Source: Acidimicrobiia bacterium (GTDB lineage Bacteria > Actinomycetota > Acidimicrobiia > IMCC26256 > JADLDD01). Taken from it: 38,757 nucleotides of DNA. Position numbers and translations under genes: made by a program. Within the stretch, counting starts at the first letter, position 1. The number at the start of each line of letters is the position of its first letter. The notes under the pieces were generated by a model, which searched no databases, was not told the DNA's origin, and saw only the letters and a program-made list of their open reading frames with translations. Shown here in pieces: positions 1 to 38,757 of this stretch. The stretch is taken from contig JADLDD010000022.1 of the NCBI GenBank assembly GCA_020846855.1, forward strand, positions 1 through 38,757. The letters are read 5' to 3'.

Positions 1-1
1 C

Positions 2-568
2 GCCGGGCAGGCCGTCCCGACCGATCTGGCCGTGGTGGTGCCACCGCACCGTTCCCACCCGCTCGTCGCGGGCCTCGCCGGCGGCGAGCCGCTGGTCGCG
101 GTCGACACCCGGGGCCGCACCGCCACCGAGGGGATCTACGTGGCCGGCGACGCCGCCGCGGGCCCCTACCCGCGCGCCGTCGCGCCGGCGGTGTTGTCGG
201 GGCTCGCCGCGGCCGAGGGTGCCCTCGCCGACCTCGGCTTCGGCGTCGACGCCGAGGACGGCGCCGGCGGCCCGACCCCCGAGCTCGACTGCTTCGTCGA
301 TCGCGGCGGCGGCCTCTACGGCCGGATCCAGGTCCGCTACCCGGGCGGACCGCCACCCGCCGGCGGCCCCGAGGTCGAGATCGATCCCTCGGAGCCCGCG
401 GAGACCGGCGGCTTCGACGCCGCGCTCCGCCGGTGGCGGGCCGGCGCATCGGAGCGTGAGGCGAGCGGACCGGACCGGCCCGGCACCCGGAACGTCGATC
501 TCACCGTCGCGGCCGGCCCAGTAGCGGTGGCCTCGCTCCCCTTCGGCCGGGTCGACACTTCGACATGA
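2..568 (+). CDS. SQR/FccB-type FAD-dependent oxidoreductase, C-terminal part (5' end outside window)
   Basis: The reading frame is open from the first bases, so the gene begins upstream of the window. About 188 C-terminal residues are visible. The motif GIYVAGDAA is the C-terminal FAD-binding signature of two-dinucleotide-binding flavoproteins. The preceding VVPPHRSHPLV and VAVDTRGRT segments and the later LDCFVDRGGG strand follow the C-terminal layout of sulfide:quinone oxidoreductase and flavocytochrome c sulfide dehydrogenase relatives, where this last part packs on the flavin and quinone site. The substrate cannot be decided because the N-terminal cysteines are off the window. It ends in TGA just before the lipoprotein gene at 714. 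Family placement is fairly sure; sulfide as substrate is inference. Confidence 0.6.
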   Translation, partial: AGQAVPTDLAVVVPPHRSHPLVAGLAGGEPLVAVDTRGRTATEGIYVAGDAAAGPYPRAVAPAVLSGLAAAEGALADLGFGVDAEDGAGGPTPELDCFVDRGGGLYGRIQVRYPGGPPPAGGPEVEIDPSEPAETGGFDAALRRWRAGASEREASGPDRPGTRNVDLTVAAGPVAVASLPFGRVDTST

Positions 569-713
569 GAAGGCAGTTGCTTATCGTCTTTCCCATGTAG
601 CCCGGATCGCGTACCCTCTGCCCGACGCCGGCCGCTAGGGCCGGTGCACGGCGGCTCGTGTCGAACGTCTGCATCTCGACGGTTCGTGACCCGAACGGAC
701 AGGGGGGTTCCGC

Positions 714-2432
714 GTGGGCGTCGTGGCCGTGATCCGCAGTCGGCGCGGTGGGCGCGGTGGGCGCGGTGGGCGCGGCGTTCCCGTCACCGTCGGCGCCGTT
801 GTCGTGGTCGCCGCGGTCGTGGCCTCCGCGTGCTCGGGTGGTGCGGGCTCGCGCCGGGGCGTCCGCGAGGCTCCGGCCACGCGGGAGGAGGCTCTCGCCT
901 ACGGGTACGGGCCTGCACCCGTCCCCGACGTGCCCTACCAGCCCGACGTCGTGTTCGTCGAGGCCGGTCCCCGCGCGATCCGCGGCGCGAGCGCCGACGG
1001 CCTCGTGTGGGCGCTCGCCCGCTCCGCGAAGGGCGTGTCGGAGCTGCGGCGTGGATCGGTCCTGGTCGCGACCAGCCGGGCCACCGGCCGGGTCGCCGCG
1101 GTGCGCGACGAAGGCGACACCCGGATCGTGACCCTGGCCCCCGTCGACCTGGACGAAATAGTTCGCGACGGCACGGTCAGGGTCGACCGCGCCGTCGACC
1201 TCGGCGACCTCGTGTTGCAGGAGATCCCGGCGTTGCCGTTCGAGTCCGACCGTCCGGTCGACGGATCGGATCGTGCCCTCGGCGCCCCGACCGGTTCGTC
1301 GTCCGTGAGCCCACCCGACGGCGACCCGACCGTCCGGATCCCGACGATGCGACTGGCCGCGATTCCCGCCGGCCCGGCCGGGCCCCGTCCGGTCTCCGGC
1401 GGCCCGGCCGGGCCGGATCCGGGATCGGTCGGCCCGGAGCTTCCGCCACCGAAGCTCCCCGATCGCCGCCACGCGAACGCCCTCACCCTGCGCGGCTGGA
1501 TCGTGACCCCCTACGCCGAGCGCGGCAAGTTCGGGCTGAACCTCGCCTACAGGACCGTCTCGGCGCTGAAGGTCGGTATCGACGTGGCGTTCCTGGCCAA
1601 GAAGATCCACCTCGACGCGCGCTACGGCGTGAAGGACGGAGAACCCGTCGACCCGCGCGCGGGGAAGCGCCACTCCCCCGCCCGATCGGCAGCCGCGTCG
1701 ACCGGGTACGAGGGGTCGCGGTCGCCGGCCCCGGCGCCGTCCGGTGCGGGTCCCAGGTTCACGGTCAGGGACATCGCCGGGATCGCCCTCGACCTGCAGG
1801 CCGGTGCCGCGAACGGAAGCTCCGACAACACGAGGGTGACGATGGAGCTCCCGGTCGAGCTCAACGTGCCGATACCGCCGTCGCCCATGTCGCTCGGTCT
1901 ACCTCTGAACGTCAAGGTCACCTTCAAGTTCACGGTCGTGACCGCGATCGGCGGCAGGAACTCCACGATCAAGGCGCACGGCGAGTGGAACCTCGGCGGC
2001 GATTGGGGCTTCCGAGACGGCCGGGCCGTCGCACCGGCGTTCAGCGTGAAGAAGAGCATCGTCAACAGCATCACGGGCGTGTCGCTCGCCCCCACCGGGA
2101 TGGTGGTCGGCGTGAAGACGCAGCTCATGGCCGGTATCGGGACGCACCTCGGGATGGCGGGACCCTTCAGCACCTTCACCGTAACGGCCGGAGTCACCAA
2201 CGGTTCGGCGCTCGGGGCCAGCCTGACCCGCTGCGCAAGCGCCTCGCTCGACCTGTTCGTCGGCGGGGGGGTCGGCGTGGTGTTGAACTCCGCCGCCGGC
2301 GCGGTCTTGCAGAAGGTCCTTCCCGCCGGGACACAGCTCAACTCGTCGATCGAGATGAACTGGAAGATCCTGCACCGCGAGCAGACGGTCCCGCCGGTGC
2401 CGGTCTGCTCGGCCACCGCAGGCACCACCTGA
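714..2432 (+). CDS. Secreted lipoprotein of unknown function, 572 aa
   Basis: GTG start preceded by a G-rich stretch (AGGGGGG, about 7 bases upstream). The N-terminus is an arginine/glycine-rich n-region, a valine/alanine hydrophobic core and the lipobox VASAC with the lipidated cysteine near residue 40. A first domain (about 60-170) is strand-rich and ends in a VTLAPVDLDEIV stretch. A proline/glycine-rich linker with PAGP repeats follows (about 200-250). The C-terminal 280 residues alternate polar and small hydrophobic residues, suggesting a large beta-rich extracellular domain. I do not recognise a named family. The next lipoprotein starts 16 bases downstream behind its own ribosome binding site, so the two are probably co-transcribed. 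A role at the outer face of the membrane is all that can be inferred. Confidence 0.7.
   Translation: MGVVAVIRSRRGGRGGRGGRGVPVTVGAVVVVAAVVASACSGGAGSRRGVREAPATREEALAYGYGPAPVPDVPYQPDVVFVEAGPRAIRGASADGLVWALARSAKGVSELRRGSVLVATSRATGRVAAVRDEGDTRIVTLAPVDLDEIVRDGTVRVDRAVDLGDLVLQEIPALPFESDRPVDGSDRALGAPTGSSSVSPPDGDPTVRIPTMRLAAIPAGPAGPRPVSGGPAGPDPGSVGPELPPPKLPDRRHANALTLRGWIVTPYAERGKFGLNLAYRTVSALKVGIDVAFLAKKIHLDARYGVKDGEPVDPRAGKRHSPARSAAASTGYEGSRSPAPAPSGAGPRFTVRDIAGIALDLQAGAANGSSDNTRVTMELPVELNVPIPPSPMSLGLPLNVKVTFKFTVVTAIGGRNSTIKAHGEWNLGGDWGFRDGRAVAPAFSVKKSIVNSITGVSLAPTGMVVGVKTQLMAGIGTHLGMAGPFSTFTVTAGVTNGSALGASLTRCASASLDLFVGGGVGVVLNSAAGAVLQKVLPAGTQLNSSIEMNWKILHREQTVPPVPVCSATAGTT
742..775 (+). repeat. 9-base tandem repeat in signal-peptide n-region
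   Basis: The unit GGCGCGGTG is repeated 3.8 times without mismatch. It encodes the RGGRGGRGG run before the hydrophobic core of the lipoprotein signal peptide. The unit length is a multiple of three, so copy-number change would alter n-region length without a frameshift. Confidence 0.85.
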
Positions 2433-2448
2433 CCCTCGGAGGATCCCC

Positions 2449-3009
2449 ATGCCCTCGCCCTGCCGAAAGCACTCGTCGCTCGTCCCGGTCGTTGCTTGCG
2501 CGGCCGTGCTCTGGGCGCTTGCCGCCGGATGTGGCGGCGGATCCAAGGACGCGGCCGCGCCGTCCGGTTCGACGCGCCCGCCCGAACGCTCGGCCTCCAC
2601 GTCGACGGCGCCCCCGAGCACCCGCCCCGCACCGGTCGACCCGTGCACCCTGGTGACCAAGGACGAGGCCGCCGCGGTCACCGGTGCCGCGCTCGAGGAC
2701 GGCACCTCGGTCGGCGTGGGCACGGACAGCGCGAGCTGCATGTTCACCGGCTCCCCGAGCGGGCCGACCGCTCAGTTCGAGGTGTTCGTCGGCCCGGGGG
2801 CCGAGAAGTACCTCGACATCGACCGGGACCTCGGGCACGAGTTCACGGCCGTCGAGGGCATCGGGGACGAGGCACACCGCGAGGAGATGAACATCTTCGT
2901 CCGGAAGGGCTCGACGTGGTTCGGGCTGCGGGTCACCAGGCTGGAGGATCCGTCGGCCTTCGACCAGCCTCTGGAGGCACTGGCCCGCACCGTCGCCGAT
3001 CGGATCTGA
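2449..3009 (+). CDS. DUF3558-like secreted lipoprotein, 186 aa
   Basis: ATG start with GGAGG upstream, 16 bases after the stop of the preceding lipoprotein gene. The signal peptide ends in the lipobox LAAGC (Cys28), followed by a Ser/Thr/Pro linker (about 35-62) typical of actinobacterial lipoproteins. The mature part opens with DPCTLVTKDEAAAVTG, the signature start of DUF3558-like lipoproteins, in which a Cys pair (here probably Cys66 and Cys97 in SASCMF) brackets the first half of a small alpha/beta fold. No enzymatic residues are evident. The family's function is not established; these are surface-anchored proteins. Confidence 0.7.
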   Translation: MPSPCRKHSSLVPVVACAAVLWALAAGCGGGSKDAAAPSGSTRPPERSASTSTAPPSTRPAPVDPCTLVTKDEAAAVTGAALEDGTSVGVGTDSASCMFTGSPSGPTAQFEVFVGPGAEKYLDIDRDLGHEFTAVEGIGDEAHREEMNIFVRKGSTWFGLRVTRLEDPSAFDQPLEALARTVADRI

Positions 3010-3029
3010 AGCCGACCCGCGCCGGCTTC
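3008..3029 (+). terminator. Hairpin overlapping the stop codon of the DUF3558-like gene
   Basis: Arms GAAGCCG and CGGCTTC (7 bp, perfect) around an 8-base loop, starting inside the TGA stop. There is no U-tract. Probable end of the lipoprotein transcript, which faces the convergent gene ending at 3152. Confidence 0.4.
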
Positions 3030-3151
3030 GAGGACCACGCCTTCGACGGCGACGCCCTGATCCGGGCCCGCCGTGCACTCCTCCCGCCGCTCACGGTCGC
3101 GGCGCGGCCTACCAAGGGGTTCCGATCACGGGAGCGGGGTCGGTGGGCGTC

Positions 3152-4054
3152 TCAGTCCTCGACGGGCAGGGCGATGAGCTTCAGGTCGGACGGGCTGTTG
3201 CCGTAGGCGAGGACCAGCGTCATCGAGCCGGCCTCTCCGTCGACGGTGGTGGGGCCGATGGCCGGGGTGCCGGAGCAGCCCTTGTTGTCGCTCGGGAAGA
3301 GCCCCACCGAGGGGGAGCCGGGTGCAGCCGCGTAGGTGAGGAGGCTCGTTCCGCCGATGATGTCGGAGGATCCCTCGGTGTTGACCAGGCACGTACCCTG
3401 GCCCACCACGCCGGCGTTCCAGAAGTTGTCCTCGACGACGGACTCCAACGAGGCCGCCCAGAACCCGATCACGGCCTGGCCCGGCTGGGGCGCGATCGAC
3501 GGCTCGGAGCCCGCCGGCAACTTCTCCGCGAAGGTCGTCACGGCTCCGGCGCGGGTCTGGCCCCCGTCGCGCAACTCGCCGCCGAAGAACACGACGGTCT
3601 GCTGCTCGCCGCCCTCGAAGGTCGCGCCCTGGGAGACGAGTTCGGTGTCGTCGGACGGCTCGCCCAGGTAGGCGACGGCGTCCCAGTCGCCCTCCTCCTC
3701 GGAGGCCGTCACGTCGATGTAGTCGCTGGCCTCGCCGTACGGGACCGTGACGAGCTTCTTCCCGCAGGGGTCCTCGAAGCTGGCACCCTGGAAGACCTGG
3801 ATCTCGGCGGCGGGGTGCTTGGCGTCGCTGTAGAGGTTCACGAACCGGACCCGGGCCTTCTGCTTGCCGGGCTCGGTGAAGCAGTCGCCCCGGGCGCCGG
3901 AGGTCGTGCTCGTGCTGGTGGCCGCCGTCTCCCCGCCGGGCTCCTCGGCCTTGCTGTTCCCGCCGCCACCGCCCCCGCATGCCGCCAGGAGCATCGCCGC
4001 CGCCGCGCCGAGCGCGAGCGAACGCCTCGCCCACCTGATGGATTCCCTACGCAT
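3152..4054 (-). CDS. Secreted lipoprotein with possible DUF4397-like domain, 300 aa
   Basis: The start chosen is the ATG at 4054, because MRRESIRWARR followed by a hydrophobic run and lipobox LLAAC (Cys26) forms a proper lipoprotein signal and AGAGG lies upstream. The frame continues open to 4135 without a signal. After a short Gly/Ser/Thr linker, the segment VRFVNLYSDAKHPAAEIQVF and the following GEASDYIDVTA resemble the repeat unit of DUF4397, a secreted beta-sandwich module. Two more Cys-containing segments follow. No catalytic motif is visible. It is monocistronic: thioredoxin lies upstream on the same strand but 195 bases away. Confidence 0.6.
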   Translation of the reverse strand: MRRESIRWARRSLALGAAAAMLLAACGGGGGGNSKAEEPGGETAATSTSTTSGARGDCFTEPGKQKARVRFVNLYSDAKHPAAEIQVFQGASFEDPCGKKLVTVPYGEASDYIDVTASEEEGDWDAVAYLGEPSDDTELVSQGATFEGGEQQTVVFFGGELRDGGQTRAGAVTTFAEKLPAGSEPSIAPQPGQAVIGFWAASLESVVEDNFWNAGVVGQGTCLVNTEGSSDIIGGTSLLTYAAAPGSPSVGLFPSDNKGCSGTPAIGPTTVDGEAGSMTLVLAYGNSPSDLKLIALPVED

Positions 4055-4184
4055 CCGCGACCTCTGTCTGCCGGTTCTCTGCTGGCAGATGAACGATAGC
4101 GACGGTTGGGGCGGCGGACGCGCAGCAGGTGGCACCGGGCCGCCGGCCCGAGCCCCGGCCGGCCGGGTCGGCGAGGTGGTTCCG

Positions 4185-4202
4185 CCCGACGCGTCAGTCG
4201 GG
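4185..4202 (-). terminator. Possible terminator downstream of thioredoxin
   Basis: CCCGAC/GTCGGG arms with a 6-base loop lie 48 bases past the thioredoxin stop. A second short GC hairpin (4136-4150) lies further on. Both are weak. The rest of 4055-4249 shows no gene. Confidence 0.3.
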
Positions 4203-4249
4203 GCGTCGCCGGGGTGGGCGGTTCGGCCCCGCCCCGGGAGGGTCGGCCC

Positions 4250-4624
4250 TCAGCCGGTGGCGGCGTCGGCCGAGGCGGCCACGGAGGCGTGGACCTGCTC
4301 CATGTCGAGGTCGCGCACCTTGCCGATCAGCTCGTCGAGCACCGCGGCCGGCAGCGCGCCGGGCTGGGAGAACACGAGGACACCCTCCCGGAAGGCCATG
4401 AGGGTGGGGACCGACATGATCCCGGCCGCGCCCGCCAGGTCCCGCTCCGCCTCGGTGTCGACCTTGGCGAAGACGATGTCGGGGTGCTGCTCGGCGGCGG
4501 CCTCGAACACGGGGCCGAACATCCGGCAGGGCCCGCACCACGACGCCCACCAGTCGACCAGGACGATGTCGTTCCCGGCGACGGTGTCGTCGAAGGTGGA
4601 TCCGTTCAGGGCGATGGTTGCCAC
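4250..4624 (-). CDS. trxA: Thioredoxin
   Basis: The 124-residue protein has the active site WCGPC at residues 29-33 and the cis-proline loop SVPT with Pro73, in the normal spacing of a single-domain cytoplasmic thioredoxin. The redox-active cysteines are Cys30 and Cys33. It reduces protein disulfides using thioredoxin reductase, which is not in this window. The GTG start is fixed by AGGAGG at 4631-4636, six bases upstream. A -10-like TATAGC (minus strand, 4662-4667) lies inside a palindrome of the CsoR-family operator type, so expression is probably controlled by a metal- or sulfur-responsive CsoR-like repressor encoded elsewhere. The C-terminal extension after residue 105 is slightly long and alanine-rich. 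Confidence 0.93.
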   Translation of the reverse strand: MATIALNGSTFDDTVAGNDIVLVDWWASWCGPCRMFGPVFEAAAEQHPDIVFAKVDTEAERDLAGAAGIMSVPTLMAFREGVLVFSQPGALPAAVLDELIGKVRDLDMEQVHASVAASADAATG

Positions 4625-4664
4625 GGCCTACCTCCTAGTAGTGGGGCCGGGGGCTGCAACGGCT

Positions 4665-4680
4665 ATACCCCCTGGGGTAT
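4665..4680. promoter_or_regulatory. CsoR-family type operator palindrome
   Basis: ATACCCC-CT-GGGGTAT is a perfect 7+7 inverted repeat. Its TACCCC...GGGGTA form is the layout known for CsoR/CstR-family repressor sites. It overlaps the minus-strand -10 hexamer of the thioredoxin gene and lies 30 bases upstream of the plus-strand -10 of the crotonase gene, so it could control one or both. Confidence 0.6.
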
Positions 4681-4709
4681 TCCCCGAGGCCGGCGGCCGA
4701 GGTCGGAGG

Positions 4710-4715
4710 TACCCT
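4710..4715 (+). promoter_or_regulatory. -10 hexamer TACCCT, leaderless start of crotonase gene
   Basis: Ends 7 bases before the GTG at 4723, so transcription should begin at or next to the start codon. No Shine-Dalgarno is available. Confidence 0.55.
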
Positions 4716-4722
4716 CGGTCCC

Positions 4723-5424
4723 GTGGCATCGAGCGACGACGTGCCGCCCGACGACGTGCTCCTGGTCGAAGGGCCCGACGACGGGGTGGCGACCCTCACC
4801 CTGAACCGACCCCGGAAGCACAACGCGCTCTCGATCGCCCTGCGCGACGCCATGAGTGACGCTCTCGACGGGCTCGCCGCCCGGGACGACGTGAAGGTCG
4901 TCGTCCTCACCGGCGCGGGGGAGACGTTCTCGGCCGGGTTCGACCTCCGGGAGTTCGAGCGCGTCGCCACGGAACCCGACCTGGGGCCGGTCCTGTGGGC
5001 GTCGGCCGATCGGTTCCACCGGACGGTGGCGCACTTCCCCTTGCCGATCGTCGCCGCGGTGAACGGGCCCGCCCTGGCCGGCGGCTTCGACCTCGCCGTG
5101 ATGTGCGACGTACGGGTCGCGTCCACCACCGCCCGCTTCGCGCATCCGGAGCTCCGCTTCATCGAGGCGCTCTACGGCCCGCTGCACGACGTGGTCGGCG
5201 GCGGGATGGCCCGTGACCTCTGCCTCACCGGTCGCACCGTCGACGCCGCCGAGGCGCTGCACATCCGGCTGGTCTCGAGCGTGGGCGAACCCGGACTCCT
5301 CGCGCAGGAGGCGCGCCGGTTCGCCGACCTCATGGCCGGAGCCCCCCGCGAGGTGATGGTCACCATGAAGGCGAAGATCGTCGCCCGGGCCGGCCTCGCC
5401 GAGGAGCTCTCCGCCGACAACTGA
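4723..5424 (+). CDS. Enoyl-CoA hydratase/isomerase (crotonase) family protein
   Basis: At 233 residues it is slightly short for the family (about 260). The N-terminal motif LNRPRKHNAL, the first oxyanion-hole segment SAGFDL (about 70-75) and the second NGPALAGGFDLAVMCDVRVAS (about 114-134, core shown) are classic crotonase. In hydratases two glutamates 20 residues apart act in catalysis. Here the first position is Asp123 (GGFDLA) and the second is Glu143 (HPEL). The IPG..GG segment that normally follows is replaced by ALYGPLHDVVGGG. The fold is sure but standard hydratase activity is doubtful; an isomerase, hydrolase or other acyl-CoA role is possible. It is divergent from thioredoxin. Confidence 0.85.
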   Translation: MASSDDVPPDDVLLVEGPDDGVATLTLNRPRKHNALSIALRDAMSDALDGLAARDDVKVVVLTGAGETFSAGFDLREFERVATEPDLGPVLWASADRFHRTVAHFPLPIVAAVNGPALAGGFDLAVMCDVRVASTTARFAHPELRFIEALYGPLHDVVGGGMARDLCLTGRTVDAAEALHIRLVSSVGEPGLLAQEARRFADLMAGAPREVMVTMKAKIVARAGLAEELSADN

Positions 5425-5431
5425 TCGCCGA

Positions 5432-5448
5432 GGCGGCCGCCGGCCGCC
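5432..5448. terminator. GC hairpin between convergent genes
   Basis: GGCGGCC and GGCCGCC pair perfectly around a 3-base loop, eight bases after the crotonase stop and before the convergent glycine-rich gene. Candidate bidirectional terminator. Confidence 0.4.
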
Positions 5449-5490
5449 CCACCGGGAATCGGCGGCCGCGCCGGGCGCGCTCCTTCCCGT

Positions 5491-6669
5491 CTAGCCGGTG
5501 AACGATGGCTCGGCGGGTACGGCCGCAGCGGGTGTCGCGGCGGGTGCCGAGTCGGTCGGGTCGGCCGGGGGCGAGCACGAGTCGCCGGCCAGGTCGTAGC
5601 TGATCGTGACCGAACCGGCGGCTTCGGCGTTGACCGTCGACGACACCCCGGTGGCCGAGGCGATCACGTACGACGACCCACCGGCTCCGCTGCCGCCGGA
5701 GTTGCCCCCGCCGCCGCCGCCCCAGCCGGCGCCCCCGCCGCCCCCGCCGCCGGAACCGCCGCCCGCGAAACCCACGCCCCCACCGCCACCGCCGCCCTCC
5801 ACTGACGGGGGAACCGAGTCGCCGCCGTCACCCCCGGTGCCGCGCCCGGCGCCTCCTCCGGCGCCCGGTGAGGCGCCGGTACCGCCCGCACCGCTACCGG
5901 GAGCGTCGCCGCCCGCGGTGTAGTAAGCGCTGCCGCCCCCGCCGCCGGCCCCGGCCGCTCCCGTTCCGCCCGCACCCCCGGAGGCGAAGCCACCGGCGCC
6001 GCCGGTCGAGGTTCCGCCGCCCCCGCCGCCGCCCATTCCGTTTCCGCCTCCGCCGCTACCGCCGGCACCGCCGGTCGTCCCGCCGGTCGCCGCGGTGCCG
6101 CCGGTGGTCCCTCCGGAGCCTCCGGCCGCACCGAGGAGGCCGCCGGCACCTCCGATGGCCCCACCGCCGCCGGCGTAGGCGATGCCACCCCCGCCCCCAC
6201 CGGCGGTCACCAGGACCGTGGAGCCCGAGGTGACCACCGACGCACCGCCTCCCCCGCCGGTGTTCCCGAAGCCGGAAACCCCGCCCCCGCCGCCACCACC
6301 GATGTCGCCGCCGGCGCCACCGGCGAGCGCCTGCCCGTCGGCACCGGCTCCGCCGACCAGCACCGACAGGCTCTGGCCCGGGTCGACACCGACGCGCGCG
6401 GTGACGCGGGCTCCGGGACCGCCGGCGCCGTCACCGGACGGCTCACCGTCACCTCCCGCTGCGCCGGCCGCGGTGATCGTCACGGCGCACACGCCGGCCG
6501 GGACGGTGTAGGTGACCGGGCCGCCGGCGGTGTCGAAGGTCTCGACGACGGGCGCGGCACCCGCCGGCCCTGCGCCGGTGGCAAGGGGTAGCACGCCGAG
6601 CGCCACGACGGCGCCTACACGGGCGGCCGTGGTCGCCGGTCGCGACCTGCGAAGCAACTTGGAGCGCAT
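5491..6669 (-). CDS. Secreted glycine-rich protein, 392 aa
   Basis: ATG start with AGGGGGT upstream. A Sec signal peptide with twin-arginine-like basic n-region ends near AGPAGAAP (about residue 39). A beta-sandwich start (VTYTVPAGVCAVTITAAGA) leads into about 240 residues made largely of Gly with Ala, Ser and Thr, in GGGGG and GGAGG runs. The strand pattern resumes at the C-terminus (VNAEAAGSVTISYDLAG) and the protein ends in an Ala/Pro tail. This is the architecture of bacterial glycine-rich secreted proteins in which the Gly-rich lattice is inserted in a beta-sandwich. There is no LPXTG motif and no lipobox, so how it stays at the surface is unclear. The function is unknown; it is probably a surface or extracellular structural protein. 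PGRS proteins of mycobacteria are similar in composition only. Confidence 0.75.
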   Translation of the reverse strand: MRSKLLRRSRPATTAARVGAVVALGVLPLATGAGPAGAAPVVETFDTAGGPVTYTVPAGVCAVTITAAGAAGGDGEPSGDGAGGPGARVTARVGVDPGQSLSVLVGGAGADGQALAGGAGGDIGGGGGGGVSGFGNTGGGGGASVVTSGSTVLVTAGGGGGGIAYAGGGGAIGGAGGLLGAAGGSGGTTGGTAATGGTTGGAGGSGGGGNGMGGGGGGGTSTGGAGGFASGGAGGTGAAGAGGGGGSAYYTAGGDAPGSGAGGTGASPGAGGGAGRGTGGDGGDSVPPSVEGGGGGGGVGFAGGGSGGGGGGGAGWGGGGGGNSGGSGAGGSSYVIASATGVSSTVNAEAAGSVTISYDLAGDSCSPPADPTDSAPAATPAAAVPAEPSFTG

Positions 6670-6811
6670 GGGACCCCCTGGACGGTCTGCCGCCGGGAGC
6701 GGCGCGAATCGGTGGAAGGAACTGGGGAGGTACGGTACCGGCTGCGGCGCCTCAACGCCGTCGATGGCCTCCCGCTAGCCTCCTGTCCGGTTTGTTCGGT
6801 TCGCGGGAGGC

Positions 6812-8326
6812 ATGATGAACACGCCCGACACCTCGATGACGGCCACGCCCGCCGGCTCGACCCCCGGATCCTCCGGGTCGGTCGCCGGCCGCCGGCCCCG
6901 CCGGCGCCGCGCGCTGGTGACCGCGGCGCTCATGGCGACGGCCGCGCTGCTGGCGGCCGCGTGCGTGCCCCCGGGCGGCGGCGCCGCGCCTCGCGCCGCG
7001 GTCGGCCACGAGGGCCGCTGGCTCACCGACTCCCACGGGCGGGTGCTGCTGCTCCACGGGGTCAACCTGGTGGCCAAGGTCGACGGCGAGACGCCTGCGG
7101 AGATGGGCTTCGGCGCCGACGACGCGGCCTGGCTCGCCGACAACGGCTTCGACGTGGTGCGCCTCGGGCTCACCGCCGGGTCCGTCATGCCCGAGCCCGG
7201 CGTGATCGACCACGCCTATCTCGACTCCTTCTTCACCACCGTCGACGAGCTGACCGCCGAGGGCCTCCTGGTGCTCATCGACCTGCACCAGGACGGTTGG
7301 GGCCCCACGCTCGGCAGCGACGGCTTCCCGGGTTGGATGACGATCACCGACGGCGAGCCCAACACCGGTACGCCCTTCCCGCTCTACTACGTGACCAACC
7401 CGGCCATCCAGGCCGCGTTCGACAACCTCTGGGCCGACACCCCCGGCGCCGGCGGCGTCCCGCTCCAGGAGCGGGTGGCGGCGATCTTCGAGGCCTTGGC
7501 CGAGCGGGCCTCCCACCGCCGGGGCATCCTCGGCTACGACCTGCTCAACGAGCCCTGGCCGGGTCGGGTGTGGGAGGCGTGCGCCCTCGACACCGCCCAC
7601 GGCTGCCCCGAGCAGGACGCCCGCCTCGACGCTTACAACGCCCGGATGGCGCAGGCCGTCCGCACCCGGGACCGCCGCCACCTGGTGTTCGGGGAGCCCT
7701 ACGTGCTGTTCAACTTCGGAAATGCGCCCACCAACGTCGGCCTGCCCGGCGACGACCCCCGCAGCGGGCTCAGCTACCACATGTATACGACCGACCCGGC
7801 GCTCGAGCCCGCCGTCCAGGACTTCGCGTTGGAGTGGGCCGATCGCACCGGGGGCGCGCTGCTCAACACCGAGTGGGGCGCGACCACCGATCCGGTGCCG
7901 ATCGAGCGCCAGATCTCCGAGCTCGACGGCGCCCTCGTGCCGTGGATCTGGTGGGCCTACAACGAGAACGTGATCCGCGACGGCCGGCAGCCGCCCACCG
8001 AGGCGAACCTGTGGGGCCCGGTGGTCGACGTGCTGGTGCGGCCGCACCCGGTCGCGGTTGCGGGCACCCCGCTCTCGCACGACTTCGACCCCGCGACGCG
8101 CACGATGAGCTTCACGTACTCCACCCGGCGGGTCGGGTCCGATCGCCCCGGCCCCGGCCACCCCGGTCTCAGCGAGATCAAGGTGCCGGCGCGGACCTAC
8201 CCGAACGGTTACCGGGCGTCGGTCACCGGGGGCGTGGTGGTGTCACGCCCCGGCGCCGGGGTGCTGCGCGTGTTCAGCCTGCCGGGCGCCTCCGAGGTCC
8301 GCGTCACGGTCGCTCCCGCGGTATAG
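6812..8326 (+). CDS. Endoglycoceramidase-like glycoside hydrolase family 5 lipoprotein
   Basis: The 504-residue protein has an Arg-rich n-region, hydrophobic core and lipobox LAAAC (Cys51), so it is exported and anchored. The GH5 barrel starts with RVLLLHGVNLVAK. VLIDLHQDGW forms an inner strand, the acid/base is Glu247 in LLNEPWPG and the nucleophile is Glu354 in LLNTEWGA. The C-terminal part from about 420 (HPVAVAGTPL, then a beta-sandwich ending VRVTVAPAV) follows the layout of Rhodococcus endoglycoceramidase II as I remember it. That enzyme cleaves the bond between oligosaccharide and ceramide of glycosphingolipids. The exact substrate here is inference; a steryl or other lipid glycoside is possible. 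GGGAGG lies upstream of two adjacent ATGs; the second (6815) is better spaced. Confidence 0.85.
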   Translation: MMNTPDTSMTATPAGSTPGSSGSVAGRRPRRRRALVTAALMATAALLAAACVPPGGGAAPRAAVGHEGRWLTDSHGRVLLLHGVNLVAKVDGETPAEMGFGADDAAWLADNGFDVVRLGLTAGSVMPEPGVIDHAYLDSFFTTVDELTAEGLLVLIDLHQDGWGPTLGSDGFPGWMTITDGEPNTGTPFPLYYVTNPAIQAAFDNLWADTPGAGGVPLQERVAAIFEALAERASHRRGILGYDLLNEPWPGRVWEACALDTAHGCPEQDARLDAYNARMAQAVRTRDRRHLVFGEPYVLFNFGNAPTNVGLPGDDPRSGLSYHMYTTDPALEPAVQDFALEWADRTGGALLNTEWGATTDPVPIERQISELDGALVPWIWWAYNENVIRDGRQPPTEANLWGPVVDVLVRPHPVAVAGTPLSHDFDPATRTMSFTYSTRRVGSDRPGPGHPGLSEIKVPARTYPNGYRASVTGGVVVSRPGAGVLRVFSLPGASEVRVTVAPAV

Positions 8327-8340
8327 GCCGGAGCGCGGAA

Positions 8341-8381
8341 CCCGGCCGGACCGGCTCGCCCCGGGGCGGCCGTCCGGGCCG
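8341..8381. terminator. Imperfect GC-rich inverted repeats between convergent genes
   Basis: CCGGCCGGAC pairs with GTCCGGGCCGG with one bulge, and the centre holds the palindrome CGCCCCGGGGCG. It sits between the GH5 stop and the stop of the minus-strand GAF gene. Confidence 0.35.
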
Positions 8382-8385
8382 GCAC

Positions 8386-9756
8386 TCAGGGGTCGACGCC
8401 GACCTTCTCGAGGCGTACCGGCGCGTCGACGAGCAGGCGGAGCCGTCCGCGGCCGGTCTTCTCGATCCGTATGGGAGCGCCCCGCTCGTCGAGGCGGCGC
8501 TTGAGGAGGATCAGGCGACTGTCGAGGTTGTCGCGGAACGCCGGGAGGTCGATCGACGGGTCGAGCCGGATCTCCCGGTGGGTGAACTCCTCACGTCCCT
8601 CGTCGACGTACTGGCGGAGCAACGACCACAAGACCTGCCCGGCGACGCCCTTGATGAGGTAGTCGGTCCCGAGGAACGTGCTTCCGTCGACCGGGAAGTA
8701 GCGCACCCGGATGACGGGCCCGTCGCGTTCCCCGCTCGGCGCCCCTCGATCGGCGGGCGGGCCGAGGCCGCCCGTGCGCTCGTACGCGGCGGCCAGCTCC
8801 AGGGCGCCGGCCACGAGCCCGGCCACCATCAGGAGGAGAGCCTCGTCGTGGTCCGTGTACGTCGCGTACTGGCGCGACTCGACCACCAGCACCCCGTGGA
8901 GGTGGCCACGCGCGAGGAGCGGTACCGCCAGCTGGCTCTGGGCGTCGGGCAGGCTAGGCAGGGGGATGTGGGCGTCGGGCTCGAGCGCGCTCCCTTCCTC
9001 GAAGGACCGGCGGACGGTCTCGGAGTACTTCCGCATCTGGCCCAGGTTCCCGGTCCGCATCGGCTGGGCCCGCGCCGCGGCCATGCCGGGGAGGCCCTCA
9101 CCGACGGCCAGCTCCGAACCCACGCCGCGGTCGGTGGTGCCCCCTCCGTAGCCTCGACTGGCGATGGTGAAGAGCCGCTCGCCGAGCTCGTCGAGGAGCA
9201 TCAGCGAGCAGTTCTCGTACCCCATCCGGACGAGGCCGTCGAGCGCGACGGTCAACAGGCAGTCGAGGTCGGCCGCGCGGCCCAGCTGCGCGGCGAGCTC
9301 GCCGAGCCGTCGCGAGTCCGCGGTGGGGCCGTCGTCGCCGTCTCCGGGGCGCGCTCGGCTCGACGGGAGCTCTTCCACGTGGAGCACGCGGTAGATGTCG
9401 GCGGCTCGTAGCTGGAACACCGCCGGCATCCCGGCCAGCGAGCCGAGGGCCTCCACGTCGGCGGCCAGGCCCTCGAAGACGGGTCCCCGCGTCTCGGTGC
9501 GGGCGTAGCGAAGCTCGAAGCGGTACTCGCGGTACGAGGGGGTGACCACCACCATGCTGGCGTAGGGGTTCTCGGCCAGGTTCCGTGAGGTCTTGGAGAA
9601 GAACTGGTTCGAGAGCGCCACGTGCTCGTCGTCGACCCGGTGGACCTTCGAGAGGTAGGCGATGTTCGGGTTGCCCGACGCCGAGGCCGTGGCGACCACG
9701 GCCGGGACGACCCCGTGGAAGCAGTCGGTGAGGGCCGAGAGCGGGGGAGCGCTCAT
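8386..9756 (-). CDS. Split-barrel (PNPOx-like) / GAF / C-terminal regulatory domain protein, 456 aa
   Basis: The start is set at 9756, where ATGA overlaps the stop of the upstream gene. The open frame beyond it is only an unspaced shadow of that gene. Residues 1-130 form a flavin-binding split barrel of the pyridoxamine 5'-phosphate oxidase superfamily (NIAYLSKVHRVDDEHVALSN, then KTSRNLAENPYASMVV). Residues 150-325 form a GAF domain (ENCSLMLLDELGERLFTIASRG; QLAVPLLARGHLHGVLVVES). Residues 350-456 form a conserved C-terminal domain seen in other GAF proteins (DYLIKGVAGQVLWSLL ... REIRLD ... RLILLKRRLDERG ... TGRGRLRL), probably a helix-rich regulatory or winged-helix module. There is no histidine kinase or cyclase domain. 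It probably senses a small molecule or redox state. Translational coupling with the next split-barrel protein suggests they work together. Confidence 0.7.
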   Translation of the reverse strand: MSAPPLSALTDCFHGVVPAVVATASASGNPNIAYLSKVHRVDDEHVALSNQFFSKTSRNLAENPYASMVVVTPSYREYRFELRYARTETRGPVFEGLAADVEALGSLAGMPAVFQLRAADIYRVLHVEELPSSRARPGDGDDGPTADSRRLGELAAQLGRAADLDCLLTVALDGLVRMGYENCSLMLLDELGERLFTIASRGYGGGTTDRGVGSELAVGEGLPGMAAARAQPMRTGNLGQMRKYSETVRRSFEEGSALEPDAHIPLPSLPDAQSQLAVPLLARGHLHGVLVVESRQYATYTDHDEALLLMVAGLVAGALELAAAYERTGGLGPPADRGAPSGERDGPVIRVRYFPVDGSTFLGTDYLIKGVAGQVLWSLLRQYVDEGREEFTHREIRLDPSIDLPAFRDNLDSRLILLKRRLDERGAPIRIEKTGRGRLRLLVDAPVRLEKVGVDP

Positions 9757-10280
9757 CGCCCGCTGAGCGATCCCGGGCCCGCGTCGGGGTCCGCGAGGCT
9801 CTGCCCCGCGTTGGGCCCGGGCGTCTGGTCGTACCACTCGTCGAGCTCCGCGACGCAGGCGAGGAGCCGGCGCGGGATGAGGTGGGCGGTCATCTCGCGC
9901 GGGAAGCCGTCGACCTCCTCCACAGCACCCCAGAACAGGTCGCAGTGGCGTCGCATCCGATGCCGGTCGACGGCGTCGGCTTCCTCCAGGCTGACGACCC
10001 GGCCCTTCGTCTGCACCGAGTCGAGGGTCCGCACGTCGGTGCCGTTCACGGCCAGGCGGCTGCCGCCGCGGAGGTTGGCCTCCAGGGCGGCGTCGTCGGC
10101 GTCGAGCAGTAGGCGGATACGGGCCCCGTCGCCGTCGAGCACGGTCACGCCCCACCCGCGGCTCGCGTGCGGCCGGCCGCCGTGACCGACGGTGGCGACC
10201 ACCAGCGAGCAGCCGCCTTCGAGCAGATCCCGCCAGCGCGGATCGATCGTCGGTGGTTGGGGCGGCGCGGGCGTCGTCAT
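9753..10280 (-). CDS. Pyridoxamine 5'-phosphate oxidase family (flavin split-barrel) protein, 175 aa
   Basis: The first strand (CSLVVATVGHGGRPHASRGWG), the segment LLLDADDAALEANLRGG and the region RLAVNGTDVRTLDSVQTKGRV follow the small split-barrel fold that binds FMN or F420. The C-terminal part ends with a short Pro/Gly tail. The ATG at 10280 has AGGGGA upstream. Its TGA overlaps the ATG of the split-barrel/GAF gene by four bases. The substrate is unknown; true pyridoxamine phosphate oxidase activity is unlikely because the usual C-terminal dimerisation motif is absent. It is divergent from the hemerythrin-like gene, with 140 bases between. Confidence 0.7.
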   Translation of the reverse strand: MTTPAPPQPPTIDPRWRDLLEGGCSLVVATVGHGGRPHASRGWGVTVLDGDGARIRLLLDADDAALEANLRGGSRLAVNGTDVRTLDSVQTKGRVVSLEEADAVDRHRMRRHCDLFWGAVEEVDGFPREMTAHLIPRRLLACVAELDEWYDQTPGPNAGQSLADPDAGPGSLSGR

Positions 10281-10420
10281 GGCGTCCCCTGGAGGCCCGG
10301 TTAGCGACTTCTTAGGACTCCGCGCCGGTCCTCTTCGGCGCGGCGCGGCCGCGGATCCCGGATTCTACGGGTGATGAGAGCCGACGCCCGTCCCGGGGCG
10401 ACGACCCGAGGAGGAAGCCG

Positions 10421-11134
10421 ATGACCGTGACCGACGCACCGACCGCTGCCGTCCGCGACGCGGACGTGCCGCTCGTGACCGTGGACCTGTTCCGCGACAT
10501 CCACAAGGCGATCCGCTCCGAGCTGTTCGGGGTGACGCTCGAGGCGGGCCGGGTCAGCCCGCTCGACACCGAGGGCCGGGCCGAGGTGGCGCGGCACGTC
10601 GTCCGGGTGCGGGAGTTGCTCGCGGCCCACGCGCAGCACGAGGCGACCCACGTCGAGCCGGTGCTGGAGGAGCACCTCCCGGAGATGGGGGCCGTGCTGG
10701 CCCGTGAGCACGCCGCGATCGAGGCCCGGCTGGACGAGCTCGTGGAGCTGGCCCGCTGGGCCTTGGAGGCCGACGGCCCGACCGCTCGGGCCCGCACCCA
10801 CCGCCTGTACCTCGATCTGGCCGAGTTCACGGCCCGCTTCCTCGACCACGAGGACTACGAGGAGCGCCGGGTGGGGCCCGCGCTCGAGGCCGTGCTCGGG
10901 CCCGAGGGCGCGGCGGCTGTCCAGCAGGCCATCGTGGCGGGGATCCCGCCCGTCCAGCGCGCCACGTCACTGGCGGTCATGCTGCCCGCCCTGAACGTCG
11001 ACGACCGGGCCGAGGTCCTCGGCGGGATCCGGGCCGGCGCACCGGCCGAGGCGTTCGCCGGCGTGTGGGCGCTCGCGGAGTCGGTGCTCACCCCGGCCCA
11101 GGTGCAGGAGTTGTCGGGGGCCCTGGGTCTCTGA
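10421..11134 (+). CDS. Hemerythrin-like HHE domain protein
   Basis: ATG with GAGGAGGA upstream. Residues 24-150 form a four-helix bundle with the ligand pattern of hemerythrin-like domains: His28 (DIHKAI), His73 in HAQHE, His77, His97 in REHAAIEARL, and His143 in LDHEDYEE with following acidic residues. Such domains bind a di-iron centre and serve in oxygen, NO or iron sensing or storage. The C-terminal 85 residues (PPVQRATSLAVMLPALN..., AEAFAGVWALAESVLTP) form a helical extension seen in actinobacterial homologues. It is a soluble cytoplasmic protein without signal peptide. The divergent split-barrel genes may share a redox or oxygen theme, which is inference. Confidence 0.8.
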   Translation: MTVTDAPTAAVRDADVPLVTVDLFRDIHKAIRSELFGVTLEAGRVSPLDTEGRAEVARHVVRVRELLAAHAQHEATHVEPVLEEHLPEMGAVLAREHAAIEARLDELVELARWALEADGPTARARTHRLYLDLAEFTARFLDHEDYEERRVGPALEAVLGPEGAAAVQQAIVAGIPPVQRATSLAVMLPALNVDDRAEVLGGIRAGAPAEAFAGVWALAESVLTPAQVQELSGALGL

Positions 11135-11142
11135 CCTCGAGC

Positions 11143-11172
11143 GCGGCCGCCCGGCTGGATCCGGGCGGCCGC
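11143..11172. terminator. Strong bidirectional hairpin between convergent genes
   Basis: GCGGCCGCCCGG and CCGGGCGGCCGC form a perfect 12-bp stem with a 6-base loop, between the hemerythrin stop (11134) and the kinase stop (11181). No U-tract is present, as is common in GC-rich actinobacteria. Confidence 0.65.
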
Positions 11173-11180
11173 ATCGCCGG

Positions 11181-12770
11181 TCACCGCAGCTTGCGCAGGC
11201 GGTGGTACATGGCCTTCTCGGCCTTGTGGAGTCCGGTGAACTCGCGGTGCACGGCGTCGTGGAGGGTCCGGGTCGACGGATCGGGTTCGAAGGTGCGCTC
11301 GACGGCGGCCCGGGCCGGGAGGTCGTCGACCCGGAGGTGGCCCAGGACCAGGCCGGCGAAGAAGGCGGCGCCCCGGGAGCTCACGAGCAGCGGGTCGTGG
11401 GGGCGGGCGAGCGGCCGGCCCAGCACGTCGGCGTGGATCTGGCACCACACGTCGGAGACCGCGCCGCCGCCCACCACGCGCATCCCGTCGAGCGGGTGGC
11501 GCAGGACCTTCTCCGACGCCTCGAGGAGCCACCGGGCGTTGTGGGCCACCCCCTCCAGGACGGAGCGGACCATCTCGGCGCGGGTCGTCGACAGCGAGAG
11601 GTTGTGGAAGCTGCCCCGCAGGGCGGTGTCGGCGACGGGGGAGCGTTCGCCGTTCAGCCACGGCGCGAACAGCACACCGCCGCTGCCGCTGGGTGCCTTG
11701 GCCGCGACCGCGTCGAACGCCGCCAGCGACGGCTCGGCGGGCTCGGTGAGGCCGTCGTCGGCGAGCACGAAGGTGTTGCGGGCCCACTCGGCGCACACCC
11801 CGGCCGTCTCGTGGTTGTTGGCCAGGAGGTAGCGGTCGGGCAGGGCCGACGGCACGGTGGCCATCTGGCGGCCGATGGAGGTGCGCTTGCCCGGTGTGTG
11901 GCAGCCGATCCACGCCGAGGTGCTGATCGCCATGTGCGGTTCGTAGAGCCCGACCGCCCCCGAGCCGAGCGCGGCCGTGTGCAGGTCGGGCAGCGCGGTC
12001 ACGACCGGCACGCCGTCGGGGAGGCCGATCCGGCGCGCGACCTCGAGGCGGACGGGGCCCACCTCGGACGCGACCGGCAGGAGCGGAGGTAGTCGGGACG
12101 GGTCGGCGCCGGCCAGCGCCACCAGGACCGGGTCGTAGCGCGCCTGGTCGAGCCGGCGGTTGTCGAACAGCCACGACAGGAGCATCGAGACGGGCGTGGC
12201 GCACACCCGGCCCGTCAGCCGGGCGACGAGGAAGTCGAGCGGCTCCAGGAAGTGAGCGGTGCGGCGGTAGACGTCGGGCTGCTCGTGCTCGATCCAGAGG
12301 CGCTGGCCGAGCGGGTCGTTGCCCTCGAGGCTCGGCGCGCCGCCGGCGCGGCGGATGAACTCGACCACCTTGCGGGGTCCGAACCCCTCGACCGTCACCC
12401 GGCCGCCGAGCGCCTCGCGGGCGAGGTCGCGGGCGCGGGTGTCCATCCAGAGGATGCAGTCGCCGACCGGGTCGCCCGCGGCGTCGACGGGCACCGTGGA
12501 GCCCCACTGCCCGGTCACGGCCACCGCGACGATCCGGGACCGGGCGGCGGGATGGGCCTCGACGAGCTCCCCGGCGCCTTCGAGCAGCGCCTCCCACCAG
12601 GTATCCGCGTCTTGGACCGCGGCGCCGTCGGCGCTAACCCGGGGTTCGATCCGGCGGTGCGCGGACCCGATGACGGTGCCGTCGAGGTCGACCAGGGCGA
12701 TCTTCGGCCCGCCGGTGCCGAGGTCGACGGCCAGGACGACCGGCGCCTCCCCGGCTCCCTCGTCGCTCAC
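11181..12770 (-). CDS. FGGY-family carbohydrate kinase (xylulokinase-like)
   Basis: The 529-residue protein has the ASKHA phosphate-1 motif DLGTGG at residues 16-21, TGQWG (85-89), WMDTRARD (about 107-114), the catalytic-aspartate region VTALPDLHTAALGSG, and the C-terminal adenosine motif with GMRVVGGGAVSDVWCQIHADVLGRP. It should phosphorylate a sugar or polyol with ATP. The substrate cannot be read from sequence; xylulose-like ketoses are most usual. The GTG start overlaps the stop of the saccharopine-dehydrogenase-like gene by four bases (GTGA), so it is translationally coupled and last in the operon. Confidence 0.88.
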   Translation of the reverse strand: MSDEGAGEAPVVLAVDLGTGGPKIALVDLDGTVIGSAHRRIEPRVSADGAAVQDADTWWEALLEGAGELVEAHPAARSRIVAVAVTGQWGSTVPVDAAGDPVGDCILWMDTRARDLAREALGGRVTVEGFGPRKVVEFIRRAGGAPSLEGNDPLGQRLWIEHEQPDVYRRTAHFLEPLDFLVARLTGRVCATPVSMLLSWLFDNRRLDQARYDPVLVALAGADPSRLPPLLPVASEVGPVRLEVARRIGLPDGVPVVTALPDLHTAALGSGAVGLYEPHMAISTSAWIGCHTPGKRTSIGRQMATVPSALPDRYLLANNHETAGVCAEWARNTFVLADDGLTEPAEPSLAAFDAVAAKAPSGSGGVLFAPWLNGERSPVADTALRGSFHNLSLSTTRAEMVRSVLEGVAHNARWLLEASEKVLRHPLDGMRVVGGGAVSDVWCQIHADVLGRPLARPHDPLLVSSRGAAFFAGLVLGHLRVDDLPARAAVERTFEPDPSTRTLHDAVHREFTGLHKAEKAMYHRLRKLR

Positions 12771-14014
12771 AGCGCCCCGGCCAGGACCTCGCGCGCCCCG
12801 TCGGGGCCGATGTGCTCGACCGTCAACGGCAGCTCCGCCGGCGCGCCGTCGGCCTTCCCCCCGGAGAGGCCGAGGCGGCTGATCACGTCGGCCGCGAGGG
12901 CCAGGAACTCATCGACCGGCACCACGGCCTCGGGCGGGTGGACCCCGGGCCCGCCGGCCAGGGCCCCCCGCGCGTGCAGCACCGCGCCGATCGCCGCCGG
13001 TATCCCGGTGCCCTCGCCGGCGCCGGCCGAGGTCGACGAGAGCGTGCACACGTAGGTGTGCTCGGCGCCGTCCCGCTCGCCCGTCACCTCCACCCGCAGG
13101 CAGCCGGCCCGCCCGGTTACGTCCGCCTCGGCGAGGAGACGGGGCCGGTCGCGCTGGAGCACCGCGACCAGCACGTCGATGGGGGCCACCTCGGCGTCGC
13201 CCACGCGCAACGGTTCGTCGCCGCCGAGACCGGCGCGCACGAGGTCCTGGGTGAGCTCGAAGTACGAGAGCGGGAACACGACCCCGAGGTTCGTGGCCCG
13301 CCGCAGCGACGGGAACGCCGCCGGCAGGGTGATCGTCTCGGGGTGCGGGTAGGGGTACACGGGGTAGGGGCCGAGGCCGGGGAAGTCCTCGGTGCGGATG
13401 AACGCCTGCCCGCTCGGCTCCAGCATCCGCACGTCGACGAACGTCCCGTCGACGAAGAGCGGGACGTCGTTGACCATGGCGTGCACGCGGTGCTTGAGCA
13501 CCGCCGCCCCCTCGGAGGGCTCGCCGCCGTGGATGTGCATGATGTCGGCGGAGGTGACGGTGTCGAGGAACTGCTCGGCGCAGAGCTTCACGAAGACGTT
13601 GGCGATGCCGGGGGAGTTGCCCATGCCGATGAGCGCCTGCACCCCGGCGTCGCGGGCGGCGCCGTCGAGCGCGAGGAGGGCCCGGGTGGCGTCGAGGTCG
13701 TCGCAGACGTCGACGTAGCGGACGCCGGCCCGGATCGCGGCCTCCAGCGCCGGCGGACCGAAGCGGTAGAAGGGGCCGACGCAGCTGAGCACGACGTCGG
13801 CCCCGGTGATGAGGGCGGCCACGGCGTCGGTGTCGACGACGTCGACCGACGCGGCCCTCAGGCGGGGGTCGGCGAGCTCCTCGACCACCGAGGTCGCGGC
13901 GTCGGCGCGCAGGTCGGTGACGACGACCTCGTCGACCTCGTCGACGTGCAGGAGCGTCTCGACCGCCATGCGGCCCACGCCGCCCGCGCCGCCGAGGACG
14001 ACGATCGAACCCAT
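12767..14014 (-). CDS. Saccharopine dehydrogenase-like NAD(P)-binding protein
   Basis: The N-terminal Rossmann motif is VVLGGAGGVGRMAVETLL (about 4-21). VVLSCVGPFYRFGPPALEAAIRAGVRYVDVCDD (core VGPFY and YVDVCDD) is the signature of the saccharopine dehydrogenase NADP-binding domain family. The remaining 250 residues form the alpha/beta catalytic domain. No lysine-pathway genes are near, and members of this family act on varied substrates. Six bases separate it from the deazaflavin oxidoreductase gene upstream, and its stop overlaps the FGGY kinase start. Co-translation with a kinase suggests an oxidoreductase step on the same metabolite, which is inference. Confidence 0.8.
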   Translation of the reverse strand: MGSIVVLGGAGGVGRMAVETLLHVDEVDEVVVTDLRADAATSVVEELADPRLRAASVDVVDTDAVAALITGADVVLSCVGPFYRFGPPALEAAIRAGVRYVDVCDDLDATRALLALDGAARDAGVQALIGMGNSPGIANVFVKLCAEQFLDTVTSADIMHIHGGEPSEGAAVLKHRVHAMVNDVPLFVDGTFVDVRMLEPSGQAFIRTEDFPGLGPYPVYPYPHPETITLPAAFPSLRRATNLGVVFPLSYFELTQDLVRAGLGGDEPLRVGDAEVAPIDVLVAVLQRDRPRLLAEADVTGRAGCLRVEVTGERDGAEHTYVCTLSSTSAGAGEGTGIPAAIGAVLHARGALAGGPGVHPPEAVVPVDEFLALAADVISRLGLSGGKADGAPAELPLTVEHIGPDGAREVLAGAL

Positions 14015-14020
14015 GCCGGC

Positions 14021-14458
14021 CTAACCGGCGGGCTCGAGGATCACGACGGGGATGTCGCGCTCGGTGTTGGCCTGGTACTCGTCGTACGGGGGCCAGACCT
14101 CAAGCGCGTACCCCCACCACTCCTCCTTCTCCTCCGGGCTCGCGGTGCGGGCCCTGAGGTCGAGGACGGTGTCGTGGTCCTGGAGCGTGACGCCGGGGTC
14201 GGCGACCAGGTTCAGGTACCACTCCGGGTGCTTCGGCGCCCCGCCGAGCGAAGCGACCACGGCGTACCGGCCGTCGTGCTCGACGCGCATGAGCGGGACC
14301 TTGCGCAGCTTGCCGGACCGGCGGCCGCGGGTGGTGAGGATCACGCAGGGCTTGCCCTCCAGGGTGCCGCCCTCCCGGCCACCGGTGCGCTCGTACTGCT
14401 CCACCTGGTCGCGCACGGGGTCCCAGGGGCTCGGTTCGTACTCACCGTCGAGAGGCAT
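14021..14458 (-). CDS. Deazaflavin (F420)-dependent nitroreductase family protein
   Basis: At 145 residues it has the full length of the mycobacterial Ddn-like family. The segment VILTTRGRRSGKLRKVPLMRVEHDGRYAVVASLGG (core TTRGRRSGKLRKVPL and VVASLGG), followed by PEWYLNL and the C-terminal WPPYDEYQ and RDIPVVIL, are its hallmarks. The family binds F420 and reduces quinones or nitro-compounds. This implies that the host makes F420, which is inference. A -10 TACGTT (minus, 14465-14470) ends six bases from the ATG, predicting a leaderless transcript that reads on into the saccharopine-like and kinase genes. Confidence 0.9.
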   Translation of the reverse strand: MPLDGEYEPSPWDPVRDQVEQYERTGGREGGTLEGKPCVILTTRGRRSGKLRKVPLMRVEHDGRYAVVASLGGAPKHPEWYLNLVADPGVTLQDHDTVLDLRARTASPEEKEEWWGYALEVWPPYDEYQANTERDIPVVILEPAG

Positions 14459-14464
14459 GGGTTC

Positions 14465-14470
14465 AACGTA
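14465..14470 (-). promoter_or_regulatory. -10 hexamer TACGTT, leaderless start at 14458
   Basis: Lies in the 33-base gap after the Gfo/Idh/MocA gene, six bases from the ATG. It would give the three downstream genes their own promoter. Confidence 0.5.
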
Positions 14471-14491
14471 TCCCGCGGCGCGGCGGGCCGT

Positions 14492-15619
14492 CTAAGAGCC
14501 CGGAACGGGGGCGACGGGAGGGACGCCGTCGAGGACCTCGGCGATGGTCACGGGGCGACCCTCGTCGATCGAGCGATGCGCGGCGATGCCGGTGGCAAGC
14601 GCCCGGAAGCCGTCGTCGGCGGTGACCGCCGGCGGTGAGCCGCCGGCGATCGCGTCGCGCCAGGCCGCCAACTCGAGGTAGCTGGCCCCGTGGTGCCCGC
14701 CGTGGTGGCCGATGCGGGGATCGTCCGCGACGCGTTCCTCCCGCACCGGCCAGTCGGGGCCGCGATCGCCGACGACGATCTCGGGTGCCCGTCCCCGGGC
14801 GAGCTCCATGAAGTTGGGCAGGTGCGCCTCCACCTTGCCGCGGTCGCCGACGACGGAGATCTCCTGCTCCCAACGCGAGCCCTCGGCGAACATGCACAGG
14901 TCGAGCAGGCCGCGGGTGCCGCCCGGGTACTCGACGATCACGAACGCGTTGTCGAGGAGATCGGGCACCTCGCCGTCGTGGTCCTCGTCGAGGTGGTTCA
15001 CGTCCTGGGCGCCCGAGGCCATCACCCGCGACGGGCGCTCTCCGGCCGCCAGGTCCATGAGGTCGAAGAAGTGGCAGCACTTCTCCACGAGGGTGCCGCC
15101 GATGTTGCGGTTGAAGCGGTTCCAGTCGCCGACCTTGACCAGGAAGGGGAAGCGGTGCTCCCGGATCGACACCATCCGGACCCGGCCGGCGGCGCCCGAC
15201 CGGACGAGGTCGAGGAGCCGGGCGATGGCGGGCATGTAGCGGTACTCGAGGCCCATCCACACGATCGCGGGATGGGCGGCGGCGCGGTCGCGCAGGGCGA
15301 GGCCGTCGGCGATGGTGGTGGCGAGGGGCTTCTCGAGCATCACGTGCAGGCCCGTGTCCCAGATCGGCTCGAGCACGGCGCGATGCGTGTGGTTGGGCGT
15401 GGCGACGACCACGCCGTCGAGGTCGACGGCCTCGATCATCCGGCGGTGGTCGTCGAACAGCTCGACGGGGTCTCCGGCGGCGTCCGCGGCGGCGCGGCGC
15501 GACGCGGGGTGGGGGTCGGCCGCCGCGGCGAGCACCGCGCCGGGGAGAGCCCGGAGGTTGCGGATGTGCTCACAGCCCATCATCCCGGTTCCGATCACGC
15601 CGACGCGCAGGTCACCCAC
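14492..15619 (-). CDS. Gfo/Idh/MocA family oxidoreductase
   Basis: The 375-residue protein has the N-terminal NAD(P)-binding motif VGVIGTGMMGCEHI and the family signature MLEKPLATT with the catalytic Lys of EKP. The C-terminal domain includes GLEYRYMPAIARLLDLV and GGTLVEKCCHFFDLMDLAAGE (His/Asp substrate region, core CCHFFDLMD). Members oxidise or epimerise sugars and cyclitols such as myo-inositol. The GTG start has -10 TACGAT (minus, 15627-15632) ending seven bases upstream, so it is predicted leaderless. It is divergent from the MOSC gene, with 79 bases between, and upstream of the deazaflavin/kinase genes. Confidence 0.88.
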   Translation of the reverse strand: MGDLRVGVIGTGMMGCEHIRNLRALPGAVLAAAADPHPASRRAAADAAGDPVELFDDHRRMIEAVDLDGVVVATPNHTHRAVLEPIWDTGLHVMLEKPLATTIADGLALRDRAAAHPAIVWMGLEYRYMPAIARLLDLVRSGAAGRVRMVSIREHRFPFLVKVGDWNRFNRNIGGTLVEKCCHFFDLMDLAAGERPSRVMASGAQDVNHLDEDHDGEVPDLLDNAFVIVEYPGGTRGLLDLCMFAEGSRWEQEISVVGDRGKVEAHLPNFMELARGRAPEIVVGDRGPDWPVREERVADDPRIGHHGGHHGASYLELAAWRDAIAGGSPPAVTADDGFRALATGIAAHRSIDEGRPVTIAEVLDGVPPVAPVPGS

Positions 15620-15626
15620 GGTGCGG

Positions 15627-15632
15627 ATCGTA
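15627..15632 (-). promoter_or_regulatory. -10 hexamer TACGAT, leaderless start at 15619
   Basis: Ends seven bases before the GTG of the Gfo/Idh/MocA gene. Its divergent partner is the -10 at 15687. Confidence 0.5.
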
Positions 15633-15686
15633 GGGTCGCCGGGAACGCGCCGGCCGCGGGCCGGAGGCGCCGTGGTGGCCCGCCCC

Positions 15687-15692
15687 TAGGAT
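15687..15692 (+). promoter_or_regulatory. -10 hexamer TAGGAT, leaderless start at 15699
   Basis: Ends six bases before the ATG of the MOSC gene. No Shine-Dalgarno sequence fits in between. Confidence 0.55.
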
Positions 15693-15698
15693 CCGGGG

Positions 15699-16577
15699 AT
15701 GCGGATCGGGTCGGTACGGGAGGTCTGGCGGTACCCCGTCAAGAGCATGATGGGGGAGCGGGTGGGCGCCGCCGCCGTGACCCGCATCGGCCTGGTCGGC
15801 GACCGGGGCTGGGCCTGCCGTGACGAGGTCCGGGGCGGGATACGGGGCGCCAAGAAGATCGGCGGCCTGATGCGCCTGGCCGCCCGCTACGACTCCGAGC
15901 CGACCCCGACCTCACCGTCGCCGCCCGTCACCATCACCCTCCCCGACGGGTCCACCACCCACAGCGGCGCCCCCGACGTGGCCGAGCGGGTCTCGGCGGC
16001 GGTCGACCATCCCGTCACTTTGTGGCCGCTCCAGCCACCCGAGGACCTCGACCACTACCGCCGCGGGCCCGGCGACACCGACGACATCTTGGCCGAGTTG
16101 CGCGACATCTTCGGACGCGACGAGCAGGAGCCGCTACCCGACCTCAGCGTGTTCCCCCCCGAGATCGTCGAGTTCGAGTCGCGGCCCGGCACCTACTACG
16201 ACGCCTACCCGATCCACCTCCTCACCGACGCCTCGCTGCGTACGCTGGAGAGGTCGCTGCCCGGGTCGGTGCTCGACGTCCGGCGCTTCCGGCCCAACCT
16301 CGTGGTCGCGCTCGACGGCGAAGGCTCCGGCGACGCCCCGTTCCCCGAAGCGGGCTGGATCGGGCGGCGCCTGCGGATCGGGGCGGGCGAATACGAGGTG
16401 GTGGCCCCGTGCCCCCGCTGCGTGATGCCCACCCGCGACTTCGCCGAGCTCCCCGCCGACCGGGAGATCCTGCACACGATCGTGCGGGAGGCGGACCAGA
16501 ACCTCGGGGTGTACCTGGTCCCCACGGGCGACGGCGGACGCCTCGCCGAGGGCGACGACGTGGCGCTCCTCGCCTGA
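15699..16577 (+). CDS. MOSC domain molybdenum-cofactor-binding protein
   Basis: Residues 1-115 match the MOSC N-terminal beta-barrel domain (VREVWRYPVKSMMGE). Residues 160-290 are the MOSC domain with RFRPNLVV and the cofactor segment APCPRCVMPTRD. By comparison with YcbX and mARC the Moco-binding cysteine is probably Cys241, with Cys238 nearby. mARC-type proteins reduce N-hydroxylated compounds; YcbX-type proteins detoxify base analogues. There is no ferredoxin domain, so an external electron donor is needed. The gene stands alone and its terminator hairpin follows. Confidence 0.85.
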   Translation: MRIGSVREVWRYPVKSMMGERVGAAAVTRIGLVGDRGWACRDEVRGGIRGAKKIGGLMRLAARYDSEPTPTSPSPPVTITLPDGSTTHSGAPDVAERVSAAVDHPVTLWPLQPPEDLDHYRRGPGDTDDILAELRDIFGRDEQEPLPDLSVFPPEIVEFESRPGTYYDAYPIHLLTDASLRTLERSLPGSVLDVRRFRPNLVVALDGEGSGDAPFPEAGWIGRRLRIGAGEYEVVAPCPRCVMPTRDFAELPADREILHTIVREADQNLGVYLVPTGDGGRLAEGDDVALLA

Positions 16578-16579
16578 GG

Positions 16580-16601
16580 ACCCGGTGGCGCGGCGCCGGG
16601 T
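16580..16601 (+). terminator. Terminator hairpin after the MOSC gene
   Basis: ACCCGG(T)G pairs with C(G)CCGGGT, eight base pairs including one G-U, beginning three bases after the TGA stop. The rest of 16602-16740 holds no gene, only the palindrome CCCGGTACCGGG (16686-16697) and the downstream ribosome binding site. Confidence 0.5.
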
Positions 16602-16740
16602 TCGGGCCGCACGCCCGCCCGGCGCGGAACAAACCTCGTGCGCCGACACGTTCACCCGGGTAGTGCCGACGCGGAGCGCCCTGGTCCCGGTACCGGGCAA
16701 CGGTTCGGGCGCCGCCGGTGCGAACTACAGGAGGTGGGAG

Positions 16741-17373
16741 ATGAGGCACTTCAGCGTCCGTCCGACCCTCACCCTCAAGGGGAGGAAGTTCAAGGGGCTC
16801 CGCGGGTACTCGGGCAAGCCCCTCCACCCTCCGCTCACCGACGTACCCATCGCCGCCGTGGTCCTGGCGCTGGCGTTCGACCTGATCTCGTTCATCGGAT
16901 CGGGGAGCGAGTGGGCCCGCGACTTCTACCGGGCCGGCACCTTCGTGCTGATAGCGGGCCTGGTGGTGTTCCTCGCCGCGGCCCTCACCGGCTGGTGGGA
17001 CCGCGTCAAGTCGTCGGAGGCCGGTACCCAGGCTCGCCGGACGATCAACACCCACGCGTTGCTCATGGTGGTGACGCTGGTCGCCCTGCTCGTCGACGTG
17101 GCGCTCCGCTGGCTGGTGTGGCCCGACAACCTGCACACCCCCCCGGCCGTCCTCGGGCTGACCATCGTTGCCGCGCTCGTCGGGGCCGTGGGTGCGACGT
17201 TCGGCGGTTCGATGGTCTTCGAGTACGGCTTCAACGTCGAGACCGCCGGCGACCACCCGGTGTGGCACGTGTCGGAGGCCGACGTGATGCCCGACGGGTC
17301 GACCGTTCCGGCGCCCGTCCCGGCCGGTCACGCGGCGCCCGGAGCGACCGGGCCGGCGCCCCAGCACGGCTGA
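16741..17373 (+). CDS. DUF2231 membrane protein, 210 aa
   Basis: The ATG at 16741 was chosen because AGGAGG lies at 16729-16734, six bases upstream. The open frame to 16585 has no such support and carries no recognisable sequence. GLRGYSGKPLHPPLTDVPIA is the opening typical of DUF2231 (proline/histidine motif before the first helix). Four hydrophobic segments follow (about 34-53, 67-87, 108-130 and 135-155), and the hydrophilic C-terminus has a His/Pro/Gly tail. The function of the family is not known; some members associate with redox or heme proteins. Confidence 0.8.
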   Translation: MRHFSVRPTLTLKGRKFKGLRGYSGKPLHPPLTDVPIAAVVLALAFDLISFIGSGSEWARDFYRAGTFVLIAGLVVFLAAALTGWWDRVKSSEAGTQARRTINTHALLMVVTLVALLVDVALRWLVWPDNLHTPPAVLGLTIVAALVGAVGATFGGSMVFEYGFNVETAGDHPVWHVSEADVMPDGSTVPAPVPAGHAAPGATGPAPQHG

Positions 17374-17383
17374 GGGAGGTCGG

Positions 17384-17989
17384 TCAGCGGGTGACGGGCC
17401 GGCGGGCCCGCACCAGCGCGTCGATCGCCGTGCGCTCGGCGCCGTCGATGGTGACCGGGCGGCGGACCCGCTCGGCCCTCTGGACCCACACCGACGGCAG
17501 GTGGGTGGCGAGGCTCTCGGGTGTCGCCAGGACGTCGGGATCCTGAGGCCCCCCGGCGCCCTCGGCGATGTTGGTCACGTCGTGGCCGACGATCAGGATC
17601 GTGCCTCCGGGTGCGAGCGCTCCCGCGGCCCGCACCAGCACCGGCGTCAGCTCGGGCTCGGGGAGTTGCAGGTAGAGGACGACCACGAGGTCGAACGCGG
17701 CGGGCTCCGGCTCGTAGTCGTTCAGGTCGGCGGCGACCCACTCGACCTCCACGCCCTGCGTCGCCGCCAGGTCGCGAGCCTTTCCGAGCCCGACCTCGGA
17801 GAAGTCGACCCCGGTGACGTCCCATCCGTTCCGGGCGAGCCACACCGCGTTCCGGCCGTGGCCGCAGGCGAGGTCGAGAGCCCGTCCGGGCGAGAGTCCG
17901 GCCGCCTCGGTGACGAGAAAGCGGTTCGGCTCCTCACCCCAGAGCAGGCCGGTGGTGGCGTAGCGCGCGTCCCATGCGTGTCGGTCCAT
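17384..17989 (-). CDS. Class I SAM-dependent methyltransferase (TehB/thiopurine methyltransferase-like)
   Basis: The 201-residue protein opens with WDARYATTGLLWGEEPNRFL, typical of small TehB/TPMT-like methyltransferases, followed by the SAM motif I ALDLACGHGRNAVWLA (about 37-52) and the acidic motif VTGVDFS. VAADLNDYEPEPAAFDLVVVLYL is motif II/III. The substrate is unknown; relatives methylate thiols, tellurite or selenium compounds. It ends ten bases from the convergent DUF2231 stop. A -10 TAGCCT (minus, 17998-18003) ends eight bases before the ATG, again pointing to a leaderless mRNA. Confidence 0.85.
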   Translation of the reverse strand: MDRHAWDARYATTGLLWGEEPNRFLVTEAAGLSPGRALDLACGHGRNAVWLARNGWDVTGVDFSEVGLGKARDLAATQGVEVEWVAADLNDYEPEPAAFDLVVVLYLQLPEPELTPVLVRAAGALAPGGTILIVGHDVTNIAEGAGGPQDPDVLATPESLATHLPSVWVQRAERVRRPVTIDGAERTAIDALVRARRPVTR

Positions 17990-17997
17990 GGGGCCCG

Positions 17998-18003
17998 AGG
18001 CTA
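17998..18003 (-). promoter_or_regulatory. -10 hexamer TAGCCT, leaderless start at 17989
   Basis: Eight bases separate it from the methyltransferase ATG. No ribosome binding site is present. Confidence 0.45.
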
Positions 18004-18090
18004 AGCACGCGCGGTCGGGTCGGGGCTCATCGCCGCCCCGGAAACGCCGTCGCGTGCAACGCCGGCTCCGGAACGCCGGCCCGGGAACGC

Positions 18091-18123
18091 GGTGAGGGGG
18101 CGGCTCGTCGCCGCCCCCTCACC
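18091..18123 (-). terminator. Perfect 14-bp hairpin after the DoxX gene
   Basis: GGTGAGGGGGCGGC and GCCGCCCCCTCACC pair without mismatch around the loop TCGTC. It lies 25 bases past the DoxX stop and before the methyltransferase promoter. Confidence 0.75.
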
Positions 18124-18147
18124 GGGAGGATCCGGTCGGTGGCGGTG

Positions 18148-18726
18148 CTACCGGAGCGCAGGCACCCGTCGCACCAGCGGGGTCCGGGCCCACCAGCGGC
18201 CCAGGCCGACGGTGTCACCCGCGTGGGTGAGGGCGAGCCCGACCAGCACCAGCGCGTAGACGATGTGGTCGTCGACGACATGGTTGTTGGCGAGGGGCAG
18301 GCTGGCCATCCACATGAGGACCATCATCGCCGCACCGCTCACCGCCGCGACCCGCATGCCGATCCCGAGCAGGAGCGCCAGGCCGATCGCGGCCAGGCCG
18401 ACCATGAACAGCCAGTCGGCCCATGCCGCCCCGGCCAGGTTGTTGAACATGTCGCCGAACGGTCCCTTGACCCCCTTGAGGAAGCCCGTCGTCGGGGACC
18501 CGCCGTCGATCCAGGCGTTGGCCTCGGGGGTGGCCCGTCCGAGACCGAAGAGCTTGTCGACGAACGCCCAGAGGAAGACCCACGCGAGGGCGATGCGCGT
18601 CACCGCCCAGACGTAGGGTGCGACAGCGGCCCGGTCGGTCCGGTCCTCGGTCGCCACCCGTTCGACCACCCGGGCCGGACGCTCCCGGACCGGGGCCTTC
18701 CTCGCGTGGTCGATGGTGACACTCAT
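18148..18726 (-). CDS. DoxX family membrane protein, 192 aa
   Basis: ATG with GAGGAGG upstream, an ideal ribosome binding site. After a basic, soluble N-terminus (1-38) there are four hydrophobic segments: ALAWVFLWAFVDKLFGL (about 46-62), the segment at LFMVGLAAIGLALLLGIGM (core, about 107-125), AVSGAAMMVLMWMASL (about 127-142) and IVYALVLVGLALTHAG (about 154-169). The first helix with FVDKLFGL matches the DoxX entry motif. DoxX proteins are linked to quinone-coupled sulfur or thiol redox at the membrane, but the function of most actinobacterial members is unproven. Confidence 0.8.
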   Translation of the reverse strand: MSVTIDHARKAPVRERPARVVERVATEDRTDRAAVAPYVWAVTRIALAWVFLWAFVDKLFGLGRATPEANAWIDGGSPTTGFLKGVKGPFGDMFNNLAGAAWADWLFMVGLAAIGLALLLGIGMRVAAVSGAAMMVLMWMASLPLANNHVVDDHIVYALVLVGLALTHAGDTVGLGRWWARTPLVRRVPALR

Positions 18727-18891
18727 GATGCCTCCTCAGTCCTCTTCCCCCCCGGGAGAGGCTCGCGTCGCGCGTGTACGTCCCGAACCTACGCAGGCAG
18801 CATCAAGAGCGATAGAAGCCTTTGGGCCGATCAGGGGTGCCGATGGTCCCGACCCGGACGGGGGCCCGGCCCCGGCGGTCGCCGCCGGCGT

Positions 18892-18897
18892 TACGCT
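18892..18897 (+). promoter_or_regulatory. -10 hexamer TACGCT, leaderless start at 18905
   Basis: Ends seven bases before the ATG at 18905, which decides the start of the first gene of the three-gene chain. The rest of 18727-18904 contains only the DoxX leader. Confidence 0.5.
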
Positions 18898-18904
18898 GGA
18901 CTCG

Positions 18905-19357
18905 ATGCCCGGCCACGCCCGCTCCCTGCCCGAGCTCGGCCGCCGCCCGGTCCGCTGCGGTGGCTATCCCCGGACCGGCCCGTTCGACTACGGGTCGGGC
19001 GACGATGCCGGCGCGCGCGCAGATGGCGAGCCCGGCGGCGTGGTGGCGCCAGGACCCGGCGCGTGGAGCTGGGCCGACGGGCCGATCGAACCCGATGCCT
19101 TCCGGCCCAGCGCCATGGACCGGATCCGGCGGTCGGGCCCCGGGGCGATGCTGGCCGCCGCGATGCTCGGCCTCGCCGAGGTGATCGAGGGCCGGCCACC
19201 CCGGGAGGAGATCGCGATCGTGACCGAGGCGCCGGGCGAGCCGTTCCGGCGCGTGGAACTGCGCCTCGATCCCGTCCACAAGGAGCGCTCGCTCGTGATC
19301 GTCCACGCGGAGGCGCCTCCCGCACCGTCCCCGCACCCGGACGCCGACCGCCGGTGA
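18905..19357 (+). CDS. Hypothetical protein coupled to HtrA, 150 aa
   Basis: The start is placed at the ATG behind the TACGCT -10. The frame is open upstream to 18713 but has no start signal there. There is no signal peptide or membrane segment. The N-terminal half is low in hydrophobic residues (Gly/Pro/Asp-rich). The C-terminal half (MLAAAMLGLAEVIEGR; EEIAIVTEAPGEPFRRVELRL; ERSLVIVHAEAP) predicts a helix followed by a beta meander. I do not recognise a family. Its TGA overlaps the GTG of the protease gene by four bases, so its product is made in step with the protease. Confidence 0.6.
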   Translation: MPGHARSLPELGRRPVRCGGYPRTGPFDYGSGDDAGARADGEPGGVVAPGPGAWSWADGPIEPDAFRPSAMDRIRRSGPGAMLAAAMLGLAEVIEGRPPREEIAIVTEAPGEPFRRVELRLDPVHKERSLVIVHAEAPPAPSPHPDADRR

Positions 19358-20463
19358 GCCCCCGCGGCCGCCACGGTCGGTTCGGAGCCGTCGCGGTGCT
19401 GGCCGCCGCGGCCCTCACGGCCGCGCTGCTGGCCGGCTGCTCGGACTCCTCGGGCGGTTCGGGATCGACGGCGTCGACCGAGGCGGTCGGCAGGTCGGGC
19501 TCGCAGCCCGGCGTGGATTCCGGTTCCGGCGCCGGGGGCCTCGACGTCCCGGCGATCCTGGACGAGGTCCGCGGCTCGATCGTCACCGTCACGGCCCGGA
19601 CCGTCTCGGTCGGGAGCCTCCTCGAGCCCTCGCCGCCCGCCCAGATCGGCTCCGGATTCGTGTTCGACGCCTCGGGCCTGATCCTGACCAACCACCACGT
19701 GGTCGCCGGCGGCGACACCATCGGCGTCACGTTCGTCGACGGCAAGCGGTACCGCGCGAAGGTGGTCGGCTCCGACGCCCGGACCGACCTCGCGGTCCTC
19801 CGCATCGAGGCCGACGGCCTGAAGGCCCTCGCGCTCGCGTCTAAGCCACCGGAGGTGGGGGCACCCGTCGTGGCGGTGGGCTACGCCCTCGCCCTCCCCG
19901 GCGGCCCCACGGTCACGTCGGGCATCGTGTCGGCCGTCGACCGCACCATCCGGGAGCCCAACGGAGCGGTGCTGACCCACCTCCTGCAGACCGACGCCGC
20001 CATCAACCCCGGCAACTCCGGTGGTCCGCTCCTCGATGCCCGAGGTGTGGTCGTGGGCGTCAACACCGCCAAGGAGGCGAGCGCGGCCGGCATCAGCTTC
20101 GCCATCTCGGTGGCCAACGCCGCGGCCGACATCGAGGCCCTCGCCACCCGGGGCCGCATCGCGCACCCGTTCATAGGAGTCGAGCTCGCCGACGCCACGC
20201 CGTCGCTCGCGGCGCGCTTCGACCTCCCGGTCGACTCCGGCGCCCTGGTCACCTCGGTGGTGTCCGGCAGCCCGGCCGACGAGGCGGGGATCGAGGCCGG
20301 CGACGTGATCGTGGAGGTCGGAGGCGAGAAGGTGGTGGCGGCGGCCGGCGTCACCGAGGCGCTGGCCTCGCGCGAGCCCGGCGACGAGATCACCCTGCGC
20401 ATCGCCACCGCCTCGGGCGCGCGGTCGGTGAAGCTGACCCTGGGGACCGCGCCGTCGTCGTGA
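19354..20463 (+). CDS. HtrA/DegP-type serine protease lipoprotein with PDZ domain
   Basis: The start is the GTG at 19354, in a GTGA overlap with the preceding stop; upstream extensions in this frame are noise. The 369-residue protein has lipobox LLAGC (Cys29), a Ser/Gly linker (30-60), a trypsin-like domain (about 70-255) with catalytic triad His115 (LTNHHVV), Asp145 (RTDLAVL) and Ser222 (NPGNSGGP), and one PDZ domain (about 270-369; SGSPADEAGIEAGDVIVEVGG). It should degrade or chaperone misfolded exported proteins at the outer face of the membrane. Lipid anchoring in place of the usual transmembrane helix is notable but known. Its stop overlaps the start of the aminopeptidase. Confidence 0.92.
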   Translation: MSPRGRHGRFGAVAVLAAAALTAALLAGCSDSSGGSGSTASTEAVGRSGSQPGVDSGSGAGGLDVPAILDEVRGSIVTVTARTVSVGSLLEPSPPAQIGSGFVFDASGLILTNHHVVAGGDTIGVTFVDGKRYRAKVVGSDARTDLAVLRIEADGLKALALASKPPEVGAPVVAVGYALALPGGPTVTSGIVSAVDRTIREPNGAVLTHLLQTDAAINPGNSGGPLLDARGVVVGVNTAKEASAAGISFAISVANAAADIEALATRGRIAHPFIGVELADATPSLAARFDLPVDSGALVTSVVSGSPADEAGIEAGDVIVEVGGEKVVAAAGVTEALASREPGDEITLRIATASGARSVKLTLGTAPSS

Positions 20464-21398
20464 GAGCCTCCCTCCCTCAGGCGAACGCCCCGTGCTGGTG
20501 CGGCAGCGGCCGGAAGTTCAAGCGCTGCCACAAGGGCGCCTACGAACCTCTGCGCCCCGGCACGGTCTCCCCGCAGCGGACGGTGCCGCCCGGGATCCGG
20601 GCGCCCGCCTACGCCGCGACCGGCCGGGTCGAGAGGTGGGACGAACCTCGGGTGAAGCCCCCCGAGGTGATCGCCCGGATGCGGGAGGCCGGCCGCGCCG
20701 CGGCGGAGGTCCTCGCCGAGGTCGGCGCGGCGGTGGCCCCGGGGATCACGACCGACGAGCTCGACGCGCTCACCCACGAGGCGTGCATCGCGCGCGGTGG
20801 CTATCCGAGCCCGCTCAACTACCGCGGGTTCCCGAAGTCGGTGTGCACCTCGGTGAACGAGGTGATCTGCCACGGCATCCCCGACGACCGCGCGCTCCTC
20901 GACGGCGACATCGTCAACCTCGACGTCACGATCTTCCTCGGAGGCGTCCACGGCGACACCAACGCCACCTTCCCGGTGGGGGTCATCGACCCGGAGTCGC
21001 GGCGGCTGCTCCGGGTTACGAAGGAGTGCCTGGAGCGCGGCATCGCAGCCGTCCGGCCCGGTCGCCCGATCTCCGACATCGGGCGCGCGATCGAGGACCA
21101 CGCGACGGCCGCCGGCTTCGGCGTGGTGCATGACTTCGTGGGCCACGGGCTCGGCGAGCAGTTCCACACCGACCTCCAGATCCCGCACTACTTCGAACCG
21201 TCGGCGCGCACGGTCATGGAGCCGGGGATGGTGTTCACCGTCGAGCCGATGATCAGCGTGGGCGACGCGCGCGTGCGCATGTGGAACGACGGCTGGACGG
21301 CGGTGACCGCCGACGGCAGCCGCACCGCGCAGTACGAGCACACGTTGCTCGTGACCGACGACGGCGTCGAGGTGCTCACCGCGCCGCCCGCCTCGTAG
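20460..21398 (+). CDS. map: Type I methionine aminopeptidase with N-terminal SEC-C motif
   Basis: GTG start in a 4-base overlap with the protease stop. Residues 11-24 carry the zinc-binding SEC-C motif PCWCGSGRKFKRCH (Cys12, Cys14, Cys23, His24), thought to help docking on the ribosome. The pita-bread domain (about 65-305) has the full set of metal ligands: Asp155 (VNLDVT), Asp166 (HGDTNAT), His229 (GHGLG), Glu262 (TVEP) and Glu293 (QYEHTLL), with substrate-binding His138 (CHGIP). It removes N-terminal methionine from nascent proteins. The long form with SEC-C matches actinobacterial MetAP1c. Coupling to a protease gene is unusual for this housekeeping enzyme. Confidence 0.95.
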   Translation: MRASLPQANAPCWCGSGRKFKRCHKGAYEPLRPGTVSPQRTVPPGIRAPAYAATGRVERWDEPRVKPPEVIARMREAGRAAAEVLAEVGAAVAPGITTDELDALTHEACIARGGYPSPLNYRGFPKSVCTSVNEVICHGIPDDRALLDGDIVNLDVTIFLGGVHGDTNATFPVGVIDPESRRLLRVTKECLERGIAAVRPGRPISDIGRAIEDHATAAGFGVVHDFVGHGLGEQFHTDLQIPHYFEPSARTVMEPGMVFTVEPMISVGDARVRMWNDGWTAVTADGSRTAQYEHTLLVTDDGVEVLTAPPAS

Positions 21399-21403
21399 TT
21401 GCT

Positions 21404-21431
21404 TTGCATCGCGCGCAGCGCCCGCTAGCCT
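21404..21431 (+). promoter_or_regulatory. Promoter of the HU gene (-35 TTGCAT, 16 bases, -10 TAGCCT)
   Basis: TTGCAT at 21404-21409 and TAGCCT at 21426-21431 with a 16-base spacer begin five bases after the aminopeptidase stop. The predicted leader is about 100 bases, ending in AGGAGG (21532-21537). Confidence 0.55.
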
Positions 21432-21541
21432 GCGCGCCCGGCGGACGCAACCTGGTTCCTCCTCGGACTGATCCGCGTCCCCGCCGATCGTCGCCGGTGA
21501 ACGTCGCGGCGATCGACATCCGGTCGACGACAGGAGGACCT

Positions 21542-22060
21542 GTGAACCGAAGGGACCTGGTGCAGGCGTTGATGGAGCGCCTCGATTCCGATCGCAAGAC
21601 GGTCGAGGCCCACCTCAACGCGTTCGTGGACACGATCACCGACGCCGTCGCCAAGGGCGAGGCGGTCGCGGTGTCGGGCTTCGCCAAGTTCGCCCGCGTC
21701 GAGCGGGCGGCACGCATGGGGCGCAACCCGGCGACGGGTGAGCCGCTGCGGATCAAGGCGTCGCGCAAGGCCCGGATCACGCCGCTCAAGGCGTTCAAGG
21801 ACGCCGTGCTGACCGGCAAGGCCCCGGCGAAGAAGGCCCCGGCGAAGAAGGCCGCGGCCAAGAAGCCGGCCGCGAAGAAGCCGGCCACCAAGAAGGCGCC
21901 GGCCAAGAAGGCGACCACCAAGAAGGCGCCGGCGAAGAAGACCGCGGCGAAGAAGGCGGGCGCCAAGAAGACCGGTGCGAGGAAGACGGCGGCCAAGAAG
22001 TCGACGGCCGCGCGCCGCCCTCCGGCCCGCAAGGCCACCAAGGCGACCAAGAAGCGCTGA
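21542..22060 (+). CDS. hup: HU-family nucleoid protein with Lys/Ala-rich tail (HupB-like)
   Basis: GTG start with AGGAGG four bases upstream. Residues 1-92 are a complete HU domain: NRRDLVQALMERLDSDRKTV (core), GFAKFARVERAARMGRNPATGE as the DNA-binding arm, and the closing strand and helix ITPLKAFKDAV. Residues 95-172 are about 78 residues of KKAPA/KKAAA/KKPA repeats resembling histone H1, as in mycobacterial HupB. The protein bends and compacts DNA, and the tail adds non-specific DNA or RNA binding and is a target for lysine modification in relatives. It is monocistronic, with its own promoter and a strong terminator, as expected for an abundant protein. Confidence 0.95.
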   Translation: MNRRDLVQALMERLDSDRKTVEAHLNAFVDTITDAVAKGEAVAVSGFAKFARVERAARMGRNPATGEPLRIKASRKARITPLKAFKDAVLTGKAPAKKAPAKKAAAKKPAAKKPATKKAPAKKATTKKAPAKKTAAKKAGAKKTGARKTAAKKSTAARRPPARKATKATKKR

Positions 22061-22093
22061 TCTCGCCTTCGGGCGACGACGTTCCCGCATGTG

Positions 22094-22123
22094 ACCGGGG
22101 CCCGGAGAGATCCGGGCCCCGGT
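22094..22123 (+). terminator. Terminator of the HU gene
   Basis: ACCGGGGCCCGGA and TCCGGGCCCCGGT form a perfect 13-bp stem with the stable loop GAGA, 33 bases after the stop. It can also serve the convergent Nudix gene. Confidence 0.8.
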
Positions 22124-22175
22124 TCGCGCCCGCCGGCCGATCCCGCGACCCGGAGGAGGAGGACGTGGTGAGGGG

Positions 22176-22979
22176 CTACTCCGGCGGTCCCGGACGGGGC
22201 GCGGTGCGCTCGTAGCGCCAGCCGTGATCGATCATGCGGAGCCGGTGCCGGGGTCCGGGCACCGAGGGATCACCCGACTCGTACCCGGCGTCGCCGTGCC
22301 AGAGGGCGATGACCTCCGTGCCGTCGATGCAGGCCTTGGTGGTGAAGTGCTCCGGTCGCCCGGCGCGGGCCGCGGCCAGGGCCGACGCCACGTCGGAGCT
22401 GGCGCGCAGCTCGTGGAGCGTCACCCACGTGGGTGGCGTCAACTCCACCTCGTGCGCGTCGCGGCGCTCGAGGGCCTCGGCCGGGCGCACCCACATGTGC
22501 TCCCGGATCTCGCCCCCGTCGACCCGGACCTCACCGCCGGGGGCGGGCGCCACGAAGAACCAGGTCGAGAACCGTCGGGGCGTCTGGGGCGGGGGCATCC
22601 AGTGCGACAGCCAGACGAGCCCCGCGAGGTCGACCTCCAGGCCCGATTCCTCGGCCGCCTCCCGGACGGCGGCGCGCCGGGCCGCGCGGTACACGTCGTC
22701 GGGATGTGACGGCTCGTAGTCGGCCGGGTCGATCCGGCCGCCGGGGAACACCCACGCCCCGCCCGCGAAGGCGAGGCGCGAATCGCGGCGCAGCATCAGG
22801 GTCTCGACCCCCGACGGGGTGTCGCGCAGGAGGATCACGGTGGCGGCCGGCACGGCGTCCGGGACGGCAGGTTCCGCCGGACCTCGCCCGGGTCCACCGC
22901 CCGGGTCCACACCCGAACCGCTCCCGGTCCCGCCGACGCGGCGGGCCCACTCCCCGAAGCGTTCCTGTTGCGAGCTCAT
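22176..22979 (-). CDS. Nudix hydrolase, 267 aa
   Basis: The start is the ATG at 22979, in an ATGA overlap with the DUF3097 stop. A Gly/Pro-rich N-terminal stretch (17-42) precedes the Nudix domain: AATVILLRD, then VFPGGRIDP (about 77-85), an insertion, and RAAVREAAEESGLEV (about 102-116), giving the metal-binding REAAEE. The insertion between the first Gly and the REXXEE part is typical of the larger NUDT19/RNU-like hydrolases that act on CoA-type or nucleotide diphosphates. The C-terminal 100 residues are family-specific. Substrate not determined. Confidence 0.85.
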   Translation of the reverse strand: MSSQQERFGEWARRVGGTGSGSGVDPGGGPGRGPAEPAVPDAVPAATVILLRDTPSGVETLMLRRDSRLAFAGGAWVFPGGRIDPADYEPSHPDDVYRAARRAAVREAAEESGLEVDLAGLVWLSHWMPPPQTPRRFSTWFFVAPAPGGEVRVDGGEIREHMWVRPAEALERRDAHEVELTPPTWVTLHELRASSDVASALAAARAGRPEHFTTKACIDGTEVIALWHGDAGYESGDPSVPGPRHRLRMIDHGWRYERTAPRPGPPE

Positions 22980-23815
22980 GCCGGCGCGGTCACGAAGTCG
23001 ATGAGCTCCTCGACGGCGCCCACCAGGGGGGTCTCGAGGTCGCGGTAGCTGCCGACGGAGTCGAGGATCCGGCGCCACAGTCGCCCCGGCTCGGGTTCGC
23101 CGAGCGCCGCGCAGATCCCCTCCTTCCAGGGGCGCCCACGGGGAACGGTGGGCCACGCGTCGAGGCCCACGACGGCGGGACGCACGGCCTCCCACACGTC
23201 GACGTAGGGCGACCCCGTGACGAGGACGTGCGGTCCGGCGACCTCGGCCGCGAGGCGGGCCTCCTTGGAACCCGGGACGAGGTGGTCGACGAGCACGCCG
23301 AGCCGGCGCTCCGGGCCGGGCCCGAACGCCTCGACGGCATCGACGAGCCCGTCGATGCCGTCGAGGCGTTCCACCACCACCGCCTCCACCCGCAGGTCGT
23401 CGCCCCAGACCTTCTCCACCAGCTCGGCGTCGTGGATCCCCTCCACGAAGATCCGCCCGGCTCGCGCCACCCGCGCGGGCGCGGGCGGCGCGGCCCGCGA
23501 GCCGGATGCGGTGAGGGCGGGGCCGTTGCGGGCCGCGGGTCGTGGTGCGACGAGTGTGACCGCGGCGCCCTCGTGGGCGAACGATCCGGGCGACATCGGG
23601 AACAGGCGCTCCAGCCCGGTGGCTCCCCTCAGTACCGCCGCGCCGCCTTCGACCCTCACGATCGTCCCGGCGAAGCCGCTGCCGCGGTGTCGCACCGAGA
23701 TCCCCGGATGGGCCTCCAGTGAGGGGTACTCGACCTCCAGGCGGGCCGCGCCGTCGACGGGGCCGCCGAGGATGCCGCCCCGCGGTCCGGGGCGTCGGGG
23801 TCGAGGCCGGGCCAC
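22976..23815 (-). CDS. DUF3097 family protein
   Basis: The 279-residue protein has the hallmark stretches of DUF3097: RIFVEGIHDAELVEKVWGDDL (core VEGIHDAELVEKVWG), VLVDHLVPGSKE, VTGSPYVDVWEAV, WKEGIC and the ending EELIDFVT. The acidic pattern E..(I/R)HDAE and VDHL resembles a Toprim-like nucleic-acid metal site, but that is my inference and no activity is established. The N-terminal third is a small beta domain (HRGSGFAGTIVRVEGGAAVLR). GTG start one base after the L,D-transpeptidase stop; its own stop overlaps the Nudix start. Found mainly in Actinobacteria. Confidence 0.85.
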   Translation of the reverse strand: MARPRPRRPGPRGGILGGPVDGAARLEVEYPSLEAHPGISVRHRGSGFAGTIVRVEGGAAVLRGATGLERLFPMSPGSFAHEGAAVTLVAPRPAARNGPALTASGSRAAPPAPARVARAGRIFVEGIHDAELVEKVWGDDLRVEAVVVERLDGIDGLVDAVEAFGPGPERRLGVLVDHLVPGSKEARLAAEVAGPHVLVTGSPYVDVWEAVRPAVVGLDAWPTVPRGRPWKEGICAALGEPEPGRLWRRILDSVGSYRDLETPLVGAVEELIDFVTAPA

Positions 23816-23816
23816 G

Positions 23817-25058
23817 TCAGCGCAGCGCGCTGCCGGCGAGCCACTGGTCCCAGGAGGTGTTCCAGTCGGCGGTCCCGGCGTCGGTGGTCGAGGGGGGGCG
23901 GGTGGACCCGGTCACGACGACGGCGTCGCCGGGCCGGCTGAAGTTGAAGAACCACTGGGCGTCGGCGGGGGCGAGGTTCACGCACCCGTGCGAGACGTTC
24001 GCCCGGCCCTGGGAGTCGACCGACCACGGCGCCCCGTGCACGAACTCGCCGCTGTTGGAGATCCGGACGTTCCAGAAGGTGGTGGTGAGGTAGCCGTCGG
24101 GGGAGTTGCGCGGGATGCCCACGGTGGCGGAGTCCATCACCAGCTTCTGCATCTTCTCGAGCACCATGTGGGTGCCGTTCTGGGTGGGGTAGCGGTCCGC
24201 CCCGGCGCTCTGGTCGAAGGTCTTCACGGGGGCGCCGTCACGCGTGACGACCATCTTGTGGGTCCGGACGTCGACGTAGCTGACCTGCGCGTCGCCGATG
24301 CGGAACGACACGTGGATGTTCCGCTCGCCCCACACACCTCCGCCCGCGTCGACGCCCTCGAGCGCGGCATCGACCTCGACGGCGGTGTGGGCCGGCCAGA
24401 AGGAGCGGGGACGCCAGCGGACCTCGTGGTCGGAGACCCAGCGCCACCCACCCTCGACCGACGGTCGCGACGTGACGGCCAGGCGCCTCTCCACCGCGGC
24501 GCGGTCGGCGACGGGTGCCCGGAACTGCACCACGACGACCTGGGCCACGCCCGCCACGGCGTCGTCGCCGGGGCTGACGATCGGCCCGAGTCGGGCCGTG
24601 GGCGTGAGGGTGGTGAACGACGATCGGGTGGTCGTCGGGCCGTGGGCCGACCTGACCGTGGCGGTGACCTCGTAGCGGGTCCCGAGCGCGAGGGCCGCCG
24701 ACGACGTCCAGCGGGTGCCGTCGGCACTGAGCGACCCGGTCGCCGTGTCGGCGGTTCCGGTCCCGGGACCGGTTCCCGCTCCGGGGGCGCCCACGGCACC
24801 CACCGGCCGCAACCTGACGGCGACCAGGCGGCCGTCGAGGACGGCTACGTCGACGGGGGTGTCGGGGCGGACACCGGTGGCGCCGTCGGCGGGCGAGATC
24901 CGGACGGCGGCGTCGGGGACGTCGCCGAGCAGCGCACTCCGGTCCGGGCCGCCGGTGTCGAGCAGGGGTTTCGCGGCGCGAGCGCCGGGCACGGCCGCCA
25001 CCCCGACGAGGGCACCGGCCGCGACGATCAGCACCGTGGCGACTAGGACCTTCTTCAT
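23817..25058 (-). CDS. L,D-transpeptidase with Ig-like domains (LdtMt2-like), 413 aa
   Basis: Sec signal peptide (MKKVLVATVLIVAAGALVG..., cleavage near ARAA, residue 28). Two Ig-like domains follow (about 50-270; AVRISPADGATGVRPD and RLGPIVSPGDDAV mark their starts). The YkuD catalytic domain (about 275-385) contains EFVHGAPWS and the active site SHGCVNL with Cys359. The C-terminal extension WNTSWDQWLAGS is the typical actinobacterial tail. It makes 3-3 cross-links in peptidoglycan and is intrinsically resistant to most penicillins, though not carbapenems, in studied relatives. First gene of the operon with DUF3097 and Nudix. The promoter must lie in the 67-base divergent gap. Confidence 0.93.
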   Translation of the reverse strand: MKKVLVATVLIVAAGALVGVAAVPGARAAKPLLDTGGPDRSALLGDVPDAAVRISPADGATGVRPDTPVDVAVLDGRLVAVRLRPVGAVGAPGAGTGPGTGTADTATGSLSADGTRWTSSAALALGTRYEVTATVRSAHGPTTTRSSFTTLTPTARLGPIVSPGDDAVAGVAQVVVVQFRAPVADRAAVERRLAVTSRPSVEGGWRWVSDHEVRWRPRSFWPAHTAVEVDAALEGVDAGGGVWGERNIHVSFRIGDAQVSYVDVRTHKMVVTRDGAPVKTFDQSAGADRYPTQNGTHMVLEKMQKLVMDSATVGIPRNSPDGYLTTTFWNVRISNSGEFVHGAPWSVDSQGRANVSHGCVNLAPADAQWFFNFSRPGDAVVVTGSTRPPSTTDAGTADWNTSWDQWLAGSALR

Positions 25059-25113
25059 GTCGACCCACCATTGTCGGACCGGAACGGAGCCTGGGGCAAG
25101 GCGGCCCCTCGCT

Positions 25114-25119
25114 TAGCAT
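25114..25119 (+). promoter_or_regulatory. -10 hexamer TAGCAT, leaderless start at 25126
   Basis: Ends six bases before the ATG of the TnpB-like short gene, indicating that this small gene has an intact host-style promoter. Confidence 0.5.
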
Positions 25120-25125
25120 CGGGCC

Positions 25126-25587
25126 ATGCCCCAACCGCCCGTCAGGCTGCTGCCCGACCCCGATCAGCACGAGCTCCTCGGCCAGACCCTCGAGCGGGTC
25201 AACCGGGCCTGCAACGCGGCCCGGACCCGCCTGCTCGAGCGCGGGGTCCACGATCCGTCGGGTGTCGCACGCGGCGATTTGCGGTCCGTGGTCAAGGAGG
25301 AGCTCGACCGGTTCAAGCTGCCGTCGCCCTTCGTGACGCCGTCTGTGGAACGGGTCGCGGCCGCCCTGCGGCGGCAGCGGTTCAGCACCTATCAGTCGCT
25401 CACCCTCCCGGCGGGCGCGTTCAAGTGGGGCGGCGCCGACCGGGTGACGCTGCCGACGTGGGCGGGGCGCCGGACCGTCCGGGTCTACGTCGACCCGCTC
25501 CGGGGCGGTCTGCGCCCGCCGTTGGAGGGTCGGTCCGCGACGCTCGTGTACCGCAACGGCGAGTTCGAGCTCGTCGAGGCGGGGTGA
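25126..25587 (+). CDS. TnpB N-terminal-domain-like small protein, 153 aa (no nuclease domain)
   Basis: Opens with VRLLPDPDQHELLGQTLERVNRACNAARTRLL (core LLPDPDQHELL), the pattern of the first strand and helix of IS200/IS605 TnpB proteins (RLYPTPEQ...L...N.A). The middle is helical. Residues 95-150 (SLTLPAGAFKW; VTLPTWAGRRTVRV; SATLVYRNGEFELV) resemble the beta-barrel half that comes just before RuvC-I in TnpB. The protein then stops: RuvC and zinc-finger motifs are absent from it and from the 49 bases before the next gene. No transposon ends are seen. The frame is intact, with codon use like its neighbours. It is either a domesticated fragment or a worn remnant. The family call is by eye and moderate. 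Confidence 0.5.
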   Translation: MPQPPVRLLPDPDQHELLGQTLERVNRACNAARTRLLERGVHDPSGVARGDLRSVVKEELDRFKLPSPFVTPSVERVAAALRRQRFSTYQSLTLPAGAFKWGGADRVTLPTWAGRRTVRVYVDPLRGGLRPPLEGRSATLVYRNGEFELVEAG

Positions 25588-25636
25588 CCGCGAGCGTCGC
25601 CGGGCCGCGGTTACCGGCGGCGGGCGGGCCGCCGGG

Positions 25637-26233
25637 GTGGGTTCCGTGACCCGGGTGCTGCTCCTGCGCCACGCCGAGTCGGCCTGGAACGCCGACGGCC
25701 GCTGGCAGGGCCACGCCGATCCACCGCTGTCCCCGCTCGGGGAGCGCCAGGCCTCGGTGGCGGTCCTGCCGCCCGGGGTGCGGGCCGTGTGGACCTCCGA
25801 CCTCGCCCGGGCCCGGGCGACGGCCCTGGTCCTGGCCGGCCCGGCCGGGCTCTCCGTCCGGTCCGACGCCCGGCTGCGCGAGCGGGACGCGGGCGAGTGG
25901 ACGGGGCTGACCCGGCCCGAGATCGAGGACGCGTGGCCGGGGTACCTCGCGGCACGGAGGCGGCCGCCGGGCTTCGAGCCCGACGAGAGCGTGGAGGCCC
26001 GGGCCCGTGAGGTGCTGGCCGCGCTCGGCGCGCTGCCGCCGGCCGAGGTCGCGGCCGTCACGCACGCCGGGGTGATCCGGACCCTGGAGCGGGCCCTGGG
26101 CGCCGCGGTGCCACGGCTCGCCAACCTCGAGGGGCGCTGGTTCGAGGTCTCCGCCGACGCGGTCACGCTCGGTGACCGGGTGCTGCTCGTCGACCCGCAC
26201 CGGGTCGAGGTGACGATCCCCGGTCAGATCTGA
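25637..26233 (+). CDS. Histidine phosphatase (phosphoglycerate-mutase-like) family protein
   Basis: The RHAES motif (LLLRHAESAWN, residues about 8-18) carries the phospho-accepting His. LSPLGERQA, SDLARARATA and RERDAGEWTGL follow in order, and VTHAGVIRTLE gives the second catalytic His. Length (198 aa) is normal for the 2-H phosphatase branch. Candidate substrates range from sugar phosphates to cobalamin or nucleotide intermediates; none is indicated by neighbours. Either GTG 25637 or GTG 25646 could start it, and neither has a clear ribosome binding site. Confidence 0.88.
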   Translation: MGSVTRVLLLRHAESAWNADGRWQGHADPPLSPLGERQASVAVLPPGVRAVWTSDLARARATALVLAGPAGLSVRSDARLRERDAGEWTGLTRPEIEDAWPGYLAARRRPPGFEPDESVEARAREVLAALGALPPAEVAAVTHAGVIRTLERALGAAVPRLANLEGRWFEVSADAVTLGDRVLLVDPHRVEVTIPGQI

Positions 26234-26278
26234 CGGGGCGCGGGGCCCCGCCGGGGCCGGGCGCGGCGAGGCGGGGCG

Positions 26279-26284
26279 TAGACT
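26279..26284 (+). promoter_or_regulatory. -10 hexamer TAGACT of the helD gene
   Basis: Unlike the leaderless promoters it lies 28 bases before the GTG, leaving room for the ribosome binding site GGAAGGAG (26303-26310). A palindrome GCGGGGCCCCGC just upstream may terminate the phosphatase transcript. Confidence 0.45.
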
Positions 26285-26312
26285 GGACGGTCCCCCCGCC
26301 CTGGAAGGAGCC

Positions 26313-28712
26313 GTGCGCGACCCGACCGACCTCACCGACCCCCGGACCGACCGCCGGCTGACCGCCGGGCCCGCCGGGCGCGAGACCGCCGACGCTGACC
26401 CGGGCGCCGACCCGGGCGCCGAGCTGGCCGCCGAGCAGGCCCGGGTCGACGCGGCCTACGCCGCGCTCGACGAGATGCGCCGCTCCGCCGAGCGGGTGTC
26501 GGAGGCCTACGCCGAGGTCCGCCGGGGCGGTACGCACCAGGCCCGCCTCGAGCGCGACATCGCCCACGACACCACCCGCCGCCGGCTGGCGGCGCTCGAC
26601 ATCGGGGAGGCGCCGCTCGTCTTCGGCCGCCTCGACCGTGACGACGGCGAGCGCTTCTACATCGGCCGCATCGGCGTCGACGACGACGCCCACAACCCCC
26701 TGGTCGTCGACTGGCGGGCCCCGGTCGCCGAGCCCTTCTACCGGGCGACCGCGGTCGAGCCGATGGGAGTGGTGCGCCGGAGGCACTTCGCGACGCGCGG
26801 GGGCCGCGAGGTGGTGGGGCTCGACGACGAGGTCTTCGACCGTGACCGGGCCGCGGAGTCCGGCCTGGCGGTGGTGGGGGAGGGTGCCCTGCTCGCCGCG
26901 CTGGAGCGCGAGCGCACGGGCCGCATGGGCGACATCGTGGCCACCATCCAGGTCGAGCAGGACCGGGCGATCCGGGCCGACCTGGCCGGGACGCTCGTGG
27001 TCACGGGCGGGCCCGGCACCGGGAAGACGGCCGTCGCACTGCACCGGGCCGCCTACCTCCTCTACACGCACCGTGACCGGTTGCGCAGCCAGGGCGTCCT
27101 CCTGATCGGGCCGGGCCGCTTGTTCCTCCGCTACATCGAGCAGGTCCTGCCGTCCCTCGGCGAGCACGACGTCCAGCTCGCGACCCTGGCCGGACTCAAG
27201 CCGCGCCTCACGCTGAGCGGGAGCGAGCCGGAGGCGGTCGCGGCGGTGAAGGGCGACGCGCGCCTGGCCGAGGTGATCACCCGCGCCCTCGCCGACCGCG
27301 AGCGGGCCCTGCCACGCGACACGGTGTTCGTGCTCGACGGCGTCCGCCTGCGGATCCGCCGCCGCGACTCGGCCCGCATCGTGGAGCGGGCGCGCTCACG
27401 CCGGGGGTCGCACAACTCGCGACGCCCGCTCGTGGTGCAGATGCTCCTCGACCTGCTCGTGGCGCGGTACCGCCAGGGCCTGGTCGACGCCTACCGGGCG
27501 GCGCCGCTGTTCGACCCGGGCGACGCCGCCGGCGCCGTCGACCCGACCGTCGCCGCGACCCTCGCCCGTGGGGAGGCTCCCCCCGAGGGTTGGGAGGCGG
27601 AGCTGCGGGCCCGCCTGCGCGGGCAGCCCGAGGTGCGGGCCGCGCTGGAGCGCATGTGGCCGGTGCTCACCGGCGCCGAGCTCGTCCACGACCTGTTCAG
27701 CTTCACGGCCCTCATCCGCTCCGCCGCCGACGGCGTCCTGACGCGTGCCGAGCAGGTGGGGCTCCACCGCCCCCGCTCCGCCTCGGTGCGCGAGGTCCCG
27801 TGGACGCCCGCCGACGTGGCCCTGGTCGACGAGGCCGACGCCCTCCTCGGTGCCCCCGAGGAGGCGCGGCCCCGGCGCCGGCGCCCGCGGGCCGGCGACG
27901 ACGAAGCGCTGGCCACCGCGGCCGCGGTCGTGGAGGAGCTGGGCGTGGCGGGCTCGATGTCGGCGGCCGCGCTGGCGGAGCGCTTCGCGGAGCCGGTGGC
28001 CGTCGACCCCCGCTCGGCCGGGGAGTTGCGCACCTACGGGCACGTGGTCGTCGACGAGGCGCAGGACCTCTCCGCGATGCAGTGGAGGATGCTCGCCCGG
28101 CGGGTGCCGTCGGCGTCGATGACCGTCGTCGGCGACTTCGGGCAGGCGACCCAGCCCGGGGCCCTCGACGGCTGGGACGATGTGGTCGCCCACCTGCCCC
28201 GCCGCCACGAGGCCCGGTTCGCGCAGCTGAGCGTGAACTACCGCACCCCCGCCGAGATCATGGCCGTCGCGTCCCGGCTCCTCGGCGTCGCCGCGCCGGG
28301 CGTGGCGGCGTCGCGGTCCGTGCGTGCCACCGGCGAGGAGCCGCGGTTCGTCGCCGTCGACGCCTCCGGGGTGCTCGACGCCGTGCGCGAGGTGGTGGCG
28401 ACGGCGCTGGAGCGGGGCGGGACGGTCGCGGTGATCGCCCCTGACGGACGCCACTCCGAGCTGGCGGGCGCCCTCGCCGACCTGGGTGCGCGTACCGACA
28501 TCCCCGACGCGCTCGACGCCCCGGTCGCGATCCTCGCCGGTGCCGACGCCAAGGGCCTGGAGTTCGACCACGTGGTGGTGGTGGAGCCGGTGGAGCTGGT
28601 CCCGGGCGGGCGGCGCGGCCTGCGAATGCTCTACGTGCTGCTCACCCGCGCCACCCGGACCCTGACCGTCGTGCACGCCGGCCCGCTCCCCGAGGCGCTC
28701 ACCCGGAGCTGA
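26313..28712 (+). CDS. helD: HelD-type UvrD/Rep-like helicase, RNA polymerase recycling factor
   Basis: The 799-residue protein has an N-terminal coiled-coil arm (about 38-90; ELAAEQARVDAAYAALDEMRR, core) followed by VDWRAPVAEPFYRA, a hallmark of HelD. Walker A is GGPGTGKT at 232-239, the Walker B box is DEAQD at 581-585, and the C-terminal SF1 motifs include VNYRTPAEI and LYVLLTRATRTL. In Mycobacterium, HelD pushes its arms into the RNA polymerase channels and releases stalled complexes, and some forms confer rifampicin tolerance. Length and motif order fit the actinobacterial class. Resistance function here is not shown by sequence. Confidence 0.9.
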   Translation: MRDPTDLTDPRTDRRLTAGPAGRETADADPGADPGAELAAEQARVDAAYAALDEMRRSAERVSEAYAEVRRGGTHQARLERDIAHDTTRRRLAALDIGEAPLVFGRLDRDDGERFYIGRIGVDDDAHNPLVVDWRAPVAEPFYRATAVEPMGVVRRRHFATRGGREVVGLDDEVFDRDRAAESGLAVVGEGALLAALERERTGRMGDIVATIQVEQDRAIRADLAGTLVVTGGPGTGKTAVALHRAAYLLYTHRDRLRSQGVLLIGPGRLFLRYIEQVLPSLGEHDVQLATLAGLKPRLTLSGSEPEAVAAVKGDARLAEVITRALADRERALPRDTVFVLDGVRLRIRRRDSARIVERARSRRGSHNSRRPLVVQMLLDLLVARYRQGLVDAYRAAPLFDPGDAAGAVDPTVAATLARGEAPPEGWEAELRARLRGQPEVRAALERMWPVLTGAELVHDLFSFTALIRSAADGVLTRAEQVGLHRPRSASVREVPWTPADVALVDEADALLGAPEEARPRRRRPRAGDDEALATAAAVVEELGVAGSMSAAALAERFAEPVAVDPRSAGELRTYGHVVVDEAQDLSAMQWRMLARRVPSASMTVVGDFGQATQPGALDGWDDVVAHLPRRHEARFAQLSVNYRTPAEIMAVASRLLGVAAPGVAASRSVRATGEEPRFVAVDASGVLDAVREVVATALERGGTVAVIAPDGRHSELAGALADLGARTDIPDALDAPVAILAGADAKGLEFDHVVVVEPVELVPGGRRGLRMLYVLLTRATRTLTVVHAGPLPEALTRS

Positions 28713-28790
28713 CCGAACCCGCGCGGCGGCCACCGGGTCCCCTGGGGCCTCCCGCTCGCCCGTCGGGGCCGGACGCCGGGGTGGTCGCCG

Positions 28791-28796
28791 TAGGCT
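28791..28796 (+). promoter_or_regulatory. -10 hexamer TAGGCT, leaderless start at 28804
   Basis: Ends seven bases before the ATG of the oligopeptidase gene. No Shine-Dalgarno. Confidence 0.55.
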
Positions 28797-28803
28797 GGCC
28801 GCC

Positions 28804-30603
28804 ATGACCGCCATCGACGAGTCCGACCTCACCGCCGCCGACATCGCCTGGGACCTCGAACCGCTCACCGGCGGTGAGGGGGAGGGGGGCGCCATGGCCC
28901 TCCTCGACCGGGCGGCCGGGCTCGCCACCGAGATGGAGGGCTGGCGCGGCCGGGTGGCCGAGATGGACGTCGCCGACCTCGAGGCGTTCATGCGTACCAG
29001 CGCCGAGCTCGCCGAGGCCGTCGGCCGGGCGTCGAGCTACGCGGGTCTGCGCTTCAGCATCGACACCGCCGATCCTCCGCGCGGCGCGCTCCTCGCCAAG
29101 ACCGAGGAGCGCGCCACCGCCATCGCCACCCGCCTGGTGTTCTTCGAGCTCGAGTGGGCCGCGCTGCCCGACGAACGGATCGACGAGCTCCTCGCCGACG
29201 ATCGGCTCGACTTCTGCCGCCACCATCTCCGCAGCGCCCGCCGGTACCGCCCACACCTGCTCACCGAGCCGGAGGAGATCATCCTCGGCGAGAAGGCGGT
29301 CACGGGACGGAGCGCGTGGACCCGCCTCTTCGACGAGCTCACCTCGGCCGTGCGGGTGAGGATCGGCGACGACGACGTCGGGCTCGAGCAGGGCCTGGCC
29401 CTCCTGGCCTCGCCCGACCGCGACTCCCGCCGAGGGGCGGCCGAAGCCGTGACGGCGGGCCTGGCACCCGGTCTGCGCACCCGGGCCTTCGTGTTCAACA
29501 CGCTGCTCGCCGACAAGTCGACCGACGACCGTCTGCGCCGCTACCCGACGTGGCTGGCGAGCATGAACCTCGCCAACGAGGCGAGCGACGCGTCGGTCGA
29601 CGCGCTGGTCGAGGCCGTCCAGCGCCGCTACGACATCCCCCGGCGCTGGTACACCCTGAAGGCCCGGCTGCTCGGCCTGCCCCGGCTGGCCGACTTCGAC
29701 CGCATGGCGCCCCTGACCGGCGACGAGCCCCGCTTCGCCTGGAGCGAGGGCCGGGAGCTCGTCCTCGACGCCTACGAGTCGTTCGCGCCGGAGCTGGCCG
29801 ACGGGGCGCGGCGCTTCTTCGACGAGGGCTGGATCGATGCCCCCGTCCGGCCGGCGAAGCGACCCGGCGCCTTCTGCGCGTACACCGTGCCGTCGCAGCA
29901 CCCGTACCTGCTGCTCAACTGGACGGGTCGCCGCCGCGACGTGTTGACCCTCGCCCACGAGATGGGGCACGGCCTGCACGCCTACCTGGCCCGGGGGCAG
30001 GGCGTGTTCCACCAGACGACCCCCCTGACCCTGGCCGAGACCGCCTCGGTGTTCGGGGAGACCGTCACGTTCGGGCGCCTGCTCCAGGCGACCTCCGATC
30101 CCTCGGAGCGGCTGTCGCTGCTGGCCGAGAGCCTGGAGGGCCAGATCGCCACCGTGTTCCGCCAGGTGGCGATGAACCGCTTCGAGGACGCGGTCCACAC
30201 CACCCGCCGGGAGGAGGGCGAGCTGAGCACCGACCGCTTCGGCGAGCTGTGGCGCTCGACGCAGGAGGCGATGCTCGGCGACGCGGTGGAGCTCACCGAC
30301 GGCTACCTCACGTGGTGGTCGTACATCCCGCACTTCATCGGCACGCCGGGCTACGTGTACGCCTACGCCTACGGGCAGCTCCTCGCCCTCAGCGTCTACG
30401 GCGCCTACGAGAGGGAAGGGGCGGAGTTCGTGCCCCGGTACCTCGACATGCTCCGCGCCGGTGGGTCGCGCTCGCCCGAGGAGCTGGGGCGCATCGTCGG
30501 GGTCGACCTCGCCGACCCCGCCTTCTGGGACGGAGGGCTCGACATCATCGCCGGCCAGCTCGCGGCCGCCGAGGAGGCGGCCACGGCGGCCGGGCGCACC
30601 TGA
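28804..30603 (+). CDS. pepF: M3 family oligoendopeptidase (PepF-like)
   Basis: The 599-residue protein opens with DIAWDLEPLTGG, as in PepF-type enzymes. The zinc site is HEMGH at 385-389, with the third ligand Glu412 in TLAETASVFGE, in the normal 24-28 residue spacing. The oligopeptide-binding region near the C-terminus has YIPHFIGTPGYVYAYAYGQLLALSVY (core FIGTPGYVYAYAYG). It is a cytoplasmic metallopeptidase that trims short peptides. It is monocistronic, with a leaderless promoter and a terminator hairpin just after the stop. Confidence 0.93.
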   Translation: MTAIDESDLTAADIAWDLEPLTGGEGEGGAMALLDRAAGLATEMEGWRGRVAEMDVADLEAFMRTSAELAEAVGRASSYAGLRFSIDTADPPRGALLAKTEERATAIATRLVFFELEWAALPDERIDELLADDRLDFCRHHLRSARRYRPHLLTEPEEIILGEKAVTGRSAWTRLFDELTSAVRVRIGDDDVGLEQGLALLASPDRDSRRGAAEAVTAGLAPGLRTRAFVFNTLLADKSTDDRLRRYPTWLASMNLANEASDASVDALVEAVQRRYDIPRRWYTLKARLLGLPRLADFDRMAPLTGDEPRFAWSEGRELVLDAYESFAPELADGARRFFDEGWIDAPVRPAKRPGAFCAYTVPSQHPYLLLNWTGRRRDVLTLAHEMGHGLHAYLARGQGVFHQTTPLTLAETASVFGETVTFGRLLQATSDPSERLSLLAESLEGQIATVFRQVAMNRFEDAVHTTRREEGELSTDRFGELWRSTQEAMLGDAVELTDGYLTWWSYIPHFIGTPGYVYAYAYGQLLALSVYGAYEREGAEFVPRYLDMLRAGGSRSPEELGRIVGVDLADPAFWDGGLDIIAGQLAAAEEAATAAGRT

Positions 30604-30605
30604 GC

Positions 30606-30625
30606 CGGCCGGGCGCTCCCGGCCG
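30606..30625. terminator. Hairpin between convergent pepF and L,D-transpeptidase genes
   Basis: CGGCCGGG and CCCGGCCG form an 8-bp stem with loop CGCT, three bases after the pepF stop. Confidence 0.55.
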
Positions 30626-30648
30626 CCCGGACGTTCGGCGGCCCGATC

Positions 30649-31515
30649 TCAGGAGCGGATCTCGACGGGTGTACCCAGCGGCAGCCCGATCGTCTCCACC
30701 AGGCGCGTGATCACGTCGTTCCCGATCCGGATGCAGCCGTGGCTCACGTCGCGCCCGATCGACGACGGGTCGTCGGTGCCGTGGATGCCGATCACGCCGT
30801 CGCCTCCGCCGAAGCTCGTCAACACGTTGGAGAAGCCCGACAGGCCGTAGGCGTACGGCCCGTAAGCCCCGCCCGGGTCGGGGGGCCGGAGCAGCTCCTT
30901 GATGTAGTACACCCCGCCCGGAGTGGGTGTCTCCGACACCCCCACGCCCACCGGTACCTGCACCACGGTCCGGTCGCGGTCGTAGAGGGTCAGCCGGTGG
31001 GCGCCGAGCTCGACCACCACGCGGTACCCGGTCTGGGCCAGCGACACGGTCTCGGCGCGGATCCAACCCGTGCTGCCGTTGGGCCGGATCGGCAGGTCGA
31101 CCTCGAGCCAGCCGTCGGGCCGGCGCTCCTCGACGAGGAACACCAGCGGTGCGGGGGTGGGCGTGGGGTTCGCCAGCGTCCGCGACGGCTTCGGTGCCCC
31201 CGGTTCGTCGAAGACGGCCACCTGCGGGACGACGGCCTCGGCCACCAGGCGCATGCCCGGCGCGAGGGGTGGCACCGTGGCCTGGGTGGTGGTGGTGCTG
31301 CTCCGAGGTGGCCGCGTGGTCGGCGCCGGTTCCGAGGCGCGGTCGCCCCCGGAACCGCACCCCGCCAGGCCGGCGGCCAGAACCGCACCCATCCCCATGG
31401 CGGCGAGCGCCCGGCGGGCCGGGGCGAGAACCGGCCCGGTCGTCCGGGCGGCGGGGTCGCGATCGAGGGCCATCAGCGGATCAGGGGGAGCAGGCGCAAC
31501 GGGCGCGCGGGGCAT
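30649..31515 (-). CDS. L,D-transpeptidase lipoprotein with SH3-like domain, 288 aa
   Basis: Lipobox LAGC (Cys53 from the first ATG), then a Thr/Pro/Ser linker, an SH3-like segment (about 85-150; AVFDEPGAPKPSRTLANPT and DGWLEVDLPIRPNGSTGWI, cores), and a YkuD domain with IGIHGTDDPSSIG and SHGCIRI, catalytic Cys261. The short YkuD plus SH3 form differs from the Ig-domain enzyme at 23817 and resembles the common L,D-transpeptidase/endopeptidase class. The start is uncertain: ATGs at 31515 and 31473 are in frame and neither has a ribosome binding site. A -10 TAGGCT (minus, 31551-31556) favours the first. Confidence 0.88.
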   Translation of the reverse strand: MPRAPVAPAPPDPLMALDRDPAARTTGPVLAPARRALAAMGMGAVLAAGLAGCGSGGDRASEPAPTTRPPRSSTTTTQATVPPLAPGMRLVAEAVVPQVAVFDEPGAPKPSRTLANPTPTPAPLVFLVEERRPDGWLEVDLPIRPNGSTGWIRAETVSLAQTGYRVVVELGAHRLTLYDRDRTVVQVPVGVGVSETPTPGGVYYIKELLRPPDPGGAYGPYAYGLSGFSNVLTSFGGGDGVIGIHGTDDPSSIGRDVSHGCIRIGNDVITRLVETIGLPLGTPVEIRS

Positions 31516-31574
31516 CAGGCATCAGGTGGGTTCGTGGGGACCGGTACCCGAGCCTAGGCCAGGGTGGCTCACGC

Positions 31575-31580
31575 TACGGT
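31575..31580 (+). promoter_or_regulatory. -10 hexamer TACGGT, decides start of the glycosylase gene
   Basis: Ends seven bases before GTG 31588. Because it lies inside the longer open frame starting at 31564, the shorter start is preferred. Confidence 0.5.
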
Positions 31581-31587
31581 GCGCGCC

Positions 31588-32256
31588 GTGGGAGCTGCGG
31601 CCGGCGCGCGGCGATCCGGCTCGTCGAGGCGGCCGTCACGGCGGGTGCTGGCCGACGCCGCGGCGGAGTTGGCGCGGCGCGACCCGAGGCTGGCGGCGAC
31701 CGTCGGGGACGCCGGCCCGCCCACGCTGGGATGGGGGCGCCCGCGTGCCACGCACTTCGAGGCCCTGGCCCGGTCGATCCTCTTCCAGCAACTCGCGGGG
31801 CGGGCCGCGGCGGCCATCCACGCCCGGTTCCTCGACCTCTTCGACGGGCCGCCGACCCCCGAGGCCGTGGTAGGGCTGCCCGACGGGCGGCTGCGCTCGG
31901 CGGGCCTCTCGGGTGCCAAGGCCGCGGCGGTGCGGGACCTCGCGGCGCGCTTCCTCGACGGCACGGTGCCGGCCGGGCGACTCCACCGCCTCGACGACGA
32001 GGAGGTCATCCGGGAGCTCGTCCGGGTGCGGGGCGTGGGCCGGTGGACCGCCGAGATGTTCCTCATGTTCCAGCTCGGCCGCCTCGACGTCTGGCCCGTC
32101 GACGACCTCGGCGTCCGCAAGGGCTACGCCCGCATCCACGCCCTCGACACGGTGCCCACCCCCCGCGAGCTGGCCCCCCTCGGCGACCGCTACCGGCCGT
32201 ACCGCTCGGTGGCCGCCTGGTACTGCTGGCGGGCGGCGGAGACGATCGTCCCCTAG
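31588..32256 (+). CDS. AlkA-type DNA-3-methyladenine glycosylase (HhH-GPD)
   Basis: The start is set at GTG 31588 from the -10 position (222 aa). HFEALARSILFQQLAGRAAAAIHARF (core ILFQQLAGRAA) is the helix that precedes the helix-hairpin-helix. LVRVRGVGRWTAEMFLMF is the HhH itself, and the catalytic aspartate follows in WPVDDLGVRKG, probably Asp173 by comparison with AlkA Asp238. There is no iron-sulfur cluster. The N-terminal domain of E. coli AlkA is missing, which is normal for the short form. It removes alkylated bases in base excision repair. The next gene follows nine bases after the stop. Confidence 0.88.
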   Translation: MGAAAGARRSGSSRRPSRRVLADAAAELARRDPRLAATVGDAGPPTLGWGRPRATHFEALARSILFQQLAGRAAAAIHARFLDLFDGPPTPEAVVGLPDGRLRSAGLSGAKAAAVRDLAARFLDGTVPAGRLHRLDDEEVIRELVRVRGVGRWTAEMFLMFQLGRLDVWPVDDLGVRKGYARIHALDTVPTPRELAPLGDRYRPYRSVAAWYCWRAAETIVP

Positions 32257-32259
32257 GGT
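32254..32259 (+). promoter_or_regulatory. -10 hexamer TAGGGT, leaderless start at 32266
   Basis: Overlaps the TAG stop of the glycosylase gene and ends six bases before the GTG of the cyclase gene. Confidence 0.5.
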
Positions 32260-32265
32260 TCCGTC

Positions 32266-33486
32266 GTGGACGGGCCCGGTGACGACCGGATCGCCGAGTG
32301 GGTGGCGGCCGGGCTCGTCGACCCCGGCGCACCGCGGGCCGGCGAACGCCTCGAGCTGCTCGCCTGGCTGGCGGAGCTGGGCGTCACGGTCGCCCAGATG
32401 GCCGAGGCCGAGCGCGACGGGTCCCTCTCCGGGCTGGTGGGCGACCTCGCCCTCCGCCCCGGGCTGCGCTTCGACATCGCGGAGGCGTCGTCGCGGGCGG
32501 CGCTGTCCGAGGAGTGGGTCCGCGAGCTCATGCGGGGCATCGGGATCCGTCCGGTCGGCCCCGGCGAAGCCGTCTTCACCGACGACGACGTCAAGGCGTT
32601 CGTGCTCTTCGAGGAGGCGGCCCAGCTCTTCGGCCGCCCCCACGTGCTCCAGTTCACCCGCACCATGGCCCGCGCCCTGTCCCGCGTCGCCGACGCGGCC
32701 GTCTCCCTGTTCCTCACGAGCATCGAGGCGCCGTTGCGCGAGCAGCCCCGGTTCGAGCTGGCCGTGGCGCGGGCCAACCTGGAGGCGGTCGAGGTGGCGG
32801 TCGGGGTGCTCGGCCCGGTGCTCGACAACGTGTTCCGCCTGCTCCTGGAGGACGCGATCCGGCGATCGCGCGGCGCCCGCCGCCCCGGCGGGTCGCTGCA
32901 GACGGGCCGGCTCGCCGTCGGCTTCGTCGACCTCGTCGGCTTCACCTCCCTCACCCTCGAGCTATCCGTCGACGAGCTCTCCGACGTCGTGGAGGCCTTC
33001 GAGGCCCACGCCGTCGCGGTGGCCGCCGACCACGACGGGCAGGTCGTGAAGTTCATCGGCGACGAGGTGATGTTCGTGGCGCCCGATGCCGCGGCGGGGT
33101 GTCGCATCGCTCTGGACCTCGTCGACCGGTTCCGGCGGCCGGGGCCGGGGCTCGAGCCCCCCGGCACGGTCGAGGCCGACGGGGCGGGGCGGTCGGGGAC
33201 CGACCGGGTCCCCTGGGAGGGCACGCCGAGCGTCACACCGCGTGGCTGCGTCGCGTCGGGCGAGCTGGTGATCCGCGGCGGCGACTACTACGGGGCCGTC
33301 GTGAACCTGGCGTCGAGGGCCGCCGACCTGGCCGTGCCCTGCGAGATCCTCGTGACCGCGGACGTACGCGACGAGGTCGCCGCCGCCGCCGACCTCCGCG
33401 CCGAGGGTGCCGGGCGCCGGTTGCTGCGCGGGTTCGACGAGCCGGTGGCGTTCTGGTCGGTCACGCGATCGCACCCGACGCCCTGA
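32266..33486 (+). CDS. Class III adenylate cyclase with N-terminal regulatory domain
   Basis: 406 residues. The N-terminal part (1-205) is all-helical and resembles the regulatory domain of mycobacterial cyclases of the Rv1264 type (AEAERDGSLSGLVGDLALRPG; FTDDDVKAFVLFEEA, cores). The catalytic domain (about 212-400) has metal ligands Asp222 (GFVDLVGFTSLT) and Asp266 (FIGDEVMFV), substrate-specifying Lys262 and Asp340 (GGDYYG), and transition-state residues Asn347 and Arg351 (VVNLASR). With all key residues present it should make cAMP from ATP as a homodimer. It is soluble. Its 3' end overlaps the convergent CoA-racemase gene by 26 bases. Confidence 0.9.
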   Translation: MDGPGDDRIAEWVAAGLVDPGAPRAGERLELLAWLAELGVTVAQMAEAERDGSLSGLVGDLALRPGLRFDIAEASSRAALSEEWVRELMRGIGIRPVGPGEAVFTDDDVKAFVLFEEAAQLFGRPHVLQFTRTMARALSRVADAAVSLFLTSIEAPLREQPRFELAVARANLEAVEVAVGVLGPVLDNVFRLLLEDAIRRSRGARRPGGSLQTGRLAVGFVDLVGFTSLTLELSVDELSDVVEAFEAHAVAVAADHDGQVVKFIGDEVMFVAPDAAAGCRIALDLVDRFRRPGPGLEPPGTVEADGAGRSGTDRVPWEGTPSVTPRGCVASGELVIRGGDYYGAVVNLASRAADLAVPCEILVTADVRDEVAAAADLRAEGAGRRLLRGFDEPVAFWSVTRSHPTP

Positions 33487-34609
33487 GCGCATCCACCTCG
33501 CTGCCGGCGAAGCCCCAGGCGCCCAGGACGGTATCGGTGTCGCTACCCGGTGCCACGGGCGCTCTCGCCACCGATCCCGGCGTGCGCCCGAAGCGGGGCG
33601 CCGGCGCCGGCTGGACCACACCGCCGACCTCGGTGAACGTCCGGCGGGAGGCCAGGTGCGGGTCGCGGCGGGCCTCGGCCATGGTCAGCACCGGGGCGTA
33701 GCAGACCTCCCGGCCCTCCATGACCTGGGTCCACTCGTCGCGGGTCCGCCGGCGGAAGGCGGCGGCGAAGCGCTCCCGCAGCGCGGGCCACGCCGAGGCG
33801 TCCATCTGGTCGGCCGGGTCGAGGTCGGAGAAGCCGAGTACGTCGAGCAGCTCGGCGTAGAACTTCTCCTCGAACGCGCCCACCGAGACCCACCGGCCGT
33901 CGGCGGTCTCGTACACGCCGTAGAACGGGGCGCCGCCGTCGAGGAGGTTGGTGCCCCGCTCCTCGGACCAGGCGCCCAGGGCGTCGAGGCCGTGGAAGAC
34001 GCCCATGAGCGACGCCGCGCCGTCGACCATCGCGGCGTCGACGACCTGGCCCCGCCCGGACGCGGCCCGCTCCACGAGCGCGGCCAGGATCCCGACCACC
34101 AGGAACGTCGCCCCGCCCCCGAAGTCGCCCAGCAGGTTGATCGGGGGCACCGGCGGGCCACCCACGGGGCCGACGTGGGCCAGCACGCCGGCCCGGGCGA
34201 TGTAGTTGATGTCGTGTCCGGGCGAGCCGGCCTGCGGCCCCTCCTGGCCCCAACCCGTCATCCGGGCGTATACGAGCCGCGGGTTCCGGGCCGCGCAGGG
34301 CTCGGGTCCCACCCCGAGGCGCTCGGCGACCCCCGGCCGGAACCCCTCGATCAGCACGTCGGCCCGCTCGGCCATGCGCAGCACGACCCCGGCGCCGTCG
34401 GGGTGCTTGAGATCCACGCCCACGGACGCGCGGTTGCGGTCCAGGACGGCGTGGGGCGACGGCTCCATCACGCCACGGCCCCGGCGCACGTCGGTCGCCC
34501 GGTCGAGCCGCACGACCTCGGCGCCGAGGTCGCCCAGCATCATCCCGGCGAACTGGACGGGGCCGAGGTTGGGCACCTCCAGGACGCGGATCCCCGCCAA
34601 CGGCCCCAC
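33461..34609 (-). CDS. Alpha-methylacyl-CoA racemase (CaiB/BaiF CoA-transferase family III)
   Basis: The 382-residue protein has the family start GIRVLEVPNLGPVQFAGMMLGDLGAEVVRLD (core PVQFAGMMLGDLGAEVV) and SVGVDLKHPDG. The racemase residues are His132 in PGHDINYIARAG and Asp162 in NLLGDFGGGA, 30 residues apart as His126 and Asp156 are in the M. tuberculosis enzyme. It interconverts 2R and 2S methylacyl-CoA, allowing beta-oxidation of branched lipids and sterol side chains. The GTG start has -10 TAGGGT (minus, 34617-34622) seven bases upstream. The 3' end overlaps the convergent cyclase. Confidence 0.9.
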   Translation of the reverse strand: MGPLAGIRVLEVPNLGPVQFAGMMLGDLGAEVVRLDRATDVRRGRGVMEPSPHAVLDRNRASVGVDLKHPDGAGVVLRMAERADVLIEGFRPGVAERLGVGPEPCAARNPRLVYARMTGWGQEGPQAGSPGHDINYIARAGVLAHVGPVGGPPVPPINLLGDFGGGATFLVVGILAALVERAASGRGQVVDAAMVDGAASLMGVFHGLDALGAWSEERGTNLLDGGAPFYGVYETADGRWVSVGAFEEKFYAELLDVLGFSDLDPADQMDASAWPALRERFAAAFRRRTRDEWTQVMEGREVCYAPVLTMAEARRDPHLASRRTFTEVGGVVQPAPAPRFGRTPGSVARAPVAPGSDTDTVLGAWGFAGSEVDALRASGAIA

Positions 34610-34616
34610 GGCGCCA

Positions 34617-34622
34617 ACCCTA
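34617..34622 (-). promoter_or_regulatory. -10 hexamer TAGGGT, leaderless start at 34609
   Basis: Ends seven bases from the GTG of the CoA-racemase gene. Confidence 0.5.
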
Positions 34623-34664
34623 CCGATCCGCGCGAAAGGGGTGGCTCGGGACGGCGGAAGGTCC

Positions 34665-34862
34665 TAACCTCGGCGAAGCGCGGAGTCGCCCCGGGGCCTG
34701 GCGGGACGGAAGCCAGGTGGCGATCCGGCGGTCGTGCGATTTCCCGATGCGTGCTACCCGAAGGTCGCGCCCGACCGGGAGGCCGTCCGGCCCGGCGGTC
34801 CGCCACCCGAGGGTGTTGGAGCCCGGAGGTGGCGGCGCCCGGAGGTGGCGGCGCCCGGAGGT
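34665..34862 (+). promoter_or_regulatory. Promoter and long leader of the PAS/EAL gene
   Basis: TAACCT (34665-34670) is the best -10, giving a leader near 195 bases, in contrast to the leaderless genes around it. Within it, CCTGGC and GCCAGG pair around the 9-base loop GGGACGGAA (34697-34717). I could not match the leader to a known riboswitch. The 3' end holds the triple Shine-Dalgarno repeat. Confidence 0.4.
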
Positions 34863-34863
34863 G
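34821..34863 (+). repeat. 16-base tandem repeat carrying three Shine-Dalgarno cores
   Basis: GCCCGGAGGTGGCGGC begins at 34821 and 34837, and its first 11 bases recur at 34853. Each copy holds GGAGGT. The last (34857-34862) is nine bases from GTG 34872, ideal for initiation. The unit is not a multiple of three, which argues that this stretch is untranslated. Confidence 0.8.
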
Positions 34864-34871
34864 AGGTGATC

Positions 34872-36419
34872 GTGCCCGGCGAGGGAGCATTCGACCCGGC
34901 CACCCGCCACCTCCCCGTGGCCACGTTCCGAGCCGATCCCCGGGGTCGCATCACCGCGGTCAACGAGCGCTGGGTGACCGTCACCGGCCTCGATCCCGAG
35001 GACGTCGTCGGGCGCCCGTGGTCCGAGATCGCGCACCCCGCCGACCGCGCCGAGCTGGTCGGTGTCCTGGCGTTCGCCCAGGAGATCGGCGGCGGGGGAG
35101 CGGAGTTCCGCTTCGAGCGCCGTGACGCCACCATCTGGCTCGATCTGGCCGTGACCGCGGTCCGGGGCCCGTCGGGTGCCCTCGAGGAGTTCGTGGGCAC
35201 CGTCACCGACGTGACCGAGCGCCGGGGCCAGGCCACCGACCTCGACCGCTACCGGTCCGTCGCCGAGGTCACCTCCGACCTCGTCCTGGTGGGCAACGGC
35301 GACGGATCCGTGGCCTACATCAACCCGGCGGCGCGGGAGTGGTTCGGGATCGGCGACGACGACGTGGTGACCAACGACCTGGTGCCACCGGCCTTCCTCG
35401 AGCGCTACTACGACGAGATCCGCCCCGCGTTGCTCCGCACCAACCGATGGTCCGGGGTCGCCGAACTGCCGCGCCGCGACGGCACCCTGGTGGCCGTCGA
35501 GGCGACGATCACCGCGGGGACCGCCCCCGGCGACGAGGTCCTCTGGCTGGTGCTCGCGGCCCGGCCGGTGGGCGTTCCCGTAGAGGCCGGGCCGCCCCCC
35601 GCCGGCGACGCCGAGGCCGACGCGGAGGCCGACGTCGATCGTGCCCGCCGCCGTGAGGACCTCCTCCACCAGCTCGCCCGGGGGGTCAGCCAGAACGCCA
35701 TCGTCGTGCTGTTCGAGCCCGTCGCCCGAGTCGACGGCGGGGTTCACGGCGTGACGGCCGTCGCCTACCTGCGCCACCGGGAGCGGGGCCTGGTCCCCGT
35801 CCGCGACGTGCTGGGCGGCTCGGACCCGGGTGCCGTGTCGGGGCCGCTCGGGATGCAGGTGCTGCGGAGCGCCTGCCGGCAGGCCCGTACCTGGGAGCGG
35901 GTCCTGCACGACGAGGCCCCCCGCACGTTCGTGCCGATCAGCGGCCGGGGCCTCGTCGACGAGGCCTTCGCCCGGACGGTCGTCGACCTCCTCGACGACA
36001 CCGGGCTCGAGCCCGGCCGTCTCGCCCTGGTGGTGCCGGAGAGCGTCCTGTCCGAGCACGACGAGCGCGCGCTGGCCAACGCCGTGGCCCTCGACGACGC
36101 CGGCGTCAAGCTGGTCCTCTCCGGGTTCGGGTCCGGGCCCATGTCGCTCCCACTGCTCGGCAGCCTGCCCATCTCGGCGGTCGAGGTCGGCCCGTCCCCA
36201 CTCGTCCCCGGGCCCCACGGCGACGGCGATCCCGTCCTCCTCAAGGCGCTCACCGGGTTCGCGCACGATCTCGGGCTCGAGGTGCTCGCAGCGGGTGTCG
36301 ACGGCCCGGAGCGGTTCGAGCTGTTCCGGGGGGCCGGCGTCGACGCCATGCGGGGATCGTTCATCGGCCGGGCGCGCCCGGCCGTGGGAATCCCCGACAT
36401 CGTCGGCGGCACCACCTGA
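34872..36419 (+). CDS. PAS-PAS-degenerate EAL domain protein, 515 aa
   Basis: The start is set at GTG 34872 from the spacing to GGAGGT; the frame is open to 34734 but that part is the repeat. PAS 1 (about 12-120; VATFRADPRGRITAVNERW, ending GTVTDVTERR) and PAS 2 (about 128-245; DLVLVGNGDGSVAYINPAA) precede an EAL-fold domain (about 265-510). The EAL motif region reads TAVAYLRHRERGLVP, the NxS position is ISGRGL, the DDFG motif is LSGFGSG, the catalytic Lys strand KID is VEVG and AEGVE is AAGVD. Thus the metal and substrate residues of c-di-GMP phosphodiesterases are gone. It is probably a sensor or protein-binding module, soluble, without GGDEF. Confidence 0.8.
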   Translation: MPGEGAFDPATRHLPVATFRADPRGRITAVNERWVTVTGLDPEDVVGRPWSEIAHPADRAELVGVLAFAQEIGGGGAEFRFERRDATIWLDLAVTAVRGPSGALEEFVGTVTDVTERRGQATDLDRYRSVAEVTSDLVLVGNGDGSVAYINPAAREWFGIGDDDVVTNDLVPPAFLERYYDEIRPALLRTNRWSGVAELPRRDGTLVAVEATITAGTAPGDEVLWLVLAARPVGVPVEAGPPPAGDAEADAEADVDRARRREDLLHQLARGVSQNAIVVLFEPVARVDGGVHGVTAVAYLRHRERGLVPVRDVLGGSDPGAVSGPLGMQVLRSACRQARTWERVLHDEAPRTFVPISGRGLVDEAFARTVVDLLDDTGLEPGRLALVVPESVLSEHDERALANAVALDDAGVKLVLSGFGSGPMSLPLLGSLPISAVEVGPSPLVPGPHGDGDPVLLKALTGFAHDLGLEVLAAGVDGPERFELFRGAGVDAMRGSFIGRARPAVGIPDIVGGTT

Positions 36420-36441
36420 CCCGGGCCCCCGGGGCCCGGGT
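36419..36441 (+). terminator. Hairpin after the PAS/EAL gene
   Basis: ACCCGGGCCCC and GGGGCCCGGGT form an 11-bp inverted repeat around a single base, starting at the last base of the stop. As RNA the innermost pairs must open to make a loop. Confidence 0.55.
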
Positions 36442-36472
36442 CGCTCGCCCGCTTCCGGCCGGCACGCGCCGC

Positions 36473-36478
36473 TAGCTT
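36473..36478 (+). promoter_or_regulatory. -10 hexamer TAGCTT, decides start of alpha-galactosidase gene
   Basis: Ends seven bases before ATG 36486. A TTG at 36477 in the same frame lies inside the hexamer and cannot be the start. Confidence 0.55.
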
Positions 36479-36485
36479 GCACCGG

Positions 36486-38264
36486 ATGCGAACCGAACCC
36501 GCCCGCGTCGAGGCCGAGACCTCGGACCCTCCTGCCGCCCACGGGGCCGGCCTCACCGGAAGCGGCCCGGTCGGCGCCGGGCCGCTCCAGGTGACGGTCA
36601 CGGAGCGGTCAGGGCCCACCGGGCGCCGCGACCTCGAGTGGTCCGTGGCGAACACCTCCGACCGGCCGGTCCGGGTCCGCGGCGTGGCCGTGGTGCTCGC
36701 CCTGGCCGGCGCCGACGACCCGCTGCGGATCCTGCGGCACGGCTACCAGTCGTGGTCGCCGACCGGCGTGGCGACCCTGGGCGTCGACGCGGACCCGTCG
36801 GAGCGGTCCGACCTCGAGCTGATGCAGGGCATCTACCACGCCGACCAGCGCCGGGTCCGGCCCGGCGAGCTGCGCAGCGAGTGGGTCACCGTCCTGCGGG
36901 CCGCGGGCGGGGCGGCCGTGCTGGTCGGGTTCGACGGCGGCCACCTCCACGACGGCGTCCTCCGTCTCCGCCGGACCGGTTCGGGGGCGGCCGAGCTGGT
37001 GTGCGAGGCCTTCCTCGGCGACGCCGAGCTGGCGGCGGGGGAGTCGAGGCCGCTCCACGGGATCTCGGTGGTGCCCGACGACGGCCGGGGTCCGGCGGCC
37101 CTGCTCGAGGACTGGGCGGCCGAGGTCGGGCGCCGCCAGGGTGCGCGGACCGGAGCGGGGTTCCAGGTGGGTTGGTGCTCCTGGTACCACTACTTCCACG
37201 GGATCACCGAGGAGGCCCTGCGGGCCAACCTGGCCCGGGCCGACGCCTGGCCCTTCGACGTGTTCCAGCTCGACGACGGCTACCAGGCCGCGATCGGCGA
37301 CTGGCGCTTGACGAACGAGCGATTCCCGTCCGGGCTCGAGGCGATCGCGTCCGACATCGGGGCGGCGGGCCGGCGTCCCGGGCTGTGGCTGGCCCCGTTC
37401 CTCGCCGCGCCCGACTCGCGCGTCGCCACCGAACATCCCGGCTGGCTCGCAGCCGACCCGGCGACCGGCGAGCCTCTGCTCGCCTTCTGGAACGAGCCGT
37501 GGGGAGGAGGTCTCGACGGCTTCATGTACGCCCTCGACACCACCCACCCCGAGGTGGCCGACCACCTCGAGCGGCTGGCCGCCGACCTCGTGGCGATGGG
37601 CTACGGCTACCTGAAGCTCGACTTCACCTTCGCCCCGTCGTTCGACGGCGCCTGGCACGACCGGTCCGCCACGCCGGCCCAGCGGGTGCGGAGCGGTTTC
37701 GACGCCGTGCGCCGGGGCGCCGGCGACGACGCCTTCATCCTCGGCTGCGGGGCGCCGCTGGCCCCGGTGCTGGGCGTGGTCGACGGCAACCGCATCGGCC
37801 CCGATGTCGCACCCCGCTGGACGCTGGGCGAGGGTGAGGAGACCGTCGCCGGCTATCGCGACGTCGAGCCGGCCACCGCTTCCGCGTGGGCCGACACCGC
37901 GGCCCGGTCCTTCATGCACCGCCGGCTCTGGCTGAACGACCCCGACTGCGTGATGCTGAGGGCCAGCCACACCGATCTCGATCCCGCGGCGGCTCGCACC
38001 TGGGCCCACGCGGTGGGTCTCTCGGGAGGGATGGTCCTCGTCTCCGACGACCTCGGCCTCGTCGGCGCGGAGCAGCGGGCGCTCTTCGACGAGGTCGTCG
38101 CGCTGGGCCGGGCGAGCGACGCCGAGGCGGCCACCGGGCGGCCGGCGCGCTGCCCCGACGTGATGGAGGTCCGGCCCCCGACCGTGCTGGAGGCGGTGGG
38201 GCGGCGGCTGACCGTCGACCCCGTGACCGGCCGATCCACCCTGGAACGCGTTCCAGTCAGCTAG
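36486..38264 (+). CDS. GH36 family alpha-galactosidase, 592 aa
   Basis: N-terminal beta-supersandwich (about 1-215; HGYQSWSPTG). The barrel starts at GWCSWYHYFHGITEE. FDVFQLDDGYQ, RPGLWLAPFLAAP and the nucleophile strand YLKLDFT (Asp379) follow. The acid/base is Asp440 in GNRIGPDVAPRW. These are the catalytic features of GH36. There is no signal peptide, so it acts in the cytoplasm on imported alpha-galactosides or related glycosides. No transporter or LacI regulator gene is nearby, but a palindrome resembling a LacI-type site lies at the 3' end of the gene. At 592 residues it is shorter than typical 700-residue GH36 enzymes, and the C-terminal beta-domain is small. Confidence 0.9.
   Translation: MRTEPARVEAETSDPPAAHGAGLTGSGPVGAGPLQVTVTERSGPTGRRDLEWSVANTSDRPVRVRGVAVVLALAGADDPLRILRHGYQSWSPTGVATLGVDADPSERSDLELMQGIYHADQRRVRPGELRSEWVTVLRAAGGAAVLVGFDGGHLHDGVLRLRRTGSGAAELVCEAFLGDAELAAGESRPLHGISVVPDDGRGPAALLEDWAAEVGRRQGARTGAGFQVGWCSWYHYFHGITEEALRANLARADAWPFDVFQLDDGYQAAIGDWRLTNERFPSGLEAIASDIGAAGRRPGLWLAPFLAAPDSRVATEHPGWLAADPATGEPLLAFWNEPWGGGLDGFMYALDTTHPEVADHLERLAADLVAMGYGYLKLDFTFAPSFDGAWHDRSATPAQRVRSGFDAVRRGAGDDAFILGCGAPLAPVLGVVDGNRIGPDVAPRWTLGEGEETVAGYRDVEPATASAWADTAARSFMHRRLWLNDPDCVMLRASHTDLDPAAARTWAHAVGLSGGMVLVSDDLGLVGAEQRALFDEVVALGRASDAEAATGRPARCPDVMEVRPPTVLEAVGRRLTVDPVTGRSTLERVPVS
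38241..38256. promoter_or_regulatory. Perfect 16-bp palindrome resembling a LacI-family operator
   Basis: CTGGAACGCGTTCCAG, within the last codons of the GH36 gene and 65 bases before the next start. The AACGCGTT centre flanked by TGG/CCA is the general form of LacI/CelR-type sites. Confidence 0.3.
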
Positions 38265-38320
38265 CCGTCATCGTTTTGGGCCGGCGGGGCGGGGAATGCT
38301 TAGCCTGGATGCGTACCCCT

Positions 38321-38757
38321 ATGACCTCCAGGTTGCGTCGCGCCGCGGCGCCCTCCACACCGGCCGGCCGCCTCGGGCGCGTGGCCACCGCCACCGCGGT
38401 GGCGGCCCTCCTCGGCCTCACGCTCGCGCCGTGGTCGTCGGCCGCGGCCGACCCCCTCGGCGACGCCGACCGCGGCGTCCGCAGCGCGCAGGCCGCCTTC
38501 GATGCCGCGTCGGCCCGCTACTTCGACGCCCTCGGCGAGTACCGCGCCCTCGGCGACCGGATCCGCGGGCTCGAGGAGCAGATCGCGACGGGGGAGCGCA
38601 AGGTCGCCTCGCTGCGGCGGATCGTCGCCTCCCGGGCGGTCGAGGCCTACAAGTCGGGTGCCGGCGACGTGGGGTTCGTCTTCGACAGCGACGACGTCAC
38701 CGACCTGACCGTCCGCCGGAAGCTCCTCTCGGCGGCCAACGCGTCCGACGCCGACTC
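38321..38757 (+). CDS. Secreted coiled-coil protein, N-terminal part; probable cell-wall hydrolase (3' end outside window)
   Basis: An open frame runs to the window end without a stop. Start ATG 38321 (or in-frame ATG 38309, which nearly touches the -10 TAGCCT at 38301-38306). A signal peptide (ATAVAALLGLTLAPWSSAAA, cleavage near residue 44) is followed by DADRGVRSAQAAFDAASARY and RIRGLEEQIATGERKVASL, heptad-rich coiled coil, then RAVEAYKSG and FDSDDVTDLTVRRKLLSAAN. This N-terminal layout is that of RipA/FtsX-interacting NlpC/P60 and M23 peptidoglycan hydrolases, whose catalytic domain would be at the missing C-terminus. Family is inferred from the N-terminus only. Confidence 0.65.
   Translation, partial: MTSRLRRAAAPSTPAGRLGRVATATAVAALLGLTLAPWSSAAADPLGDADRGVRSAQAAFDAASARYFDALGEYRALGDRIRGLEEQIATGERKVASLRRIVASRAVEAYKSGAGDVGFVFDSDDVTDLTVRRKLLSAANASDAD

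Follow-up and report, generated by a model that had tools for sequence, protein, structure and literature searches.

A predicted persulfide-repressor operator within a putative SigR/SigH-type thioredoxin promoter of an acidimicrobial genome and its relatives

Persulfide-sensing repressors and SigR-type promoters in described systems

ScCsoR (SCO0620) of Streptomyces coelicolor is an actinobacterial CsoR-family repressor and persulfide sensor; promoter fragments were tested by EMSA, and a subsequent motif analysis gave its consensus operator, ATACCn6GGTAT (PMC7533328). It resembles the system described here in the 29-residue spacing of its cysteine pair (C37/C66, compared to C35/C64 in the present protein), its operator and its autoregulation, and its target types persulfide dioxygenase, rhodanese and sulfite transporter are also found beside the motif in relatives of the present genome. 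In contrast, its targets are given as csoR, pdo, rhod and the sulfite transporter gene, and the available text reports neither a thioredoxin target nor an overlap with a SigR promoter (PMC7533328). A second counterpart is CstR of Staphylococcus aureus, a CsoR-family tetramer with a dithiol site (Cys31/Cys60) that responds to persulfides, as outlined in a review (PMC9774590). CstR and the cst operon differ from the present case in belonging to a different phylum. S. aureus CstR lacks the Cu-ligand histidine, and the cst targets are of the rhodanese, CoA-persulfide-reductase and TauE types. To our knowledge, no cst promoter of S. aureus is embedded in an ECF-sigma promoter.

The sigma factor side has its counterpart in the thiol-stress regulons of SigR-RsrA and SigH-RshA in Streptomyces, Corynebacterium and Mycobacterium, in which the partner is a zinc anti-sigma factor and GGAAT-N18-19-GTT promoters include those of thioredoxin-system genes (PMC10012870, PMC5005934). 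The former source gives GGAAT-N18-19-GTT as the actinobacterial SigR/SigH consensus, and the latter gives GGAAT and GTTG as the promoter elements. Unlike at the locus described here, no CsoR/CstR operator in the spacer of such a promoter, and no other link between CstR/CsoR and SigR/RsrA, was found in the literature searched, which covered few subscription journals. The same physiological output, thioredoxin under sulfane-sulfur stress, is known from S. coelicolor, where thioredoxins are polysulfide-induced and their overexpression raises H2S release; there, however, control is by AdpA, which acts globally and activates directly, and not by a CstR repressor at a SigR promoter (PMC9952706).

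The palindrome upstream of trxA and the repressor predicted to bind it

The window, i.e. the whole stretch of 38,757 nucleotides that was analysed, has the following features at the locus:

4250-4624, minus strand: trxA, encoding a 124-aa thioredoxin with WCGPC (PF00085, 1.8e-23; TIGR01068 over its cut-off)
4631-4636, minus strand: Shine-Dalgarno sequence AGGAGG, by direct reading, with 6 nt between it and the trxA start codon GTG at 4624
4658-4660, minus strand: predicted SigR/SigH-type -10 element GTT of trxA, 18 nt from the -35 element
4665-4680, no strand assigned: palindromic operator ATACCCC-CT-GGGGTAT, a predicted CstR-type repressor site
4679-4683, minus strand: predicted SigR/SigH-type -35 element GGAAT of trxA (composite match G000:C22:4658-4683:-)
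4723-5424, plus strand: crotonase/enoyl-CoA hydratase gene (PF00378, 3.5e-38), a neighbour only

Direct reading and a window scan both show the palindrome, which lies between trxA and the divergent crotonase gene, to be a perfect 7-2-7 repeat with zero mismatches, as the initial annotation had claimed. It fits ATACC-N6-GGTAT, the ScCsoR motif of the S. coelicolor persulfide sensor. In the 2.35 Mb assembly of the same genome (124 contigs, approximately 83% complete), this motif occurs three times, compared to zero for the reversed control. One copy is the trxA site; contig C39 carries the remaining pair, which is spaced by 33 bp and lies directly upstream of a CsoR-family gene, in the intergenic region that separates it from a divergent MMPL-family transporter gene. 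A profile search found no second CsoR-family gene (PF02583) in the assembly. The initial annotation had proposed a CsoR-family-type site at the trxA promoter, to be dropped if the genome had neither further palindrome copies nor a CsoR-family gene; the two additional motif copies and the gene on C39 support the proposal.

The C39 protein (89 aa) matches PF02583 (CsoR/DUF156) at 3.0e-21 and 77 bits, against a cut-off of 22.8. In the alignment, Cys35 and Cys64 form the conserved pair, 29 residues apart, and Gly60 replaces the Cu-ligand histidine four residues before the second cysteine, so that the protein has Cys-Gly-Cys in place of the Cys-His-Cys copper site. For 91 CsoR-family proteins of relatives, a tree based on 84 alignment columns and uncertain in its inner branches separates a C-H-C side from a CstR-like side with 100/99 support; the C39 protein falls inside the latter, where 40 of the 42 rows are without the histidine. 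The two exceptions, in genomes G268 (L286) and G361 (L287), look like secondary gains inside the clade. Structures related to the C39 protein in the PDB include 7MQ1/7MQ2, the second of which is described as CstR in the review (PMC9774590). Because the histidine is missing, the protein groups in the CstR-like clade and it has these solved relatives, a persulfide sensor is far likelier than a copper sensor: persulfide or sulfane sulfur is the likely signal, and copper an unlikely one. The protein that binds the palindrome is very probably a repressor that senses persulfide rather than copper. The initial annotation had left the signal as copper or persulfide and had suspected a sulfur link; such a link is possible, and of the two signals persulfide is the one that fits, since the sole family member found is without the histidine and groups with CstR-like proteins.

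The distribution of the motif among relatives points in the same direction. A CstR-clade gene is present in 25 of the 100 genomes of the relatives sample, and 22 relatives with the gene have 53 motif sites, compared to one in the reversed control. The strict form, ATACCC-N4-GGGTAT, has 41 occurrences in these 22 genomes but just two in a set of 36 without the gene. The genes adjoining the motif, in a list that covers annotated genes (some sites adjoin unannotated ones), are cstR and those for MBL-rhodanese (persulfide-dioxygenase-like) proteins, a rhodanese lipoprotein, TauE/SafE, YgaP-like transmembrane proteins, a pyridine-nucleotide-disulfide oxidoreductase-rhodanese of the CoA-disulfide-reductase type, DUF302, a CitMHS permease, MMPL transporters and thioredoxins. 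As annotated, this set is what a sulfane-sulfur regulon would be expected to contain.

If a canonical CsoR or RicR repressor bound the palindrome instead, trxA would be tied to copper stress. The operators of CsoR, RicR and ScCsoR/CstR do resemble each other (PMC7533328), and a second CsoR gene could be missing from an assembly that is only 83% complete. However, the only family member found lacks the histidine ligand, and 31 of the 36 genomes without a CstR-clade gene have another CsoR-family protein, C-H-C wherever the sequence was read, and yet share just the two strict motifs. Additionally, many of the annotated motif neighbours are sulfur genes and none was identified as a copper exporter or chaperone, which leaves copper control of trxA improbable and a persulfide-sensing repressor as the preferred reading.

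Several motif neighbours are of separate interest. A double operator precedes the MMPL-family transporter gene in the present genome (L009 1863-1911; G000:C39:28557-28605), and in two relatives (L134, L148) MMPL-family genes likewise have CstR-type operators, double or single, in front of them; an MMPL exporter would be an unexpected member of a persulfide regulon. In two genomes, CstR-type operators precede DUF302 genes (L144 2592, L155 2570), suggesting a sulfur-stress role for this uncharacterised family. Similarly, a CstR-type operator lies upstream of a thioredoxin group other than the window ortholog in G073 (L149 2495) and G041 (L151 1217), suggesting that thioredoxin was recruited to CstR-type control more than once. 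A full persulfide-dioxygenase set was not recovered from the present genome (83% complete), as the search for a persulfide-dioxygenase-rhodanese gave only weak partial matches. A CoA-disulfide-reductase-like protein (41%) is encoded on contig C64, which has no motif copy.

The trxA promoter and its gene neighbourhood

A search of the 99 other genomes by protein sequence alone, without use of the motif, gave TrxA orthologs in 37 of them, at 51-74% identity; identity to other thioredoxins is at most 47%. Judged by these values, TrxA belongs to a specialised orthologous group, distinct from the other thioredoxins of the genome. GGAAT-N18-GTT is present in 28 of the 38 orthologous trxA upstream regions, compared to a mean of 0.05 and a maximum of 2 in 500 shuffles, and each of the other spacings from 10 to 27 occurs at most twice. 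Named Streptomyces trxA orthologs carry it as well. At the window locus, the palindrome fills the 18-nt spacer between GGAAT and GTT, and on the minus strand the AT of GGAAT doubles as the first AT of the palindrome.

The initial annotation had instead read TATAGC (4667-4662, minus strand) as the -10 element. This hexamer lies inside the spacer of the better-supported ECF promoter, and a scan of 4550-4800 found no sigma-70-like promoter; in view of the negative scan and the conserved GGAAT-N18-GTT, TATAGC was rejected, and its assignment as -10 is probably wrong. The candidate sigma factor of the genome is a SigR/SigH-like protein that scores 250.3 bits, 1.3 under the NCBIfam SigH cut-off of 251.55, and the sigma gene is followed by one for a zf-HC2 anti-sigma factor with HxxxCxxC (HLDECPPC). 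SigR autoregulation was considered for this genome and rejected, as a scan of the 300 nt in front of the sigma gene revealed no SigR motif. None was seen in the cstR/mmpL promoters.

Could the operator be of CstR type, but act on a housekeeping promoter, with GGAAT and GTT being incidental? TATAGC and the lack of a SigR motif near the sigma gene would fit such an arrangement; the sigma-70 scan, the recurrence of GGAAT-N18-GTT in 28 of 38 ortholog upstream regions with a strong preference for a spacing of 18, and its presence in the Streptomyces orthologs do not, and we regard a housekeeping promoter as improbable in comparison to a SigR/SigH-type one.

A third possibility is that the palindrome, with only 42 bp between it and the start of the crotonase gene, serves that gene, alone or jointly with trxA; the initial annotation had favoured a shared operator. 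However, no crotonase gene adjoins trxA in any other trxA or composite locus examined, the palindrome in relatives follows trxA and not its neighbour, and no promoter was recognised on the crotonase side. The crotonase gene was rejected as a joint target because its adjacency to trxA is not conserved, and a role of the palindrome in its expression is quite unlikely; trxA remains the predicted target.

An SQR-like flavoprotein, which the initial annotation had placed 4 kb away, was likewise rejected, as the ORFs scanned around the site contain no pyridine-nucleotide-disulfide oxidoreductase domain in Pfam. Elsewhere, the window encodes a GH5 glycosidase with a GH5 C-terminal domain (6812-8326, plus strand), an FGGY carbohydrate kinase (11181-12770, minus), an F420H2-dependent quinone reductase (14021-14458, minus), a trypsin-PDZ (HtrA-like) protein (17974-20463, plus) and a YkuD L,D-transpeptidase (23817-25058, minus).

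The composite element across genomes and its proposed mechanism

A search of 395 genomes of the class for the exact composite of promoter and operator, GGAATACC-N6-GGTAT-N4-GTT, gave 25 occurrences in 23 genomes, compared to 0 for the reversed control and approximately 0.08 expected from base composition alone. All 25 precede thiol-redox or sulfur genes: trxA in 21 cases (at L170 and L173 the start chosen by the script is internal to a gene of this trxA family), peroxiredoxin in two (G298, G206), thioredoxin reductase in one (G206) and a YgaP-like gene in one (G029). The carriers span 10 families, and the composite is conserved while its flanks are not, although the fixed letters of the element had served for selection. 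A CstR-clade gene is present in 22 of the 23 composite genomes, compared to the 25 of 100 in the relatives sample; in the remaining one, G331, none was found in the assembly. Similarly, in the set of 38 genomes with a trxA ortholog, the gene is present in 10 of 10 with the 7-2-7 palindrome but in only 5 of 28 without it (Fisher p = 6e-6), with the qualification that these genomes share ancestry, so that p-values overstate independence and the number of families or genera is the better guide. Several CstR-clade genomes have a trxA without the 7-2-7 palindrome.

That the palindrome arose by chance in GC-rich DNA has a negligible probability, as the genome-wide, cross-genome and co-occurrence counts contradict it, even if the statistic is weak within the window alone, where matches are not rare once up to 3 mismatches are allowed (1 match compared to 0.54 in shuffles).

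Genome G206 has three composites (C3:297786, C4:493017 and C5:70863; L180, L191, L192) over trxB, peroxiredoxin and trxA, i.e. over the whole reducing chain. G268 and G361, whose CstR-clade proteins have the histidine, both carry the composite at trxA; a second CsoR-family gene was found in neither.

The position of the operator varies. In other genomes it lies just after the -10 element, offset by 28-51 from GGAAT; among these are named members of other actinobacterial groups, namely an Intrasporangium MAG, Actinotalea subterranea (L195) and an Actinomycetales MAG. The in-spacer form is found in an Actinomycetes MAG (L208). That the operator moves around a SigR promoter that stays fixed suggests repeated selection for CstR control of this promoter.

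Sequence comparison establishes the operator, the repressor gene with its adjoining operators, the missing histidine, the clade, the promoter motif and its spacing, the composite and the co-occurrence. With considerable confidence, we propose that the CstR-like repressor encoded on C39 acts on the operator inside the SigR/SigH-type trxA promoter and blocks it until persulfide causes its release. Weighing against this reading are the sigma score below its cut-off, the lack of a SigR motif at the sigma gene and at cstR/mmpL, the composite in G331, the histidine in G268 and G361, the failure to find a convincing persulfide-dioxygenase-rhodanese, and the CstR-clade genomes whose trxA lacks the palindrome. 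As to DNA binding, inducer, sigma use, AND logic and enzyme substrate, we infer the following course of events. In reduced cells, RsrA would hold SigR, and a CstR tetramer would sit between the -35 and -10 elements, keeping trxA off. CstR would be an off-switch on a SigR promoter because a CsoR-family tetramer in this position should exclude RNA polymerase. If persulfide or polysulfide builds up, Cys35, with or without Cys64, would be modified and CstR would leave the DNA; if thiols are oxidised, RsrA would release SigR, and the SigR holoenzyme would then transcribe trxA. Thioredoxin would in turn reduce persulfides to H2S and thiols. Full trxA expression would need both persulfide and thiol oxidation, an AND-type logic, and such two-condition control would suit a thioredoxin whose job is persulfide reduction.

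Beyond this locus, the composite is probably a recurrent AND gate for genes of the thioredoxin system: the operator of a persulfide repressor occupies exactly the 18-nt SigR spacer and overlaps the -35 element at its AT. Its targets would be trxA and, depending on the genome, trxB, peroxiredoxin or a YgaP-like gene as well. At least 10 families of one actinobacterial class would have this gate, and other actinobacteria would have versions in which the position of the operator is shifted.

The CstR and SigR sensors are each well known, but have been studied apart. If true, a merged promoter would bear on how bacteria tell persulfide, i.e. reactive sulfur, from general disulfide stress, and on when thioredoxin is committed to persulfide reduction. 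It also makes a direct prediction, namely one 26-bp element with two mutually exclusive DNA-bound proteins and two separable inducers. Thioredoxin, thioredoxin reductase and peroxiredoxin would thereby join the likely CstR regulon of a large, mostly uncultured actinobacterial group.
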